53,668 bases of DNA from an uncultured Spirochaetia bacterium (GCA_947040945.1 CAMRCO010000002.1:1-53668); one strand, 5' to 3'; shown: positions 1-53,668, counted from the first letter of the stretch. Program-made: numbers and translations. Notes: generated by a model not told the origin, from the letters alone.

Positions 1-160
1 ATAAACCAAAGAATCAATCTTCCTGTCAGTCGCCTCAATTATACGAACAATCGACTTCTCGCCAGCCCCTTAAGTTTCTTATTCAAATCAATCATAACAG
101 TAACACAGAAAGAGTCATAATATTTAAACCCATAACTTAAGCAGATAATATATTTAAATA
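1..160 (-). pseudogene. C-terminal remnant of an Eco57I/TaqI-like restriction-modification methyltransferase, continuing off the left edge
   Basis: Minus-strand translation gives ...MIDLNKKLKG, then after a 1-nt frame change AGEKSIVRIIEATDRKIDSLVY. This resembles the 'IxATDxxIDxLVYELYGL' tail of Eco57I-class R-M proteins. Nothing coherent lies upstream before aspS. Confidence 0.4.
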
Positions 161-273
161 GTTAAAAATTCAAATAGAAAAAAAAGAGTGTGAATAAATT
201 TATAAATTGATTTATTTGCTATTTCGTAGTATATTTGATGACGATTGAAAAGAATAATTTCAGGGAGAGAAAC

Positions 274-2034
274 ATGCGTTTTAGAACAAAAGAAAATGGA
301 ATGGTAGGAAAAGACCTAGTTGGTCAAACAGTAAAACTAGCAGGCTGGGTGCTTAGAAGACGTGATCATGGTGGAGTTATATTTATTGACTTACGTGACC
401 GAACTGGTTTTGTGCAAGTGGTTTTTAATCCTGAAATTAATAATGACGCACATGTTAAAGCTCAAGACTTAAGAAGTGAATACGTAATATCAGTTGAAGG
501 AATTGTAAGACTTAGAGCCCCCGATATGATTAACCCTAAAATTGCCACAGGTGAAATTGAGGTTATGATTTCAAGTATCGAGGTGCTGAACACATCTGAA
601 ACACCACCTTTTATGCTTGAAGATGAAATTGACACTCATGAGGAGTCAAGGCTTAAATATAGATATCTTGATTTAAGACGTAGCCCTTCATTCGATAATA
701 TTTATAAGAGACATTTGGTGGTCGCATCATTTAGACGTCACTTAAATGATTTGGGTTTTATAGATGTTGAAACACCAATACTAAATAAAAGTACACCAGA
801 GGGGGCACGTGACTTTTTAGTGCCGTCAAGACTTTCTCATGGCGACTTTTATGCTTTGCCACAATCACCTCAAATATTTAAACAATTACTGATGATAGCA
901 GGTTTTGAAAAATATTATCAGGTGGCTAAATGTTTTAGAGATGAGGACTTAAGAGCCGACAGACAGCCTGAGTTTACTCAAATTGATATTGAAACTTCTT
1001 TCTTAGATACAGATGAATATCTGACTATTATGGAAGGAATGATGGCAAGTGTTATAAAAGAGATTTATGACATTAATGTAGAAGTGCCTTTTCCAAGAAT
1101 GGAATATAGTGAGGCAATGGAAAAATACGGAAGCGACAAACCTGACACAAGGTTCGACCTCAAGCTTGTTAATGTTGAAGAAGCTTTGGAGGGATGTAAT
1201 TTTCAAGTATTTCAGAATGCAGTTCAAAACAAATTTATTATAAGATGTTTAAACGCTAAGGGTGGTGAAACTTTAAGCCGTAAAGATATTGACGACTTCA
1301 CAAAATATGTATCCATTTTTGGAGCGAAAGGACTTGCTTGGATGCGTGTAACTGAAAATGGTCTTGAGTCAAACATTGTTAAATTTTTTACTGAAGAGAA
1401 TCAAGCGAAACTTATTAAGGCAACTAATGCTGAAAAAGGCGATTTATTATTTTTTGTGGCAGACACTCCAAAAGTAACTTATGACGCTTTGGGTAATTTA
1501 CGTTTGCGTGTTGCTGAAAAACTTGGGCTGATTGACGAGAATAAATTAAACTTCCTTTGGGTTGTTGGTTTTCCTTTGTTTGAATATGATGCTAAAGAGC
1601 GTAGATATTCATCAACTCATCATCCGTTTACAGCACCTATTCCTGAAGATCTTCATTTGCTTGAGTCAGATGTTTTGTCAGTTAGAAGTGACACTTATGA
1701 CTGCGTACTTAATGGTAACGAAGTTGCAGGTGGCGGACAGCGTATTTATGACAGTAAAGTGCAGTCTCGTGTTTTCACAACTTTAGGTATTTCAGAAGAA
1801 ATGGCAGAGGAAAGATTTGGATTTTTACTCGATGCCCTAAAGTTTGGTGCACCTCCAATGTGTGGTTGTGCTTTGGGACTTGATAGGTTTGTTATGCTTC
1901 TTCAAAAACAGCCAAGCATACGTGACGTTATCGCATTCCCTAAAACTCAAAAAGGTCAATGCCCTATGAGTGCTTGCCCTTCTTCTGTTGACGAGGAACA
2001 GTTAGGTGAGTTAGGTCTTCAAATACAAAAATAA
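274..2034 (+). CDS. aspS: Aspartyl-tRNA synthetase
   Basis: Full-length class II AspRS (GWVLRRRDHGGVIFIDLRDR; RYLDLRR; FRDEDLRADRQPEFTQID; GLDRF). The start at 274 fits the upstream AGGGAGAG RBS better than the ORF start at 235. Confidence 0.97.
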   Translation: MRFRTKENGMVGKDLVGQTVKLAGWVLRRRDHGGVIFIDLRDRTGFVQVVFNPEINNDAHVKAQDLRSEYVISVEGIVRLRAPDMINPKIATGEIEVMISSIEVLNTSETPPFMLEDEIDTHEESRLKYRYLDLRRSPSFDNIYKRHLVVASFRRHLNDLGFIDVETPILNKSTPEGARDFLVPSRLSHGDFYALPQSPQIFKQLLMIAGFEKYYQVAKCFRDEDLRADRQPEFTQIDIETSFLDTDEYLTIMEGMMASVIKEIYDINVEVPFPRMEYSEAMEKYGSDKPDTRFDLKLVNVEEALEGCNFQVFQNAVQNKFIIRCLNAKGGETLSRKDIDDFTKYVSIFGAKGLAWMRVTENGLESNIVKFFTEENQAKLIKATNAEKGDLLFFVADTPKVTYDALGNLRLRVAEKLGLIDENKLNFLWVVGFPLFEYDAKERRYSSTHHPFTAPIPEDLHLLESDVLSVRSDTYDCVLNGNEVAGGGQRIYDSKVQSRVFTTLGISEEMAEERFGFLLDALKFGAPPMCGCALGLDRFVMLLQKQPSIRDVIAFPKTQKGQCPMSACPSSVDEEQLGELGLQIQK

Positions 2035-2055
2035 ATTTTTATAGAAATATAATGA

Positions 2056-2096
2056 GTACCCGTTAGGCAGACAAAATGCTTAATGGGTATTTTTTT
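2056..2096 (+). terminator. Rho-independent terminator after aspS
   Basis: GTACCCGTTAGGCA / TGCTTAATGGGTAT stem (GU pairs) followed by a T tract. Confidence 0.8.
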
Positions 2097-2193
2097 GCCT
2101 TATATAAATGGTGTTTTTGGTAAAAAAACATGTTAACATATTTTATATTTTTCCGAAAAGTATTATAGATACTTATTTTAGGAGGATAAAATA

Positions 2194-2421
2194 ATGGAAA
2201 TAACTAAAATATTAAGTGGTATGCAAACACAAACACAAACAAGTAGCCCTGCTGTAGGAACACAAACAGCATCACCTGTAAGTACTTCTATTAAACAAGC
2301 TCAAGCTCCAGCAGCTTTATCAAGCAAGTATACTTACGCTATAGGTAATGATGGTAAGCGATATGTTCTTCAGTTAAGAATAGATGTTGTTAGACTTGAT
2401 AATGTAAGTGAACTAGCATAA
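2194..2421 (+). CDS. Small hypothetical protein (75 aa, QT/SP-rich N-terminal half)
   Basis: ORF preceded by a strong GGAGG RBS; no family recognised. Confidence 0.6.
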   Translation: MEITKILSGMQTQTQTSSPAVGTQTASPVSTSIKQAQAPAALSSKYTYAIGNDGKRYVLQLRIDVVRLDNVSELA

Positions 2422-2447
2422 ATTTATGTTTAATGGTGGATTCTAAT

Positions 2448-4205
2448 TTAGTTAAACTTCCACCATTTTACTTTATTGCTATTGCTGTCATCAAGAAAGT
2501 CTGCTATATCTTTATGACCAAGGCTCACCGCAAGTAAGTATGGAGTGTATCCCTCTTCATCTTTTATAGTTTTGTCAGCATTGTTATTGGAAAGTAGCTT
2601 AACAATTTCTAAATTATCTATTGCTACAGCATAATGAAGTGGTGTTTGTGATAGTGTATCTTTTGCGCTGCTGTTAATATTAGGATATTCTAGCAGTGTA
2701 GATGTTAGCTCAGTTGACCCTGATATAACTGCATAATGAAGAGCTGTTCTGTTATCACTTGAATATGCATTAAGAACTGAATTATCTTTTTCTATTAACA
2801 TTTCTACTATATTACTATGTCTATAGTATGAAGCGAGATGAATAGGCGTAATACCTGATAGTTCATTTTGATAGTAAATATCAGCATCATTGTCAAGTAG
2901 TAAACTAACAATTTGGTCATTTCCTAAGGCAGTGGCTAGAAATAGTGGAGTAGAGTCTCCGAACTCCCAACTAGAAATTTCAGGTATATTACCCATGATG
3001 TCTATTTCTAAGTCTTCATAAAGTAATAATTCTTCAATAGATTCTATTTTGTTTTCATTAATAGCAATATGAAGTGGTGTATATCCATTTTCAAGTGTGA
3101 AGTTAGGGTTAAGTCCTTCTTTCATTAATTTTTTTATAGTTAGAATATCACCTTTTTTAACTGCTACAATAAACTCAAGATTTTTTACATTAGGATTTTC
3201 TATAGTAGTTTCTACTGTCTTTGGTGCTTTATCAATAGAATTAATATTCGTTTTTTCATTAGTATTGTCTGTTGTGATGTCAGGTTCATCGTCTTTTGTG
3301 TCGGTTTCGTTCATTATTATAGGTTCAAGTGGTTTTACTTTATCGTTATCAGTGGTCTCTACAGGTTTAACTTTAGTTGTAGTAGTCGTAGTAGTCATTT
3401 CTGTTGGTTTAATAGGTTTGACTTTAGTTGTAGTAGTCGTAGTCGTTGTTATAGTTTCTGTTGGTTCAATAGGTTTGACTTTAGTTGTAGTAGTCGTAGT
3501 CGTTGTTATAGTTTCTGATGGACTTGCTGCCCCTGAAAGCATGTCTATAATTTCTTTATTTTTAGATATATTTTTAGCATAATCTATAGCTTTTATTCCA
3601 TTTATATCTTCTATATCAGCATCAGCACCATTTTCGAGGAGAATCTCTACAATCTCAGGATTATTAGACATAGATGCCCAATGAAGAGGACTGCTTCTAT
3701 AATTATCTAAAGCTCGTGAAAGTTTTTTGTCTTTAAGAAGTAGCAACTTAGTTATTTCTGTGTGTCCATTTGCTGCCGCTATGTGTATGGGCATAGTTCC
3801 GTCAACATTATCTCGTGCTTTAGTGTTTGCTTTATATTTAATTAAAGTTTCTACTATATCAGTATACCCTAAATATGAAGCAAGTATTAATGGCGTTACT
3901 CCATACATATACCAATCATTTATAATTGCAGTTTCAGGTAGTCTTGCCTCTTTATCTGTTTTAGCATAAGCGAGTAACTCATTTACTGAATCTAATTGCT
4001 CATAAAAAACTGCTCTATGTAGGGGGGTATATCCTTCGTCATCAACTATGTTAACATTTATTTTTGACATTATCAATGATTTAATAGTGTTAGTGTCTCC
4101 GTTTTGAACAGCGGTGAATAATAGGGTTTCATTATCTGTTAATGCTAGTAGATTAGCCGAAAATAAAATTAAAAAAACAATGGGCAATTTAAATAAGTTT
4201 GTCAT
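2448..4205 (-). CDS. Secreted ankyrin-repeat protein with two ankyrin modules and a Thr-rich repeat linker
   Basis: N-terminal signal peptide (MTNLFKLPIVFLILFSANLLA); many GxTPLHxA...G...IVxxLL ankyrin repeats. Confidence 0.93.
   Translation of the reverse strand: MTNLFKLPIVFLILFSANLLALTDNETLLFTAVQNGDTNTIKSLIMSKINVNIVDDEGYTPLHRAVFYEQLDSVNELLAYAKTDKEARLPETAIINDWYMYGVTPLILASYLGYTDIVETLIKYKANTKARDNVDGTMPIHIAAANGHTEITKLLLLKDKKLSRALDNYRSSPLHWASMSNNPEIVEILLENGADADIEDINGIKAIDYAKNISKNKEIIDMLSGAASPSETITTTTTTTTKVKPIEPTETITTTTTTTTKVKPIKPTEMTTTTTTTKVKPVETTDNDKVKPLEPIIMNETDTKDDEPDITTDNTNEKTNINSIDKAPKTVETTIENPNVKNLEFIVAVKKGDILTIKKLMKEGLNPNFTLENGYTPLHIAINENKIESIEELLLYEDLEIDIMGNIPEISSWEFGDSTPLFLATALGNDQIVSLLLDNDADIYYQNELSGITPIHLASYYRHSNIVEMLIEKDNSVLNAYSSDNRTALHYAVISGSTELTSTLLEYPNINSSAKDTLSQTPLHYAVAIDNLEIVKLLSNNNADKTIKDEEGYTPYLLAVSLGHKDIADFLDDSNSNKVKWWKFN
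3364..3519. repeat. Three-copy 51-57 bp tandem repeat encoding the Thr7-8/KVKPI linker
   Basis: Units begin GGTTTRACTTTAGTTGTAGTAGTCGTAG at 3364, 3415 and 3472; the first is 6 bp shorter. Confidence 0.85.
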
Positions 4206-4400
4206 TAAAAAATCCTACTCTGTACGCCTTCGGCGATAAATTAGATATAGTTACTGTTTAAGTTTATATTAGAGATATATAAAAGTCAATCTTAAAATAT
4301 ATATAGTGAATAAGAATACTGTATATGGTAATAAATAATTATAAAACGGACATTATAGTGTTTTATAGTAACTTTTTTAAGTTATTTATACAAAGTAATA

Positions 4401-4429
4401 TTGACAAAATAGCTATAATATGCTATTTT
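4401..4429 (+). promoter_or_regulatory. Putative sigma70-type promoter upstream of the first OMP paralog
   Basis: TTGACA, 17-nt spacer, TATTTT. Confidence 0.35.
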
Positions 4430-4463
4430 TAGTTCATTATGAATGAAATATTAATCCTTATTA

Positions 4464-4484
4464 CCCCCCCCCGTGTGTGTGCAC
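4464..4484. repeat. C9 homopolymer followed by (GT)4 and GCAC upstream of the first OMP paralog
   Basis: TTACCCCCCCCCGTGTGTGTGCACG, read directly. Confidence 0.9.
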
Positions 4485-4622
4485 GTTATACTCTAATTTA
4501 ATTCACGTAAAATACTTTCTTAAAGAAAAATATATAAATGTAGTTTCACATTATTTGATATGTATAAGTCCTATAGATTTTATCTGTAGTTTTTATAAAA
4601 AATATTATTTTGGAGTTTATTT

Positions 4623-5366
4623 ATGAAAAAGATGATTTTGGTTTTAAGCATGATGCTTATAGCTTCTAGTGTTTACGCAATTGAGTATTCAGTTGGTTTA
4701 ACAGCGCCGGGTTTTGGTGTAGGAATCCTTCAAGGAGATACAGCTAAACAGTACACAGACATGCTTGAAAGTACTGAGGAGGGTTATGGTGCGAAGAGTG
4801 TTTTTTCTCCTTCATTTGCACCGGCAGTTCAACTTGATTTTATGGTTGAGTTATTACCTTTCCTTGCAATAGAAACTGGTCTTGGTTGGACTTATTCTAG
4901 TGTTATTTATGAATCTGAAGAAATTGAAGGATATATGTATCAGGGTAGTGCAGTAAGAAATGAATTAACAATACCAATTATGATTCGTGGACAGTATGAG
5001 GCTGATAAGTTTGTTGGTTATGCTTCAGTTGGTGTGAAGCTTGGTATCCCTCTATCAAAACATTATATGTATGGTAAAATATTAAAAGATGGTAAAGAAA
5101 TTGATGAGACTAAAAAACCTAGAGAAGATGCTGATCCTACTTATTCTGACATGGCTATGGATATTGCTTTTGCTTTAGGTGGCGAGTATAGAATAACTGG
5201 TGCTCATTATGTTGGTTTAAGACTTGGTTATGACCTAAACGTAATAAGCCCTGTAAATATGAAAGAAATGACTGACGATCAGGCTAAAGATTATGACTTC
5301 TATCAGGACAACTTTAATGTTAGCTTGTCTTATAGATATGCGTTCAACAGCAAGTGGACTAAATAG
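4623..5366 (+). CDS. Outer-membrane beta-barrel-like surface protein, paralog 1
   Basis: Signal peptide; family motifs LTAPGFGVGxLxG, AIETGLGWxxSS, RNELTIPIMIR, LGIPLS, LRLGYDLNVISP, C-terminal YRYAFNSKW. Confidence 0.88.
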   Translation: MKKMILVLSMMLIASSVYAIEYSVGLTAPGFGVGILQGDTAKQYTDMLESTEEGYGAKSVFSPSFAPAVQLDFMVELLPFLAIETGLGWTYSSVIYESEEIEGYMYQGSAVRNELTIPIMIRGQYEADKFVGYASVGVKLGIPLSKHYMYGKILKDGKEIDETKKPREDADPTYSDMAMDIAFALGGEYRITGAHYVGLRLGYDLNVISPVNMKEMTDDQAKDYDFYQDNFNVSLSYRYAFNSKWTK

Positions 5367-5400
5367 TAATATTTAAACATTACTAATTAAATAAATAAAG

Positions 5401-5438
5401 AAAGAGCTAAGTAGATTTATTCTGCTTGGCTTTTTTTT
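5401..5438 (+). terminator. Rho-independent terminator after OMP paralog 1
   Basis: AAAGAGCTAAGTAGA TTTAT TCTGCTTGGCTTTTTTTT. Confidence 0.85.
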
Positions 5439-5452
5439 GTCAAATAATATTA

Positions 5453-5481
5453 TTGACATTCTAATTTCTATGTGGTAAAGT
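5453..5481 (+). promoter_or_regulatory. Putative promoter of OMP paralog 2
   Basis: TTGACA, 17 nt, TAAAGT. Confidence 0.5.
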
Positions 5482-5522
5482 TATCATATTATAGAGGGAA
5501 AATATTATTTTAGGAGATATTC

Positions 5523-6215
5523 ATGAAAAAAATGATTTTGGTTTTAAGCATGATGTTTATAAGTGCAAATGTTTATGGGTTTGGACTTTCTCTTGGGTTA
5601 TCAACACCAGGTTTTGGTTTAGCTTTTTTAAGAGGCGATAATGTAGAAAAATTTGTAGATAATTTAGAAAAAAGTGGTTATGAAAAAAAATCTGCTTTTT
5701 CATTTGCTCCTGCTATTCAGCTTGACATTATGATAGAGCTTCTGCCTTTTGCTGCAATAGAAACTGGTATTGGTTGGAGTACTGCTAGTATTATTTATGA
5801 AATGGAATCAGGTAATGTTAAAAGAGAATTTACTTTTAAAAGAAATGAATTAACAATACCTCTTATGTTGCGTTTACAGAATCAAATTGGTTCATTACTT
5901 GGTTATGCTGCTGTTGGTGTTAAGTTTGGAATACCTCAATCAAGCAGTTATATGTCTGAAAAAGTTTTTGTAAATGATAGACTAAGTGATTCTTTAAATG
6001 AAGATTATTATGATTCTTCTGACATAACACTTGATATTGCTTTTGCAATTGGTGGTGAGCTTAATATATTAGATTCTCATTATGTTGGAATAAGAGGTGG
6101 TTATGACCTAAACGTAATTAGCCCAGTAGATACTGAGAGAGTAACTTCTGATTATGAATGGTATCAGGATAATTTTAATGTTAGTTTAACATACAGATAT
6201 GCTTTTGGTCGCTAA
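5523..6215 (+). CDS. Outer-membrane beta-barrel-like surface protein, paralog 2
   Basis: Same motifs as paralog 1 (LSTPGFGLAFLRG, AIETGIGWS, RNELTIPLMLR, GYDLNVISP, SLTYRYAF). Confidence 0.88.
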   Translation: MKKMILVLSMMFISANVYGFGLSLGLSTPGFGLAFLRGDNVEKFVDNLEKSGYEKKSAFSFAPAIQLDIMIELLPFAAIETGIGWSTASIIYEMESGNVKREFTFKRNELTIPLMLRLQNQIGSLLGYAAVGVKFGIPQSSSYMSEKVFVNDRLSDSLNEDYYDSSDITLDIAFAIGGELNILDSHYVGIRGGYDLNVISPVDTERVTSDYEWYQDNFNVSLTYRYAFGR

Positions 6216-6250
6216 TAAAATTAATCAGACTAAAAAAATATTATAAGCTA

Positions 6251-6288
6251 AAAAGCTTCCTAGATTATTCTGGGGGCTTTTTTTTTTG
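6251..6288 (+). terminator. Rho-independent terminator after OMP paralog 2
   Basis: AAAAGCTTCCTAGA TTAT TCTGGGGGCTTTTTTTTTT. Confidence 0.85.
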
Positions 6289-6411
6289 CAATTTTTTTGA
6301 AAGGAATTAATATAATGTGTTTATTTTATGTTTATGTAATATATTAAAATTTGAATAAAGCTGATATTAATTGATGTGTAAGTTAAAAAAATAATTTTAG
6401 GAGATAGTCTT

Positions 6412-7152
6412 GTGAAAAAAATATTTTTAGTTTTAAGTATGATGTTTATAAGTGTAAATATATATGGAGTCGAAACCTCTATAGGTTTGTCAACACCCGG
6501 GTTTGGATTAGGTTTTTTAAGAGGCAGTGATGCAAAAAGGATTATAGACAATTTAGAAGATTCACCTGTTTCTGGTTATGAAAAAGTATTCGGGCTTTCA
6601 CTTTCACCAGCAGCTCAGTTAAATGTTATGGTTGAGTTTTTACCTTTTATAGCCATAGAAACTGGTGTTGGTTGGAGAACATCTAGCATTATTTATAAAC
6701 ACGAACAAAACTATATTAGAACTGATGTTACTTTTACAAGAAATGAAATAATAGTGCCAATTATGCTACGTTTTCAGCATGAATTTGAAAGATTTGTGAT
6801 TTACGGTTCTGCAGGAGTTTTACTTGGCATTCCTTTATCAAAAACTTATGAGTTTCGTCATGTTTTTTTAAGTGATAATATAAGTGAGGCTTTTAGTAAT
6901 ACTAATGATTATAATAGTTCGCCATTTAATATGGATGTTAGTTTTGCTTTAGGTGGCGAGTTTAGAGTGGCAAGTGCTCATTATATTGGTTTAAGGCTTG
7001 GTTATGACCTAAATGTATTAAGTCCACTCAATGCCAAAGAGATAGCGGCTGAAAAAGGCGAGCCTGAAGAGGACTTTAAGTCTTGGTATCATGATAACTT
7101 TAATCTTAGTTTGTCATATAGATATGCTTTTAATAGTAAGTGGAATAAGTAG
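6412..7152 (+). CDS. Outer-membrane beta-barrel-like surface protein, paralog 3
   Basis: GTG start after GGAG RBS; LSTPGFGLGFLRGSDA, AIETGVGWRTSS, LRLGYDLNVLSP, YRYAFNSKWNK. Confidence 0.88.
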   Translation: MKKIFLVLSMMFISVNIYGVETSIGLSTPGFGLGFLRGSDAKRIIDNLEDSPVSGYEKVFGLSLSPAAQLNVMVEFLPFIAIETGVGWRTSSIIYKHEQNYIRTDVTFTRNEIIVPIMLRFQHEFERFVIYGSAGVLLGIPLSKTYEFRHVFLSDNISEAFSNTNDYNSSPFNMDVSFALGGEFRVASAHYIGLRLGYDLNVLSPLNAKEIAAEKGEPEEDFKSWYHDNFNLSLSYRYAFNSKWNK

Positions 7153-7242
7153 CATCAATAATATAGAAGTATTGTTATATTATGGAAGAAAGTAACTATT
7201 TATAAAAAAATATACTTATAGGGCAATACTTTTAGTTTTTAT

Positions 7243-7308
7243 TTTCATCATGATAGTTTTGGTGCTGCCCTAACATATAAATGTTTCTTCTATTATAATG
7301 ATTTTTAA
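7243..7308 (+). pseudogene. Stranded fragment of an OMP paralog C-terminus
   Basis: Reads FHHDSFGAALTYK..., with 32 nt (7248-7279) identical to 8008-8039 inside paralog 4. Confidence 0.8.
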
Positions 7309-7354
7309 TCTTGTAAAATACGGATTAAATGCTATACTCTTAATATGTTAAGTA

Positions 7355-8083
7355 ATGGGAGTATTTTTTATGAAGAAGGTATTTTTAGCTTTGGCAGTAG
7401 TGTTTACTTTAGTTACGACAAGTGTAAATGCTTATGCGGTTGAAGTTTCTCTTGGGACGTCATTTCAGCCTTTAGGTTTTAATTTTTTAAGAGGCAGTGA
7501 TGCTCGAAGTTTTATAAATGACATGAAATCAGACGGATTAGAAAGTACTTTAGATTTACTTTTTGAAAGTAGAATAGATGTTATGATTGAAATTTTACCT
7601 TATTTAGCCTTAGAAACTGGTATTGGTCAAAGACTATCCATGAATTTTTATGACGGAACTATTCCAATTGTAGAAGGAGTTCTTGAAGCTGGGGCACGAA
7701 CTACTATTCAAAGGTTAGAGTTTACTGTTCCAATTATGATTCGTGGACAATATGAGTTTGAAAGACAACTTCTCTATGCATCTGTGGGTGTTAAACTTGG
7801 AATACCTATGACAAACTCTTATGTAACTACTTCAATGCCATTATTTGATATAGAGGAAGATTTACTAGATTCTAAGTTTTCTATGGATGTTAGTTTTGCT
7901 TTAGGGCTTGAAGGCAGGCTCGGGGATGCTAATTATTTGGGTGTAAGGCTCAGCTATGATTTAAATGTAATAAAGCCTTTTGACAATAAAGAAATTGATG
8001 ATTTTTATCATGATAGTTTTGGTGCTGCCCTAACATATAGATATGCTTTTAACAGCAAATGGAAGAAGAAGAATGCGAGTTAA
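7355..8083 (+). CDS. Outer-membrane beta-barrel-like surface protein, paralog 4
   Basis: Same family motifs; C-terminus FYHDSFGAALTYRYAFNSKWKK. Start may be the internal ATG at 7370. Confidence 0.85.
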   Translation: MGVFFMKKVFLALAVVFTLVTTSVNAYAVEVSLGTSFQPLGFNFLRGSDARSFINDMKSDGLESTLDLLFESRIDVMIEILPYLALETGIGQRLSMNFYDGTIPIVEGVLEAGARTTIQRLEFTVPIMIRGQYEFERQLLYASVGVKLGIPMTNSYVTTSMPLFDIEEDLLDSKFSMDVSFALGLEGRLGDANYLGVRLSYDLNVIKPFDNKEIDDFYHDSFGAALTYRYAFNSKWKKKNAS

Positions 8084-8161
8084 TTTAAAAGTGAATATAT
8101 ATTAAACTTGAAAATGTGTTTGTAATAAAAACTATTTTAATATAGTATTTGTTAGTATAAT

Positions 8162-8914
8162 ATGATTAATGGGGGAGGTCTTATGAAGAAAGCATTTTTA
8201 GTTTTAACAATGATGTTTTTAAGTGTAAGTCTTTATGCTATTGAAGTTTCTTTTGGGGCTTCGCTAAGGTATTTAGGCATGGGAATTATAAGAGGAGATG
8301 ATGCGAATCTACTAGGTGACACATTGGTAGATTTCGGTTTAGATGAAATAGATCCTGTTTCATTTTTTCATGGTGGGCAACTAGACATGATGGTAGAGTT
8401 AGCTCCTTACTTTGCTTTTGAAACTGGAATTGGATATTCAGTATCTACTTTTGCATTTGAAGGAAGAACAATAGGCGGTGTTAAGGCAGAGGTTATATTT
8501 AAAAGAGAAGAGGTTACTATACCTTTTTTACTTCGTTTGCAAGTTGAAACTAGAAATCAGGTTTATTATGCTGCTGCTGGGGTTAGACTTGGAATACCTG
8601 TAACAGAAAACTATGCTGAAGTTAATGCATCTCTATTTGGGAAAAGTCAAAGTATAGATGTTTTAGATTCTGAGTTTGCTTTGGACGTTTCTTTTGCTTT
8701 GGGTGTAGAGAATAGACTTATAGGCTCTCATTATTTAGGTGCAAGAATGGGCTATGATATGAATGTAATATCCCCTTTTGATAATAAAGAAATGGATGAT
8801 TTTTATCATGATGACTTTTATGGCAGTCTAACATATAGATATGCCTTTAACAGCAAATGGAATGAACCTAAGCCTAAAAGTACAACTAAAAAATTAGATA
8901 CCAACATTATATAG
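8162..8914 (+). CDS. Outer-membrane beta-barrel-like surface protein, paralog 5
   Basis: Same family motifs; extended C-terminal tail KPKSTTKKLDTNII. Start may be MKKAFLVLTMMF at 8183. Confidence 0.85.
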   Translation: MINGGGLMKKAFLVLTMMFLSVSLYAIEVSFGASLRYLGMGIIRGDDANLLGDTLVDFGLDEIDPVSFFHGGQLDMMVELAPYFAFETGIGYSVSTFAFEGRTIGGVKAEVIFKREEVTIPFLLRLQVETRNQVYYAAAGVRLGIPVTENYAEVNASLFGKSQSIDVLDSEFALDVSFALGVENRLIGSHYLGARMGYDMNVISPFDNKEMDDFYHDDFYGSLTYRYAFNSKWNEPKPKSTTKKLDTNII

Positions 8915-8937
8915 ATTTTAATTTAATAAATAAAATA

Positions 8938-8976
8938 AAAAGCTACTTAAAGATTATTTTTATAGTGGCTTTTTTT
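8938..8976 (+). terminator. Putative terminator after OMP paralog 5
   Basis: AAAGCTACT ... AGTGGCTTTTTTT. Confidence 0.6.
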
Positions 8977-9042
8977 ATATGGACAAAATACTTGAAAAGG
9001 AATACACTTTGCTATAGTGTTTTTATTATAAAGGTTATAATT

Positions 9043-9783
9043 ATGAAAAATATATTTTTGTTTTTAATGTTTTTAGTTATTATTACAAACACAAATGTTT
9101 ATGGATTTTTTGGTCTTAAGAGTGGCAAACCATTTCAATTTACTGATAATGAAGAAGAAATATGGCTTTCTATGGGGCTAACAACACCCGGTATTGGAGT
9201 GGGTTTTTTAAGAGGAGTTAAGATAAACAAGGGTTCGAGAGATACTGGTTCTGTTTCATTCAGTCCTGCAGTTCAAATAGATGTACTAATAGAGTATAAT
9301 TATTTAACTTTAGAAACTGGTATTGGATACACTAAGTCTAGTCTCACATATTCTAAAGTTCATTTTTTAAGAGAAGAAATAACTATACCTCTGATAGCTC
9401 GTATATTTTTCGATTATGGCAAGTTTATTACATACACCAGTATGGGTTTAAAATTTGGTATCCCTTTAAGAGATAGTTATGCTAGACAGTTTTTAGATGG
9501 TGAAGAAATCAGTTTAGGTGAAAATGCTAATAATGGGTCTAATTTTGCTATGGATATTGCATTTGCTATGGGTTTTGAAGTCTTAATTGCTGATGAACTT
9601 TGGGATGGTAAGCATTATTTAGGATTAAGAGTAGGATATGACCTCAATGTAGTGAACCCTACTAATCCTCAGAAAATGGCTAATATATTCGGTGGTAACA
9701 CTAGAGATTATGAAGGTACTGATTTTGCTCATGACAGTTTAAATTTTAGCTTGACATATAGATGGAAGTTTTATGAAATATAA
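9043..9783 (+). CDS. Outer-membrane beta-barrel-like surface protein, paralog 6 (more divergent)
   Basis: LTTPGIGVGFLRG, LETGIGYTKSS, REEITIPLIAR, LGLRVGYDLNVVNP. ATG at 9043 with an AAGG RBS starts a signal peptide; the ORF extension to 8965 overlaps the preceding terminator. Confidence 0.85.
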   Translation: MKNIFLFLMFLVIITNTNVYGFFGLKSGKPFQFTDNEEEIWLSMGLTTPGIGVGFLRGVKINKGSRDTGSVSFSPAVQIDVLIEYNYLTLETGIGYTKSSLTYSKVHFLREEITIPLIARIFFDYGKFITYTSMGLKFGIPLRDSYARQFLDGEEISLGENANNGSNFAMDIAFAMGFEVLIADELWDGKHYLGLRVGYDLNVVNPTNPQKMANIFGGNTRDYEGTDFAHDSLNFSLTYRWKFYEI

Positions 9784-9903
9784 AAAATTAGACACAAGTG
9801 TTATATAGATTTTAATTTAATAGACAAACTGTTTGATTTTTTTTATATTTATTATAACATGTTAATTATGTTTCTCAGTGTAAAAAAATAAAAGGAAGTA
9901 TTA

Positions 9904-11076
9904 ATGATTATAGAACCTAAAGTATTAAATAATGTATGTATAACTTCACACCCTGAAGGATGTGCTAAAGAAGTTTTGAAACAAATAGAGTATATAAAAA
10001 AACAAAAGAAAGTACCTACTGTAAAAAATGCTTTAATTATAGGCTCATCAGGTGGATATGGACTTGCTACAAGAATAGCATTAGCTTATGGAGCAGGAAC
10101 TTCTACTATGGGAGTCTCACTCGAGAAAGAAGCTACAGAAAAAAGAACAGCAACACCTGGATTTTATAATAATAAGGCTTTTAGTGCATCTTGTCTAAAA
10201 GATGGTATTAAAGAAAAAAGCTTGATTCTTGACGCTTTCCTAAACGCTTCAAAAGAAACTGTTGTGAAAGAGGCTAAAGAGTTTTTTGATGGTAAAATTG
10301 ATATTGTAATATATAGCCTTGCAAGTCCTGTGAGAATGGATGAGACAACTGATACACTTTATCGTTCAGTGCTTAAACCACTTGATAAACCATATATTGG
10401 AATGGGTGTTGACTTTATGACAGAAACTTTAAGCGAGGTTAAAGTCGAGCCTGCTAATGAGGATGAACTTAAAGCTACAGTTAAGGTTATGGGTGGAGAG
10501 GACTGGGGGCTTTGGACAAAAGCATTACTTGATGCTGACTTACTTTCTGATAATGCTATAAATATTGCGTATTCATATATAGGCCCTGAAATGACAAAAG
10601 GCGTATACAGAGACGGCACTATTGGACGTGCTAAGGATCATCTTGAAAAAACAGCACATGAACTTGATGCAATTATGAATAGTAAAGTTAAAGGGCATGC
10701 TTATGTTTCTGTAAATAAAGCAGTTGTTACAAGAGCATCAGCGGTAATACCTACAATACCTTTGTATATTGGTATACTTTTTAAGGTTATGACAGCGGCA
10801 GGCTCGCATGAAGGATGTATTGAGCAATCGTATAGACTTCTACAAGAAAAACTATATTCGGGTGGCGACATACCACTTGATGACAATAATAGAATAAGGC
10901 TTGACGACTGGGAGATGAGTGACGATGTTCAAAACGAAGTTAAAAGGTTATGGGATACTGTAACCCCTGATAATCTTAAAAGTATAGCTGATTTAAGTTT
11001 GTTTAGAAAAGACTATATGAATCTACATGGATTTGAAGTGAGTGGCATTGATTATTCTAAAGACGTAGCCCTATAA
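9904..11076 (+). CDS. fabV: Trans-2-enoyl-CoA/ACP reductase (FabV/Ter family)
   Basis: N-terminal IIEPKVLNNVCITSHPEGC and NALIIGSSGGYGLATRIALAYGAGTSTMGVS; whole-length FabV-like. Confidence 0.95.
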   Translation: MIIEPKVLNNVCITSHPEGCAKEVLKQIEYIKKQKKVPTVKNALIIGSSGGYGLATRIALAYGAGTSTMGVSLEKEATEKRTATPGFYNNKAFSASCLKDGIKEKSLILDAFLNASKETVVKEAKEFFDGKIDIVIYSLASPVRMDETTDTLYRSVLKPLDKPYIGMGVDFMTETLSEVKVEPANEDELKATVKVMGGEDWGLWTKALLDADLLSDNAINIAYSYIGPEMTKGVYRDGTIGRAKDHLEKTAHELDAIMNSKVKGHAYVSVNKAVVTRASAVIPTIPLYIGILFKVMTAAGSHEGCIEQSYRLLQEKLYSGGDIPLDDNNRIRLDDWEMSDDVQNEVKRLWDTVTPDNLKSIADLSLFRKDYMNLHGFEVSGIDYSKDVAL

Positions 11077-11107
11077 GGGGAGATTTTTATTAAAAGAAGG
11101 ATTTTTT

Positions 11108-12391
11108 ATGTTAGATACTAAACTTATAAGAGAAAATATAGAAGTAGTTGAAGAGAACTTGCGTAAGCGTGGTAGTAAAATTTCTTTAGACTCTCTTAAA
11201 CAACTTGAAAATGATAGACTTAAACTTATGAAAGAAGTTGAAGTGGAAAGAGCAAAGAAAAATGAGGTTTCAAAGCATATTGGCGACCTTATGAAAAGTG
11301 GAAAAAAAGAAGAAGCTGATAAAATGAAAACTGAAATGAAGTCTTTCACCGATTCATTAACTGAAAAAGAAAAAGAGCTTTCTATACTTGAAGAGAAAAC
11401 TTATAATGAAATGCTTTATTTACCAAATATGATTGATGAAAGTGTTCCTATTGGTAAAGGTGAAGAGGATAATCAGGAAATAATTAGATGGGGTGAGCCT
11501 AAAAAATATGACTTTGAAGTTAAAGATCATGTTGATATTGCGACTAACCTTAAAATACTTGATGTTGAGAGAGCTGTTAGAATGTCATCAGCAAGATTTT
11601 CAATTTTGCAAGGAAAAGGGGCAAGGCTTGAACGTGCTTTAATAAGTTTTATGCTCGACATTCACACAAAAAAACATGGGTATACTGAGTATAATCCTCC
11701 AATTTTAGTGAACGCTAAAGCAGTTATGGGTACTGGTAGTTTGCCTAAGTTTGAAGAGGATTTATTTAAGACAACAAATGATCCTCCATATTATTTGATT
11801 CCAACAGCCGAAGTTCCTCTAACAAATATTTATAGAGAAGAGACAATGACTGAGAATATGCTACCTTTTTATGCGACAGCCTATACACCATGTTTTAGGT
11901 CAGAGGCTGGAAGTTATGGAAGGGACATGAAAGGGCTTATAAGACAGCATCAATTTAATAAAGTTGAGCTTGTGAAAATATGTACAGCGGAAACTTCAGC
12001 ACTCGAACATGACAAAATGCTTAAAGATGCTGAGACAATTTTACAAACACTTGGACTGCCTTACAGGGTTGTTGTGTTATGTTCTGCTGATATTGGAAAT
12101 GGAGCTGCAAAAACTTATGATATTGAAGTTTGGTTGCCTTCACAAGATAAATATAGAGAGATTTCAAGTGTAAGTAATTGCCGTGATTATCAAGCACGCA
12201 GAATGGGTACACGTGTTAAGCGTGGCGGAAAAAGTGAATTTGTTCACACATTAAATGGCAGCGGAATTGCTGTTGGGCGTACTTGGATTGCTATACTTGA
12301 AAATTATCAGGAGAAAGATGGAAGCGTTACAATACCTGAAGCTTTAAGAGAATATACAGGATTCGATAGAATTGAGGCGAATGAAGTTTAG
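11108..12391 (+). CDS. serS: Seryl-tRNA synthetase
   Basis: Coiled-coil N-terminus and class II motifs (TAEVPLTNIYRE, CFRSEAGSYGRDMKGLIRQHQFNKVELV, LNGSGIAVGRT). Confidence 0.97.
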   Translation: MLDTKLIRENIEVVEENLRKRGSKISLDSLKQLENDRLKLMKEVEVERAKKNEVSKHIGDLMKSGKKEEADKMKTEMKSFTDSLTEKEKELSILEEKTYNEMLYLPNMIDESVPIGKGEEDNQEIIRWGEPKKYDFEVKDHVDIATNLKILDVERAVRMSSARFSILQGKGARLERALISFMLDIHTKKHGYTEYNPPILVNAKAVMGTGSLPKFEEDLFKTTNDPPYYLIPTAEVPLTNIYREETMTENMLPFYATAYTPCFRSEAGSYGRDMKGLIRQHQFNKVELVKICTAETSALEHDKMLKDAETILQTLGLPYRVVVLCSADIGNGAAKTYDIEVWLPSQDKYREISSVSNCRDYQARRMGTRVKRGGKSEFVHTLNGSGIAVGRTWIAILENYQEKDGSVTIPEALREYTGFDRIEANEV

Positions 12392-12427
12392 AGAGTATAA
12401 AAAAAGATTAATTTAATGGAATTTATT

Positions 12428-13510
12428 ATGAAAAAAACTGTTTTGATTATGGCTGGAGGTGTTGGGGAAAGGCTTTGGCCTTTAAGCCGTCTAAGTAAAC
12501 CAAAGCAGTTTTTATCTATTGGAGGAGAGAATTCTTTAATAGAAAACACAGTTAGTCGTGCTAGGCTTCTTACAAGTGATGAGAATATTTTCATTGTTAC
12601 GGGTGCTAAATATAAAGATGCTTTCTTAAAGTATTTACCAAATTTTAATCAAGACAATATTATTTTTGAGCCAACCGCTCGGGACACCACTGCTGCTATT
12701 ACACTTGGAGCAATACATATAAAAGCAACTGTGGGCGACACTATTCTTGCAATACTTCCTGCTGACCCTATTATAAAGTCAGATGAGCTTTTTACAAAAA
12801 CACTTGAAGTAGCATACAATTTTGCTAGCACTAAAAAAAGTGCCATTACTGTTGGTATTAAACCTAGAAGACCTGATACAGGTTATGGTTATGTTAAAAT
12901 GGGCTCATTAATTGACACAATTGACACAATAGAAAGTTTTTATGTAGACAGCTTTAAAGAAAAACCAAATGACGAGAAGGCTAGAGAATTTTTAGAAGAC
13001 GGCTCATATTTTTGGAATTCAGGAATGTTTATTTGGGATATTAACTATTTGCTTGAAACAATAAAGCGTGTTAATAGTGACATATACCAAAATGTTAGGC
13101 GTAGCTATGAAGCTATGAAGTCGAGCTCTAATTTAGCATTAAGCTATTTTGAGGCAGTTACAAAAATATCATTTGACTTTGGAGTTATGGAGCATATAGA
13201 CAATATTATATGTGTTAAGGGAGATTTCTTTTGGGACGACTTAGGTTCGTTTTCAGCACTTAAAACTATATATGGCAATGATGACAATGGCAACACTGCT
13301 ATTGGTAATGTCTTCCTAAATGAAAGTAGCAACAACATAGTTGTTAATAATGATGAGGAAACTCTGATTGCATTGAACAATGTATCGGGTATTACAGTGG
13401 TTAAGTCGGATGATGTGATATTCATTTATAAGACAGGTGAGGACGACAAAATAAAGACTCTGCTAAAAGAGATTAGGCTTGACGACAACAAAGAGAAGTA
13501 TACGCTATAG
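12428..13510 (+). CDS. manC: Mannose-1-phosphate guanylyltransferase
   Basis: LIMAGGVGERLWPLSRLSKPKQFLSI; EPTARDTTAA; FKEKP; WNSGMFIW. Confidence 0.9.
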   Translation: MKKTVLIMAGGVGERLWPLSRLSKPKQFLSIGGENSLIENTVSRARLLTSDENIFIVTGAKYKDAFLKYLPNFNQDNIIFEPTARDTTAAITLGAIHIKATVGDTILAILPADPIIKSDELFTKTLEVAYNFASTKKSAITVGIKPRRPDTGYGYVKMGSLIDTIDTIESFYVDSFKEKPNDEKAREFLEDGSYFWNSGMFIWDINYLLETIKRVNSDIYQNVRRSYEAMKSSSNLALSYFEAVTKISFDFGVMEHIDNIICVKGDFFWDDLGSFSALKTIYGNDDNGNTAIGNVFLNESSNNIVVNNDEETLIALNNVSGITVVKSDDVIFIYKTGEDDKIKTLLKEIRLDDNKEKYTL

Positions 13511-13659
13511 TTTTATACATGCCAAAATCCTCATAGCTCCTCTAAAAATATATAACTAGAATCATTATAATCTAGAAAGTTTTGTTTAGCAAATTATAAA
13601 ACACACATTTCCTATATCGTAAAAAAATCTGTTATATAAATAAATATTCTAATTTCTAA

Positions 13660-13688
13660 TTGACTTTAATAATAATAGTGTGTAGAAT
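13660..13688 (+). promoter_or_regulatory. Putative promoter of the MATE gene
   Basis: TTGACT, 17 nt, TAGAAT. Confidence 0.5.
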
Positions 13689-13741
13689 AGCTAGTTACTT
13701 TAATGAAGTATTTCGAAATAATATATTTGGAGATTTAATTT

Positions 13742-15118
13742 ATGATGGATAAGAAAATTGGTGTTGACCTTACAGAAGGTAGTATTCCTAAAGGTCTAAT
13801 AAAACTTGTTGTTCCTATGCTTTTGGCTAATTGGCTAAATGCAGCTTACAATATTGTTGATAGCATTTGGATAGGTAAAATTGTGGGGCCTATTGGGCTT
13901 GCGGCAACTGCTGTAACATTCCCTATATTTATAGTTTTAATATCGGTTGCAGCAGGGATAACTGTTTCAAGCAATATTTTAATTGGGCAATATTATGGGG
14001 CTAAAAATATTAAATCAATGATTCATATATCTCGTGTGGCAACAACACTTGCGACAACACTTTCTATAATTCTTGTAGTTGTGGCATATACTAGTTTAGA
14101 ATCAATACTTGTATTCTTAAACACTCCTGCCGATGTATTACCGTCTGCTTTGTCATATTTTAAGATAATTATATTAGGTTTTCCGTTTCTTTTTTATTAT
14201 TTTTTAGTAGCATCATTTTTTTATGGGACAGGCGACACAGTTCGTCCTCTCATATTTTTATCAATATCAGCTATATTAAATATTATATTAGACCCTCTTT
14301 TGATAATGGGTATAGGTCCATTTCCAGAACTAGGTCTTGAAGGAGCAGCTGTTGCGACTGTGTTTTCACAACTTGTGTCAGTTGTAATAAGCGTTACTTA
14401 CTTAAAACTTAAAAATAGTCCCCTTCGTGCGAATCCTTTTAGAATAACATTCGACTTTAAGATTATTAAAAAAATGTTTGCTATAGGACTGCCGTCTTCT
14501 TCATCACAGTTAATAGCATCATTGAGCTTTATGGTTTTAACAAGTTTAGTAAATAGATTTGGCTCATCAGCGTCAGCTTCTATGGGTATAGCTTTACGAA
14601 TTGATTCTCTCACATTTATGTCAATAGTGGCATTGGCAACAGCTATTGCAACAATGAGTGCACAAAATATAGGTGCTAACAAAATGGAAAGAATTAAAGA
14701 TATACATAAAACAGGAATTAAAATTGGTGTTACTTTGTCGACCATGTTTGCTATTGTTGTTATAATATTTTCTGAGGCTATTATAGGAATGTTTACAAGT
14801 GACCCTAATGTAATGTTATATACTAAAAATTATTTATATATTAATATGCCATGTTTAATTGCCTTGTCAATTGCATTTGCGACTAATGGTGTAATAAATG
14901 GGGCAGGAAAAACACTTGTTATAACAGTTTTTAATTTTATATCTCTTGTGTTAGTGCGTTCTCCACTTGCCTATATTTTAGTGGAATATTTCGGATTAAC
15001 AGGGGTTTGGGTGTCTATGGGGGCTGCTAATTTTGTTGCTATGGGTATGATATTAATATATTATTATTCTAATAGATGGAAGAAAAACGCTAATATTGTT
15101 ATTAATAACGAGGCTTAA
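13742..15118 (+). CDS. MATE family efflux transporter
   Basis: 12-TM pattern, MATE-like N-terminal region (PMLLANWLNAAYNIVDSIWIG). Confidence 0.93.
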   Translation: MMDKKIGVDLTEGSIPKGLIKLVVPMLLANWLNAAYNIVDSIWIGKIVGPIGLAATAVTFPIFIVLISVAAGITVSSNILIGQYYGAKNIKSMIHISRVATTLATTLSIILVVVAYTSLESILVFLNTPADVLPSALSYFKIIILGFPFLFYYFLVASFFYGTGDTVRPLIFLSISAILNIILDPLLIMGIGPFPELGLEGAAVATVFSQLVSVVISVTYLKLKNSPLRANPFRITFDFKIIKKMFAIGLPSSSSQLIASLSFMVLTSLVNRFGSSASASMGIALRIDSLTFMSIVALATAIATMSAQNIGANKMERIKDIHKTGIKIGVTLSTMFAIVVIIFSEAIIGMFTSDPNVMLYTKNYLYINMPCLIALSIAFATNGVINGAGKTLVITVFNFISLVLVRSPLAYILVEYFGLTGVWVSMGAANFVAMGMILIYYYSNRWKKNANIVINNEA

Positions 15119-15124
15119 ACGTTT

Positions 15125-16789
15125 ATGGATTCAATATATGAAAAGGCTTGTTCGCTTCAAAATGAAAATAAGTCTTTTGTAGTTGCAACTATTATTAAAT
15201 CGAAAGGGTCTGCCCCTCGTCATAATGCTAAAATGATTGTAACTTCTGAGAAAGATATTTTTGGAACAATTGGTGGTGGCCCTCTTGAGCACTATGTAAT
15301 AGAAGAGTCCATTAAAGCGATATTAAAAAAAGAATCTACCATGCTTTATTATAGGCTTGACATAAACTCAAAGCAGGCAAGTCTATATACTGACAATAAT
15401 AAAAATATTGAAAAAATTGAAATGCTTTGCGGTGGCGACATTGATATATTTATAGAGTTTGTGCCGAGTGCTAAAAATGTTTATTTAATAGGCAGTGGGC
15501 ATGTTAATGCTTCACTTGCTCATATACTTAATTTTTTAGGGTATAATTATTTTGTTGTGGCAACGCATGATTCACATTTAAATAAAAATAAATTTATAAA
15601 TGCTAACTTCATAGAAAGCGATACTTTTTCTAATGCTATTAAAGGGATTAATTTTTCTGAAAGTGATATTGTTATAATAGCGACTTTTAATAATGACGAG
15701 GAATCTTTAAGAGAGTTAATTAAAAAAGATTTAGCATTTTTGGGTATGATTGGAAGCCGTAAAAAAGTTCACACAATAAAAGAAAAATTACTTTCCGACA
15801 ACACTGCAACGTTAAGTGACATGAAAAAACTTCATAGTCCGCTTGGTCTTGACTTGGGTGGTGAGAGTCCCGAAGATATCGCTATAAGCATAATGTCTTT
15901 AATTATGATGACGCTTAATAATTCTAGTGGCGAGAGTAAAAGTAGTAACAATAAAAATAATAATACAATAATAGTTAGGGGTGGGGGAGACATTGCGACT
16001 GGTGTTGTTCTTGCCTTAAAAAAAGTTGGTTTTAATATTATTGTTTTAGAGAAAAAAAATCCAACAGTTATTAGGCGTGCCGTTTCTATAGCAAATGGAG
16101 TTTATGAAGAGTGTTTTGAAATTGAAGGCATTAAATCTGTTTTAGCAAAAACGCATAGTGAAGCTCTTGTTTTATCAAAAGAAAAGCATACAATTCCTAT
16201 TTTAATAGATGAGGACATGACGTCGGTTCTGATTATTAAACCATTTGCTTTAATTGACGCTACAATTTCTAAAAAAAATATGGGCTTAAATATTAATTTA
16301 GCATCAGTTGTTATTGCCTTGGGGTCAGGTTTTTCGGCGGGTGTCGATTGTCATTATGTAATTGAGACTATGCGTGGGCATGACTTTGGGCGTATTATAT
16401 ATTCAGGTTATGCTTTAGAAAATACAGGTGTCCCAGCTGAGATTATGGGAGTGAGTACCGACAGGTTACTTAAGTCTCCATGTGCGGGTATTTTTAATAT
16501 AAAAAAAGATATAGGATCTATTGTTCAAAAAAATGATTGCGTTGCAAGTGTTACAGATTCTGACGGAACTCTTCATATTATAAAAGCAAAAATTGATGGC
16601 GTTGTGCGTGGCATGCTTAAAAGTGGCATTCATGTTGAGTCTAACTTTAAGGTCGGCGATATTGATCCACGTGGCAACAGAGATTATGCTTTTAGTGTTT
16701 CTGAAAAGGCAAGAAGTTTGGGTATGGCTACTATTTTTGCTATTTTAGAACATAAAAATAATTATTCTATTATTCCAAAAGGGGACTGA
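15125..16789 (+). CDS. XdhC family protein fused to a YqeB/EF2563-type selenium-dependent molybdenum hydroxylase accessory domain
   Basis: N-terminal XdhC-like part (IKSKGSAPRHNAKMIV, GTIGGGPLEH, LGMIGSRKKVHTIKEKL, LHSPLGLDLGGESPEDIAISI), then after a Ser/Asn linker a YqeB-like part (IIVRGGGDIATGVVLALKKVGFNIIVLEKKNPTVIRRAVS). Confidence 0.88.
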   Translation: MDSIYEKACSLQNENKSFVVATIIKSKGSAPRHNAKMIVTSEKDIFGTIGGGPLEHYVIEESIKAILKKESTMLYYRLDINSKQASLYTDNNKNIEKIEMLCGGDIDIFIEFVPSAKNVYLIGSGHVNASLAHILNFLGYNYFVVATHDSHLNKNKFINANFIESDTFSNAIKGINFSESDIVIIATFNNDEESLRELIKKDLAFLGMIGSRKKVHTIKEKLLSDNTATLSDMKKLHSPLGLDLGGESPEDIAISIMSLIMMTLNNSSGESKSSNNKNNNTIIVRGGGDIATGVVLALKKVGFNIIVLEKKNPTVIRRAVSIANGVYEECFEIEGIKSVLAKTHSEALVLSKEKHTIPILIDEDMTSVLIIKPFALIDATISKKNMGLNINLASVVIALGSGFSAGVDCHYVIETMRGHDFGRIIYSGYALENTGVPAEIMGVSTDRLLKSPCAGIFNIKKDIGSIVQKNDCVASVTDSDGTLHIIKAKIDGVVRGMLKSGIHVESNFKVGDIDPRGNRDYAFSVSEKARSLGMATIFAILEHKNNYSIIPKGD

Positions 16790-16791
16790 TA

Positions 16792-17478
16792 GTGGGCAGT
16801 AAAAAAATTGCTGTAATACTTGCTGTTAGGCATAACTCGACTAGGCTTTTTAATAAAGCTTCATTACCACTTGCTAATGAAGAAACTATGACGGAGCTTA
16901 TTATAAAAAGGCTTAGAAGTAGCGAAATTGCTGATGACGTTATTGTTGCGACTACAAAGGCGAGCTTTCCGTTTATTGAAAAAACTATTAAAAGTCTTAA
17001 TGCGTCATTTTATGTTGGGTCAGAAAGTGATGTACTCCTCCGTTATAAAGAGGCAAGTGAAAAACACAATGTAGATATTATTGTTAGGGCAACGGGCGAC
17101 AATCCTTTAGTTTCGATTAAGGCACTCGACTCAATTGTTCATCATCATATAAAAACAAATGCTGACTTAAGTTATTATGATTTAATGCCTCATGGCAGTG
17201 GGGTTGAGGTCATAAATTTTGATGCATTAAAATATGCGAGTGACTCCTCAAAAGACGACTTTGAAAAAGAACATATTACGCAGTATATTTATAGAAATGA
17301 TAATAAGTTTAAGATTGAAAAACCTATTACTCCAAAAGAGTTTGAAATGCCGTCTCTTATTACAACAGTTGATACATTAGAGCAATATGAAAATGTAAAA
17401 AAAATATTTCAGAAATATAATAATAATATATACATAGATATAGATACTATTATAGAAGACATTAAAAATGGCAGATAG
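16792..17478 (+). CDS. SpsF/CMP-NeuAc synthetase-like nucleotidyltransferase
   Basis: GTG start; AVILAVRHNSTRLFNKASLPL and RATGDNPLV motifs. Confidence 0.78.
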   Translation: MGSKKIAVILAVRHNSTRLFNKASLPLANEETMTELIIKRLRSSEIADDVIVATTKASFPFIEKTIKSLNASFYVGSESDVLLRYKEASEKHNVDIIVRATGDNPLVSIKALDSIVHHHIKTNADLSYYDLMPHGSGVEVINFDALKYASDSSKDDFEKEHITQYIYRNDNKFKIEKPITPKEFEMPSLITTVDTLEQYENVKKIFQKYNNNIYIDIDTIIEDIKNGR

Positions 17479-17839
17479 TAATGATTTTTTTGTATATATA
17501 CTTCTTTGTGAAAATAATGCTTTTTATACTGGCATAACAAATGATTTAGAAAAACGAATTAAAACACATATAAAAGGGCGAGGGGCTTATTACACAAAAG
17601 TGCATACCCCGACAAAACTTTTAATGGCTTGGCGAGTGCCGAGCAAAAGTGTTGCTATGTCGATTGAGTATTTTATAAAAAGTAAAACAAAAAAAATTAA
17701 ATTAGATTTTATAGAAAAAAAACTAATACTTAAAAACGAGTACATAAAAGAAAAGTCTATTAAAAAGTCTGACATAAGTATAAAGTCAGTTCAGGCGAGT
17801 TTTATTGATAAATTAAATAAGACTATTGATACTCTTTAA
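17468..17839 (+). CDS. GIY-YIG nuclease domain protein (YhbQ/UPF0213-like)
   Basis: FVYILLCENNAFYTGITNDLEKRIKTHIKGRGAYYTK. Confidence 0.9.
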   Translation: MADSNDFFVYILLCENNAFYTGITNDLEKRIKTHIKGRGAYYTKVHTPTKLLMAWRVPSKSVAMSIEYFIKSKTKKIKLDFIEKKLILKNEYIKEKSIKKSDISIKSVQASFIDKLNKTIDTL

Positions 17840-18284
17840 TTTTTTCTATTAGTGTGATGTCTGATATAATCATCACTTTATCAACTGCCTTACACATATC
17901 CCAAATGCTAAGTAATGCCAAGCTTACAGCAGTTAATGCCTCCATTTCAATTCCTGTTTTACCGCTACATACCGCCTCTGATTTCGCTAAAATATAATTA
18001 GGTAACACTTCAAAAGACATAGAAACTTTATCAATATTTATATTATGACAAAGTGGTATTAAGTTTGATGTTTGTTTTGAGGCAATAATTCCTGCTAGGT
18101 TTGCAACAGAAAGCACATCACCTTTTTTTATATTATTCTCTTCTATTAATTTAATTGTGTTTTTAGATAAATATATTTTGCCTTCAGCTCTTGCAATGCG
18201 TTTAATAATTTCTTTACCTGAAACATCAACCATGCTAGCTTTTCCATCTCCATCTATATGTGTGAAATTTTTATTGTTTTCCAT
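17823..18284 (-). CDS. moaC: Cyclic pyranopterin monophosphate synthase MoaC
   Basis: FTHIDGDGKASMVDVSGKE; IPLCHNI; TGIEMEALTAVSLALLSIWDMCKAVDK. Confidence 0.96.
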   Translation of the reverse strand: MENNKNFTHIDGDGKASMVDVSGKEIIKRIARAEGKIYLSKNTIKLIEENNIKKGDVLSVANLAGIIASKQTSNLIPLCHNINIDKVSMSFEVLPNYILAKSEAVCSGKTGIEMEALTAVSLALLSIWDMCKAVDKVMIISDITLIEKIKEYQ

Positions 18285-18295
18285 ATTATAATTAT

Positions 18296-19108
18296 TTATC
18301 CTCCTATTAAGCTTACAGATTTAGCATCACTTGAAAGCCCTTTTATTGGTTTTTTTAGTATGACTTTTTTAATAGATTCTTCTATATTATTCATATCAAT
18401 TTTTACTTTGTTTTTATTATGAAGGCAACTTAATAGAGTGCCGTCAGCCAGAAGTCTTATTTTGTTGCAATTATTACATTTTGGTGGTCGGTCATAATTG
18501 TGTTGGTCTTTTTTGTTTTCATTAATGTTATAGTATTTAATTCTTTGTGAAGTCGCTCCAATTGACTTAGCATACTCTTCTATTTTTTTTATCTCTTTTT
18601 TACTTTCATCATCAAACATTACTATATTAATTTTTACTTTTATGTTATTGCTAATAGCAGACTCAATTCCACTAAGAGCGTCTTTTAATTTTCTCTGCCC
18701 TGTAATCATTTCGTATCTGTCATTGTCAAGAGTGTCTAATGAAATGTTTACTGAATTTAGTCCATTTTCTTTTAATGTTTTAGCCATACTACTTAATAGT
18801 ATACCATTTGTTGTGAGGCAAGTTTCTTTTATATTTTTAATTGAAGATATTTTTTTTATGAGTAAGTGTATGTCGTCTCTTATAAGAGGCTCGCCACCTG
18901 TTAACCGTATTTTGTTTATTCCAAACTTATTCGCACATATATTTACAATCGATTCTATTTTGTAATAGGTTAATATTTTTGTTTTTTCTATATATTCTAA
19001 ATCATTACTCGGTTTACAGTATACACAGTTTAAGTTGCATTTGTCGGTAACGGAAATGCGCATATAATTAATTTCTCTATCATATAAGTCTAACATAAAC
19101 TTTTTCAC
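18296..19108 (-). CDS. moaA: GTP 3',8-cyclase MoaA, compact form
   Basis: Radical-SAM CNLNCVYC, TGGEPLIR, C-terminal CNNC-x13-C cluster motif and terminal GG; only 270 aa. Confidence 0.93.
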   Translation of the reverse strand: MKKFMLDLYDREINYMRISVTDKCNLNCVYCKPSNDLEYIEKTKILTYYKIESIVNICANKFGINKIRLTGGEPLIRDDIHLLIKKISSIKNIKETCLTTNGILLSSMAKTLKENGLNSVNISLDTLDNDRYEMITGQRKLKDALSGIESAISNNIKVKINIVMFDDESKKEIKKIEEYAKSIGATSQRIKYYNINENKKDQHNYDRPPKCNNCNKIRLLADGTLLSCLHNKNKVKIDMNNIEESIKKVILKKPIKGLSSDAKSVSLIGG

Positions 19109-20291
19109 CTTTGTCTACATTCTTTATGCCGATTTCTATTTTAATTAGTGCATTTGCAGACTCTAAGGCATTAATCATTGATGATCCATTATAGAGTATT
19201 TGTTTTACTGTAATGCCATCGGTGTTTGATTCAACAACTGCTGGTAAATATTCAACTCTATCACTTTCTTTTTTTGAGATAGCTGTTGTTAGTGTTGCCA
19301 TAAAATAATTTTCTTTATAGTCTAGCCCGTAACATGCATTTATGTATGGTAATATTAAAATATTAAATATAACAAAACTTGAGACAGGGTTTCCGGGTAG
19401 TCCGAAAACAGCCTTGTCATTTTTTTTAGCAAACAAAGAAGGCTTTCCCGGTTTTATAGATAATCCATGAAGTATTATATCATATTCTAAATCTTTTAAT
19501 GCTTCAGGTATATAATCAAAGTCGCCCATTGATACTCCGCCTGAAACTATTAGGATATCGTTTTCTTTAAGTACATGTTCAAATATTTTTTTTGTGGCTT
19601 CTAAGTCATCTTTTACAATGCCATAAAACTTAGCGGATAGTCCTGCTTCCAAACATTGAGTTAATATTTGAATGCCATTCGAGTCGTATATTTTACCAAG
19701 TTTTATTTCTTTACCTGCGACTATAAGTTCATTGCCAGTAGAAATTATTCCTACACGCAATTGTTTAAAAACTTCTATATTAGAATATCCTGATGATAAA
19801 AGTATTGCAATATCTTTAGGTTTAAGTATTCTTTTTGTAAGTAGAGTGTCGCCTTTTTTTTGATTTACCCCTTGCTTGATAATATTACTTGATTGCTCAT
19901 CATTTGTAAACTCTATAAATGAGTCTCCATTTTTAGTTGTTATTTTTTTTGTCCATTCAACTCTATGAACATAATTGGCATTAGAGGGAGTCATCGCGCC
20001 TGTCATAATTTTTATGCATTCATTTTCTTTAAGACTTTTTTTATATATGTCGCCTGCTTTAATTATGAAGTCGTCTACTATTTTATATCTATTTTCTTTA
20101 TTTTTTTTTATGTAGGCATATCCATCCATCAAAGATTTAGTGAAAGGAGGGCTTTCTATTTTTGCATCAACATCATTTGCTAATGTACGCATGAAAGATT
20201 TTTTTATGCTAATTATTTCTGTTTCTTTTTTTAGAGTGTGTTTCTTTATGATATCATACACTTTGCTTGGGTGAATTAATTTCTTATTCAT
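19080..20291 (-). CDS. moeA: Molybdopterin molybdotransferase MoeA
   Basis: PPFTKSLMDGYA, IMTGAMTP, VGIISTGNELI, IVSGGVSMGDFDY, GLPGNPVSS. Confidence 0.95.
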   Translation of the reverse strand: MNKKLIHPSKVYDIIKKHTLKKETEIISIKKSFMRTLANDVDAKIESPPFTKSLMDGYAYIKKNKENRYKIVDDFIIKAGDIYKKSLKENECIKIMTGAMTPSNANYVHRVEWTKKITTKNGDSFIEFTNDEQSSNIIKQGVNQKKGDTLLTKRILKPKDIAILLSSGYSNIEVFKQLRVGIISTGNELIVAGKEIKLGKIYDSNGIQILTQCLEAGLSAKFYGIVKDDLEATKKIFEHVLKENDILIVSGGVSMGDFDYIPEALKDLEYDIILHGLSIKPGKPSLFAKKNDKAVFGLPGNPVSSFVIFNILILPYINACYGLDYKENYFMATLTTAISKKESDRVEYLPAVVESNTDGITVKQILYNGSSMINALESANALIKIEIGIKNVDKGEKVYVRLI

Positions 20292-20409
20292 TTTTGTATA
20301 TAATTCCTAAATCTATGATATTAAATTCTAACTTAGAATAACAAATTTAGCAATGCTTTTATAATTATTAAAATAATGCTTTATCTTATTTTTTTCTTTC
20401 AAATGTTAC

Positions 20410-20438
20410 TTGACAAATTAAAAGAATCAGTGTATAAA
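20410..20438 (+). promoter_or_regulatory. Putative sigma70 promoter of flaA
   Basis: TTGACA, 17 nt, TATAAA. Confidence 0.6.
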
Positions 20439-20487
20439 TGTTATATTAATCTAGTGCTATATATAATAGTTAAGGAGTTCATAATTT

Positions 20488-21441
20488 ATGAAAAAGTTAC
20501 TTGTAATACTTTCTTTTGTTCTTGTTTCTAACTCTGTTTATGCGTTGACAAATTCAACATTGATTGATTTCAATATAACAGGGGATATTGCTAATTTACA
20601 AACTGGAGAGTCTAATGCTACTGATTTAGTTAGTGTAGAAAAAAATCTCTTCAATAATAATTGGCTTGTTTTATTAAACGAATCAGCTAGACTAGTTGAG
20701 AATGTTCGTTATTCTTACACAACTAATGTTGATTCAAAAGGTAATAATGGTGTATGGGAAGCTGGTAAAGTTTTAGGTGTTCGTGCTTATTTTCCAAAAC
20801 AGTCTTGGAATAGTTATGCTATAGTAAGACCTATGTTTGAGTTAGAGTTATATGGTGGTGGTGATGGAAATAAATATACAGGTGGAAAAGGTGTTGTACA
20901 TAATGTAGGACCTATCAAATCTGTTAAATCATGGGTTTATGGACGTAATTTTTTAATAACATATTTTGTTAACCTTAAAGATCAAGATTCTAAAACAACT
21001 CAAATTCCTATGGGGAATCTTTATTTTAGTGGTTGGAGACAACTTGCTTGGAATAATTTGAACTATACTTCTGATATTTATACTGAAGAGTTTAGAAAAA
21101 CACCTTTATATCCAAGAATGGTACCTTCTGTAAAACTTGATTCTCTTCAATTCTACAGAGGAAAAGAATCTCTTGGTAGCGATTTTGTTACTTATGTAAA
21201 AGACGTTACTCTTGAGCATGATGTAGTTATTGTTGATGTTGAAGAAGATGTTAATGATGAAGCTACTTGGCAGATTATGAAAACTGAAAATGACAGAAAA
21301 CAAGCTATAGAGAATGTTAGAATACGTGAAGAATTAGAGCTTGCTGAACTTCAGTCAAAGCGTTCTGGTGATACAGAAGGTGAGGCACTTGAAGAAGTAA
21401 CAGAAGGAGCTGATGGTAACGAAGCAGCATTAGACCAGTAG
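20488..21441 (+). CDS. flaA: Spirochaetal flagellar filament outer-layer (sheath) protein FlaA
   Basis: Recognised as close to Brachyspira FlaA1 ([66 protein letters not shown]-like). Signal peptide present. Confidence 0.93.
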
Positions 21442-21527
21442 AGTCTTAATTCTGTAATTTTTAAGATAACTGTATGAGGAGACTTTTATAAAGAGTTTCC
21501 TCATACTTTTTTTAGGTTGTTTATATT

Positions 21528-22082
21528 ATGTATAATAATTCATTGCTTGATAAAACTAATTCTATTTTTATATCTGTAGATTTGCAGAAAAAAATACTTC
21601 CTGCTATGTGTTATAAAGATATGGTTGTGAAAAACTCTAATATTTTAATTAAAGCAGCTGCCATATTAGATATACCACTTATAGTAACAGAACAGTATCC
21701 TAAAGGTTTAGGTGAAACTGATGAATCTATCAATATTGATAGAAACACAGTGCCTGTTTTTGATAAAACTAATTTTAGTATATTTGGATCTGACAGTTTT
21801 GTTGCTGAAATAAAGAAATATAAAAGAAATAATTTATTTATATTTGGAATAGAAACTCATGTTTGTATTTTTCAAAGTGTTTTTCATGCTTTAAAAGATA
21901 ATTATAAAGTTTATTTAATCGAAAACGCATGCTCATCAAGGAATGAAATGGACCATAAAATAGGTATAGAAGCTATGCGTGACTTAGGGGCTTATATTAT
22001 ATCTACTGAAATGGCTATATTTCAGCATTTAGTGGCATCTACTGATGAGAAATTTAGGGATTTAAGCTCTATTATAAAATAA
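21528..22082 (+). CDS. Isochorismatase-family cysteine hydrolase
   Basis: FISVDLQKKILPAM; VTEQYPKGLG; FIFGIETHVCIFQS. Confidence 0.9.
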   Translation: MYNNSLLDKTNSIFISVDLQKKILPAMCYKDMVVKNSNILIKAAAILDIPLIVTEQYPKGLGETDESINIDRNTVPVFDKTNFSIFGSDSFVAEIKKYKRNNLFIFGIETHVCIFQSVFHALKDNYKVYLIENACSSRNEMDHKIGIEAMRDLGAYIISTEMAIFQHLVASTDEKFRDLSSIIK

Positions 22083-22084
22083 GT

Positions 22085-22951
22085 TTACGGTGCTTTTTTT
22101 AGATTATCTACTGGATACTCATCAAAATATACTCGAAACACTGCATATATTACCTTTGCGTTCACAGGTAGTCTTTGTCTTCTAAGCTCTTTTGCGGTTT
22201 CATCTACCGTGTAGCTTGGATTTTTTAATTTTATTGTTATTATATTATTTATATATTTGCTATATTTGTCTATATTGGCTTCACCTATATCTGTATCATT
22301 AACCAAAATAACCATACGTTTTAATGTGTCTATTTCGTTTTCCAAAGCTATTATACTTTCTGACATCGTTTCCATATTGTTTTCTTTTACAAAACTGGAT
22401 GGATTTTCTGTAGCTGACATTAAGGCGAATATAAACTCTTCTTCATTTCTATATTTCCCCTTAACTGTAATAACTTTAGTATTGCTTGTAAAGTATCCAT
22501 TATTATTTACAACTGAATTATCAGATGTAATTATCTGTGAGAAAAAATCTATATTATTATTTTCTAGTACAAAAGAAAATCCATTTGCCATATTTCCTAT
22601 ATATTCTTTACCTTGATATTTAAATATGTTGGATGTAACAGAAGCTGATACTGTTCCATCTAATAATATTTTAAAATTCATAGCTGAAATATCTTTTATA
22701 TTTTTTAATTTTTCTATAATGTTTTTTAAATATAGCACTCTTTTAGCATTATCATTACTTATCTCTTCATTTGAGAAATTTACTATTGTTATAGGTATAT
22801 CTTTTTTCTTGTCAATGAATATCATATATAGCGATTCATCAGAAACTTTTTCTCCTATACTATCAAGTATTTTATTAGAAAATGCAGTTTTTGGTATTGC
22901 CATAAGTATTAATATAAATAATATTTTGGATATTAGTATTTTTTTTATCAT
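22085..22951 (-). CDS. Secreted protein of unknown function, third gene of the cyclase operon
   Basis: Signal-peptide-like N-terminus; 18 nt downstream of the coiled-coil gene on the same strand. Confidence 0.75.
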   Translation of the reverse strand: MIKKILISKILFILILMAIPKTAFSNKILDSIGEKVSDESLYMIFIDKKKDIPITIVNFSNEEISNDNAKRVLYLKNIIEKLKNIKDISAMNFKILLDGTVSASVTSNIFKYQGKEYIGNMANGFSFVLENNNIDFFSQIITSDNSVVNNNGYFTSNTKVITVKGKYRNEEEFIFALMSATENPSSFVKENNMETMSESIIALENEIDTLKRMVILVNDTDIGEANIDKYSKYINNIITIKLKNPSYTVDETAKELRRQRLPVNAKVIYAVFRVYFDEYPVDNLKKAP

Positions 22952-22969
22952 CTGAAAAATCCTCTTTAT

Positions 22970-24259
22970 TTATTTTAGTGAAAGCAAAATAATATCAAAT
23001 GGTATTATTTTGCCATTATTTACTGATCTTATCATTTTTGCTTTAGCAAGTGGTTTTGAATTATTTGTAATTTCAAGTTCGGCTAAAAAGCTCCCCCCTC
23101 TAAATACAAATACTTTCTCTCCAATTGTTATTTTGTATGATGAGCTAATAAATATATCAATCTCATCATTATTGGTGTTATTTATAATATAACCTGCACC
23201 ATCCCTTTTTTGTAAAAGTAAATATTCCAATGCTCTATGATATACTATATTTTCTACAGGGATAATATCTACTTGCTCTCTTTCCACAACCACATTTACA
23301 GTATTAGTATTATTATTATTATTATTATTATTTGAAATATAGGCATTATATTCGTTGCTTAATTGTGTATTTAGACTCTCAAGTTCTTCTATTTTTACTA
23401 GCAAATTAGTGTTATTTTGATTGCTTAATTGTATATTTTGTCTCTGAAGCTCTTCTATTTGCAGTTCTAAATTAGTAGTCTCAATATTTCTATTTTGCAA
23501 GGTGTCTATACTTGTTTGAGCTAAATCTAAATTAGCTCTAGTTGCTATCATTTCATTGCTTAATATATTAATTAGTTGCCTATATTTTTCATTTTGCATT
23601 ATTAGTTCTGTGTTTGGGTCAGTAATTGGTGAGTCTATATATTGATTCGATGGCTCTATAATATCTGTTCTTTTTGTGTTTAAATTCTTTTGTTGTTTTT
23701 TTAGGTCTTCTTCTATTCGATTTATTCTATCCATTGTGCTTGAAATAATTGTTTCATAATTTTTTATTAATGTTTCTATATCTATATCTTTCTGTTTATT
23801 AATTTTGTCAACTTTCTTTCTATATTCGCTTTTGCCAAGATCATTTATATTAAGTTTTGATATCATATCTCTTGCTCTAGTTTTTATTAATTCTATTTGT
23901 ATTTCTAATTCAGATTTTCTAGATTCAATATCAAGTTTTAAGTTTCTGAGTTCCTTTTGATTATCTTTTATATTTTGTATTATTTCAGCTACATCGAGTG
24001 TTCTGAACGAGTTTATATCAACTACAACCGCTATATTTCTACCCACCATAAACTCTGTAAGAACTAAAGTTGTTGCTAAAGCAATTATTACAAAAGCAAT
24101 TAAAAACACTATCGCTTTATAGCTTTTCTTACCTCTTTTTTTTAGGTATTCTTTTTCAATAGTTGTTGGTGCGAACTTTTCCTCTTTAAGTAAATGTCCT
24201 TTAAGGAAGTGTGTTTTGGTATTTTCTACTATTTCTGTTATTTTTCTGTTGCTTTCCAT
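22970..24259 (-). CDS. Membrane-anchored coiled-coil protein with a C-terminal SH3/FlgT-C-like domain
   Basis: Single TM, long coiled coil, Asn tract, C-terminal GYIINNTNNDEIDIFISSSYKITIGEKVFVFRGGSFLAELEI. Start overlaps the cyclase 3' end; start codon approximate. Confidence 0.75.
   Translation of the reverse strand: MESNRKITEIVENTKTHFLKGHLLKEEKFAPTTIEKEYLKKRGKKSYKAIVFLIAFVIIALATTLVLTEFMVGRNIAVVVDINSFRTLDVAEIIQNIKDNQKELRNLKLDIESRKSELEIQIELIKTRARDMISKLNINDLGKSEYRKKVDKINKQKDIDIETLIKNYETIISSTMDRINRIEEDLKKQQKNLNTKRTDIIEPSNQYIDSPITDPNTELIMQNEKYRQLINILSNEMIATRANLDLAQTSIDTLQNRNIETTNLELQIEELQRQNIQLSNQNNTNLLVKIEELESLNTQLSNEYNAYISNNNNNNNNTNTVNVVVEREQVDIIPVENIVYHRALEYLLLQKRDGAGYIINNTNNDEIDIFISSSYKITIGEKVFVFRGGSFLAELEITNNSKPLAKAKMIRSVNNGKIIPFDIILLSLK
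23309..23332. repeat. Trinucleotide (TAT/TTA) microsatellite inside the coiled-coil gene
   Basis: TATTATTATTATTATTATTATTATT, encoding an Asn run on the minus strand. Confidence 0.85.
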
Positions 24260-26031
24260 ATACCATTCCATTCCTTTGGTGGATTATCATTTTTTATTCT
24301 ATCTAAAAATACTAAAGCTGGTGGCAAATTGCTTTTGGCAAAGTGTGTTTTAGCCTTATTCCAATCTCCATTATAATAAAAATGTAGTCCTTTTTCATAA
24401 CTTTCAAAGTCTTTTTCTATTTTGTTAAAAGATTTCATAGGTATAGGCCAATATATTTTTTTACCCAAAGTTTTTCCAAAAACTTGCACAGTATCTATTT
24501 CTAGAAAAATATACTCTTTTTCTTTATTTTGAAAATTACTTTCTACATCATTTTTAACATACTCAGAGCATATAACTGGTATTTGGTATAATTTTGTAAG
24601 CCCCTCAAGTCTTGAGGCATTGTTTACATTATCCCCTATTACAGTATTAGTCATGTGTTCATAACTTCCGATATTACCGTAGAATACTCGTCCTCCATCA
24701 ATTCCGACACCAACTTCTATCGATACAGACTCAAAAACTTTCTCCTCGACTTCAGTTAAAGTAATATTCTCCTCAAGTAGCCTTTCTTTTCTTTTCTTCA
24801 TTTCTTTTCTTAAATTTAATGTTGTTTTTTGAATGCTGTACGCAGTTTTTATAGCTTGAAGTGATTTATTATCTTTATTGTTATCTTCTATATTTTCCAT
24901 AGTTCCATAAACAGCTAAAAGAGCATCTCCTATAATAGAGCCTATAATGCCATAATTTCTTACAATTTGTTCAATAGCACATTCATAGTGTAAATTAAGT
25001 AGTTTAATAATATCATTTCCAAGCATTTCAGTTATAAAAGTAAATCGTCTTATATCTGAAAAAAGTATTGTAAGTTCTTGCTGTGAGCCTTCAAGTTTTA
25101 TTTCTTTTTCTCTATATACTCTGTAAGCAACATCTTTTGATACAAACTTCTTAAATATTTCAATTAGGTTAGATATTGTGTCTGAGAAAACATTAAAAGT
25201 TAATCCTAAAAATGTTATGTCATCATTTGGGGCATTAGAAAGATCAAGCTTATTCATAGTTTGATCTTTATTCATTCGAACAAACTCACGAGTAAATATT
25301 CCAATATATCTTAAAATATATCTTAATATTAAAATTCCTATAAGTGTTGATATACTTGTAAAAATAAATATAATAACAAATATTATCTTAAATGTCTTAT
25401 TAGAGTCACTATAAAAAGTATTAACCTCTTCTGCTCTCATTATATAAAGATTCCATTTTTCTTCATACTTGTATGCACCTAAATACTCTAAATTATTATA
25501 ATTAAATAGTATAATTCCCTGTTTATTTTTTTTAATTGTGTTTAATGATTCAGTATCTGTAAATATTTTTGGAATATTTATTCTTGCCCCTGTGAAGTTT
25601 ATAGTTCCATTTTCTTCTATCCCAAGAGCAATGCCTGTACTTGTTGTTGAGTTATCCATGCTTGACGCTTCTATATTTCTTATAGCTCTATCTTTGAACT
25701 TTTTTAACTCATTTTTGTCTAAATCGGATAGATTATTTTGGTTTGTAATATTTAAGGCTGCTATATTTAACTGAAACAAGTCGTATTGAGTAGTAGATAA
25801 ATTAAATAAGTCTGTGAGGTCCTTGACAAGTATTTGTTGTGCTAACTTTGTCATTGCTGCTCTGTGCATAAACAGGTTTATATAATTTGATGAGAAATTT
25901 GATACAAGCATTATAATGATAAATACAAAAATAATTTTTGTTGAAACAGGTATTATCCTGATTTCGCCAACTTTAAATCCAAAGATAGATTTTAATAGTT
26001 CAAAAAAATAATTAATTAGTCTAGAAGCCAT
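24238..26031 (-). CDS. Class III adenylate/guanylate cyclase with N-terminal membrane-bound sensor region
   Basis: Two TM segments flank an extracytoplasmic region. Catalytic motifs FSDIRRFTFITE, GDALLAVYG, VGVGIDGGRVFYGNIGS, VIGDNVNNASRLE. Confidence 0.93.
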   Translation of the reverse strand: MASRLINYFFELLKSIFGFKVGEIRIIPVSTKIIFVFIIIMLVSNFSSNYINLFMHRAAMTKLAQQILVKDLTDLFNLSTTQYDLFQLNIAALNITNQNNLSDLDKNELKKFKDRAIRNIEASSMDNSTTSTGIALGIEENGTINFTGARINIPKIFTDTESLNTIKKNKQGIILFNYNNLEYLGAYKYEEKWNLYIMRAEEVNTFYSDSNKTFKIIFVIIFIFTSISTLIGILILRYILRYIGIFTREFVRMNKDQTMNKLDLSNAPNDDITFLGLTFNVFSDTISNLIEIFKKFVSKDVAYRVYREKEIKLEGSQQELTILFSDIRRFTFITEMLGNDIIKLLNLHYECAIEQIVRNYGIIGSIIGDALLAVYGTMENIEDNNKDNKSLQAIKTAYSIQKTTLNLRKEMKKRKERLLEENITLTEVEEKVFESVSIEVGVGIDGGRVFYGNIGSYEHMTNTVIGDNVNNASRLEGLTKLYQIPVICSEYVKNDVESNFQNKEKEYIFLEIDTVQVFGKTLGKKIYWPIPMKSFNKIEKDFESYEKGLHFYYNGDWNKAKTHFAKSNLPPALVFLDRIKNDNPPKEWNGIWKATEK

Positions 26032-26312
26032 AAATTTAGAAGTTCCCTATTTATAATGTCGGAAATATAGTTCAGTCTATTAAGTATATTTGTACTGGCT
26101 CAGAAATTTAAGTAATACTTTTAAAATAAAGATAACTATTAAAAGCATATAAGAATCTAATAGATTTTAATTTGTGTTTTTTTATATATTAAAAAGTTAC
26201 ATAAAGTTTAGTCTTTTGCTACTCAGAAATTATATAAGTTCTATTTGTAGTTTTTTAGGTATTACTTAAGTAGAATTTATCATGTTTATTTGTTGAATAT
26301 GCACATTTTATG

Positions 26313-26340
26313 TTGACTTTTCATTTTTTATTAGTATACT
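26313..26340 (+). promoter_or_regulatory. Putative promoter upstream of the V-ATPase operon
   Basis: TTGACT, 16 nt, TATACT. Confidence 0.45.
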
Positions 26341-26487
26341 TACCTAAGATGTAAAGTTATAATGCACTTACATAACTAGTGTACCTATTAATATAAAATA
26401 AAACACTAAGTTTGATTTTTATGAGGGCTGCAATTAGCGGTCTGAATTTTTAAATATTGTCTTAGTAAAAAAATATAAGGAGTTGTT

Positions 26488-27102
26488 ATGGTCGAAGATA
26501 AAAAACTTGATAGTCTTTTAGAGCGCATTTATCAAGATGGTGTCGAAAAGTCTAACAGGAAATCAGAAGAGGTTTTGGCTAATACTCAAAGAGAAGCTGA
26601 TAAAATCATATCAGATGCCAAAGAAAAAGCGAGTTCTATTGTTGTAGAGGCTGAGAAAAAAGCAGAAGAGCTTAGACGAAATACTTTAACTGATGTTTCT
26701 ATGTCAGGAGAACAGGCTATTAGTGCTTTAAAGCAACGCATTAAAGACTTAATTGTTACTGATGTACTTGCTAATGATTTAAAAGAAGCTTTTGTTAATG
26801 CGTCTTTTTTAGAGTCTCTTATATTAGAGATTGTAAAAAAAGGTGACTTGTCAGACAGTAAAGGTGATATATCTTTATATTTTCCTGAAAGTAAAAAAGC
26901 CGAAATTGAGAATACGGTTGCATCTAGTATAAAAAAATCTATTAAAAATGTTGTTATACAATTTGATAGCAAATTATCAAATGGATTTAAGATAGTGCCT
27001 GCAGAAGGCAACTATAAACTACAGTTCACTGATGAGGATTTTGTAGAGTTTTTTAAAGACTATATAAAACAGAAAACTGAAGATATCTTATTTAAGAAGT
27101 AG
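26488..27102 (+). CDS. atpE: V-type ATP synthase subunit E
   Basis: Coiled-coil N-terminus rich in K/E/A; first gene of the V-ATPase operon. Confidence 0.85.
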   Translation: MVEDKKLDSLLERIYQDGVEKSNRKSEEVLANTQREADKIISDAKEKASSIVVEAEKKAEELRRNTLTDVSMSGEQAISALKQRIKDLIVTDVLANDLKEAFVNASFLESLILEIVKKGDLSDSKGDISLYFPESKKAEIENTVASSIKKSIKNVVIQFDSKLSNGFKIVPAEGNYKLQFTDEDFVEFFKDYIKQKTEDILFKK

Positions 27103-27109
27103 GTATAAT

Positions 27110-27946
27110 ATGAGTTCATACTACTATCTTCTGTCGGGACTTCCTGAGATTAAAGTCTCTGACACGAAAGCTAAATATGATTTGTCGTTTATAACAGGGA
27201 ATATAATAGAGTCCCTTGTAGGTAAAGATGAAAAGTATTTTAATTATTTAGTTTATCAAGAAGATAATAAAAATCTTATAAGAGTGCTTGCTAGACAGAA
27301 AGGTTTGTTTTGCCCATATACTTCGCATATAGTACCAAGTACTTTTAGTGAGGAGACTTTAGAGAAGCCTGAGCTTATCTCAAACTTGCCAAAATATATG
27401 GTCAAGTTTATAGAGGAATCTAAAAGACTTGAGTGGGACAGTGTTAGGCATATGGAGAATTATCTTTTAGGTCTTTATTATGAAGAAATGATAAACTCTA
27501 AATGTAGCTTTATACAAAAATATGCTACATATATGAGAGACCTTAAAAATGTTCTTGTAGCATTAAATGCACGTGCTTTGGGTTTTACGGGAGAGGCTAT
27601 ACATAAAGAGCTTATAGGGGATTATCCATTAATTACAGCTTTAACAAAATCTAGTGCTAATGATTTTGGTGTGGGGCGTGATATTCCTTATATTGTTACT
27701 TTTGTGGATGCTTTTAATACTGATGAGATAATCGATTTGAGCGACATAGAGCGTATAGAGTTTTCTTTAGTTTCTGATTTTTTAGATAAAGAAGTAAGTA
27801 CAAAGACATTCACAACAGAAAATCTTTTTTCTTACTACATACTGCTATGTTATGCTTTTAAGTTTAATTCTAGAAATGAAGAGGAAGGTAAGGCGTATAT
27901 TGATACTCTTACTAACTCGCTTAGAGAAGAAATTATTATAAGTTAG
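27110..27946 (+). CDS. DUF2764-like V-ATPase operon protein (subunit C position)
   Basis: MSSYYYLLSGLPEIKV start and position between subunits E and A, as in spirochaete V-ATPase operons. Confidence 0.8.
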   Translation: MSSYYYLLSGLPEIKVSDTKAKYDLSFITGNIIESLVGKDEKYFNYLVYQEDNKNLIRVLARQKGLFCPYTSHIVPSTFSEETLEKPELISNLPKYMVKFIEESKRLEWDSVRHMENYLLGLYYEEMINSKCSFIQKYATYMRDLKNVLVALNARALGFTGEAIHKELIGDYPLITALTKSSANDFGVGRDIPYIVTFVDAFNTDEIIDLSDIERIEFSLVSDFLDKEVSTKTFTTENLFSYYILLCYAFKFNSRNEEEGKAYIDTLTNSLREEIIIS

Positions 27947-27991
27947 ATATATCTTATATCGTTTGCTAATTACTCAAAATAGGAGAGATAA

Positions 27992-29755
27992 ATGACAAAA
28001 GGTTATGTGACGGCTATCATATCAAACTTGATGTCCATCGAGGTTGATGGACCTATAGCTCAAAATGAAATTTGTTATGTTAAAACTGGTGATACTATGC
28101 TTATGGCTGAAGTTATTAAAATAGCTGGTAATACTGCTAGTGCTCAGGTTTTTGAATCTACTCGTGGAGCTAAAATTGGCTCTGAAGTAGAGTTTACAGG
28201 ATCAATGCTTGAAATAGAGCTTGGGCCCGGACTACTTGGTAAAAACTTTGATGGTTTACAGAATAACTTAGACTATTTAGACGGTGTGTTTTTGGAGCGT
28301 GGTAAGTATAATGACTTATCAGAAGATACTAGCAAAAAGTATGACTTCAAACATATTGCTAAAGTAGGCGACACAGTTTATGCTGGAGACTGGCTTGGTG
28401 CGGTTAAAGAAGGTTGGATTGATCATAAAATTATGGTTCCTTTCAAGTTCGAAGGAAAGGGAGTTATTAAATCATTAAGTTCAGAGGGTTCTTATACTTT
28501 AACTGACACTGTTGCTGTTATCACAAATGAAAATGGCGAAGACGTTAATGTTACTATGGTGCAAAGATGGCCTGTAAAGCTTCCTGTAAGAGCTTATAAA
28601 GACAAGCCAAGACCATTTAAATTGCTTGAAACCGGTATACGTACAATTGATACGTTTAACCCAATAACAGAAGGTGGTACAGGATTTATCCCAGGCCCTT
28701 TTGGTGCTGGTAAAACTGTTATTCAGCATGCTTTAGCACAAAATGCTAATGCTGACTTAATTGTTCTTACAGCTTGTGGAGAACGTGCTAATGAGGTTGT
28801 TGAAATTTTTACAGAGTTCCCACACCTTACAGATTCTCGTACAGGTAGAAACTTGATGGAACGTACAACTATTATTTGTAATACATCTAATATGCCAGTT
28901 GCATCTCGTGAAGCATCTGTTTATGTTGGAATGACTATAGCTGAATATTATAGAGCTATGGGTCTTAAAGTTTTACTTTTAGCTGACTCAACATCACGTT
29001 GGGCACAGGCTTTACGTGAAATGTCAAACCGTCTAGAGGAATTACCGGGTGCGGATGCGTTCCCTATCGACTTGCCTGCTATTATTTCTAACTTCTATGC
29101 CCGTGCGGGTTTTGTATATTTAAATAATAATGAGACTGGTTCTATTACATTTATAGGAACAGTATCACCTGCTGGTGGAAACTTAAAAGAGCCTGTTACT
29201 GAAAGTACACGTAAAGCGGCTCGTTGTTTCTATGCTTTAGCTCAAAAAAGAGCTGACAGTAAGCGTTATCCTGCTATTGACCCAATTGATTCTTATTCAA
29301 AATATATTGAATATCCTGAGTTCATTGAGTTTGCTAATGCTAATATTGAAGAAGGTTGGGCTGATAAAGTTCGCCATGCAAAAGACCTTGCGCTACGTGG
29401 ACAAGAAGCTGCTGACCAAATTGGTATTTTGGGTGATGATGCTGTGCCTCTTGAATATCATCAGCGTTATTGGAAAGCAGAGCTTATAGACTTTGTTTTC
29501 TTACAACAGGATGCTTTTGATGCTGTAGATAAAAATTGTCCAATAGAGAGACAAAAAGAGCTTATGAATCAGGTTCTTGATATTACAGATTCTGATTATG
29601 AGTTTGAAGATTATAATGAAGTTGGTACTTATTTCAAGAGACTTATTAATGCGTTTAAACAAATGAATTATAGTAAATATGATTCAGATGAGTATAAAAA
29701 ATATGCAGCTGAAATGAAATCAATATTCACTGAAAGGAGTGTAGTACATGCCTAA
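27992..29755 (+). CDS. atpA: V-type ATP synthase subunit A
   Basis: Walker A PGPFGAGKTV; catalytic-subunit motifs. Confidence 0.97.
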   Translation: MTKGYVTAIISNLMSIEVDGPIAQNEICYVKTGDTMLMAEVIKIAGNTASAQVFESTRGAKIGSEVEFTGSMLEIELGPGLLGKNFDGLQNNLDYLDGVFLERGKYNDLSEDTSKKYDFKHIAKVGDTVYAGDWLGAVKEGWIDHKIMVPFKFEGKGVIKSLSSEGSYTLTDTVAVITNENGEDVNVTMVQRWPVKLPVRAYKDKPRPFKLLETGIRTIDTFNPITEGGTGFIPGPFGAGKTVIQHALAQNANADLIVLTACGERANEVVEIFTEFPHLTDSRTGRNLMERTTIICNTSNMPVASREASVYVGMTIAEYYRAMGLKVLLLADSTSRWAQALREMSNRLEELPGADAFPIDLPAIISNFYARAGFVYLNNNETGSITFIGTVSPAGGNLKEPVTESTRKAARCFYALAQKRADSKRYPAIDPIDSYSKYIEYPEFIEFANANIEEGWADKVRHAKDLALRGQEAADQIGILGDDAVPLEYHQRYWKAELIDFVFLQQDAFDAVDKNCPIERQKELMNQVLDITDSDYEFEDYNEVGTYFKRLINAFKQMNYSKYDSDEYKKYAAEMKSIFTERSVVHA

Positions 29756-31070
29756 AGCATTTCAAAAAGTTTATACAAAATTGGTTCAAATTACTAAAGC
29801 GACTGTTGCACTTCGTGCAGAAGATATAGGTTATGATGAGATGGCTACAGTGGATGGACGACCTGCTCAGGTTGTAAAAATGATTGGAGACATCGTTACT
29901 TTACAGGTTTTCCCGGGTACTGAAGGAATTCCTACTAATGCTGAAGTTGTATTTTTAGGACGCCCACCACGTCTTACTGTTAGCGATCTTTTAGCAGGTA
30001 GGTTTTTTAATGCTTATGGAAATCCTATTGATGGTGGAGCTCCAATTGAAGGAAAAGAAGTTGAAATTGGTGGACCTTCTGTTAATCCTGTTCGTCGTAA
30101 ACAGCCGTCTGAGCTTATTGCGACAGGTATTGCTGGGATTGACTTAAATAATACACTTGTTACAGGGCAGAAAATACCGTTTTTTGCTGACCCTGACCAG
30201 CCTTATAATGCTGTTCTAGCTCAAGTAGCTTTAAGAGCTGAGGCTGACAAAATTATACTTGGTGGTATGGGACTTTCTAATGATGACTATTTATCATTTA
30301 AGAATACGTTTACTGAAGCTGGAGCATTAGATAAGATTATTTGTTTTATTAACACTACAGATGATCCTCCAGTAGAGCGTCTTCTTATTCCTGATATGGC
30401 TTGTACTGCTGCAGAATATTTTGCTGTTGAGAAAAAACAAAAAGTTCTTGTACTTCTTACAGACATGACACTTTATGCTGACTCACTCGCTATTGTTTCG
30501 AACAAAATGGATCAGATTCCGTCAAAAGACTCAATGCCAGGTTCTCTTTATTCTGACTTAGCTAAAATATATGAAAAAGCAGCTCAGTTTCCTGACGGTG
30601 GTAGTATCACTATTATTGCTGTTACAACTCTTAACGAGGGAGACATTACGCATGCTATTCCTGACAACACAGGTTATATTACTGAAGGTCAGTTATTCTT
30701 ACGCCGTGATGCTGATATTGGTAAAACAATTATTGACCCGTTCAGAAGTTTATCACGACTTAAACAGCTTGTTATAGGTAAAAAAACTCGTGAAGATCAT
30801 CCTACTGTTATGAACACACTAGTACGTTTATACGCTGATGCGGCTAATGCTAAAATGAAGCGTGAGAATGGATTTGACCTTACTGAGTATGATGAGCGTT
30901 GTTTAAATTTTTCGAGCGAGTATTCTGAAAAGTTACTTGCTATAGATGTTAACATTGGTATTGAAGAGATGCTTGACACTGGATGGTACTTAATGGGTAA
31001 ATATTTCAGTAAATCAGAGGTTGGTATTAAAGACTCACTTACTGATAAATACTGGAAGGATGTTAAGTAG
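29748..31070 (+). CDS. atpB: V-type ATP synthase subunit B
   Basis: Regulatory subunit (KIPFFADPD..., PGSLYSDLAKIYEKA); 8-nt overlap with atpA. Confidence 0.97.
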   Translation: MPKAFQKVYTKLVQITKATVALRAEDIGYDEMATVDGRPAQVVKMIGDIVTLQVFPGTEGIPTNAEVVFLGRPPRLTVSDLLAGRFFNAYGNPIDGGAPIEGKEVEIGGPSVNPVRRKQPSELIATGIAGIDLNNTLVTGQKIPFFADPDQPYNAVLAQVALRAEADKIILGGMGLSNDDYLSFKNTFTEAGALDKIICFINTTDDPPVERLLIPDMACTAAEYFAVEKKQKVLVLLTDMTLYADSLAIVSNKMDQIPSKDSMPGSLYSDLAKIYEKAAQFPDGGSITIIAVTTLNEGDITHAIPDNTGYITEGQLFLRRDADIGKTIIDPFRSLSRLKQLVIGKKTREDHPTVMNTLVRLYADAANAKMKRENGFDLTEYDERCLNFSSEYSEKLLAIDVNIGIEEMLDTGWYLMGKYFSKSEVGIKDSLTDKYWKDVK

Positions 31071-31113
31071 ATTAGTGCTTGTTTTGAAAACTACAAATTA
31101 GGATAAAGTAATT

Positions 31114-31709
31114 ATGGCATTAAAGTTTCAATATAATAAAACTGCTCTTCAAAACCTAAGGCGTCAATTATCTATTCGTGAAAAGGCTTTGCCTACTCTT
31201 AAAAGTAAAGAGGCTGCTTTAAGACTTGAAGTTAGAAAAATTATGATCGAACTTTCAAGCATTAAAGAAGATTTAGAATCTTTACTTAAAAAAGCGGAAA
31301 GTTATAATTCTTTTTGGACTGAGTTTCCTTCTATTGTTAAGGTAAATAAAGTTAACTCTTATATTAAGAATATAGCAGGGGTTAAAGTTCCAATATTAGA
31401 AGATATAGATTATAAAATTGAGCCTGTGAGTTTATTCAATATGCCTTCTTGGATTAGAGTTGCTATTGATATGTTTAAGAGTATTATGACTTTGGAAATA
31501 AAGATGGAAGTTTTAGAGACACGTCTTCATGCTCTAGCTTATGCTAGAAAAAAGACTACTCAGAAAGTTAATCTTTATGAAAAAGTGCAAATACCTGAAT
31601 ATAGTACAGCGATTATTAAAATTAAAAGGTATATGGAAGACGAAGAGAACTTAAGTAAATCGTCACAGAAAATTGTAAAAGAACGAAATAGGAGAAAGGA
31701 GGCTGAATT

Positions 31710-31713
<4 letters not shown>
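31114..31713 (+). CDS. atpD: V-type ATP synthase subunit D
   Basis: QYNKTALQNLRRQL start; ATPase_gene1-like; operon context. Confidence 0.93.
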
Positions 31714-34086
<2,373 letters not shown>

Positions 34087-34106
34087 TAAAACAAAGTTAT
34101 AAAATT

Positions 34107-34145
34107 AAAGCCACAGTATAATAATAAAATATTTACTGTGGCTTT
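34107..34145. terminator. Bidirectional terminator between atpK and the convergent TPR gene
   Basis: AAAGCCACAGTA ... TACTGTGGCTTT; overlaps the last codons of the minus-strand gene. Confidence 0.75.
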
Positions 34146-35077
34146 GTTTTATTGTTTATTTTCATCAAGTATATTAATTCTTCTAATGTGTTTTTGTCTT
34201 TAGTGTAAATACTTATAGATTTTTTTAGTGCTTCTATTGATCTTTCATAGTCTCCAATAGTCAGATAAACTTTTGAAAGATAATTATAATAAAGATGGTT
34301 TTTAGTTTTTTTGTCTATAGCTTTGTTTATAAACTCAAGAGTTTTTTCTTTGTCACTTTCTAGAACATTTTTTTTGTACTCATTATAATAAATGTATGAA
34401 TTTATGTATAGAATATAGTGATGATTTTTTTTTAGATTAGTTTTCACTTCATTAATTAATGTTCCCGACATAGACTCTTCACCATTTAGAAGCAAAAAGT
34501 CAATATAATCAATATTAAAATAGATATTATCTTTATGAAAAGACGCAAAATATTCATACGTTTTTTCAATATTATCATTATTTTTAATTAGGTTTTCATA
34601 ATAGCCTATTAAAGTTATATATGTGTCATAGTCAATAAAAACTTCATCATCAGTTTTATATATATAATTTAGCAAACTATTTACTGAAGTATATACATTA
34701 TCTTCTTTATTAAATGTTTTATACTCTACCCATGATTTTATATTTTTTTTGTCATATATAAAATATGTTATACTAAAAGCATTTTTATATCTTTCTACTT
34801 TGTATGTAATAACTGAGTCTACTTTATAGTCATCTATCATATTTGGTGATAAATATTTTATTTCCTCATAATTAAGAGAATCATTTTTTTCAAATATAAT
34901 GTTTATAGGAGAATATAAAAATACATGCTTTAAGATTAAATCTTTTACAGCATAATTTATGTATTTAATTTTTTCATCATTTGTGTTGTCATTTGGCTCA
35001 ATGAGTAAAATAATTTCAGAGCTAAAAAGTTTAGCTGATATTAAACAATAAAATAAGATGAAATAGATTTTTTTCAT
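34133..35077 (-). CDS. Secreted TPR-like protein of unknown function
   Basis: Signal peptide (MKKIYFILFYCLISAKLFS); C-terminal TPR-like helices (YYNYLSKVYLTIGDYERSIEALKKSI). Confidence 0.8.
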   Translation of the reverse strand: MKKIYFILFYCLISAKLFSSEIILLIEPNDNTNDEKIKYINYAVKDLILKHVFLYSPINIIFEKNDSLNYEEIKYLSPNMIDDYKVDSVITYKVERYKNAFSITYFIYDKKNIKSWVEYKTFNKEDNVYTSVNSLLNYIYKTDDEVFIDYDTYITLIGYYENLIKNNDNIEKTYEYFASFHKDNIYFNIDYIDFLLLNGEESMSGTLINEVKTNLKKNHHYILYINSYIYYNEYKKNVLESDKEKTLEFINKAIDKKTKNHLYYNYLSKVYLTIGDYERSIEALKKSISIYTKDKNTLEELIYLMKINNKTKPQ

Positions 35078-35089
35078 AAATTATTATAA

Positions 35090-35626
35090 TTAATCTTTTA
35101 TAAACTCTGACTTAAAAAGCCCCATGTATATTCTGTCATAATATTTTCCATGTCTAAAAATCTCTTCTCTATGTATGCCTTCTTCTTTGAAGCCTATTTT
35201 TTTATAGAGATTTCCAGCTTTACTATTAAAACTAAAATAACTGAGCATTACTTTACGAGCATTAATTTCATCAAATATAAAATTGCAAAGTGTAATTAAT
35301 GAGTCTTTTCCGTATCCTTTACCTTGATGTTCATTTGCTATAAAAATTCCTATTTCGGCTATACGTTCTCTGTTTAGGTATTTATTAATTCCACACCCGC
35401 CTATATACTCGCCTGACTCTAAACTTTCGATGGCAAAATTATATGTGTGTCCTTCAGGCATTTTCATAGACATATCAATAAAAGATTTTTCAGAAGCATA
35501 AGAGTATGGGAATATGGCGGTGGGGGATAAATTACTTCTTATTCCTTCTTCTTCAATAAGTTTCAATACTGTTTCAGTATCGCTTTCTTTGTATGATCTA
35601 AGTTTTATAAGTTTTCCTTTAAACAT
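35090..35626 (-). CDS. GNAT acetyltransferase (RimJ/RimL-like)
   Basis: IGIFIANEHQGKGYGKDSLITLCNFIFDEINARKVML...YKKIGFKEEG. Confidence 0.92.
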   Translation of the reverse strand: MFKGKLIKLRSYKESDTETVLKLIEEEGIRSNLSPTAIFPYSYASEKSFIDMSMKMPEGHTYNFAIESLESGEYIGGCGINKYLNRERIAEIGIFIANEHQGKGYGKDSLITLCNFIFDEINARKVMLSYFSFNSKAGNLYKKIGFKEEGIHREEIFRHGKYYDRIYMGLFKSEFIKD

Positions 35627-35697
35627 AAAAGACCTCCAATTAAATTAATATTTAATTCTATCATAAGAATGCAAAAAAAAATAGTATTATGATAACC

Positions 35698-36348
35698 TTA
35701 TATGTGTCCGAGTATAGGAAGCCCTGTTATTAAATAGAAAGCTATATTATTTATGAAGCTGATAATTGTTCCTATAATAATGCCTACTATTACGTCAAAA
35801 GGATAATGTAGTCCTACAAATATTCTGCTGTATCCTATTAAAATTGCTATTATATAAAAAATTATAGCAGTGTTTATGCTGTATGTTCCCATCGACATAG
35901 ACATAGCAAATGAAACCATAGTATGTCCTGATGGAAATGAGTGAATATCTGGCGGTAACATAAATGGTTTTTTGAAGTGCTTTTTATATGGTCTAAGCCT
36001 TCTCACAAATTTTTTGATATATAAAAAAGTTATAATTGAAAGAAAAACGCTTATTATAGCACGTGTAAAATATAGTGAGGCATTTGGTATTCCTGAAATA
36101 AAAAAATATAATGACAAAATTGCCCAAACATAGCCATCACCAAGCCTACTCATCCCCCTCATAAACTTTTTTATAATATTTTTTCTTTCAGTTTTAAATA
36201 TTTTAAGAAATAATTTATTGTCCAAAAAAGACACAGCTTGAATTATAGGAAGACTATTAATATAAGCCATTCTCTCTTTTTGTTTTTTATTTTTAATGTA
36301 TATTTTATGTCTTTTACGTCTGTATTTTGCTTTCTTTTCTTCATTCAT
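35698..36348 (-). CDS. PAP2-family membrane phosphatase
   Basis: KKFVRRLRPY, SFPSGHTM, SRIFVGLHYPFDVIVG. Confidence 0.93.
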   Translation of the reverse strand: MNEEKKAKYRRKRHKIYIKNKKQKERMAYINSLPIIQAVSFLDNKLFLKIFKTERKNIIKKFMRGMSRLGDGYVWAILSLYFFISGIPNASLYFTRAIISVFLSIITFLYIKKFVRRLRPYKKHFKKPFMLPPDIHSFPSGHTMVSFAMSMSMGTYSINTAIIFYIIAILIGYSRIFVGLHYPFDVIVGIIIGTIISFINNIAFYLITGLPILGHI

Positions 36349-36541
36349 TTATATTATTCTTAAATTAAAATTATCTACTCTATTAACTATAATATTTTTT
36401 TCTGTTATGTCAACTGCAAAAGTTATTAATTGAAAATTTGGTGTCGGAATATCTTTCTATAACATTATAAATTTATTTGCAAATAGTGTATATTATAGTA
36501 TAATTAATATGTGAGTTTATTAATTTAAGGAGGAATTGATA

Positions 36542-37042
36542 ATGAAAAAAGCGGTAACTTTATTTTATTTCTTATCTATGTTTTTACTGATTTCTTGCTT
36601 TACTGGTACTGAGCCAGAAGATGAAAATGAAAATGAAATATTGACATTAGCAGACAGAGCAGGTGTTTATACTGGGCTACTAATAAATAAAACGACGGGG
36701 GAGCCTACAACTACAAACGCTATGCTTGTACTACATGCTGATGGCACAGGCGCATACGCTACTACTTCTCTTACTCAATTAATTGTTGGTAGTCATGAAA
36801 GCACAGGGATTCTTTTTCATGCCCTTAGAATTCCAACAACAGGGAAACCTACTTTTGCTGGCACAATAACCTTTGACCTTAATGACCCAAATAAAGTCAT
36901 ATATGATACTGATCCTACTGATCCCCTCGTTACACCTGAAGCTGATACTGAAGATAAAAAGGCTGGTGAAGGTGGTGGTGGTGAAGGTGATACTAAACCT
37001 AAACCTTTTGACCCTACTGCTGTTACATTAACAAAAAAATAA
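36542..37042 (+). CDS. Putative lipoprotein of unknown function
   Basis: Signal peptide with lipobox LLISC; GGAGG RBS; acidic/Gly-rich C-terminus. Confidence 0.75.
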   Translation: MKKAVTLFYFLSMFLLISCFTGTEPEDENENEILTLADRAGVYTGLLINKTTGEPTTTNAMLVLHADGTGAYATTSLTQLIVGSHESTGILFHALRIPTTGKPTFAGTITFDLNDPNKVIYDTDPTDPLVTPEADTEDKKAGEGGGGEGDTKPKPFDPTAVTLTKK

Positions 37043-37081
37043 ATATAACAATAGTGTGTAATTAAATATTAGGAATAGTTT

Positions 37082-38065
37082 ATGAAATTGAGTATTGTTG
37101 GCACAAGTGAGATTACAGAAAAAATACTCGATGCTGTAAAACTTTGCCCCAATATTGAGCTTGATGCTGTTTGCTCAAGGCAAGAATCTAGGGGCAAGTT
37201 GTTTATTAATAAGTATGGCTTTAGAAGACATATTTCTACAGTCGAAGAACTCGCTAGAACTGGCACTGATGCTGTTTATATTGCCTCTCCAAATAATTGT
37301 CATTATAGTCAGGCAAAAATATTAATTGAAAGTGGACATCATATTCTGCTTGAAAAACCTTTCACTAGTAATAGCCAAGAAATGAATGAGCTTATAAATT
37401 TAGCAAAATCAAAAAATGTAGTCCTTATGGAGGCTGTGGTTACTCCAACTTTACCTAATTTTATAAAGCTAAAAAAAATGCTAGAAAATGAAAATGAAAT
37501 TACTCATGTTAGTTTGGCATTTGCTAAGGTTACCTCAAAACTTGATAATTTTTTAAGAGGAGAAACTGTAAGCTCTCTTTCTCTTGAGCGTTCAGGTGGC
37601 TCTTTAATGGACTTAGGTCTTTATGGAGTGTGGTTTACAGTTGCATTATGGGGGAAACCTAATAAAATAAATCATCATTCAGTTGTTAAACTTCCATCAA
37701 ATGTGGACGGGAAAGGAACTTTAGTTTTGTCTTATGACAATTTTGATGTAGAAATTAAGCATTCTAAAATATCAAATGATGGGACAGATGCTCATATACA
37801 CACTAAAACAAAAGAAATAATAGCTCACTTTTTTCCTGCTACGTCTAAAATTATTACAATTGATAACTCTAATGCTCACATTATGAAAGACGAAAGTGTG
37901 CTTGATGAATATGTAGTTTATTATCACGAGATACTTGAGTTTGTTACTTGTGTTCGGGAGGGGCGTGAGTCTAGCATAACCTCCCTCGATAACACCCAAA
38001 TAGTAATGGGCATTATCGATGAGGCAAGGCGTCAAGCCAATATTGTTTTTTCTAGCGACATTTAG
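37082..38065 (+). CDS. Gfo/Idh/MocA-family oxidoreductase
   Basis: IVGTSEITEKILDA, DAVYIASPNNCHYSQAKILIESGHHILLEKPFT. Confidence 0.93.
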   Translation: MKLSIVGTSEITEKILDAVKLCPNIELDAVCSRQESRGKLFINKYGFRRHISTVEELARTGTDAVYIASPNNCHYSQAKILIESGHHILLEKPFTSNSQEMNELINLAKSKNVVLMEAVVTPTLPNFIKLKKMLENENEITHVSLAFAKVTSKLDNFLRGETVSSLSLERSGGSLMDLGLYGVWFTVALWGKPNKINHHSVVKLPSNVDGKGTLVLSYDNFDVEIKHSKISNDGTDAHIHTKTKEIIAHFFPATSKIITIDNSNAHIMKDESVLDEYVVYYHEILEFVTCVREGRESSITSLDNTQIVMGIIDEARRQANIVFSSDI

Positions 38066-38403
38066 CTTAAACTTTTATATAAAATAAATTCTTTATTATC
38101 AGTAGAACTTGATGCCTTTATTACTTCTTCAAAGTCAATCTTTACAAACTTTGCTAATTGTTCAAATAAGAATATTTCAGTTAAAGGGTTTTCTGATGGG
38201 AAAATAAGACAACTATTCTCAAACTGTAACAGTAATGATGTGTCATCTATAAATGGACCTTTATCTGTTGTAACAATAGATACTTTTTTAAGTTCGTCAA
38301 TATTATATTTTTTTAATTCATTTTGAACTTTAACTTCAATAAAATTATTATTTATTGCTATACTATCTTCTTGATTCAAAACATAAATATTTTCTTTTTC
38401 CAT
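38062..38403 (-). CDS. Hypothetical protein (113 aa)
   Basis: Intact ORF converging on (4-nt overlap) the preceding gene; no family recognised. Confidence 0.65.
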   Translation of the reverse strand: MEKENIYVLNQEDSIAINNNFIEVKVQNELKKYNIDELKKVSIVTTDKGPFIDDTSLLLQFENSCLIFPSENPLTEIFLFEQLAKFVKIDFEEVIKASSSTDNKEFILYKSLS

Positions 38404-38439
38404 AAGTAAAATTATTCCTTAAGTAGCATAAATTAAATA

Positions 38440-39780
38440 TTATTTAGTTTCCCAATTCCATGGGTGTTTTTTAATATAAGAATCAGCAAACGGAATAAAT
38501 ATAGAAGCAATTGCAACTATAAATAATAATCCTTGATACCACAGATAAGGGAATATCATTGTAAAGTCGACAGCACCTTCTGTGAATTTTAGTAAAATAA
38601 GCATTTGTGCACCATAAGGTATAAGTCCCTGCCACACACAAGAAAATATATCGAGGATAGTAGAAGTACGGCGAGGATCAACTTTATATTCTTTGCTGAT
38701 TTCTTTAGCAATAGAGCCGTTTAATATGATAGCAACTGTATTGTTAGCAACAGCAATGTCTGCTATGCTAACTAAAGCACCCATTCCTAGCTGAGCTGTT
38801 TTTGGCCCTTTAATAAGTTTTTTAACATTATCAAGTATCCAGTGAATACCACCAGCATTTATTGCAAGAGCGGCAAGCCCACCAGTAAGAAGAGATAAAA
38901 TAAATATCTCATTCATTCCTGTAAATCCTTTATATATGTTTTGGCTAAATCCTAAAAGAGAAAAATCTCCATAAATTAGTCCTACTATACCAGATGCGAT
39001 TATTCCACTAGTTAGCACTAAAAATACATTAAGTCCTGCTAATGACAATCCTAAAACAAGTATATATGGTAACACTTTTATAATATTGTAAGAGCTTAAT
39101 TCTACAGTAGATGCGCTTTCTGGTGCTCCAAAAATAAGTATAAGAATAATTGTAACAATAGCTGCAGGAAGAGCAATAGCAATGTTTACACGAAACTTAT
39201 CTCTCATTTCAACCCCTTGAGTTCGAGTAGCCGCAATTGTTGTGTCAGAAATAACAGATAAATTGTCTCCAAATATAGCACCCCCTATAAGTGCTCCTAA
39301 AACAAGAGGAAGATGTACTCCACTTTTTTCAGCAAGTCCAATAGCAATAGGCCCCACTGAAACAATAGCTCCAACAGATGTTCCTGTAGCTGTCGAAATA
39401 AATCCAGCAATAATAAAAATACCTACCCCAATAAATTGTGGAGGAATGAAAGTAAGCCCTAAGTTTACAGTAGCTTCAACTCCACCCATAGCACTTGCTA
39501 CAGTGGCAAAAGCTCCTGCGAGTAGGTAAATAATACACATAGTAATAATATTTTCGTCTCCACATCCTTTTAGGAAAATATGCATTTTATCTTTTAGTGA
39601 ACCACTAAAGATAATAAAAGCAACTAAAATACCTGCGAAAGAAGCTACAGGGGAAGGCAATTGATAGAACGCCATTTCAGTTCCATTAAGATGGAGACCA
39701 ATACCTGTACCTAAATAAATACCTAAAAACACAATGAAGGGGATAATACCCTTGAAACTAGCTTTTACATTGTTATCCAT
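38440..39780 (-). CDS. NhaC-family Na+/H+ antiporter-like transporter
   Basis: Multi-TM protein; GDNLSVISDTTIAATRTQGVEMRDKFRVN is typical of NhaC-type carriers. Confidence 0.88.
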   Translation of the reverse strand: MDNNVKASFKGIIPFIVFLGIYLGTGIGLHLNGTEMAFYQLPSPVASFAGILVAFIIFSGSLKDKMHIFLKGCGDENIITMCIIYLLAGAFATVASAMGGVEATVNLGLTFIPPQFIGVGIFIIAGFISTATGTSVGAIVSVGPIAIGLAEKSGVHLPLVLGALIGGAIFGDNLSVISDTTIAATRTQGVEMRDKFRVNIAIALPAAIVTIILILIFGAPESASTVELSSYNIIKVLPYILVLGLSLAGLNVFLVLTSGIIASGIVGLIYGDFSLLGFSQNIYKGFTGMNEIFILSLLTGGLAALAINAGGIHWILDNVKKLIKGPKTAQLGMGALVSIADIAVANNTVAIILNGSIAKEISKEYKVDPRRTSTILDIFSCVWQGLIPYGAQMLILLKFTEGAVDFTMIFPYLWYQGLLFIVAIASIFIPFADSYIKKHPWNWETK

Positions 39781-39886
39781 AAATAATATTCTCCTTAATA
39801 GTAATATACATTAGAATTATATATTGTTTTTTGCTAAAATAAAAGTATAATCTGAACTTGGTATAAAAAAATATGGAGGCACAGTT

Positions 39887-40900
39887 ATGAGTATTTTATT
39901 TTCTCCGATTACAATAAATGATACAACATTAAAAAATCGTATTGTTATGGCACCTATGTGTATGCTAAAATCAGACGATGAAGGATTTGTAAAAGATTTT
40001 CATCTTGTACATTATGGGGCAAGAGCAATAGGAGGAGTTGGTCTTATTATTTTAGAGGCGACAAGTGTTTCAAAAGAAGGACGTATCAGCGATTTAGATT
40101 TGGGTATATGGAGTGATGAGCATATAGCGGGGCTTAAAATATTATGTGGAGTGATTCAAGGACAAGGGGCTAAAGCTGGAATACAAATAGCTCATGCGGG
40201 TCGAAAAAGCATGGTAAAAGGCATTCCTCTTAGTTGTAGTAATGTTATTGATGACAGTCGTTATGCTACTCCAAAAGAGATGACTCAAAGTGATATTGAT
40301 ATGGTTAAAGAGGAGTTTTTAAATGGAGTAAGAAGAGCCGCTTCTGCAGGTTTTGACGTAATAGAAATACATGGGGCTCATGGATATTTAATTAATCAAT
40401 TTTTATCTCCTATTACTAATAAGAGGACTGACCAATATGGAGGAAGTCTTGAAAATAGAGCAAGGTTCTTAAAAGAAATACTTGAAAGCATTAGAAGTAT
40501 TTATAAAGGTACACTTTGTCTTCGCATTTCTGCTACCGACTATAAAGAAGAAGGTCTTAAAGTTCTTGATTATATTGAGTTGTTTAAGTCTGTTCAAAAT
40601 ATTGATATTATTTCAGTGAGCTCAGGTGGAGTTATAGACGATCTTGATCTTGATGTTTTTGAAGGCTATCAAGTTCCTCTCGCAAGTACAATTAAAAATG
40701 CTACAAGCATACCCGTTGGAGCGGTTGGTATGATTAATACACCAGAGTTTGCTGAAAGTATTCTTAAAGAAAATAAAGCTGATTTAATTTTGCTTGGTAG
40801 AGAATTAATTAGAAGCCCTAATTGGTCGATTAAAGCAAGTTATGAACTTGGGATTGAGTCTTCTATTAACTTTGCCTACAAAAGAGCTTATTTAAAATAG
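39887..40900 (+). CDS. NADH:flavin oxidoreductase / Old Yellow Enzyme (YqjM-like)
   Basis: LKNRIVMAPMCM, QIAHAGRKS, FDVIEIHGAHGYLINQFLSPITNKRTDQYGGSLENRARF. Confidence 0.95.
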   Translation: MSILFSPITINDTTLKNRIVMAPMCMLKSDDEGFVKDFHLVHYGARAIGGVGLIILEATSVSKEGRISDLDLGIWSDEHIAGLKILCGVIQGQGAKAGIQIAHAGRKSMVKGIPLSCSNVIDDSRYATPKEMTQSDIDMVKEEFLNGVRRAASAGFDVIEIHGAHGYLINQFLSPITNKRTDQYGGSLENRARFLKEILESIRSIYKGTLCLRISATDYKEEGLKVLDYIELFKSVQNIDIISVSSGGVIDDLDLDVFEGYQVPLASTIKNATSIPVGAVGMINTPEFAESILKENKADLILLGRELIRSPNWSIKASYELGIESSINFAYKRAYLK

Positions 40901-40955
40901 TTGCTTATTATTTGTTTTTATTCTATAGCATTGAAATTAAATTTAGGAGTGTTTT

Positions 40956-41357
40956 ATGAGATTGCTATTTTTGTTTACATTTATGTTTTTTAGTACAGTA
41001 GCTTTTGGGCAAACAGCAGACACAATGTTTTTTGACCAAGTAAAAGGAAAAACAATTGTTGGTAAATCTGTAGAAGGAATTGATACAACATATGTTTTTT
41101 CTGCTGATGGTAAATCTGTTATGCTTCAAAAGAATACAGGATACAACCACACTTTTGTAGAAATGGTTGGAGATGTTGCTGTATATAAGGGAACACGTGG
41201 TGGAAAAATGCATTATGATGCTTTTAAGGTAAGTGGTGCAAATGTTATGCTAACTACTAGTGAGCAAATTGGTGGAGTAAAATTGAAAGATAATACACCA
41301 GCAGGAATTGCTAAGGCATTAAACAAAAAGTCTTTAACATTTACTTATAAAAAATAA
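40956..41357 (+). CDS. Small secreted hypothetical protein
   Basis: Signal peptide (MRLLFLFTFMFFSTVAFGQ) and AGGAG RBS. Confidence 0.7.
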   Translation: MRLLFLFTFMFFSTVAFGQTADTMFFDQVKGKTIVGKSVEGIDTTYVFSADGKSVMLQKNTGYNHTFVEMVGDVAVYKGTRGGKMHYDAFKVSGANVMLTTSEQIGGVKLKDNTPAGIAKALNKKSLTFTYKK

Positions 41358-41384
41358 AGTTTATTAGTTAAAACTAATAAATGA

Positions 41385-41420
41385 AAAGCAAGGGATATTT
41401 CTCTTGCTTTTTGTTTTTTA
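41385..41420 (+). terminator. Rho-independent terminator
   Basis: AAAAGCAAGGGA TATT TCTCTTGCTTTTTGTTTTTT. Confidence 0.85.
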
Positions 41421-41656
41421 ACGTATATTATCTGCTTTAATTTGATTGTTTTGTAATTTAATTGTTATTTAATTACATTTTTACGAAGTACATTTTCTTT
41501 TTTTTATATCTAAAAAATAGTTTAATATGTTACTAAATTGTAGTATTTTTTAAAATTTTACTTGATTTTGTCTACATATAAGGTACAATAAATAAAAATA
41601 TAAAAAGGGGATGGCTTTCATATAATGCAGAATTCTTATATGAGGCTCTATTATTT

Positions 41657-43048
41657 ATGAATCAAAAAATTCTTATTAAAAATGCATTGGCTGTAGTAAG
41701 CTGTGATTCGAAGGATACTGTGTATGACCATGTTGATATTTTAATTTCAGAAAAAAAAATATTAGAAATTTCTCCAAATATTAATTGCCCCGACGCATTA
41801 AAAATAGATGCAACTGGCAAATTTATATATCCTGGTTTAGTGAGCACTCATCATCATTTTTTTCAAACCTTTGTTCGTAATCTAGTTACTATTGATTACC
41901 CCAGTATGTCGGTTGTAGAATGGTTAGATAAAATATACCCTATTTTTGAAAAAATAGATTCGGATGTAATTTATTATTCAGCACTAACTGCTATGGCAGA
42001 TTCTGTGAAACATGGTTGCACAACAGTATTCGATCATCAATATTGCTATACTACACACACGAAACTAGAAGCAATTGATAGACAGATGGATGCTGCCGAG
42101 AAAATTGGTATTCGTTTCCACGCAGGTCGTGGTAGTAATACTTTGCCACGTAGTGAAGGAAGTACAATTCCAAACGGTATGTTGGAAACCACAGAAACTT
42201 TTATTAACGACACAAGACGATTAATTAAGAACTATCATGATGTGACACCCTTTTCGATGCGACAAATTGTAATTGCTCCTTGCCAACCAGTCAATTGCTA
42301 TGAGGATACCTTTGTTGAATCGATCAAACTTGCAAAAGAGACTGGTGTTCGTCTACACACACATTTGGGGGAGGGCGAAAATTCTATAATGATGGAACGT
42401 CACAATTTAAGAACGATGGACTGGTGTGAACGTATTGGATTTTTGGGTGAGAATACATGGTTGGCACATTGTTGGGAGTTAACAGATGATGAATACAAAC
42501 ACTTGGGGGATATTGGTACAGGTATTTCACATTGTCCTGCCCCTGCAGTTTTAGGTGGTCATCCTATATTAGATATGAAGCGTCTAGAAAAATACAATGT
42601 ACTTCTTAGCTTAGGTAGTGATGGTTCTGCCACAAATGACTGTGCACATTCATTAGATTCCTTGCGTATTGCTTACTTAATGCAATGTTATCATAGCAAA
42701 GAGCGTGGGTGTGTTTCTGCATACGACTTGTTAAAAATAGCAACGATTAATGGAGCTAAAACTCTTGGTAGGTCTGATATTGGTTCCTTGGAAGTGGGTA
42801 AGGCTGCGGATTTGTTTATGATTGATACAGAAACTTTGGAAATGACAGGAACACTCCATGACCCACGCAATTTACTCGCTAGGGTTGCTGTTATGGGGAA
42901 TGTCTGGTTAACAATGATTAATGGTAAAGTAGTATATCAAAATAATCAACTTACAAATGTGGATGAAAAACGACTTGCTGCTGAAGGAGAGACGGTTTGT
43001 AATAAAGTATTGCGTGAACAATGTGAAGCATTTCAAAATTTGTATTAA
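41657..43048 (+). CDS. Amidohydrolase, 8-oxoguanine deaminase / AtzB-like
   Basis: PGLVSTHHHFFQTFVRN, RLHTHLGEGE, WLAHCW, LGSDGSATND metal-site motifs. Confidence 0.9.
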   Translation: MNQKILIKNALAVVSCDSKDTVYDHVDILISEKKILEISPNINCPDALKIDATGKFIYPGLVSTHHHFFQTFVRNLVTIDYPSMSVVEWLDKIYPIFEKIDSDVIYYSALTAMADSVKHGCTTVFDHQYCYTTHTKLEAIDRQMDAAEKIGIRFHAGRGSNTLPRSEGSTIPNGMLETTETFINDTRRLIKNYHDVTPFSMRQIVIAPCQPVNCYEDTFVESIKLAKETGVRLHTHLGEGENSIMMERHNLRTMDWCERIGFLGENTWLAHCWELTDDEYKHLGDIGTGISHCPAPAVLGGHPILDMKRLEKYNVLLSLGSDGSATNDCAHSLDSLRIAYLMQCYHSKERGCVSAYDLLKIATINGAKTLGRSDIGSLEVGKAADLFMIDTETLEMTGTLHDPRNLLARVAVMGNVWLTMINGKVVYQNNQLTNVDEKRLAAEGETVCNKVLREQCEAFQNLY

Positions 43049-43075
43049 TAATAGCATTGTAAAGGAGTTTATATT

Positions 43076-44143
43076 ATGCTTGAAAATATTATCGCTGCTT
43101 TAGTTGGTACATTAAATGGAGTTTCTCAGTCTGTGATGGCTGTATCTTTTGGTTTTGCTCTAGTTCCTTCATCACTGGCTTTTTTGGTCGGCGTTATCAG
43201 TTGCCTTGTATTTCAATCATCAGTGCCTATTTCATTCCAAGCAGATACCATTATTATGGCTGGTAGAATGGGACACACACGACAAGAGCGCTTAACTATA
43301 GTATTTATAGCAGGGATTGCTATGATGCTTATTGGAGCATTTGGGCTTTTAGATGATATAGTTAGATTTGCTGGTATGCGTGTAACCACTGCTATGATGT
43401 GTGGAGTGAGCATTATTTTAGCTAAAGTTGCTTTTGATATGGCTAAAGAAAACTTTAAAGTTGCATCAACATCCATTGCTTTGGCTGTTATAATGTATAT
43501 GCTAACACAAGAATTGGTATATACATTTGCCATATCTGTTATTGGTTCTACCATTGTTTATCACTTGCCTGACAAAAATAAAATTAAAGTTGCGATTATG
43601 CCTATGGCGTTTGAAAAATTTCAGCTGCAAAAACCTGTATTTAATTTTAATGTGTTGCGTGGTGTTCTGGCATTAGTTTGTATGACCATTGGTGGAAATA
43701 TAGCTTTCACAAAAATTAGTGGTATTATTTCAAACACTACTGAAAACAGTGACTATGTGTCTATTTATTCTGGTCTTGCTGATGCACTTTCATCTATGTT
43801 TGGTGGCTCACCAATTGCTATTATTTTGTCACCTACCTCAGCTACACCGAATCCTATTTTATCAACTGTTCTCTTGATGAGTTTTATGGGTGTTTTGCTT
43901 GCAACAGGCTTAGTATCTAGGATTAGCAAACATATTCCCACTTCTGCTACTGCGGGGACATTGTTTGTTTTAGGTATTTTTGTATCGTTACCTGGTAGTC
44001 TTCAAGTTACATTTGCTAATGCTACTAAAGCAGAGAGTCTCGCAGGAAGTGTGGCGATGATTGTAACGGCTATGGTAGATCCGTTTGTTGGTTTGCTAGC
44101 AGGAATTATTATTAACTTGCTCGCAATACCTTTAGGATTCTAA
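43076..44143 (+). CDS. NCS2/AzgA-like purine permease
   Basis: 10-12 TM pattern, directly downstream of the deaminase; GGSPIAIILSPTSATPNP-like core. Confidence 0.65.
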   Translation: MLENIIAALVGTLNGVSQSVMAVSFGFALVPSSLAFLVGVISCLVFQSSVPISFQADTIIMAGRMGHTRQERLTIVFIAGIAMMLIGAFGLLDDIVRFAGMRVTTAMMCGVSIILAKVAFDMAKENFKVASTSIALAVIMYMLTQELVYTFAISVIGSTIVYHLPDKNKIKVAIMPMAFEKFQLQKPVFNFNVLRGVLALVCMTIGGNIAFTKISGIISNTTENSDYVSIYSGLADALSSMFGGSPIAIILSPTSATPNPILSTVLLMSFMGVLLATGLVSRISKHIPTSATAGTLFVLGIFVSLPGSLQVTFANATKAESLAGSVAMIVTAMVDPFVGLLAGIIINLLAIPLGF

Positions 44144-44204
44144 TTTATTTAGAAAATTTTTTAAACAGCAAAAAACAAAATATTTTTAAGATACTATTCT
44201 GGTG

Positions 44205-44234
44205 GTAGATATTGTGCTTAAGTTTAATATCTAC
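44205..44234. other. Perfect 9-bp inverted repeat (hairpin) downstream of the purine permease
   Basis: GTAGATATT-GTGCTTAAGTTT-AATATCTAC. Confidence 0.6.
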
Positions 44235-44586
44235 ACTAGAATATTCAGAATATTAGGTGAGATAAATGATGCAATAATAGATGTTGTAAAATTCTGTCAG
44301 AATAATTTTTGAGAATAGGTATAATACAATTTGTTGTAAATAATACAGGGCTGGAATATCTATAAATTCTTTTTGCTGTGAAATCACACCGATTCAAAAT
44401 TGCCTTTTAAATGTTAGTATTTTTTACTTTTAAAAGATAAAGCGAGAGCAATAAGATCAGAGGTTAGGTCATCTTATATATTTGCTATATCAGTTTTTTG
44501 CCACATGCACCATTTTCTGTTAAGTATCTCCCTTAGCTGTTTGTTCACATTGAAAGCAAAACATAGATATATTTTTTCTCCTATTT

Positions 44587-44610
44587 ATTATTATTATTAT
44601 TATTATTCAA
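44587..44610. repeat. TAT/TTA trinucleotide microsatellite (intergenic)
   Basis: TTATTATTATTATTATTATTATTC read directly. Confidence 0.85.
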
Positions 44611-44625
44611 TAAGTTTTGTTCAAT

Positions 44626-44930
44626 TTAAGCTTCTAATATAACACCGTCAGTTGAAAGTGTTATCACTTCCCATGGGATTAATTTACCGCAATTTTTTAA
44701 TGCTGTTATAGTTGCACTTTCAATGCCGCCACAACATGGCACTTCCATGCGTACTACTGTTACAGATTTTATGTTATTGTTTTTTAATATTGTAGTGAGC
44801 TTTACTGAATAATCAGTTTTATCTAGCTTTGGACATCCGATTATTGTTATCTTGTTTTTCATAAACTCTTGATGAAAGTTGCCATAAGCGAATGCGGAAC
44901 AGTCTGCGCAATAAGAAGTTTTGCATTATC
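44626..44930 (-). pseudogene. C-terminal remnant of a 4Fe-4S binding protein
   Basis: ...DNAKLLIA / (frameshift) / ADCSAFAYGNFHQEFMKNKITIIGCPKLDKTDYSVKLTTILKNNNIKSVTVVRMEVPCCGG; the ferredoxin N-terminus is missing. Confidence 0.8.
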
Positions 44931-45109
44931 TAAGTATTTTGCGTTTTAAAATGCATCGTGGAATGGGGCAAAAATTTACAATACCACATAGCCGTGAAAA
45001 TCTTTCCGCAGATCTTTGTGTAGATAGAAGTGCTATGTCAAATGAGCTTAGCAAAATGCAAAAAGAAGGAATTATTAAATACAATAAAAATCAATTTGAG
45101 ATTTTGTAA
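44915..45109 (+). pseudogene. C-terminal wHTH remnant of a Crp/Fnr-family regulator
   Basis: EVLHYLSILRFKMHRGMGQKFTIPHSRENLSADLCVDRSAMSNELSKMQKEGIIKYNKNQFEIL; the cNMP-binding domain is absent, with a stop immediately upstream. Confidence 0.85.
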
Positions 45110-45291
45110 GAATATTTATGATACATAAGTATAAAAAAGTTACACTCGTAATAAGATTACTTAAGAATAATATTTAATAGATATAAGCAAAAATAATTTA
45201 TTTCTGATATGCATTTTAGCTTAGAAATACTTTGACAAACTAAGATTTATAAAATATACTAATAAGTATTGCTATGTTTGAAAGAATAAAT

Positions 45292-45741
45292 ATGGAAAAA
45301 AAATTAATAAGAGAAGACAGTGTCAACCTAGACAATATTAGTGAGTATACAGCCTCCATTAGTAAAATATTTAAGAATAAAGATATTATAATAATGAAAG
45401 GCAATTTAGGGTATGGAAAAACTACACTTACAAGACATATCGCAAAAAACTTTGATTCAGAAAATATTGTATCAAGTCCATCTTTTACAATTATTAATGA
45501 ATATGATATTGTTTTTGATGATGAGGAAAGCGTTTTAAGACATATTGATTTATATAGACTTGAAAGTTATGATGACCTATATTCTGTTGGACTCGACTCT
45601 TCTATATATGAAGATGGTATAAGTATAATTGAATGGGGTGATAAGTTTATTGATTTTTTTAATACTCCATATTATATACTTGAAATTGAGAGTGTAGATG
45701 ATGATGAAAGACTTTTTAGGTTGTTTTTATTAAATGATTAA
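45292..45741 (+). CDS. tsaE: tRNA threonylcarbamoyladenosine biosynthesis ATPase TsaE
   Basis: MKGNLGYGKTTLTRHIAK Walker A, SSPSFTIINEY, HIDLYRL, IIEWGDKF. Confidence 0.93.
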   Translation: MEKKLIREDSVNLDNISEYTASISKIFKNKDIIIMKGNLGYGKTTLTRHIAKNFDSENIVSSPSFTIINEYDIVFDDEESVLRHIDLYRLESYDDLYSVGLDSSIYEDGISIIEWGDKFIDFFNTPYYILEIESVDDDERLFRLFLLND

Positions 45742-46687
45742 AAAGTTTTTAATAAAAAAGAATATAGTACCTATAATAGTTGTATTGACTATAGTCATAA
45801 TAATAACTTTTATAATACTTTCAAAAAATGAGAATATAGAATCTGGTACAGTTATATATACTCGCTCGAATATTTCTAAGGTAAATATATATGCTGGTGA
45901 AGTAATAAGCTATAATACGAAGATAGTATATAGAAGTGATATTAATTTGTCATTTAAGAATATTTCTTTTGATGACACAGAAGATATATCGAGAATTATA
46001 TCTTCAAATACGGTTGTAAAAAATAATGGAAATTATACAGAGCAAAATATTTTTTATGAATTGTCGTTTTATGATACTGGAAAGTTTGTTATATCGGGTT
46101 TTAATTTAGAATATACAGCTAACAATAAAAAAGAGAGCATAAATGGTGAGGACATAGAAATAACTGTTCTAGCATTTTCAGATGGCGAAACGCTTCCTCC
46201 ATTAGATGAGCCATTAAAAATAAAAACACCTTGGTATATATATGTATCTATATTACTAGTCATAGTTTTAATAGGTTTAGGAATATTTTTTATTATTAGA
46301 AGATTAAGAAAAAAAGATAAAAATGTAAGTTTAATTGAAGTAGATGAGGACAAAAATGCTTTAATTTTACTTGATAATCTATATTCTAAAAATTATGTAC
46401 GTCTTAATATGCAGACAAATTTCTATTTTGAACTTACAGAGGTTTTTAAGAATTATTTATCTAGCAGATTTTCAATTGGGGTAGCTAAAATGACAACTAA
46501 AGAGTTTATTTTGTATTCAGATAAAAATATTATACCAGAATATGAAGCTATTGTGTCGTTTCTAGAGTTTTCTGACTATGTTAAGTTTGCCAAAAAAAAC
46601 ACAGACCAAAGAAGAATGGAGAGTGATTTTTATTTTTGTAAAGACTATATAATTAAGCATAAAAACAAAAAATGTTTACAAAATTAA
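45734..46687 (+). CDS. Membrane protein, BatD/DUF4381-like
   Basis: Extracytoplasmic Ig-like region, central TM (WYIYVSILLVIVLIGLGIFFIIRRLRKK) and a cytoplasmic helical tail. Confidence 0.55.
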   Translation: MIKKFLIKKNIVPIIVVLTIVIIITFIILSKNENIESGTVIYTRSNISKVNIYAGEVISYNTKIVYRSDINLSFKNISFDDTEDISRIISSNTVVKNNGNYTEQNIFYELSFYDTGKFVISGFNLEYTANNKKESINGEDIEITVLAFSDGETLPPLDEPLKIKTPWYIYVSILLVIVLIGLGIFFIIRRLRKKDKNVSLIEVDEDKNALILLDNLYSKNYVRLNMQTNFYFELTEVFKNYLSSRFSIGVAKMTTKEFILYSDKNIIPEYEAIVSFLEFSDYVKFAKKNTDQRRMESDFYFCKDYIIKHKNKKCLQN

Positions 46688-46751
46688 CGTAAATTTCCGA
46701 TATTTAAACTATAAGTCTAGTATAATAATATATAGTTTTGGAGGTTATAAG

Positions 46752-47204
46752 TTGAGTAAAAAACATGGGTATAGTGAATATAAAAAAATTGATATAAGCA
46801 CAGCTCCGCAAGGCAAACTTGTTATTGCTATGTATGAAGGTGCTATTAAGTTTTTAAACGTAGCTGTTGATGCCTTATCTAAGAAATATGGAACAGAAGA
46901 TGCTCATACTAATATACTTAAAGCACAAGATATTATATATGAATTACTTGCATCATTAAACTTTGATGCAGGAGACATATCAGACAGGCTTTCAGCGATT
47001 TATACTTATATGAATCAAAAACTTACAGAGGCTAATATTGCTAAGTCAAAAGAGCCTCTAATTGAAGTTATAGAATATCTTAAAGAACTTAAAACGGCTT
47101 GGCAAGAGGCTGAAGTTAACATAGCTAAAGTAGGTAAACCTAATGTGGGTATAAAAAAAGATGACTCAACAGATGGTACTAGTAAATTAAATATTTCAGG
47201 TTAA
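46752..47204 (+). CDS. fliS: Flagellar export chaperone FliS
   Basis: TTG start; YKKIDISTAPQGKLVIAMYEGAIKFLNVA. Confidence 0.92.
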   Translation: MSKKHGYSEYKKIDISTAPQGKLVIAMYEGAIKFLNVAVDALSKKYGTEDAHTNILKAQDIIYELLASLNFDAGDISDRLSAIYTYMNQKLTEANIAKSKEPLIEVIEYLKELKTAWQEAEVNIAKVGKPNVGIKKDDSTDGTSKLNISG

Positions 47205-47207
47205 TTA

Positions 47208-47954
47208 ATGAGAAAATCAATTTATTTATTACTGATAATTAGCATGCTTTTTTTGTCATGTGGTGGCGACCCAACAGCCGAGACTTTAGAGCAAAGAGAG
47301 ATTCGTCTTGAAGAAGAAGTTTATCTAAAATATTACGAGGTGCAAGATGCATCTGCTCCTCGAATTGTGGAAGATGGTGTTCTTTTTACTTTTGCTGAAA
47401 ATTATGACTATGTAGAGATTTCAGGAGATTTTAATAATTGGGATAGCACTATACCTTTAATTAAAAGCACATATGGTGTTTATTACTTTGTTTGGCAAGA
47501 ACCACTTGAGGCAGGTCGATATTTATATAGATACCGAGTGAATGATGTTTGGATTAATGATCCACTTAATGAGCAAGTGATATATGATGACTTTAATCAA
47601 ATGGTAAGTTATTTTGACATACTAGAAGACAGTAGTAAAGTTTATAATCCTAACACATTTAAGAATCCAGTATATAATGATGACGGAACAGTTACATTTC
47701 TTTATAGTAATAATATGGCTGATGAAGTTATGTTCACTTCCGACCATTTAGGATTTAATACTACAAGGTACAGCATGACGAAAACTACAAATAATGTATG
47801 GAGTATAACACTTGATGCTCCCAATGGAAATTATTATTATAACTTTATTATAAACAGAGAATGGCTTGTTGATCCTTTAAATGTTAATGTTGTATCAAGT
47901 GATGATGATATGCTTCATTCTTATGTACTCATAAACAAGCCTCCAAAAAAATAA
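47208..47954 (+). CDS. Lipoprotein with two CBM48/AMPK-beta-like glycogen-binding folds
   Basis: Lipobox LFLSC; VEISGDFNNWDS...GVYYFVWQEPLEAGRYLYRYRVNDVWINDPLN, then a second copy VMFTSDHLGFNTTRYSMTKTTNNVWSITLDAPNGNYYYNFIINREWLVDPLN. Confidence 0.85.
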   Translation: MRKSIYLLLIISMLFLSCGGDPTAETLEQREIRLEEEVYLKYYEVQDASAPRIVEDGVLFTFAENYDYVEISGDFNNWDSTIPLIKSTYGVYYFVWQEPLEAGRYLYRYRVNDVWINDPLNEQVIYDDFNQMVSYFDILEDSSKVYNPNTFKNPVYNDDGTVTFLYSNNMADEVMFTSDHLGFNTTRYSMTKTTNNVWSITLDAPNGNYYYNFIINREWLVDPLNVNVVSSDDDMLHSYVLINKPPKK

Positions 47955-48015
47955 TATATTTATTTATTATTCTAAGGACAGTTTGTCAAGCAAATATATT
48001 TTTTATGAACACAAA

Positions 48016-48055
48016 AAAGCACTCCCCGATTTTTAATTGGTAGGTGCTTTCGTTT
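48016..48055 (+). terminator. Putative terminator
   Basis: AAAGCAC ... GTGCTTT with T-rich tail. Confidence 0.45.
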
Positions 48056-48111
48056 AAGTTATATTTAAACATTTTTGAATAACTCAAATTTTATGTGGTA
48101 TTTTGGTTACT

Positions 48112-48432
48112 TTATTCAAAGCTTGTTGGAACAGTATTTTCAATAAACCATACATCATTAATTGTACATCCATCATATATCCATTTATTCCAATTATCTA
48201 TTACCCATTGTGTAGAAATAGAGCTATTAAAATCATTTACCGCCTCTTCAGGTAGGCATAATTCCAAGTTCCCTGCACAATATCCTGAAATGCAAGTTAA
48301 AGCAAAGCCACTCTCACAAGATGGGTAACATATTAACATAAAGTCCACAATTTCCTCAAATGGATATTGTCCTTTGAAGCGAAGAATTGTTCCCCTCCAT
48401 AGCTCTTTTTCTATGTGCTTAATTAGTTGCAT
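48112..48432 (-). CDS. Imm45-like immunity protein
   Basis: LWRGTILRFKGQYPFEEIVDFMLICYPSCESGFALTCISGYCAGNLELCLP and ISTQWVIDNWNKWIYDGC; family recalled, not searched. Confidence 0.6.
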   Translation of the reverse strand: MQLIKHIEKELWRGTILRFKGQYPFEEIVDFMLICYPSCESGFALTCISGYCAGNLELCLPEEAVNDFNSSISTQWVIDNWNKWIYDGCTINDVWFIENTVPTSFE

Positions 48433-48700
48433 TTTCTTCTGCCTCCATAGACAATATTCTATATGCGTAAGAAAAAGTCATATGCTGTGTAATTATTAAA
48501 ATAATCATTATTATATATAATACAACAACTCTCATTCAAAGTCAATTAACTATTTATTAAACTTGTGTAGTGGAGTGAATATACTGGATGATTTTAAATA
48601 TATTTAAATGATGCTTCTTAATAAAAAATAATTTAGTTGCTTTTTTATATTTTAACTAATAGAATGTAGTTTAATTTTTTTTGTATAAAGGATTGTTATT

Positions 48701-49987
48701 ATGCCGTCAATTGTAATCGTTGGAACACAGTGGGGAGATGAAGGTAAGGGGAAAATTGTAGACTATCTTTCAGAGCGTTCTGATTTTATTGTCCGTTCAC
48801 AGGGTGGAAGTAATGCTGGGCATACCATTGTTGTTGATAATGTATCCTACAAGCTTAGACTACTTCCTTCAGGAATACTTTATAAAGATAAAATATGTGT
48901 TATTGGTAATGGCGTTGTCATCAATCCTAAAGTTTTTTTAGAAGAAATTAAGGGTATGAATGACAAAGGAATTGACACTTCTAATTTACGCATATCTTCA
49001 AGGGCACATATACTTTTTCCATATCATATACTTTTAGATGAGTATCAAGAAAAAATGCTTGGTGACAATAAAATTGGTACTACTAAAAATGGTATAGGGC
49101 CTTGTTATATGGACAAAATGTCTAGAATGGGAATACGAGTGCAGGACTTAATTGATGACGAAATGTTTCAGAAAAAACTTAAAGTTAATGTTGAAACTAA
49201 AAATGTACTTATAGAGCGTGTTTATAATGAGTCCCCTTTAGACTATAATGACATACTTAATGAGTATAGAGAATATGCCTTAAAACTTAAACCTTACACA
49301 GTTGATACTGCCTATTTAATTAATGATGCACTCGACAATGGTAAAAAAGTTTTGTTTGAAGGTGCACAAGCTACAATGCTTGATATTGATCATGGCACTT
49401 ATCCATTTGTAACATCATCGAACCCAACAGCAGCAGGCGCATGTACAGGTACGGGTGTTGGCCCATTAAAAATTGACAACATAATTGGTGTAGTTAAAGC
49501 TTATGCAACTAGGGTAGGTGAAGGCCCATTCCCAACCGAACTTGACAATGAAATAGGCGAATATATTAGAGAGCGAGCACAAGAATACGGCACTGTTACT
49601 GGTCGCATAAGACGTTGCGGTTGGCTCGACTTATCAGTTGTGAAATATGCAGGATACATTAATTCACTTAAATATCTTGCGATTACAAGGCTTGACATTC
49701 TTGACACTCTCGACACAATTAAACTTTGTGTTGGCTATAAACATAATGACGCTTTGCTTAAAGAATATCCTGCCAATTTAGAAATGCTTAAAAATGTTAC
49801 TCCAATATATGAAGAGTTTGAAGGTTGGAAAACTGACATAAGTGAAATAAGAAATTATGACGAATTACCTAAAAATGCAAAAGTTTACCTTAAAAGAATT
49901 GAAGAGGTTACTAATGTTAGCGTAGGTATAGTTTCAGTTGGTGCTGCTCGTGAAGCGACTATAACATGTGCTACTGACTTATTTTAG
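48701..49987 (+). CDS. purA: Adenylosuccinate synthetase
   Basis: GTQWGDEGKGKIVD, GGSNAGHT, GTTKNGIGPCYMDK, GTGVGP. Confidence 0.97.
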   Translation: MPSIVIVGTQWGDEGKGKIVDYLSERSDFIVRSQGGSNAGHTIVVDNVSYKLRLLPSGILYKDKICVIGNGVVINPKVFLEEIKGMNDKGIDTSNLRISSRAHILFPYHILLDEYQEKMLGDNKIGTTKNGIGPCYMDKMSRMGIRVQDLIDDEMFQKKLKVNVETKNVLIERVYNESPLDYNDILNEYREYALKLKPYTVDTAYLINDALDNGKKVLFEGAQATMLDIDHGTYPFVTSSNPTAAGACTGTGVGPLKIDNIIGVVKAYATRVGEGPFPTELDNEIGEYIRERAQEYGTVTGRIRRCGWLDLSVVKYAGYINSLKYLAITRLDILDTLDTIKLCVGYKHNDALLKEYPANLEMLKNVTPIYEEFEGWKTDISEIRNYDELPKNAKVYLKRIEEVTNVSVGIVSVGAAREATITCATDLF

Positions 49988-50750
49988 TCGAGTAAGCATA
50001 AGCAATAACAGCTGAGGCACTTGAAACATTTAGTGAGTCGAAGCCATTAATTGATTTTATAAAAATGCTTCCGTCTGCATTGTCTTGAATAATTTTACGC
50101 ACGCCACTATGCTCATTACCTAAAATTACAGCTGTTGGTTTGTCAAAAAGAAATGTGTCAAGATTTGCGTCACCTTTTTCACTAGCATAATAAACCCAAA
50201 AATCACGTTCCCGTAAATATTCTATTGCTCGGTTTAAGTTAGACACTATTGCCGTTTTCATGTGATATGCTGCCCCTGATGATATTTCATAAACTTTTTC
50301 ATTCATTGGTGCGGAATGGTCTTTTGGCATTATTATTCCTGACACATCAAAAAAATATGCATTCCTTATAATAGCACCCAAGTTATGAACATCAGTTATA
50401 CCGTCAAGAAGAAAAATTAATGGGTTCTCATTTTTTTTGAAAGCATTATTTACTATTTCCTCTATTCCAATGCTAGAATTTTCTTTCACCTTTGCAACAA
50501 CATTTTCAGACTGTCCTGTAGTGGACTTCATTTCATTTTTCTCTAAGCTAATTATTTTTATATTATGGTTTTTTGCCATGCCAACAATATATTTTTCTCT
50601 GTCCTTTAATGGCATTTTTATATAAATCGCTTCAACTAATGATTTGCTTAAAGCCTCTGAAATAGCATTTTTACCTGTTATATACAATTGTTGCACCTTT
50701 TTTTTTATATTTTCGATGACTAGTATAGTATACTGCAGTGTAGTTGTCAA
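49971..50750 (-). CDS. rlmB: SpoU/TrmH-family rRNA 2'-O-methyltransferase (RlmB-like)
   Basis: YITGKNAISEAL, LLDGITDVHNLGAIIRNAYFFDVSGIIMPKDHSAP, ILGNEHSGV, SLNVSSASAVIAY; 17-nt convergent overlap with purA. Confidence 0.92.
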   Translation of the reverse strand: MTTTLQYTILVIENIKKKVQQLYITGKNAISEALSKSLVEAIYIKMPLKDREKYIVGMAKNHNIKIISLEKNEMKSTTGQSENVVAKVKENSSIGIEEIVNNAFKKNENPLIFLLDGITDVHNLGAIIRNAYFFDVSGIIMPKDHSAPMNEKVYEISSGAAYHMKTAIVSNLNRAIEYLRERDFWVYYASEKGDANLDTFLFDKPTAVILGNEHSGVRKIIQDNADGSIFIKSINGFDSLNVSSASAVIAYAYSTKISQ

Positions 50751-50814
50751 GTTTTAATTTGCTTTAGTTTTTGTTTGTTATTCTAATTAGACACGAAAGT
50801 ACAAGGATTTTAAT

Positions 50815-51535
50815 ATGCCTAAAGAAATGAAAATTTTAATTCCAACAATAAAAATAAAAGAGTCAGTTAAATGACGTAACACTGTGCAGGCTTACAAAAT
50901 ATTTCGTAGTCTTCTTGACTATGAAGCAGTTGATTTAAAAAAACAAGGCATTTCTGGATTATGGCTATGTTGTTTGTGTTTATATTGCATCTGTTGGTGC
51001 CGATAGTAGAGATACTCTTGACCCAGTTGATATTTTTAGTACCGCAATTACTTATAAAGCTAGAAAAGTTTTTATTGCTCACAATGTGCCTGGAGTACAT
51101 GAAAATTTAAATCTAGATATTAAAGACCTTGATATAACAATAGACTTTATCATGCATGCTTGCCTTTTGGAGTTTAGATAATGGATCATATAATTTTATC
51201 TGATAATACTTATTATTCTTTTGCTGAAAATATTTATATGGCAATTATTCATGAAAGCCCAAAATATAAAACTCATAATGAAGTTATGCTAAGAATAGAG
51301 AAAGATAAAAAAAATGTTGCTAAAAAATAAAAGTATTGATGAAATTGTTGAGCTTACAGAGTTTACTATAAAAGAGATTGAGCCGATTAAAGAAAAATTT
51401 GATAACTTAATAAGTTTAATTAAAGATATGATTACTACTAATATGGATGTTCGTAATATTGCTAAATATACTGGAATAAGTGTTGAGTATGTGAATAAAA
51501 TTAAGGAAGATATGGAAAATAAAATAGATCAATAA
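50815..51535 (+). pseudogene. Decayed JAB/RadC-like gene with an HTH-rich C-terminal tail
   Basis: Fragments across frames: MPKEMKILIPTIKIKESVK*; FLDYGYVVCVYIASVGADSRDTLDPVDIFSTAITYKARKVFIAHNVPG; MDHIILSDNTYYSFAENIYM; then MLLKNKSIDEIVELTEFTIKEIEPIKE...DVRNIAKYTGISVEYVNKIKED. Confidence 0.65.
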
Positions 51536-51550
51536 CTTAAGAGGTGTTTT

Positions 51551-51804
51551 ATGGATTTTAGAAAAAGAATGGGACTTGATGTCAGAGACTCTATGCAAAT
51601 TGATAGTTTAGATAAAAAAAACAATAAATCGATTATATAGTTATCAATTATATTTGTACACATGAAGAGGATTTTGGAGCTTACTTCTCTAACGAAAATC
51701 TAAAGCTATCTACTTTGTGTGGATAAATTTCCAGTGCTGAGAATATCCGTAAGCGAGTTGAGTTGATGAAGGTAGAGCAGAACTTTAAAAACAAAAATAA
51801 GTAA
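51551..51804 (+). pseudogene. Unidentified degenerate coding remnant
   Basis: MDFRKRMGLDVRDSMQIDSLDKKNNKSII*, then YQLYLYTHEEDFGAYFSNENLKLSTLCG*ISSAENIRKRVELMKVEQNFKNKNK*, broken by stops. Confidence 0.35.
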
Positions 51805-51836
51805 GCCGAAATATAAAATTCACATATTTTGGCTTG
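51805..51836 (+). terminator. Putative hairpin terminator
   Basis: AAGCCGAAATAT ... ATATTTTGGCTT. Confidence 0.5.
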
Positions 51837-52132
51837 AATTATGAAAGTGATTGCTGTATAGTATAGGTAGGATTATTTTGATAATAACGAAAAACAAAGA
51901 ATACGGTGCAATGCCGTAAAACAAATATAATGAGAGTGAGGCATAATGGAGCAAATTCAATATTTAATATAATTATTCAAGATTGAAGAACCAATGCGAA
52001 AAATATTTTCTGATTACAATACTTTTGCCTTGAAGTTTTCTACTCTTTATAGTACAATAATTCTAATGAATTTTGTTGCTTTAAATAATTTTATGTGGCT
52101 AATTTATATTTTATTTTGTAGGAGTGCAGTTC

Positions 52133-52681
52133 ATGGCATTAGAACAGGTTTTTGATTATTTTAGTAAATATAAGCCTGATAAAAGTGATTATCAAGTAGT
52201 GTCCTGTATGGGCAATGAACCTTCCGAATCTGATGTTTCAATTTTTGAAAAAAAATTTAATATTACATTACCACAAGAGTTTAGAGATTTTACTATGTCT
52301 CGACTTGGTGGGCTTTATATGAATGCCAAAGAAGAAGTTTGGCCACAAGCAAATGCTTATGATGTTGCCCCTTTTTGGTCTTTTTGTCGTGGGATTATTG
52401 TATATGGCATTGCAAAAGAGATACCTGATTATTTAGATATTTATGTTCGAACAGAAGAGATACATGAACTTGGATTTAAAGATTATATACCATTTCTAAA
52501 AATTATTGGAAATGGTGATGATATATTTTGTTTTGACAAAAAAAATAAAGTTGTCTTGCTAAATTATTATAATACAGGAGAAGCCTATGCAGTCGACGGC
52601 AGTTTCTCTGATTGTTTGATGAAGCAAATTGAAGAATTAGAAGAGCGTAAAAACAAAATATTATCTGGTGAAGATAAATAA
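52133..52681 (+). CDS. SMI1/KNR4 (SUKH)-family immunity-like protein
   Basis: SESDVSIFEKKFNITLPQEFRDFTMSRLGGLYMN, FWSFCRGIIVYGIAKEIPDY, FLKIIGNGDDIFCFDKKN. ATG at 52133 after TAGGAG. Confidence 0.85.
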   Translation: MALEQVFDYFSKYKPDKSDYQVVSCMGNEPSESDVSIFEKKFNITLPQEFRDFTMSRLGGLYMNAKEEVWPQANAYDVAPFWSFCRGIIVYGIAKEIPDYLDIYVRTEEIHELGFKDYIPFLKIIGNGDDIFCFDKKNKVVLLNYYNTGEAYAVDGSFSDCLMKQIEELEERKNKILSGEDK

Positions 52682-52765
52682 AAAATCTAAAAAATTTATT
52701 TTATTATGATAGATGAAAAACATTGGAATGGAAGGCTTTTTAGTACAAAAAATATTCGTCCACAA

Positions 52766-53107
52766 CTAGCCACTTCCTCTAGCATCAATATTTTTTAACA
52801 TTCCCTGTAGCGGAGCAAAATATCCCAAACTACTATGAAGCCTTTTCTTGTTATACCAATTGATATAATCAGTAAGTTCTTTTTTCAATTGGTACTTTGA
52901 TGAAAATATTCGGTTATCAACAAACTCAGTTTTCAAAGTCTTGTATAACGCTTCGGCAATAGCATTATCCCAAGGATTGCCTTTTCTACTCAACGAATGC
53001 TGAATCTTGAAAGCATGTAAGACTTCATCAATTTGAAAATTGTTGAACTCAGAGCCTCTGTCTGCATGAAATATTTTAACATTAGATAAATTTATTTTGC
53101 TACTCAT
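52766..53107 (-). pseudogene. IS3-family OrfB transposase, C-terminal part (rve/DDE)
   Basis: FHADRGSEFNNFQIDEVLHAFKIQHSLSRKGNPWDNAIAEALYKTLKTEFV...YINWYNKKRLHSSLGYFAP. Confidence 0.93.
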
Positions 53108-53121
53108 AAATGCTTTTTATA

Positions 53122-53484
53122 CTAACTCACTATCTTTATTTTCACCAACTGAAATCCAACGATAGCACGGTTATATAAATTTATGATGAGGCAAATATAA
53201 TTCCAAGCATTGCCAACTCGAACATAAGTGAGGTCGCTTACAAGCACTGCCAAATTTTTCCTGTCATTAAATTTCCTATCCAAAATATTTTTCACCTCAG
53301 CATAATTCGTTTGACCAGCATGCTTTTTATATTTTAATTGTGTGTATTTCGACATGATTTTGAGCCTTTTCATCACTTCTCTAATCTTCCTTTTCTACAT
53401 CATAAATTTAATTTCACCATTTTTATTTAGTGCCACTATTTGTTTTCTGAACTCATTTGTGTAATTCTTTATTTTTCTTCCCAT
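53122..53484 (-). pseudogene. IS3-family OrfA start (MGRKIKNYTNEFRKQIVALNKNGEIKFMM*) joined to mid-OrfB
   Basis: OrfA start codon at 53484; after ~29 codons a stop, then RKIREVMKRLKIMSKYTQLKYKKHAGQTNY...VLVSDLTYVRVGNAWNYICLIINLYNRAIVGF. Confidence 0.85.
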
Positions 53485-53668
53485 AATCTTTTCTCCTAAT
53501 ATTTTATTATATACTTTATATTAAATTATGGTCGAATATTTTCTGTCCTAATTAGTATAGCCTATCCACTTATTCAATAATTTTATCATTAATAAATTCC
53601 AATCTCCATTCCCTATTAAAAATTTATTCTTTCAAAAACCATTTTTGTAAGGAAGCCTTGCCTTTCAC

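Follow-up and report, generated by a model that had tools for sequence, protein, structure and literature searches.

A tandem array of six genes in an uncultured Spirochaetia bacterium probably represents a lineage-restricted family of surface barrels that owes its diversity to gene duplication, divergence of the loops, loss, recombination and exchange. The array is made up of six consecutive plus-strand ORFs, each of 230–250 aa, which occupy positions 4623–9783 of the window (the whole 53,668 nt stretch of DNA that was analysed).

The array and the predicted fold of its products

The genes of the array are as follows.

4623–5366, plus strand: omp1, 247 aa, eight-stranded outer-membrane barrel (ORF; AlphaFold; PF13505 just above the cut-off)
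5523–6215, plus strand: omp2, 230 aa, barrel paralogue (ORF, alignment)
6412–7152, plus strand: omp3, 246 aa, GTG start, eight-stranded barrel (AlphaFold)
7370–8083, plus strand: omp4, barrel paralogue, mechanical start at 7355 (ORF, alignment)
8183–8914, plus strand: omp5, barrel paralogue with a tail beyond the last strand, mechanical start at 8162 (ORF, alignment)
About 9043–9783, plus strand: omp6, the most divergent paralogue, with an extra N-terminal segment, mechanical start at 8965 (ORF, alignment)

The array is flanked by a divergently transcribed ankyrin-repeat gene (2448–4205, minus strand) and by fabV (9904–11076, plus strand), and its G+C content is equal to that of the whole window. 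The ankyrin-repeat gene encodes an exported protein with two repeat blocks, joined by a threonine-rich linker of repeated TTTTTTTTKVKP units whose length could vary. Ankyrin-repeat genes also follow the tandem pair of family members found on another contig of the host (L063, G000 C127, 190–4414).

The preliminary description of the locus as a six-gene tandem array of paralogues was borne out by the position of the ORFs, by end-to-end alignment (pairwise identities of 36–54 % among omp1–omp6 over their whole length, with 44 invariant columns) and by profile searches. A profile built from the six sequences recovered all 13 copies present in the host genome at E values of 2e–52 or better, so that the array family stands far beyond chance. 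The sequence motifs said to be shared by all six proteins are better regarded as a consensus. ETG is indeed found in all six, and in 24 of 24 relatives, but others fall short of this: STPGFG is exact in omp2 and omp3 only, LGIP and NSKW each occur in four of the six and YRYAF occurs in five, the equivalent in omp6 being YRWKF.

AlphaFold models of omp1 (pLDDT 74, pTM 0.67) and of omp3 (from a 13-row alignment; pLDDT 84, pTM 0.76) are eight-stranded barrels whose strands are connected by three short turns and four long loops. The solved structures that matched in Foldseek were OmpA, Ail, OprG, OmpW, NspA and OmpX, at TM-scores (0.35–0.48 by query length) that are modest because the loops are long; no solved relative was found by sequence at E≤1. 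The models support the earlier proposal that the proteins are outer-membrane β-barrel-like, and the best of the solved matches are OmpA, Ail, OprG and OmpW. PF13505 (OMP_b-brl) matched omp1 at 29.0 bits, against a cut-off of 28.7, while omp4 and omp5 scored below it; matches at E≤0.01 were obtained for 13 of 24 family members. The array proteins share the eight-stranded barrel with the OmpA transmembrane domain, OmpX/Ail and OmpW/OprG, but are only about 9–14 % identical to them, have longer loops and form a lineage-specific expansion. They also lack the C-terminal peptidoglycan-binding domain of OmpA, each being a single barrel of 230–250 aa with no second domain.

With the omp3 model as a map, mean pairwise identity within the array was 0.49 in strands and turns versus 0.18 in loops (p≤1e–4), and over 23 members the corresponding values were 0.45 and 0.12 (p≤1e–4). 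Loop lengths range widely; the fourth loop, for example, spans 13–26 residues in the array and 8–32 across all members. The strongly differing segments, which had been taken for surface loops, thus coincide with the loops of the model. Among omp1–omp3, dN/dS was 0.3–0.4 in strands and about 1.0 in loops, values which indicate that the frame is held and that the loops are little constrained.

According to the mechanism proposed here, the six products would be single-domain, eight-stranded outer-membrane β-barrels, each with a signal peptide, that rely on Sec for export and on the BAM machinery for folding into the outer membrane. In the predicted architecture, the four long loops would lie outside, whereas both termini and the three short turns would be on the periplasmic side. 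The copies would then most likely present host or mucus ligands with differing surfaces for contact. It is possible, though doubtful, that they are instead narrow small-solute channels of the OmpW/OprG type, with copies that differ in substrate and loops that gate different solutes. OprG and OmpW rank high among the solved structures that matched, and eight-stranded barrels of Treponema pallidum that were modelled on OmpW and OprG have been proposed to carry small molecules (PMC8407342). However, the strand residues, which would line such a channel, are conserved between copies and it is the loops that differ most; moreover, the array has no adjoining transport genes of its own. Adhesion is slightly, and weakly, favoured over small-molecule uptake, on the grounds that variation is limited to the loops and that barrels of the Ail type use their loops to act (PMC8407342).

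Distribution and relation to known families

The host had been taken for a Brachyspira, but both its placement in a genome panel and its aspS identities assign it to another genus of the Brachyspira family. In that panel the host genus (g1) comprises the host and one other species, referred to here as the sister species, and the family also holds genera g2 and g3; the latter, with 22 species rich in Vsp genes, would correspond to Brachyspira. The aspS of the host is 82 % identical to that of the sister species, 76 % to that of g3 and 72 % to that of g2.

The host genome (2.17 Mb, 130 contigs) contains 13 copies of the barrel family, i.e. the six of the array and seven elsewhere: single genes on contigs C23, C35, C46 (cut by the contig end), C63 and C93, and the tandem pair on C127. 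Copy counts for the host rest on genome-wide searches, and every genome in which the family was found is a draft assembly. The six-row profile gave 17 matches in g2, several of them with in-frame stops. At least five g2 copies (L042, L043, L044, L045 and L046) carry in-frame stops or frame breaks, which points to frequent decay of members. The sister species has one divergent family gene, and no member was detected with this profile at E≤1e–3 in the 22 g3 genomes; in the 23 genomes of the Brachyspira group as a whole, none was convincing. Extension to a 24-row profile and 247 genomes of the phylum added only marginal matches, in three g3 genomes (profile positions 3–56 only) and in two distant genomes. 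Variation of the family between species is strong and, as judged from these searches, its members occur in only a few genera of the Brachyspira family, Brachyspira itself being excluded. One further close member (L031, 5966–6724), 72 % identical to the C63 copy, was observed in a contig binned as Deferribacteraceae. The aspS of that bin is only 49 % identical, and the contig is probably a mis-binned spirochaete contig, or else reflects a transfer.

The preliminary description had raised the tandem variable surface protein (Vsp) loci of Brachyspira as a possible identity for the array. The Vsp (Bhmp39) proteins are likewise located in the outer membrane, and their genes can be arranged in tandem (PMC5415613, PMC4955376); the two families are alike in being multi-copy, partly tandem and found in the same bacterial family. 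They are, however, unrelated by profile, as none of the six array proteins matches PF05540 at E≤1. The array proteins are of about 240 aa, as opposed to a PF05540 profile of 403 positions and Vsp proteins of about 400 aa, and PF05540 members are found throughout g3, where the array family is absent, as well as elsewhere in the host genome, separate from the array family. An assignment of the array to the Vsp family is thus exceedingly improbable.

Comparable by description are TP0126, TP0733, TP0479 and TP0698 of T. pallidum (PMC8407342), which are likewise single-domain, eight-stranded spirochaete barrels with long variable extracellular loops, and which form a small paralogous set. The array family differs from that set in its 13 clearly homologous copies, six of them in tandem, and in its signs of recent duplication and exchange. 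Some members also show weak whole-length similarity to the TDE1717 family (NF049866), the best E value being 7e–9 for the C93 copy, but no match comes near the curated cut-off of 135 bits (best member, 35.8 bits). Weak, sub-cut-off matches to the TDE1717 profile occur across the Brachyspira family, so that distant barrel cousins do exist there.

Duplication, relics and transcription of the array

At the corresponding locus of the sister species, manC, serS, fabV and the divergent ankyrin gene are kept, and no omp sequence was found in the stretch of approximately 270 bp that separates fabV from the ankyrin match. The empty site could reflect loss. Silent differences among omp1, omp2 and omp3 amount to 0.44–0.51, and are thus below the values of 0.62–0.74 obtained between the host and the sister species for five housekeeping genes (fabV, serS, manC, aspS and lepA). 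For this reason the three copies are probably younger than the species split, although gene conversion could make them look young. The silent sites of omp4–omp6 are too near saturation for dating. Gene conversion was sought as clustered silent identity and rejected as a general feature, since 16 of 253 pairs gave p<0.05, which is about chance; the values within the array (0.006 for omp1–omp2, 0.027 for omp4–omp5 and 0.037 for omp1–omp3) are suggestive only. In the family tree the array was not resolved as one clade, and the array label needs two changes. Two relics of gene ends were identified.

7241–7279, plus strand: relic between omp3 and omp4, a copy of the last strand of omp4 (8001–8039); identity at 38 of 39 nt, E value 1e–15
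9781–9828, plus strand: relic repeating the 3′ end of omp5 (8887–8934), after omp6; 85 % identity over 48 nt, with a core of 22/22 nt

Three genes of the array are followed by intrinsic terminators, each consisting of a hairpin and a U-run and each better than all 200 shuffles.

5398–5437, plus strand: intrinsic terminator after omp1 (–20.5 kcal/mol, z –6.4, 0/200 shuffles as good)
6244–6287, plus strand: intrinsic terminator after omp2 (–15.5 kcal/mol, z –3.8; also found by a pattern scan)
8937–8974, plus strand: intrinsic terminator after omp5 (–12.7 kcal/mol, z –4.0)

No such terminator was found 3′ of omp3, omp4 or omp6. Because of where the terminators lie, omp1, omp2, omp3–omp5 and omp6 are probably separate units. 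Of the earlier claim that at least three members possess terminators or promoter-like sites of their own, the part concerning terminators stands, whereas promoter-like matches in the region (37, versus 31.7±5.2 expected from shuffles) show no excess over chance. The independent expression that had been suggested is plausible, on the basis of the terminators, for omp1, omp2 and omp6.

A candidate phase-variable element, which should be regarded as a lead only, was observed before omp1.

4464–4481, plus strand: C9(GT)4G tract, about 150 bp upstream of omp1

The C9 tract is one of five C/G tracts of at least nine in the host genome, and a TATACT box (4487–4492) lies downstream of it. The tract, known from one sequence, recalls the poly-G phase switch in the promoter of TP0126 of T. 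pallidum (PMC7864442). Other host tracts of eight or nine are coding, or are G runs that resemble ribosome sites. Two G9 tracts (L104, 1501–1509, and L108, 1501–1509) lie in that position, a few bases 5′ of start codons, one preceding a gene for an HtrA-like protease and the other a gene for a peptidase-like protein, and are possible translational switches. Poly-C phase variation as a common feature was considered and rejected, as the g2 tracts of 24 and 16 C residues lie within GC-rich junk at contig ends and are likely sequencing artefacts. Such poly-C/G runs, of 16–24, were seen at the contig ends of L141 (7604–7627), L142 (5414–5443) and L032 (9–32), all of g2, which is a public MAG. A C9 tract near a broken omp gene of g2 was likewise discarded as a switch, being coding sequence of a mannose-6-phosphate isomerase-like gene.

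Probable exchange between genera and its implications

Two members outside the array are unusually close to g2 genes. The C63 copy and its g2 counterpart on C96 are 80 % identical, with a silent difference of 0.39 (0.31–0.48), and C127a, a member of the tandem pair on C127, and its g2 counterpart (C121a) are 65 % identical, with a silent difference of 0.42 (0.35–0.50). For comparison, the silent difference between host and g2 is 0.69–0.74 in housekeeping genes, and the median over all pairs of the barrel family is 0.60. The similarity of the C63 pair extends from 27 bp 5′ of the start codon to the stop codon; that of C127a and C121a is likewise one gene long. The neighbouring genes differ. Since the silent differences are low and the similarity ends at the gene ends, single-gene transfer between genera is the better reading of both pairs.

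An account without transfer, in which the pairs are ancestral orthologues that the sister species and Brachyspira have lost and in which codon bias has held back change at silent sites, is unlikely. Gene order was not kept between the host and g2 at any tested locus, aspS included, so that differing neighbours alone are no proof of transfer, and purifying selection on the strands of the C63 pair is strong (dN/dS 0.09). However, old pairs of the same family reach the median of 0.60, and codon bias does not, therefore, hold the silent difference at 0.39. In addition, lepA on contig C63 is of normal divergence (83 % identical to the sister species and 77 % to g2, silent difference 0.71), which places that contig in the host lineage and not as a stray.

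Single-gene transfer thus remains the favoured reading, and recombination within genes is also indicated. The leaders of C127a and C46, which are unlinked, agree at 95 % of 75 nt while their bodies are only 50 % alike; this apparent leader swap points directly to recombination at the 5′ end. Carriage on phages or plasmids was considered and rejected, as no relative was found in viral contigs or, with omp3 as the query, in plasmids. Brachyspira is known to possess gene transfer agents (PMC4955376).

Taken together, these observations point to a surface repertoire in which copies would arise by tandem duplication, with loops diverging under little constraint on strands that are held. Copies would decay, leaders and gene ends would recombine, and single genes would sometimes be received from related genera. 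A further-reaching scheme appears quite unlikely: gene-sized barrel cassettes would circulate among the genera of the Brachyspira family, be exchanged as single ORFs and recombine at their conserved leader and last-strand ends, the array would be a site of acquisition and expansion, and omp1 would be switched by the C9(GT) tract. If that were true, the surface repertoire of these spirochaetes would be both shared and switchable.

Spirochaetes are well known to carry outer-membrane families that are expanded and variable in their loops. Less expected are the absence of this family from Brachyspira while its relatives expand it, and the signs of single genes crossing between genera. Within the Brachyspira family, at least two genera have expanded a group of surface proteins distinct from the Vsp proteins studied in Brachyspira. 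Its members share one frame but differ in their loops, and as naturally occurring sets of barrels they would be useful for testing the role of the loops. Should the single-gene transfers be confirmed, surface proteins would be common property across genera, which would bear on host adaptation in these organisms.
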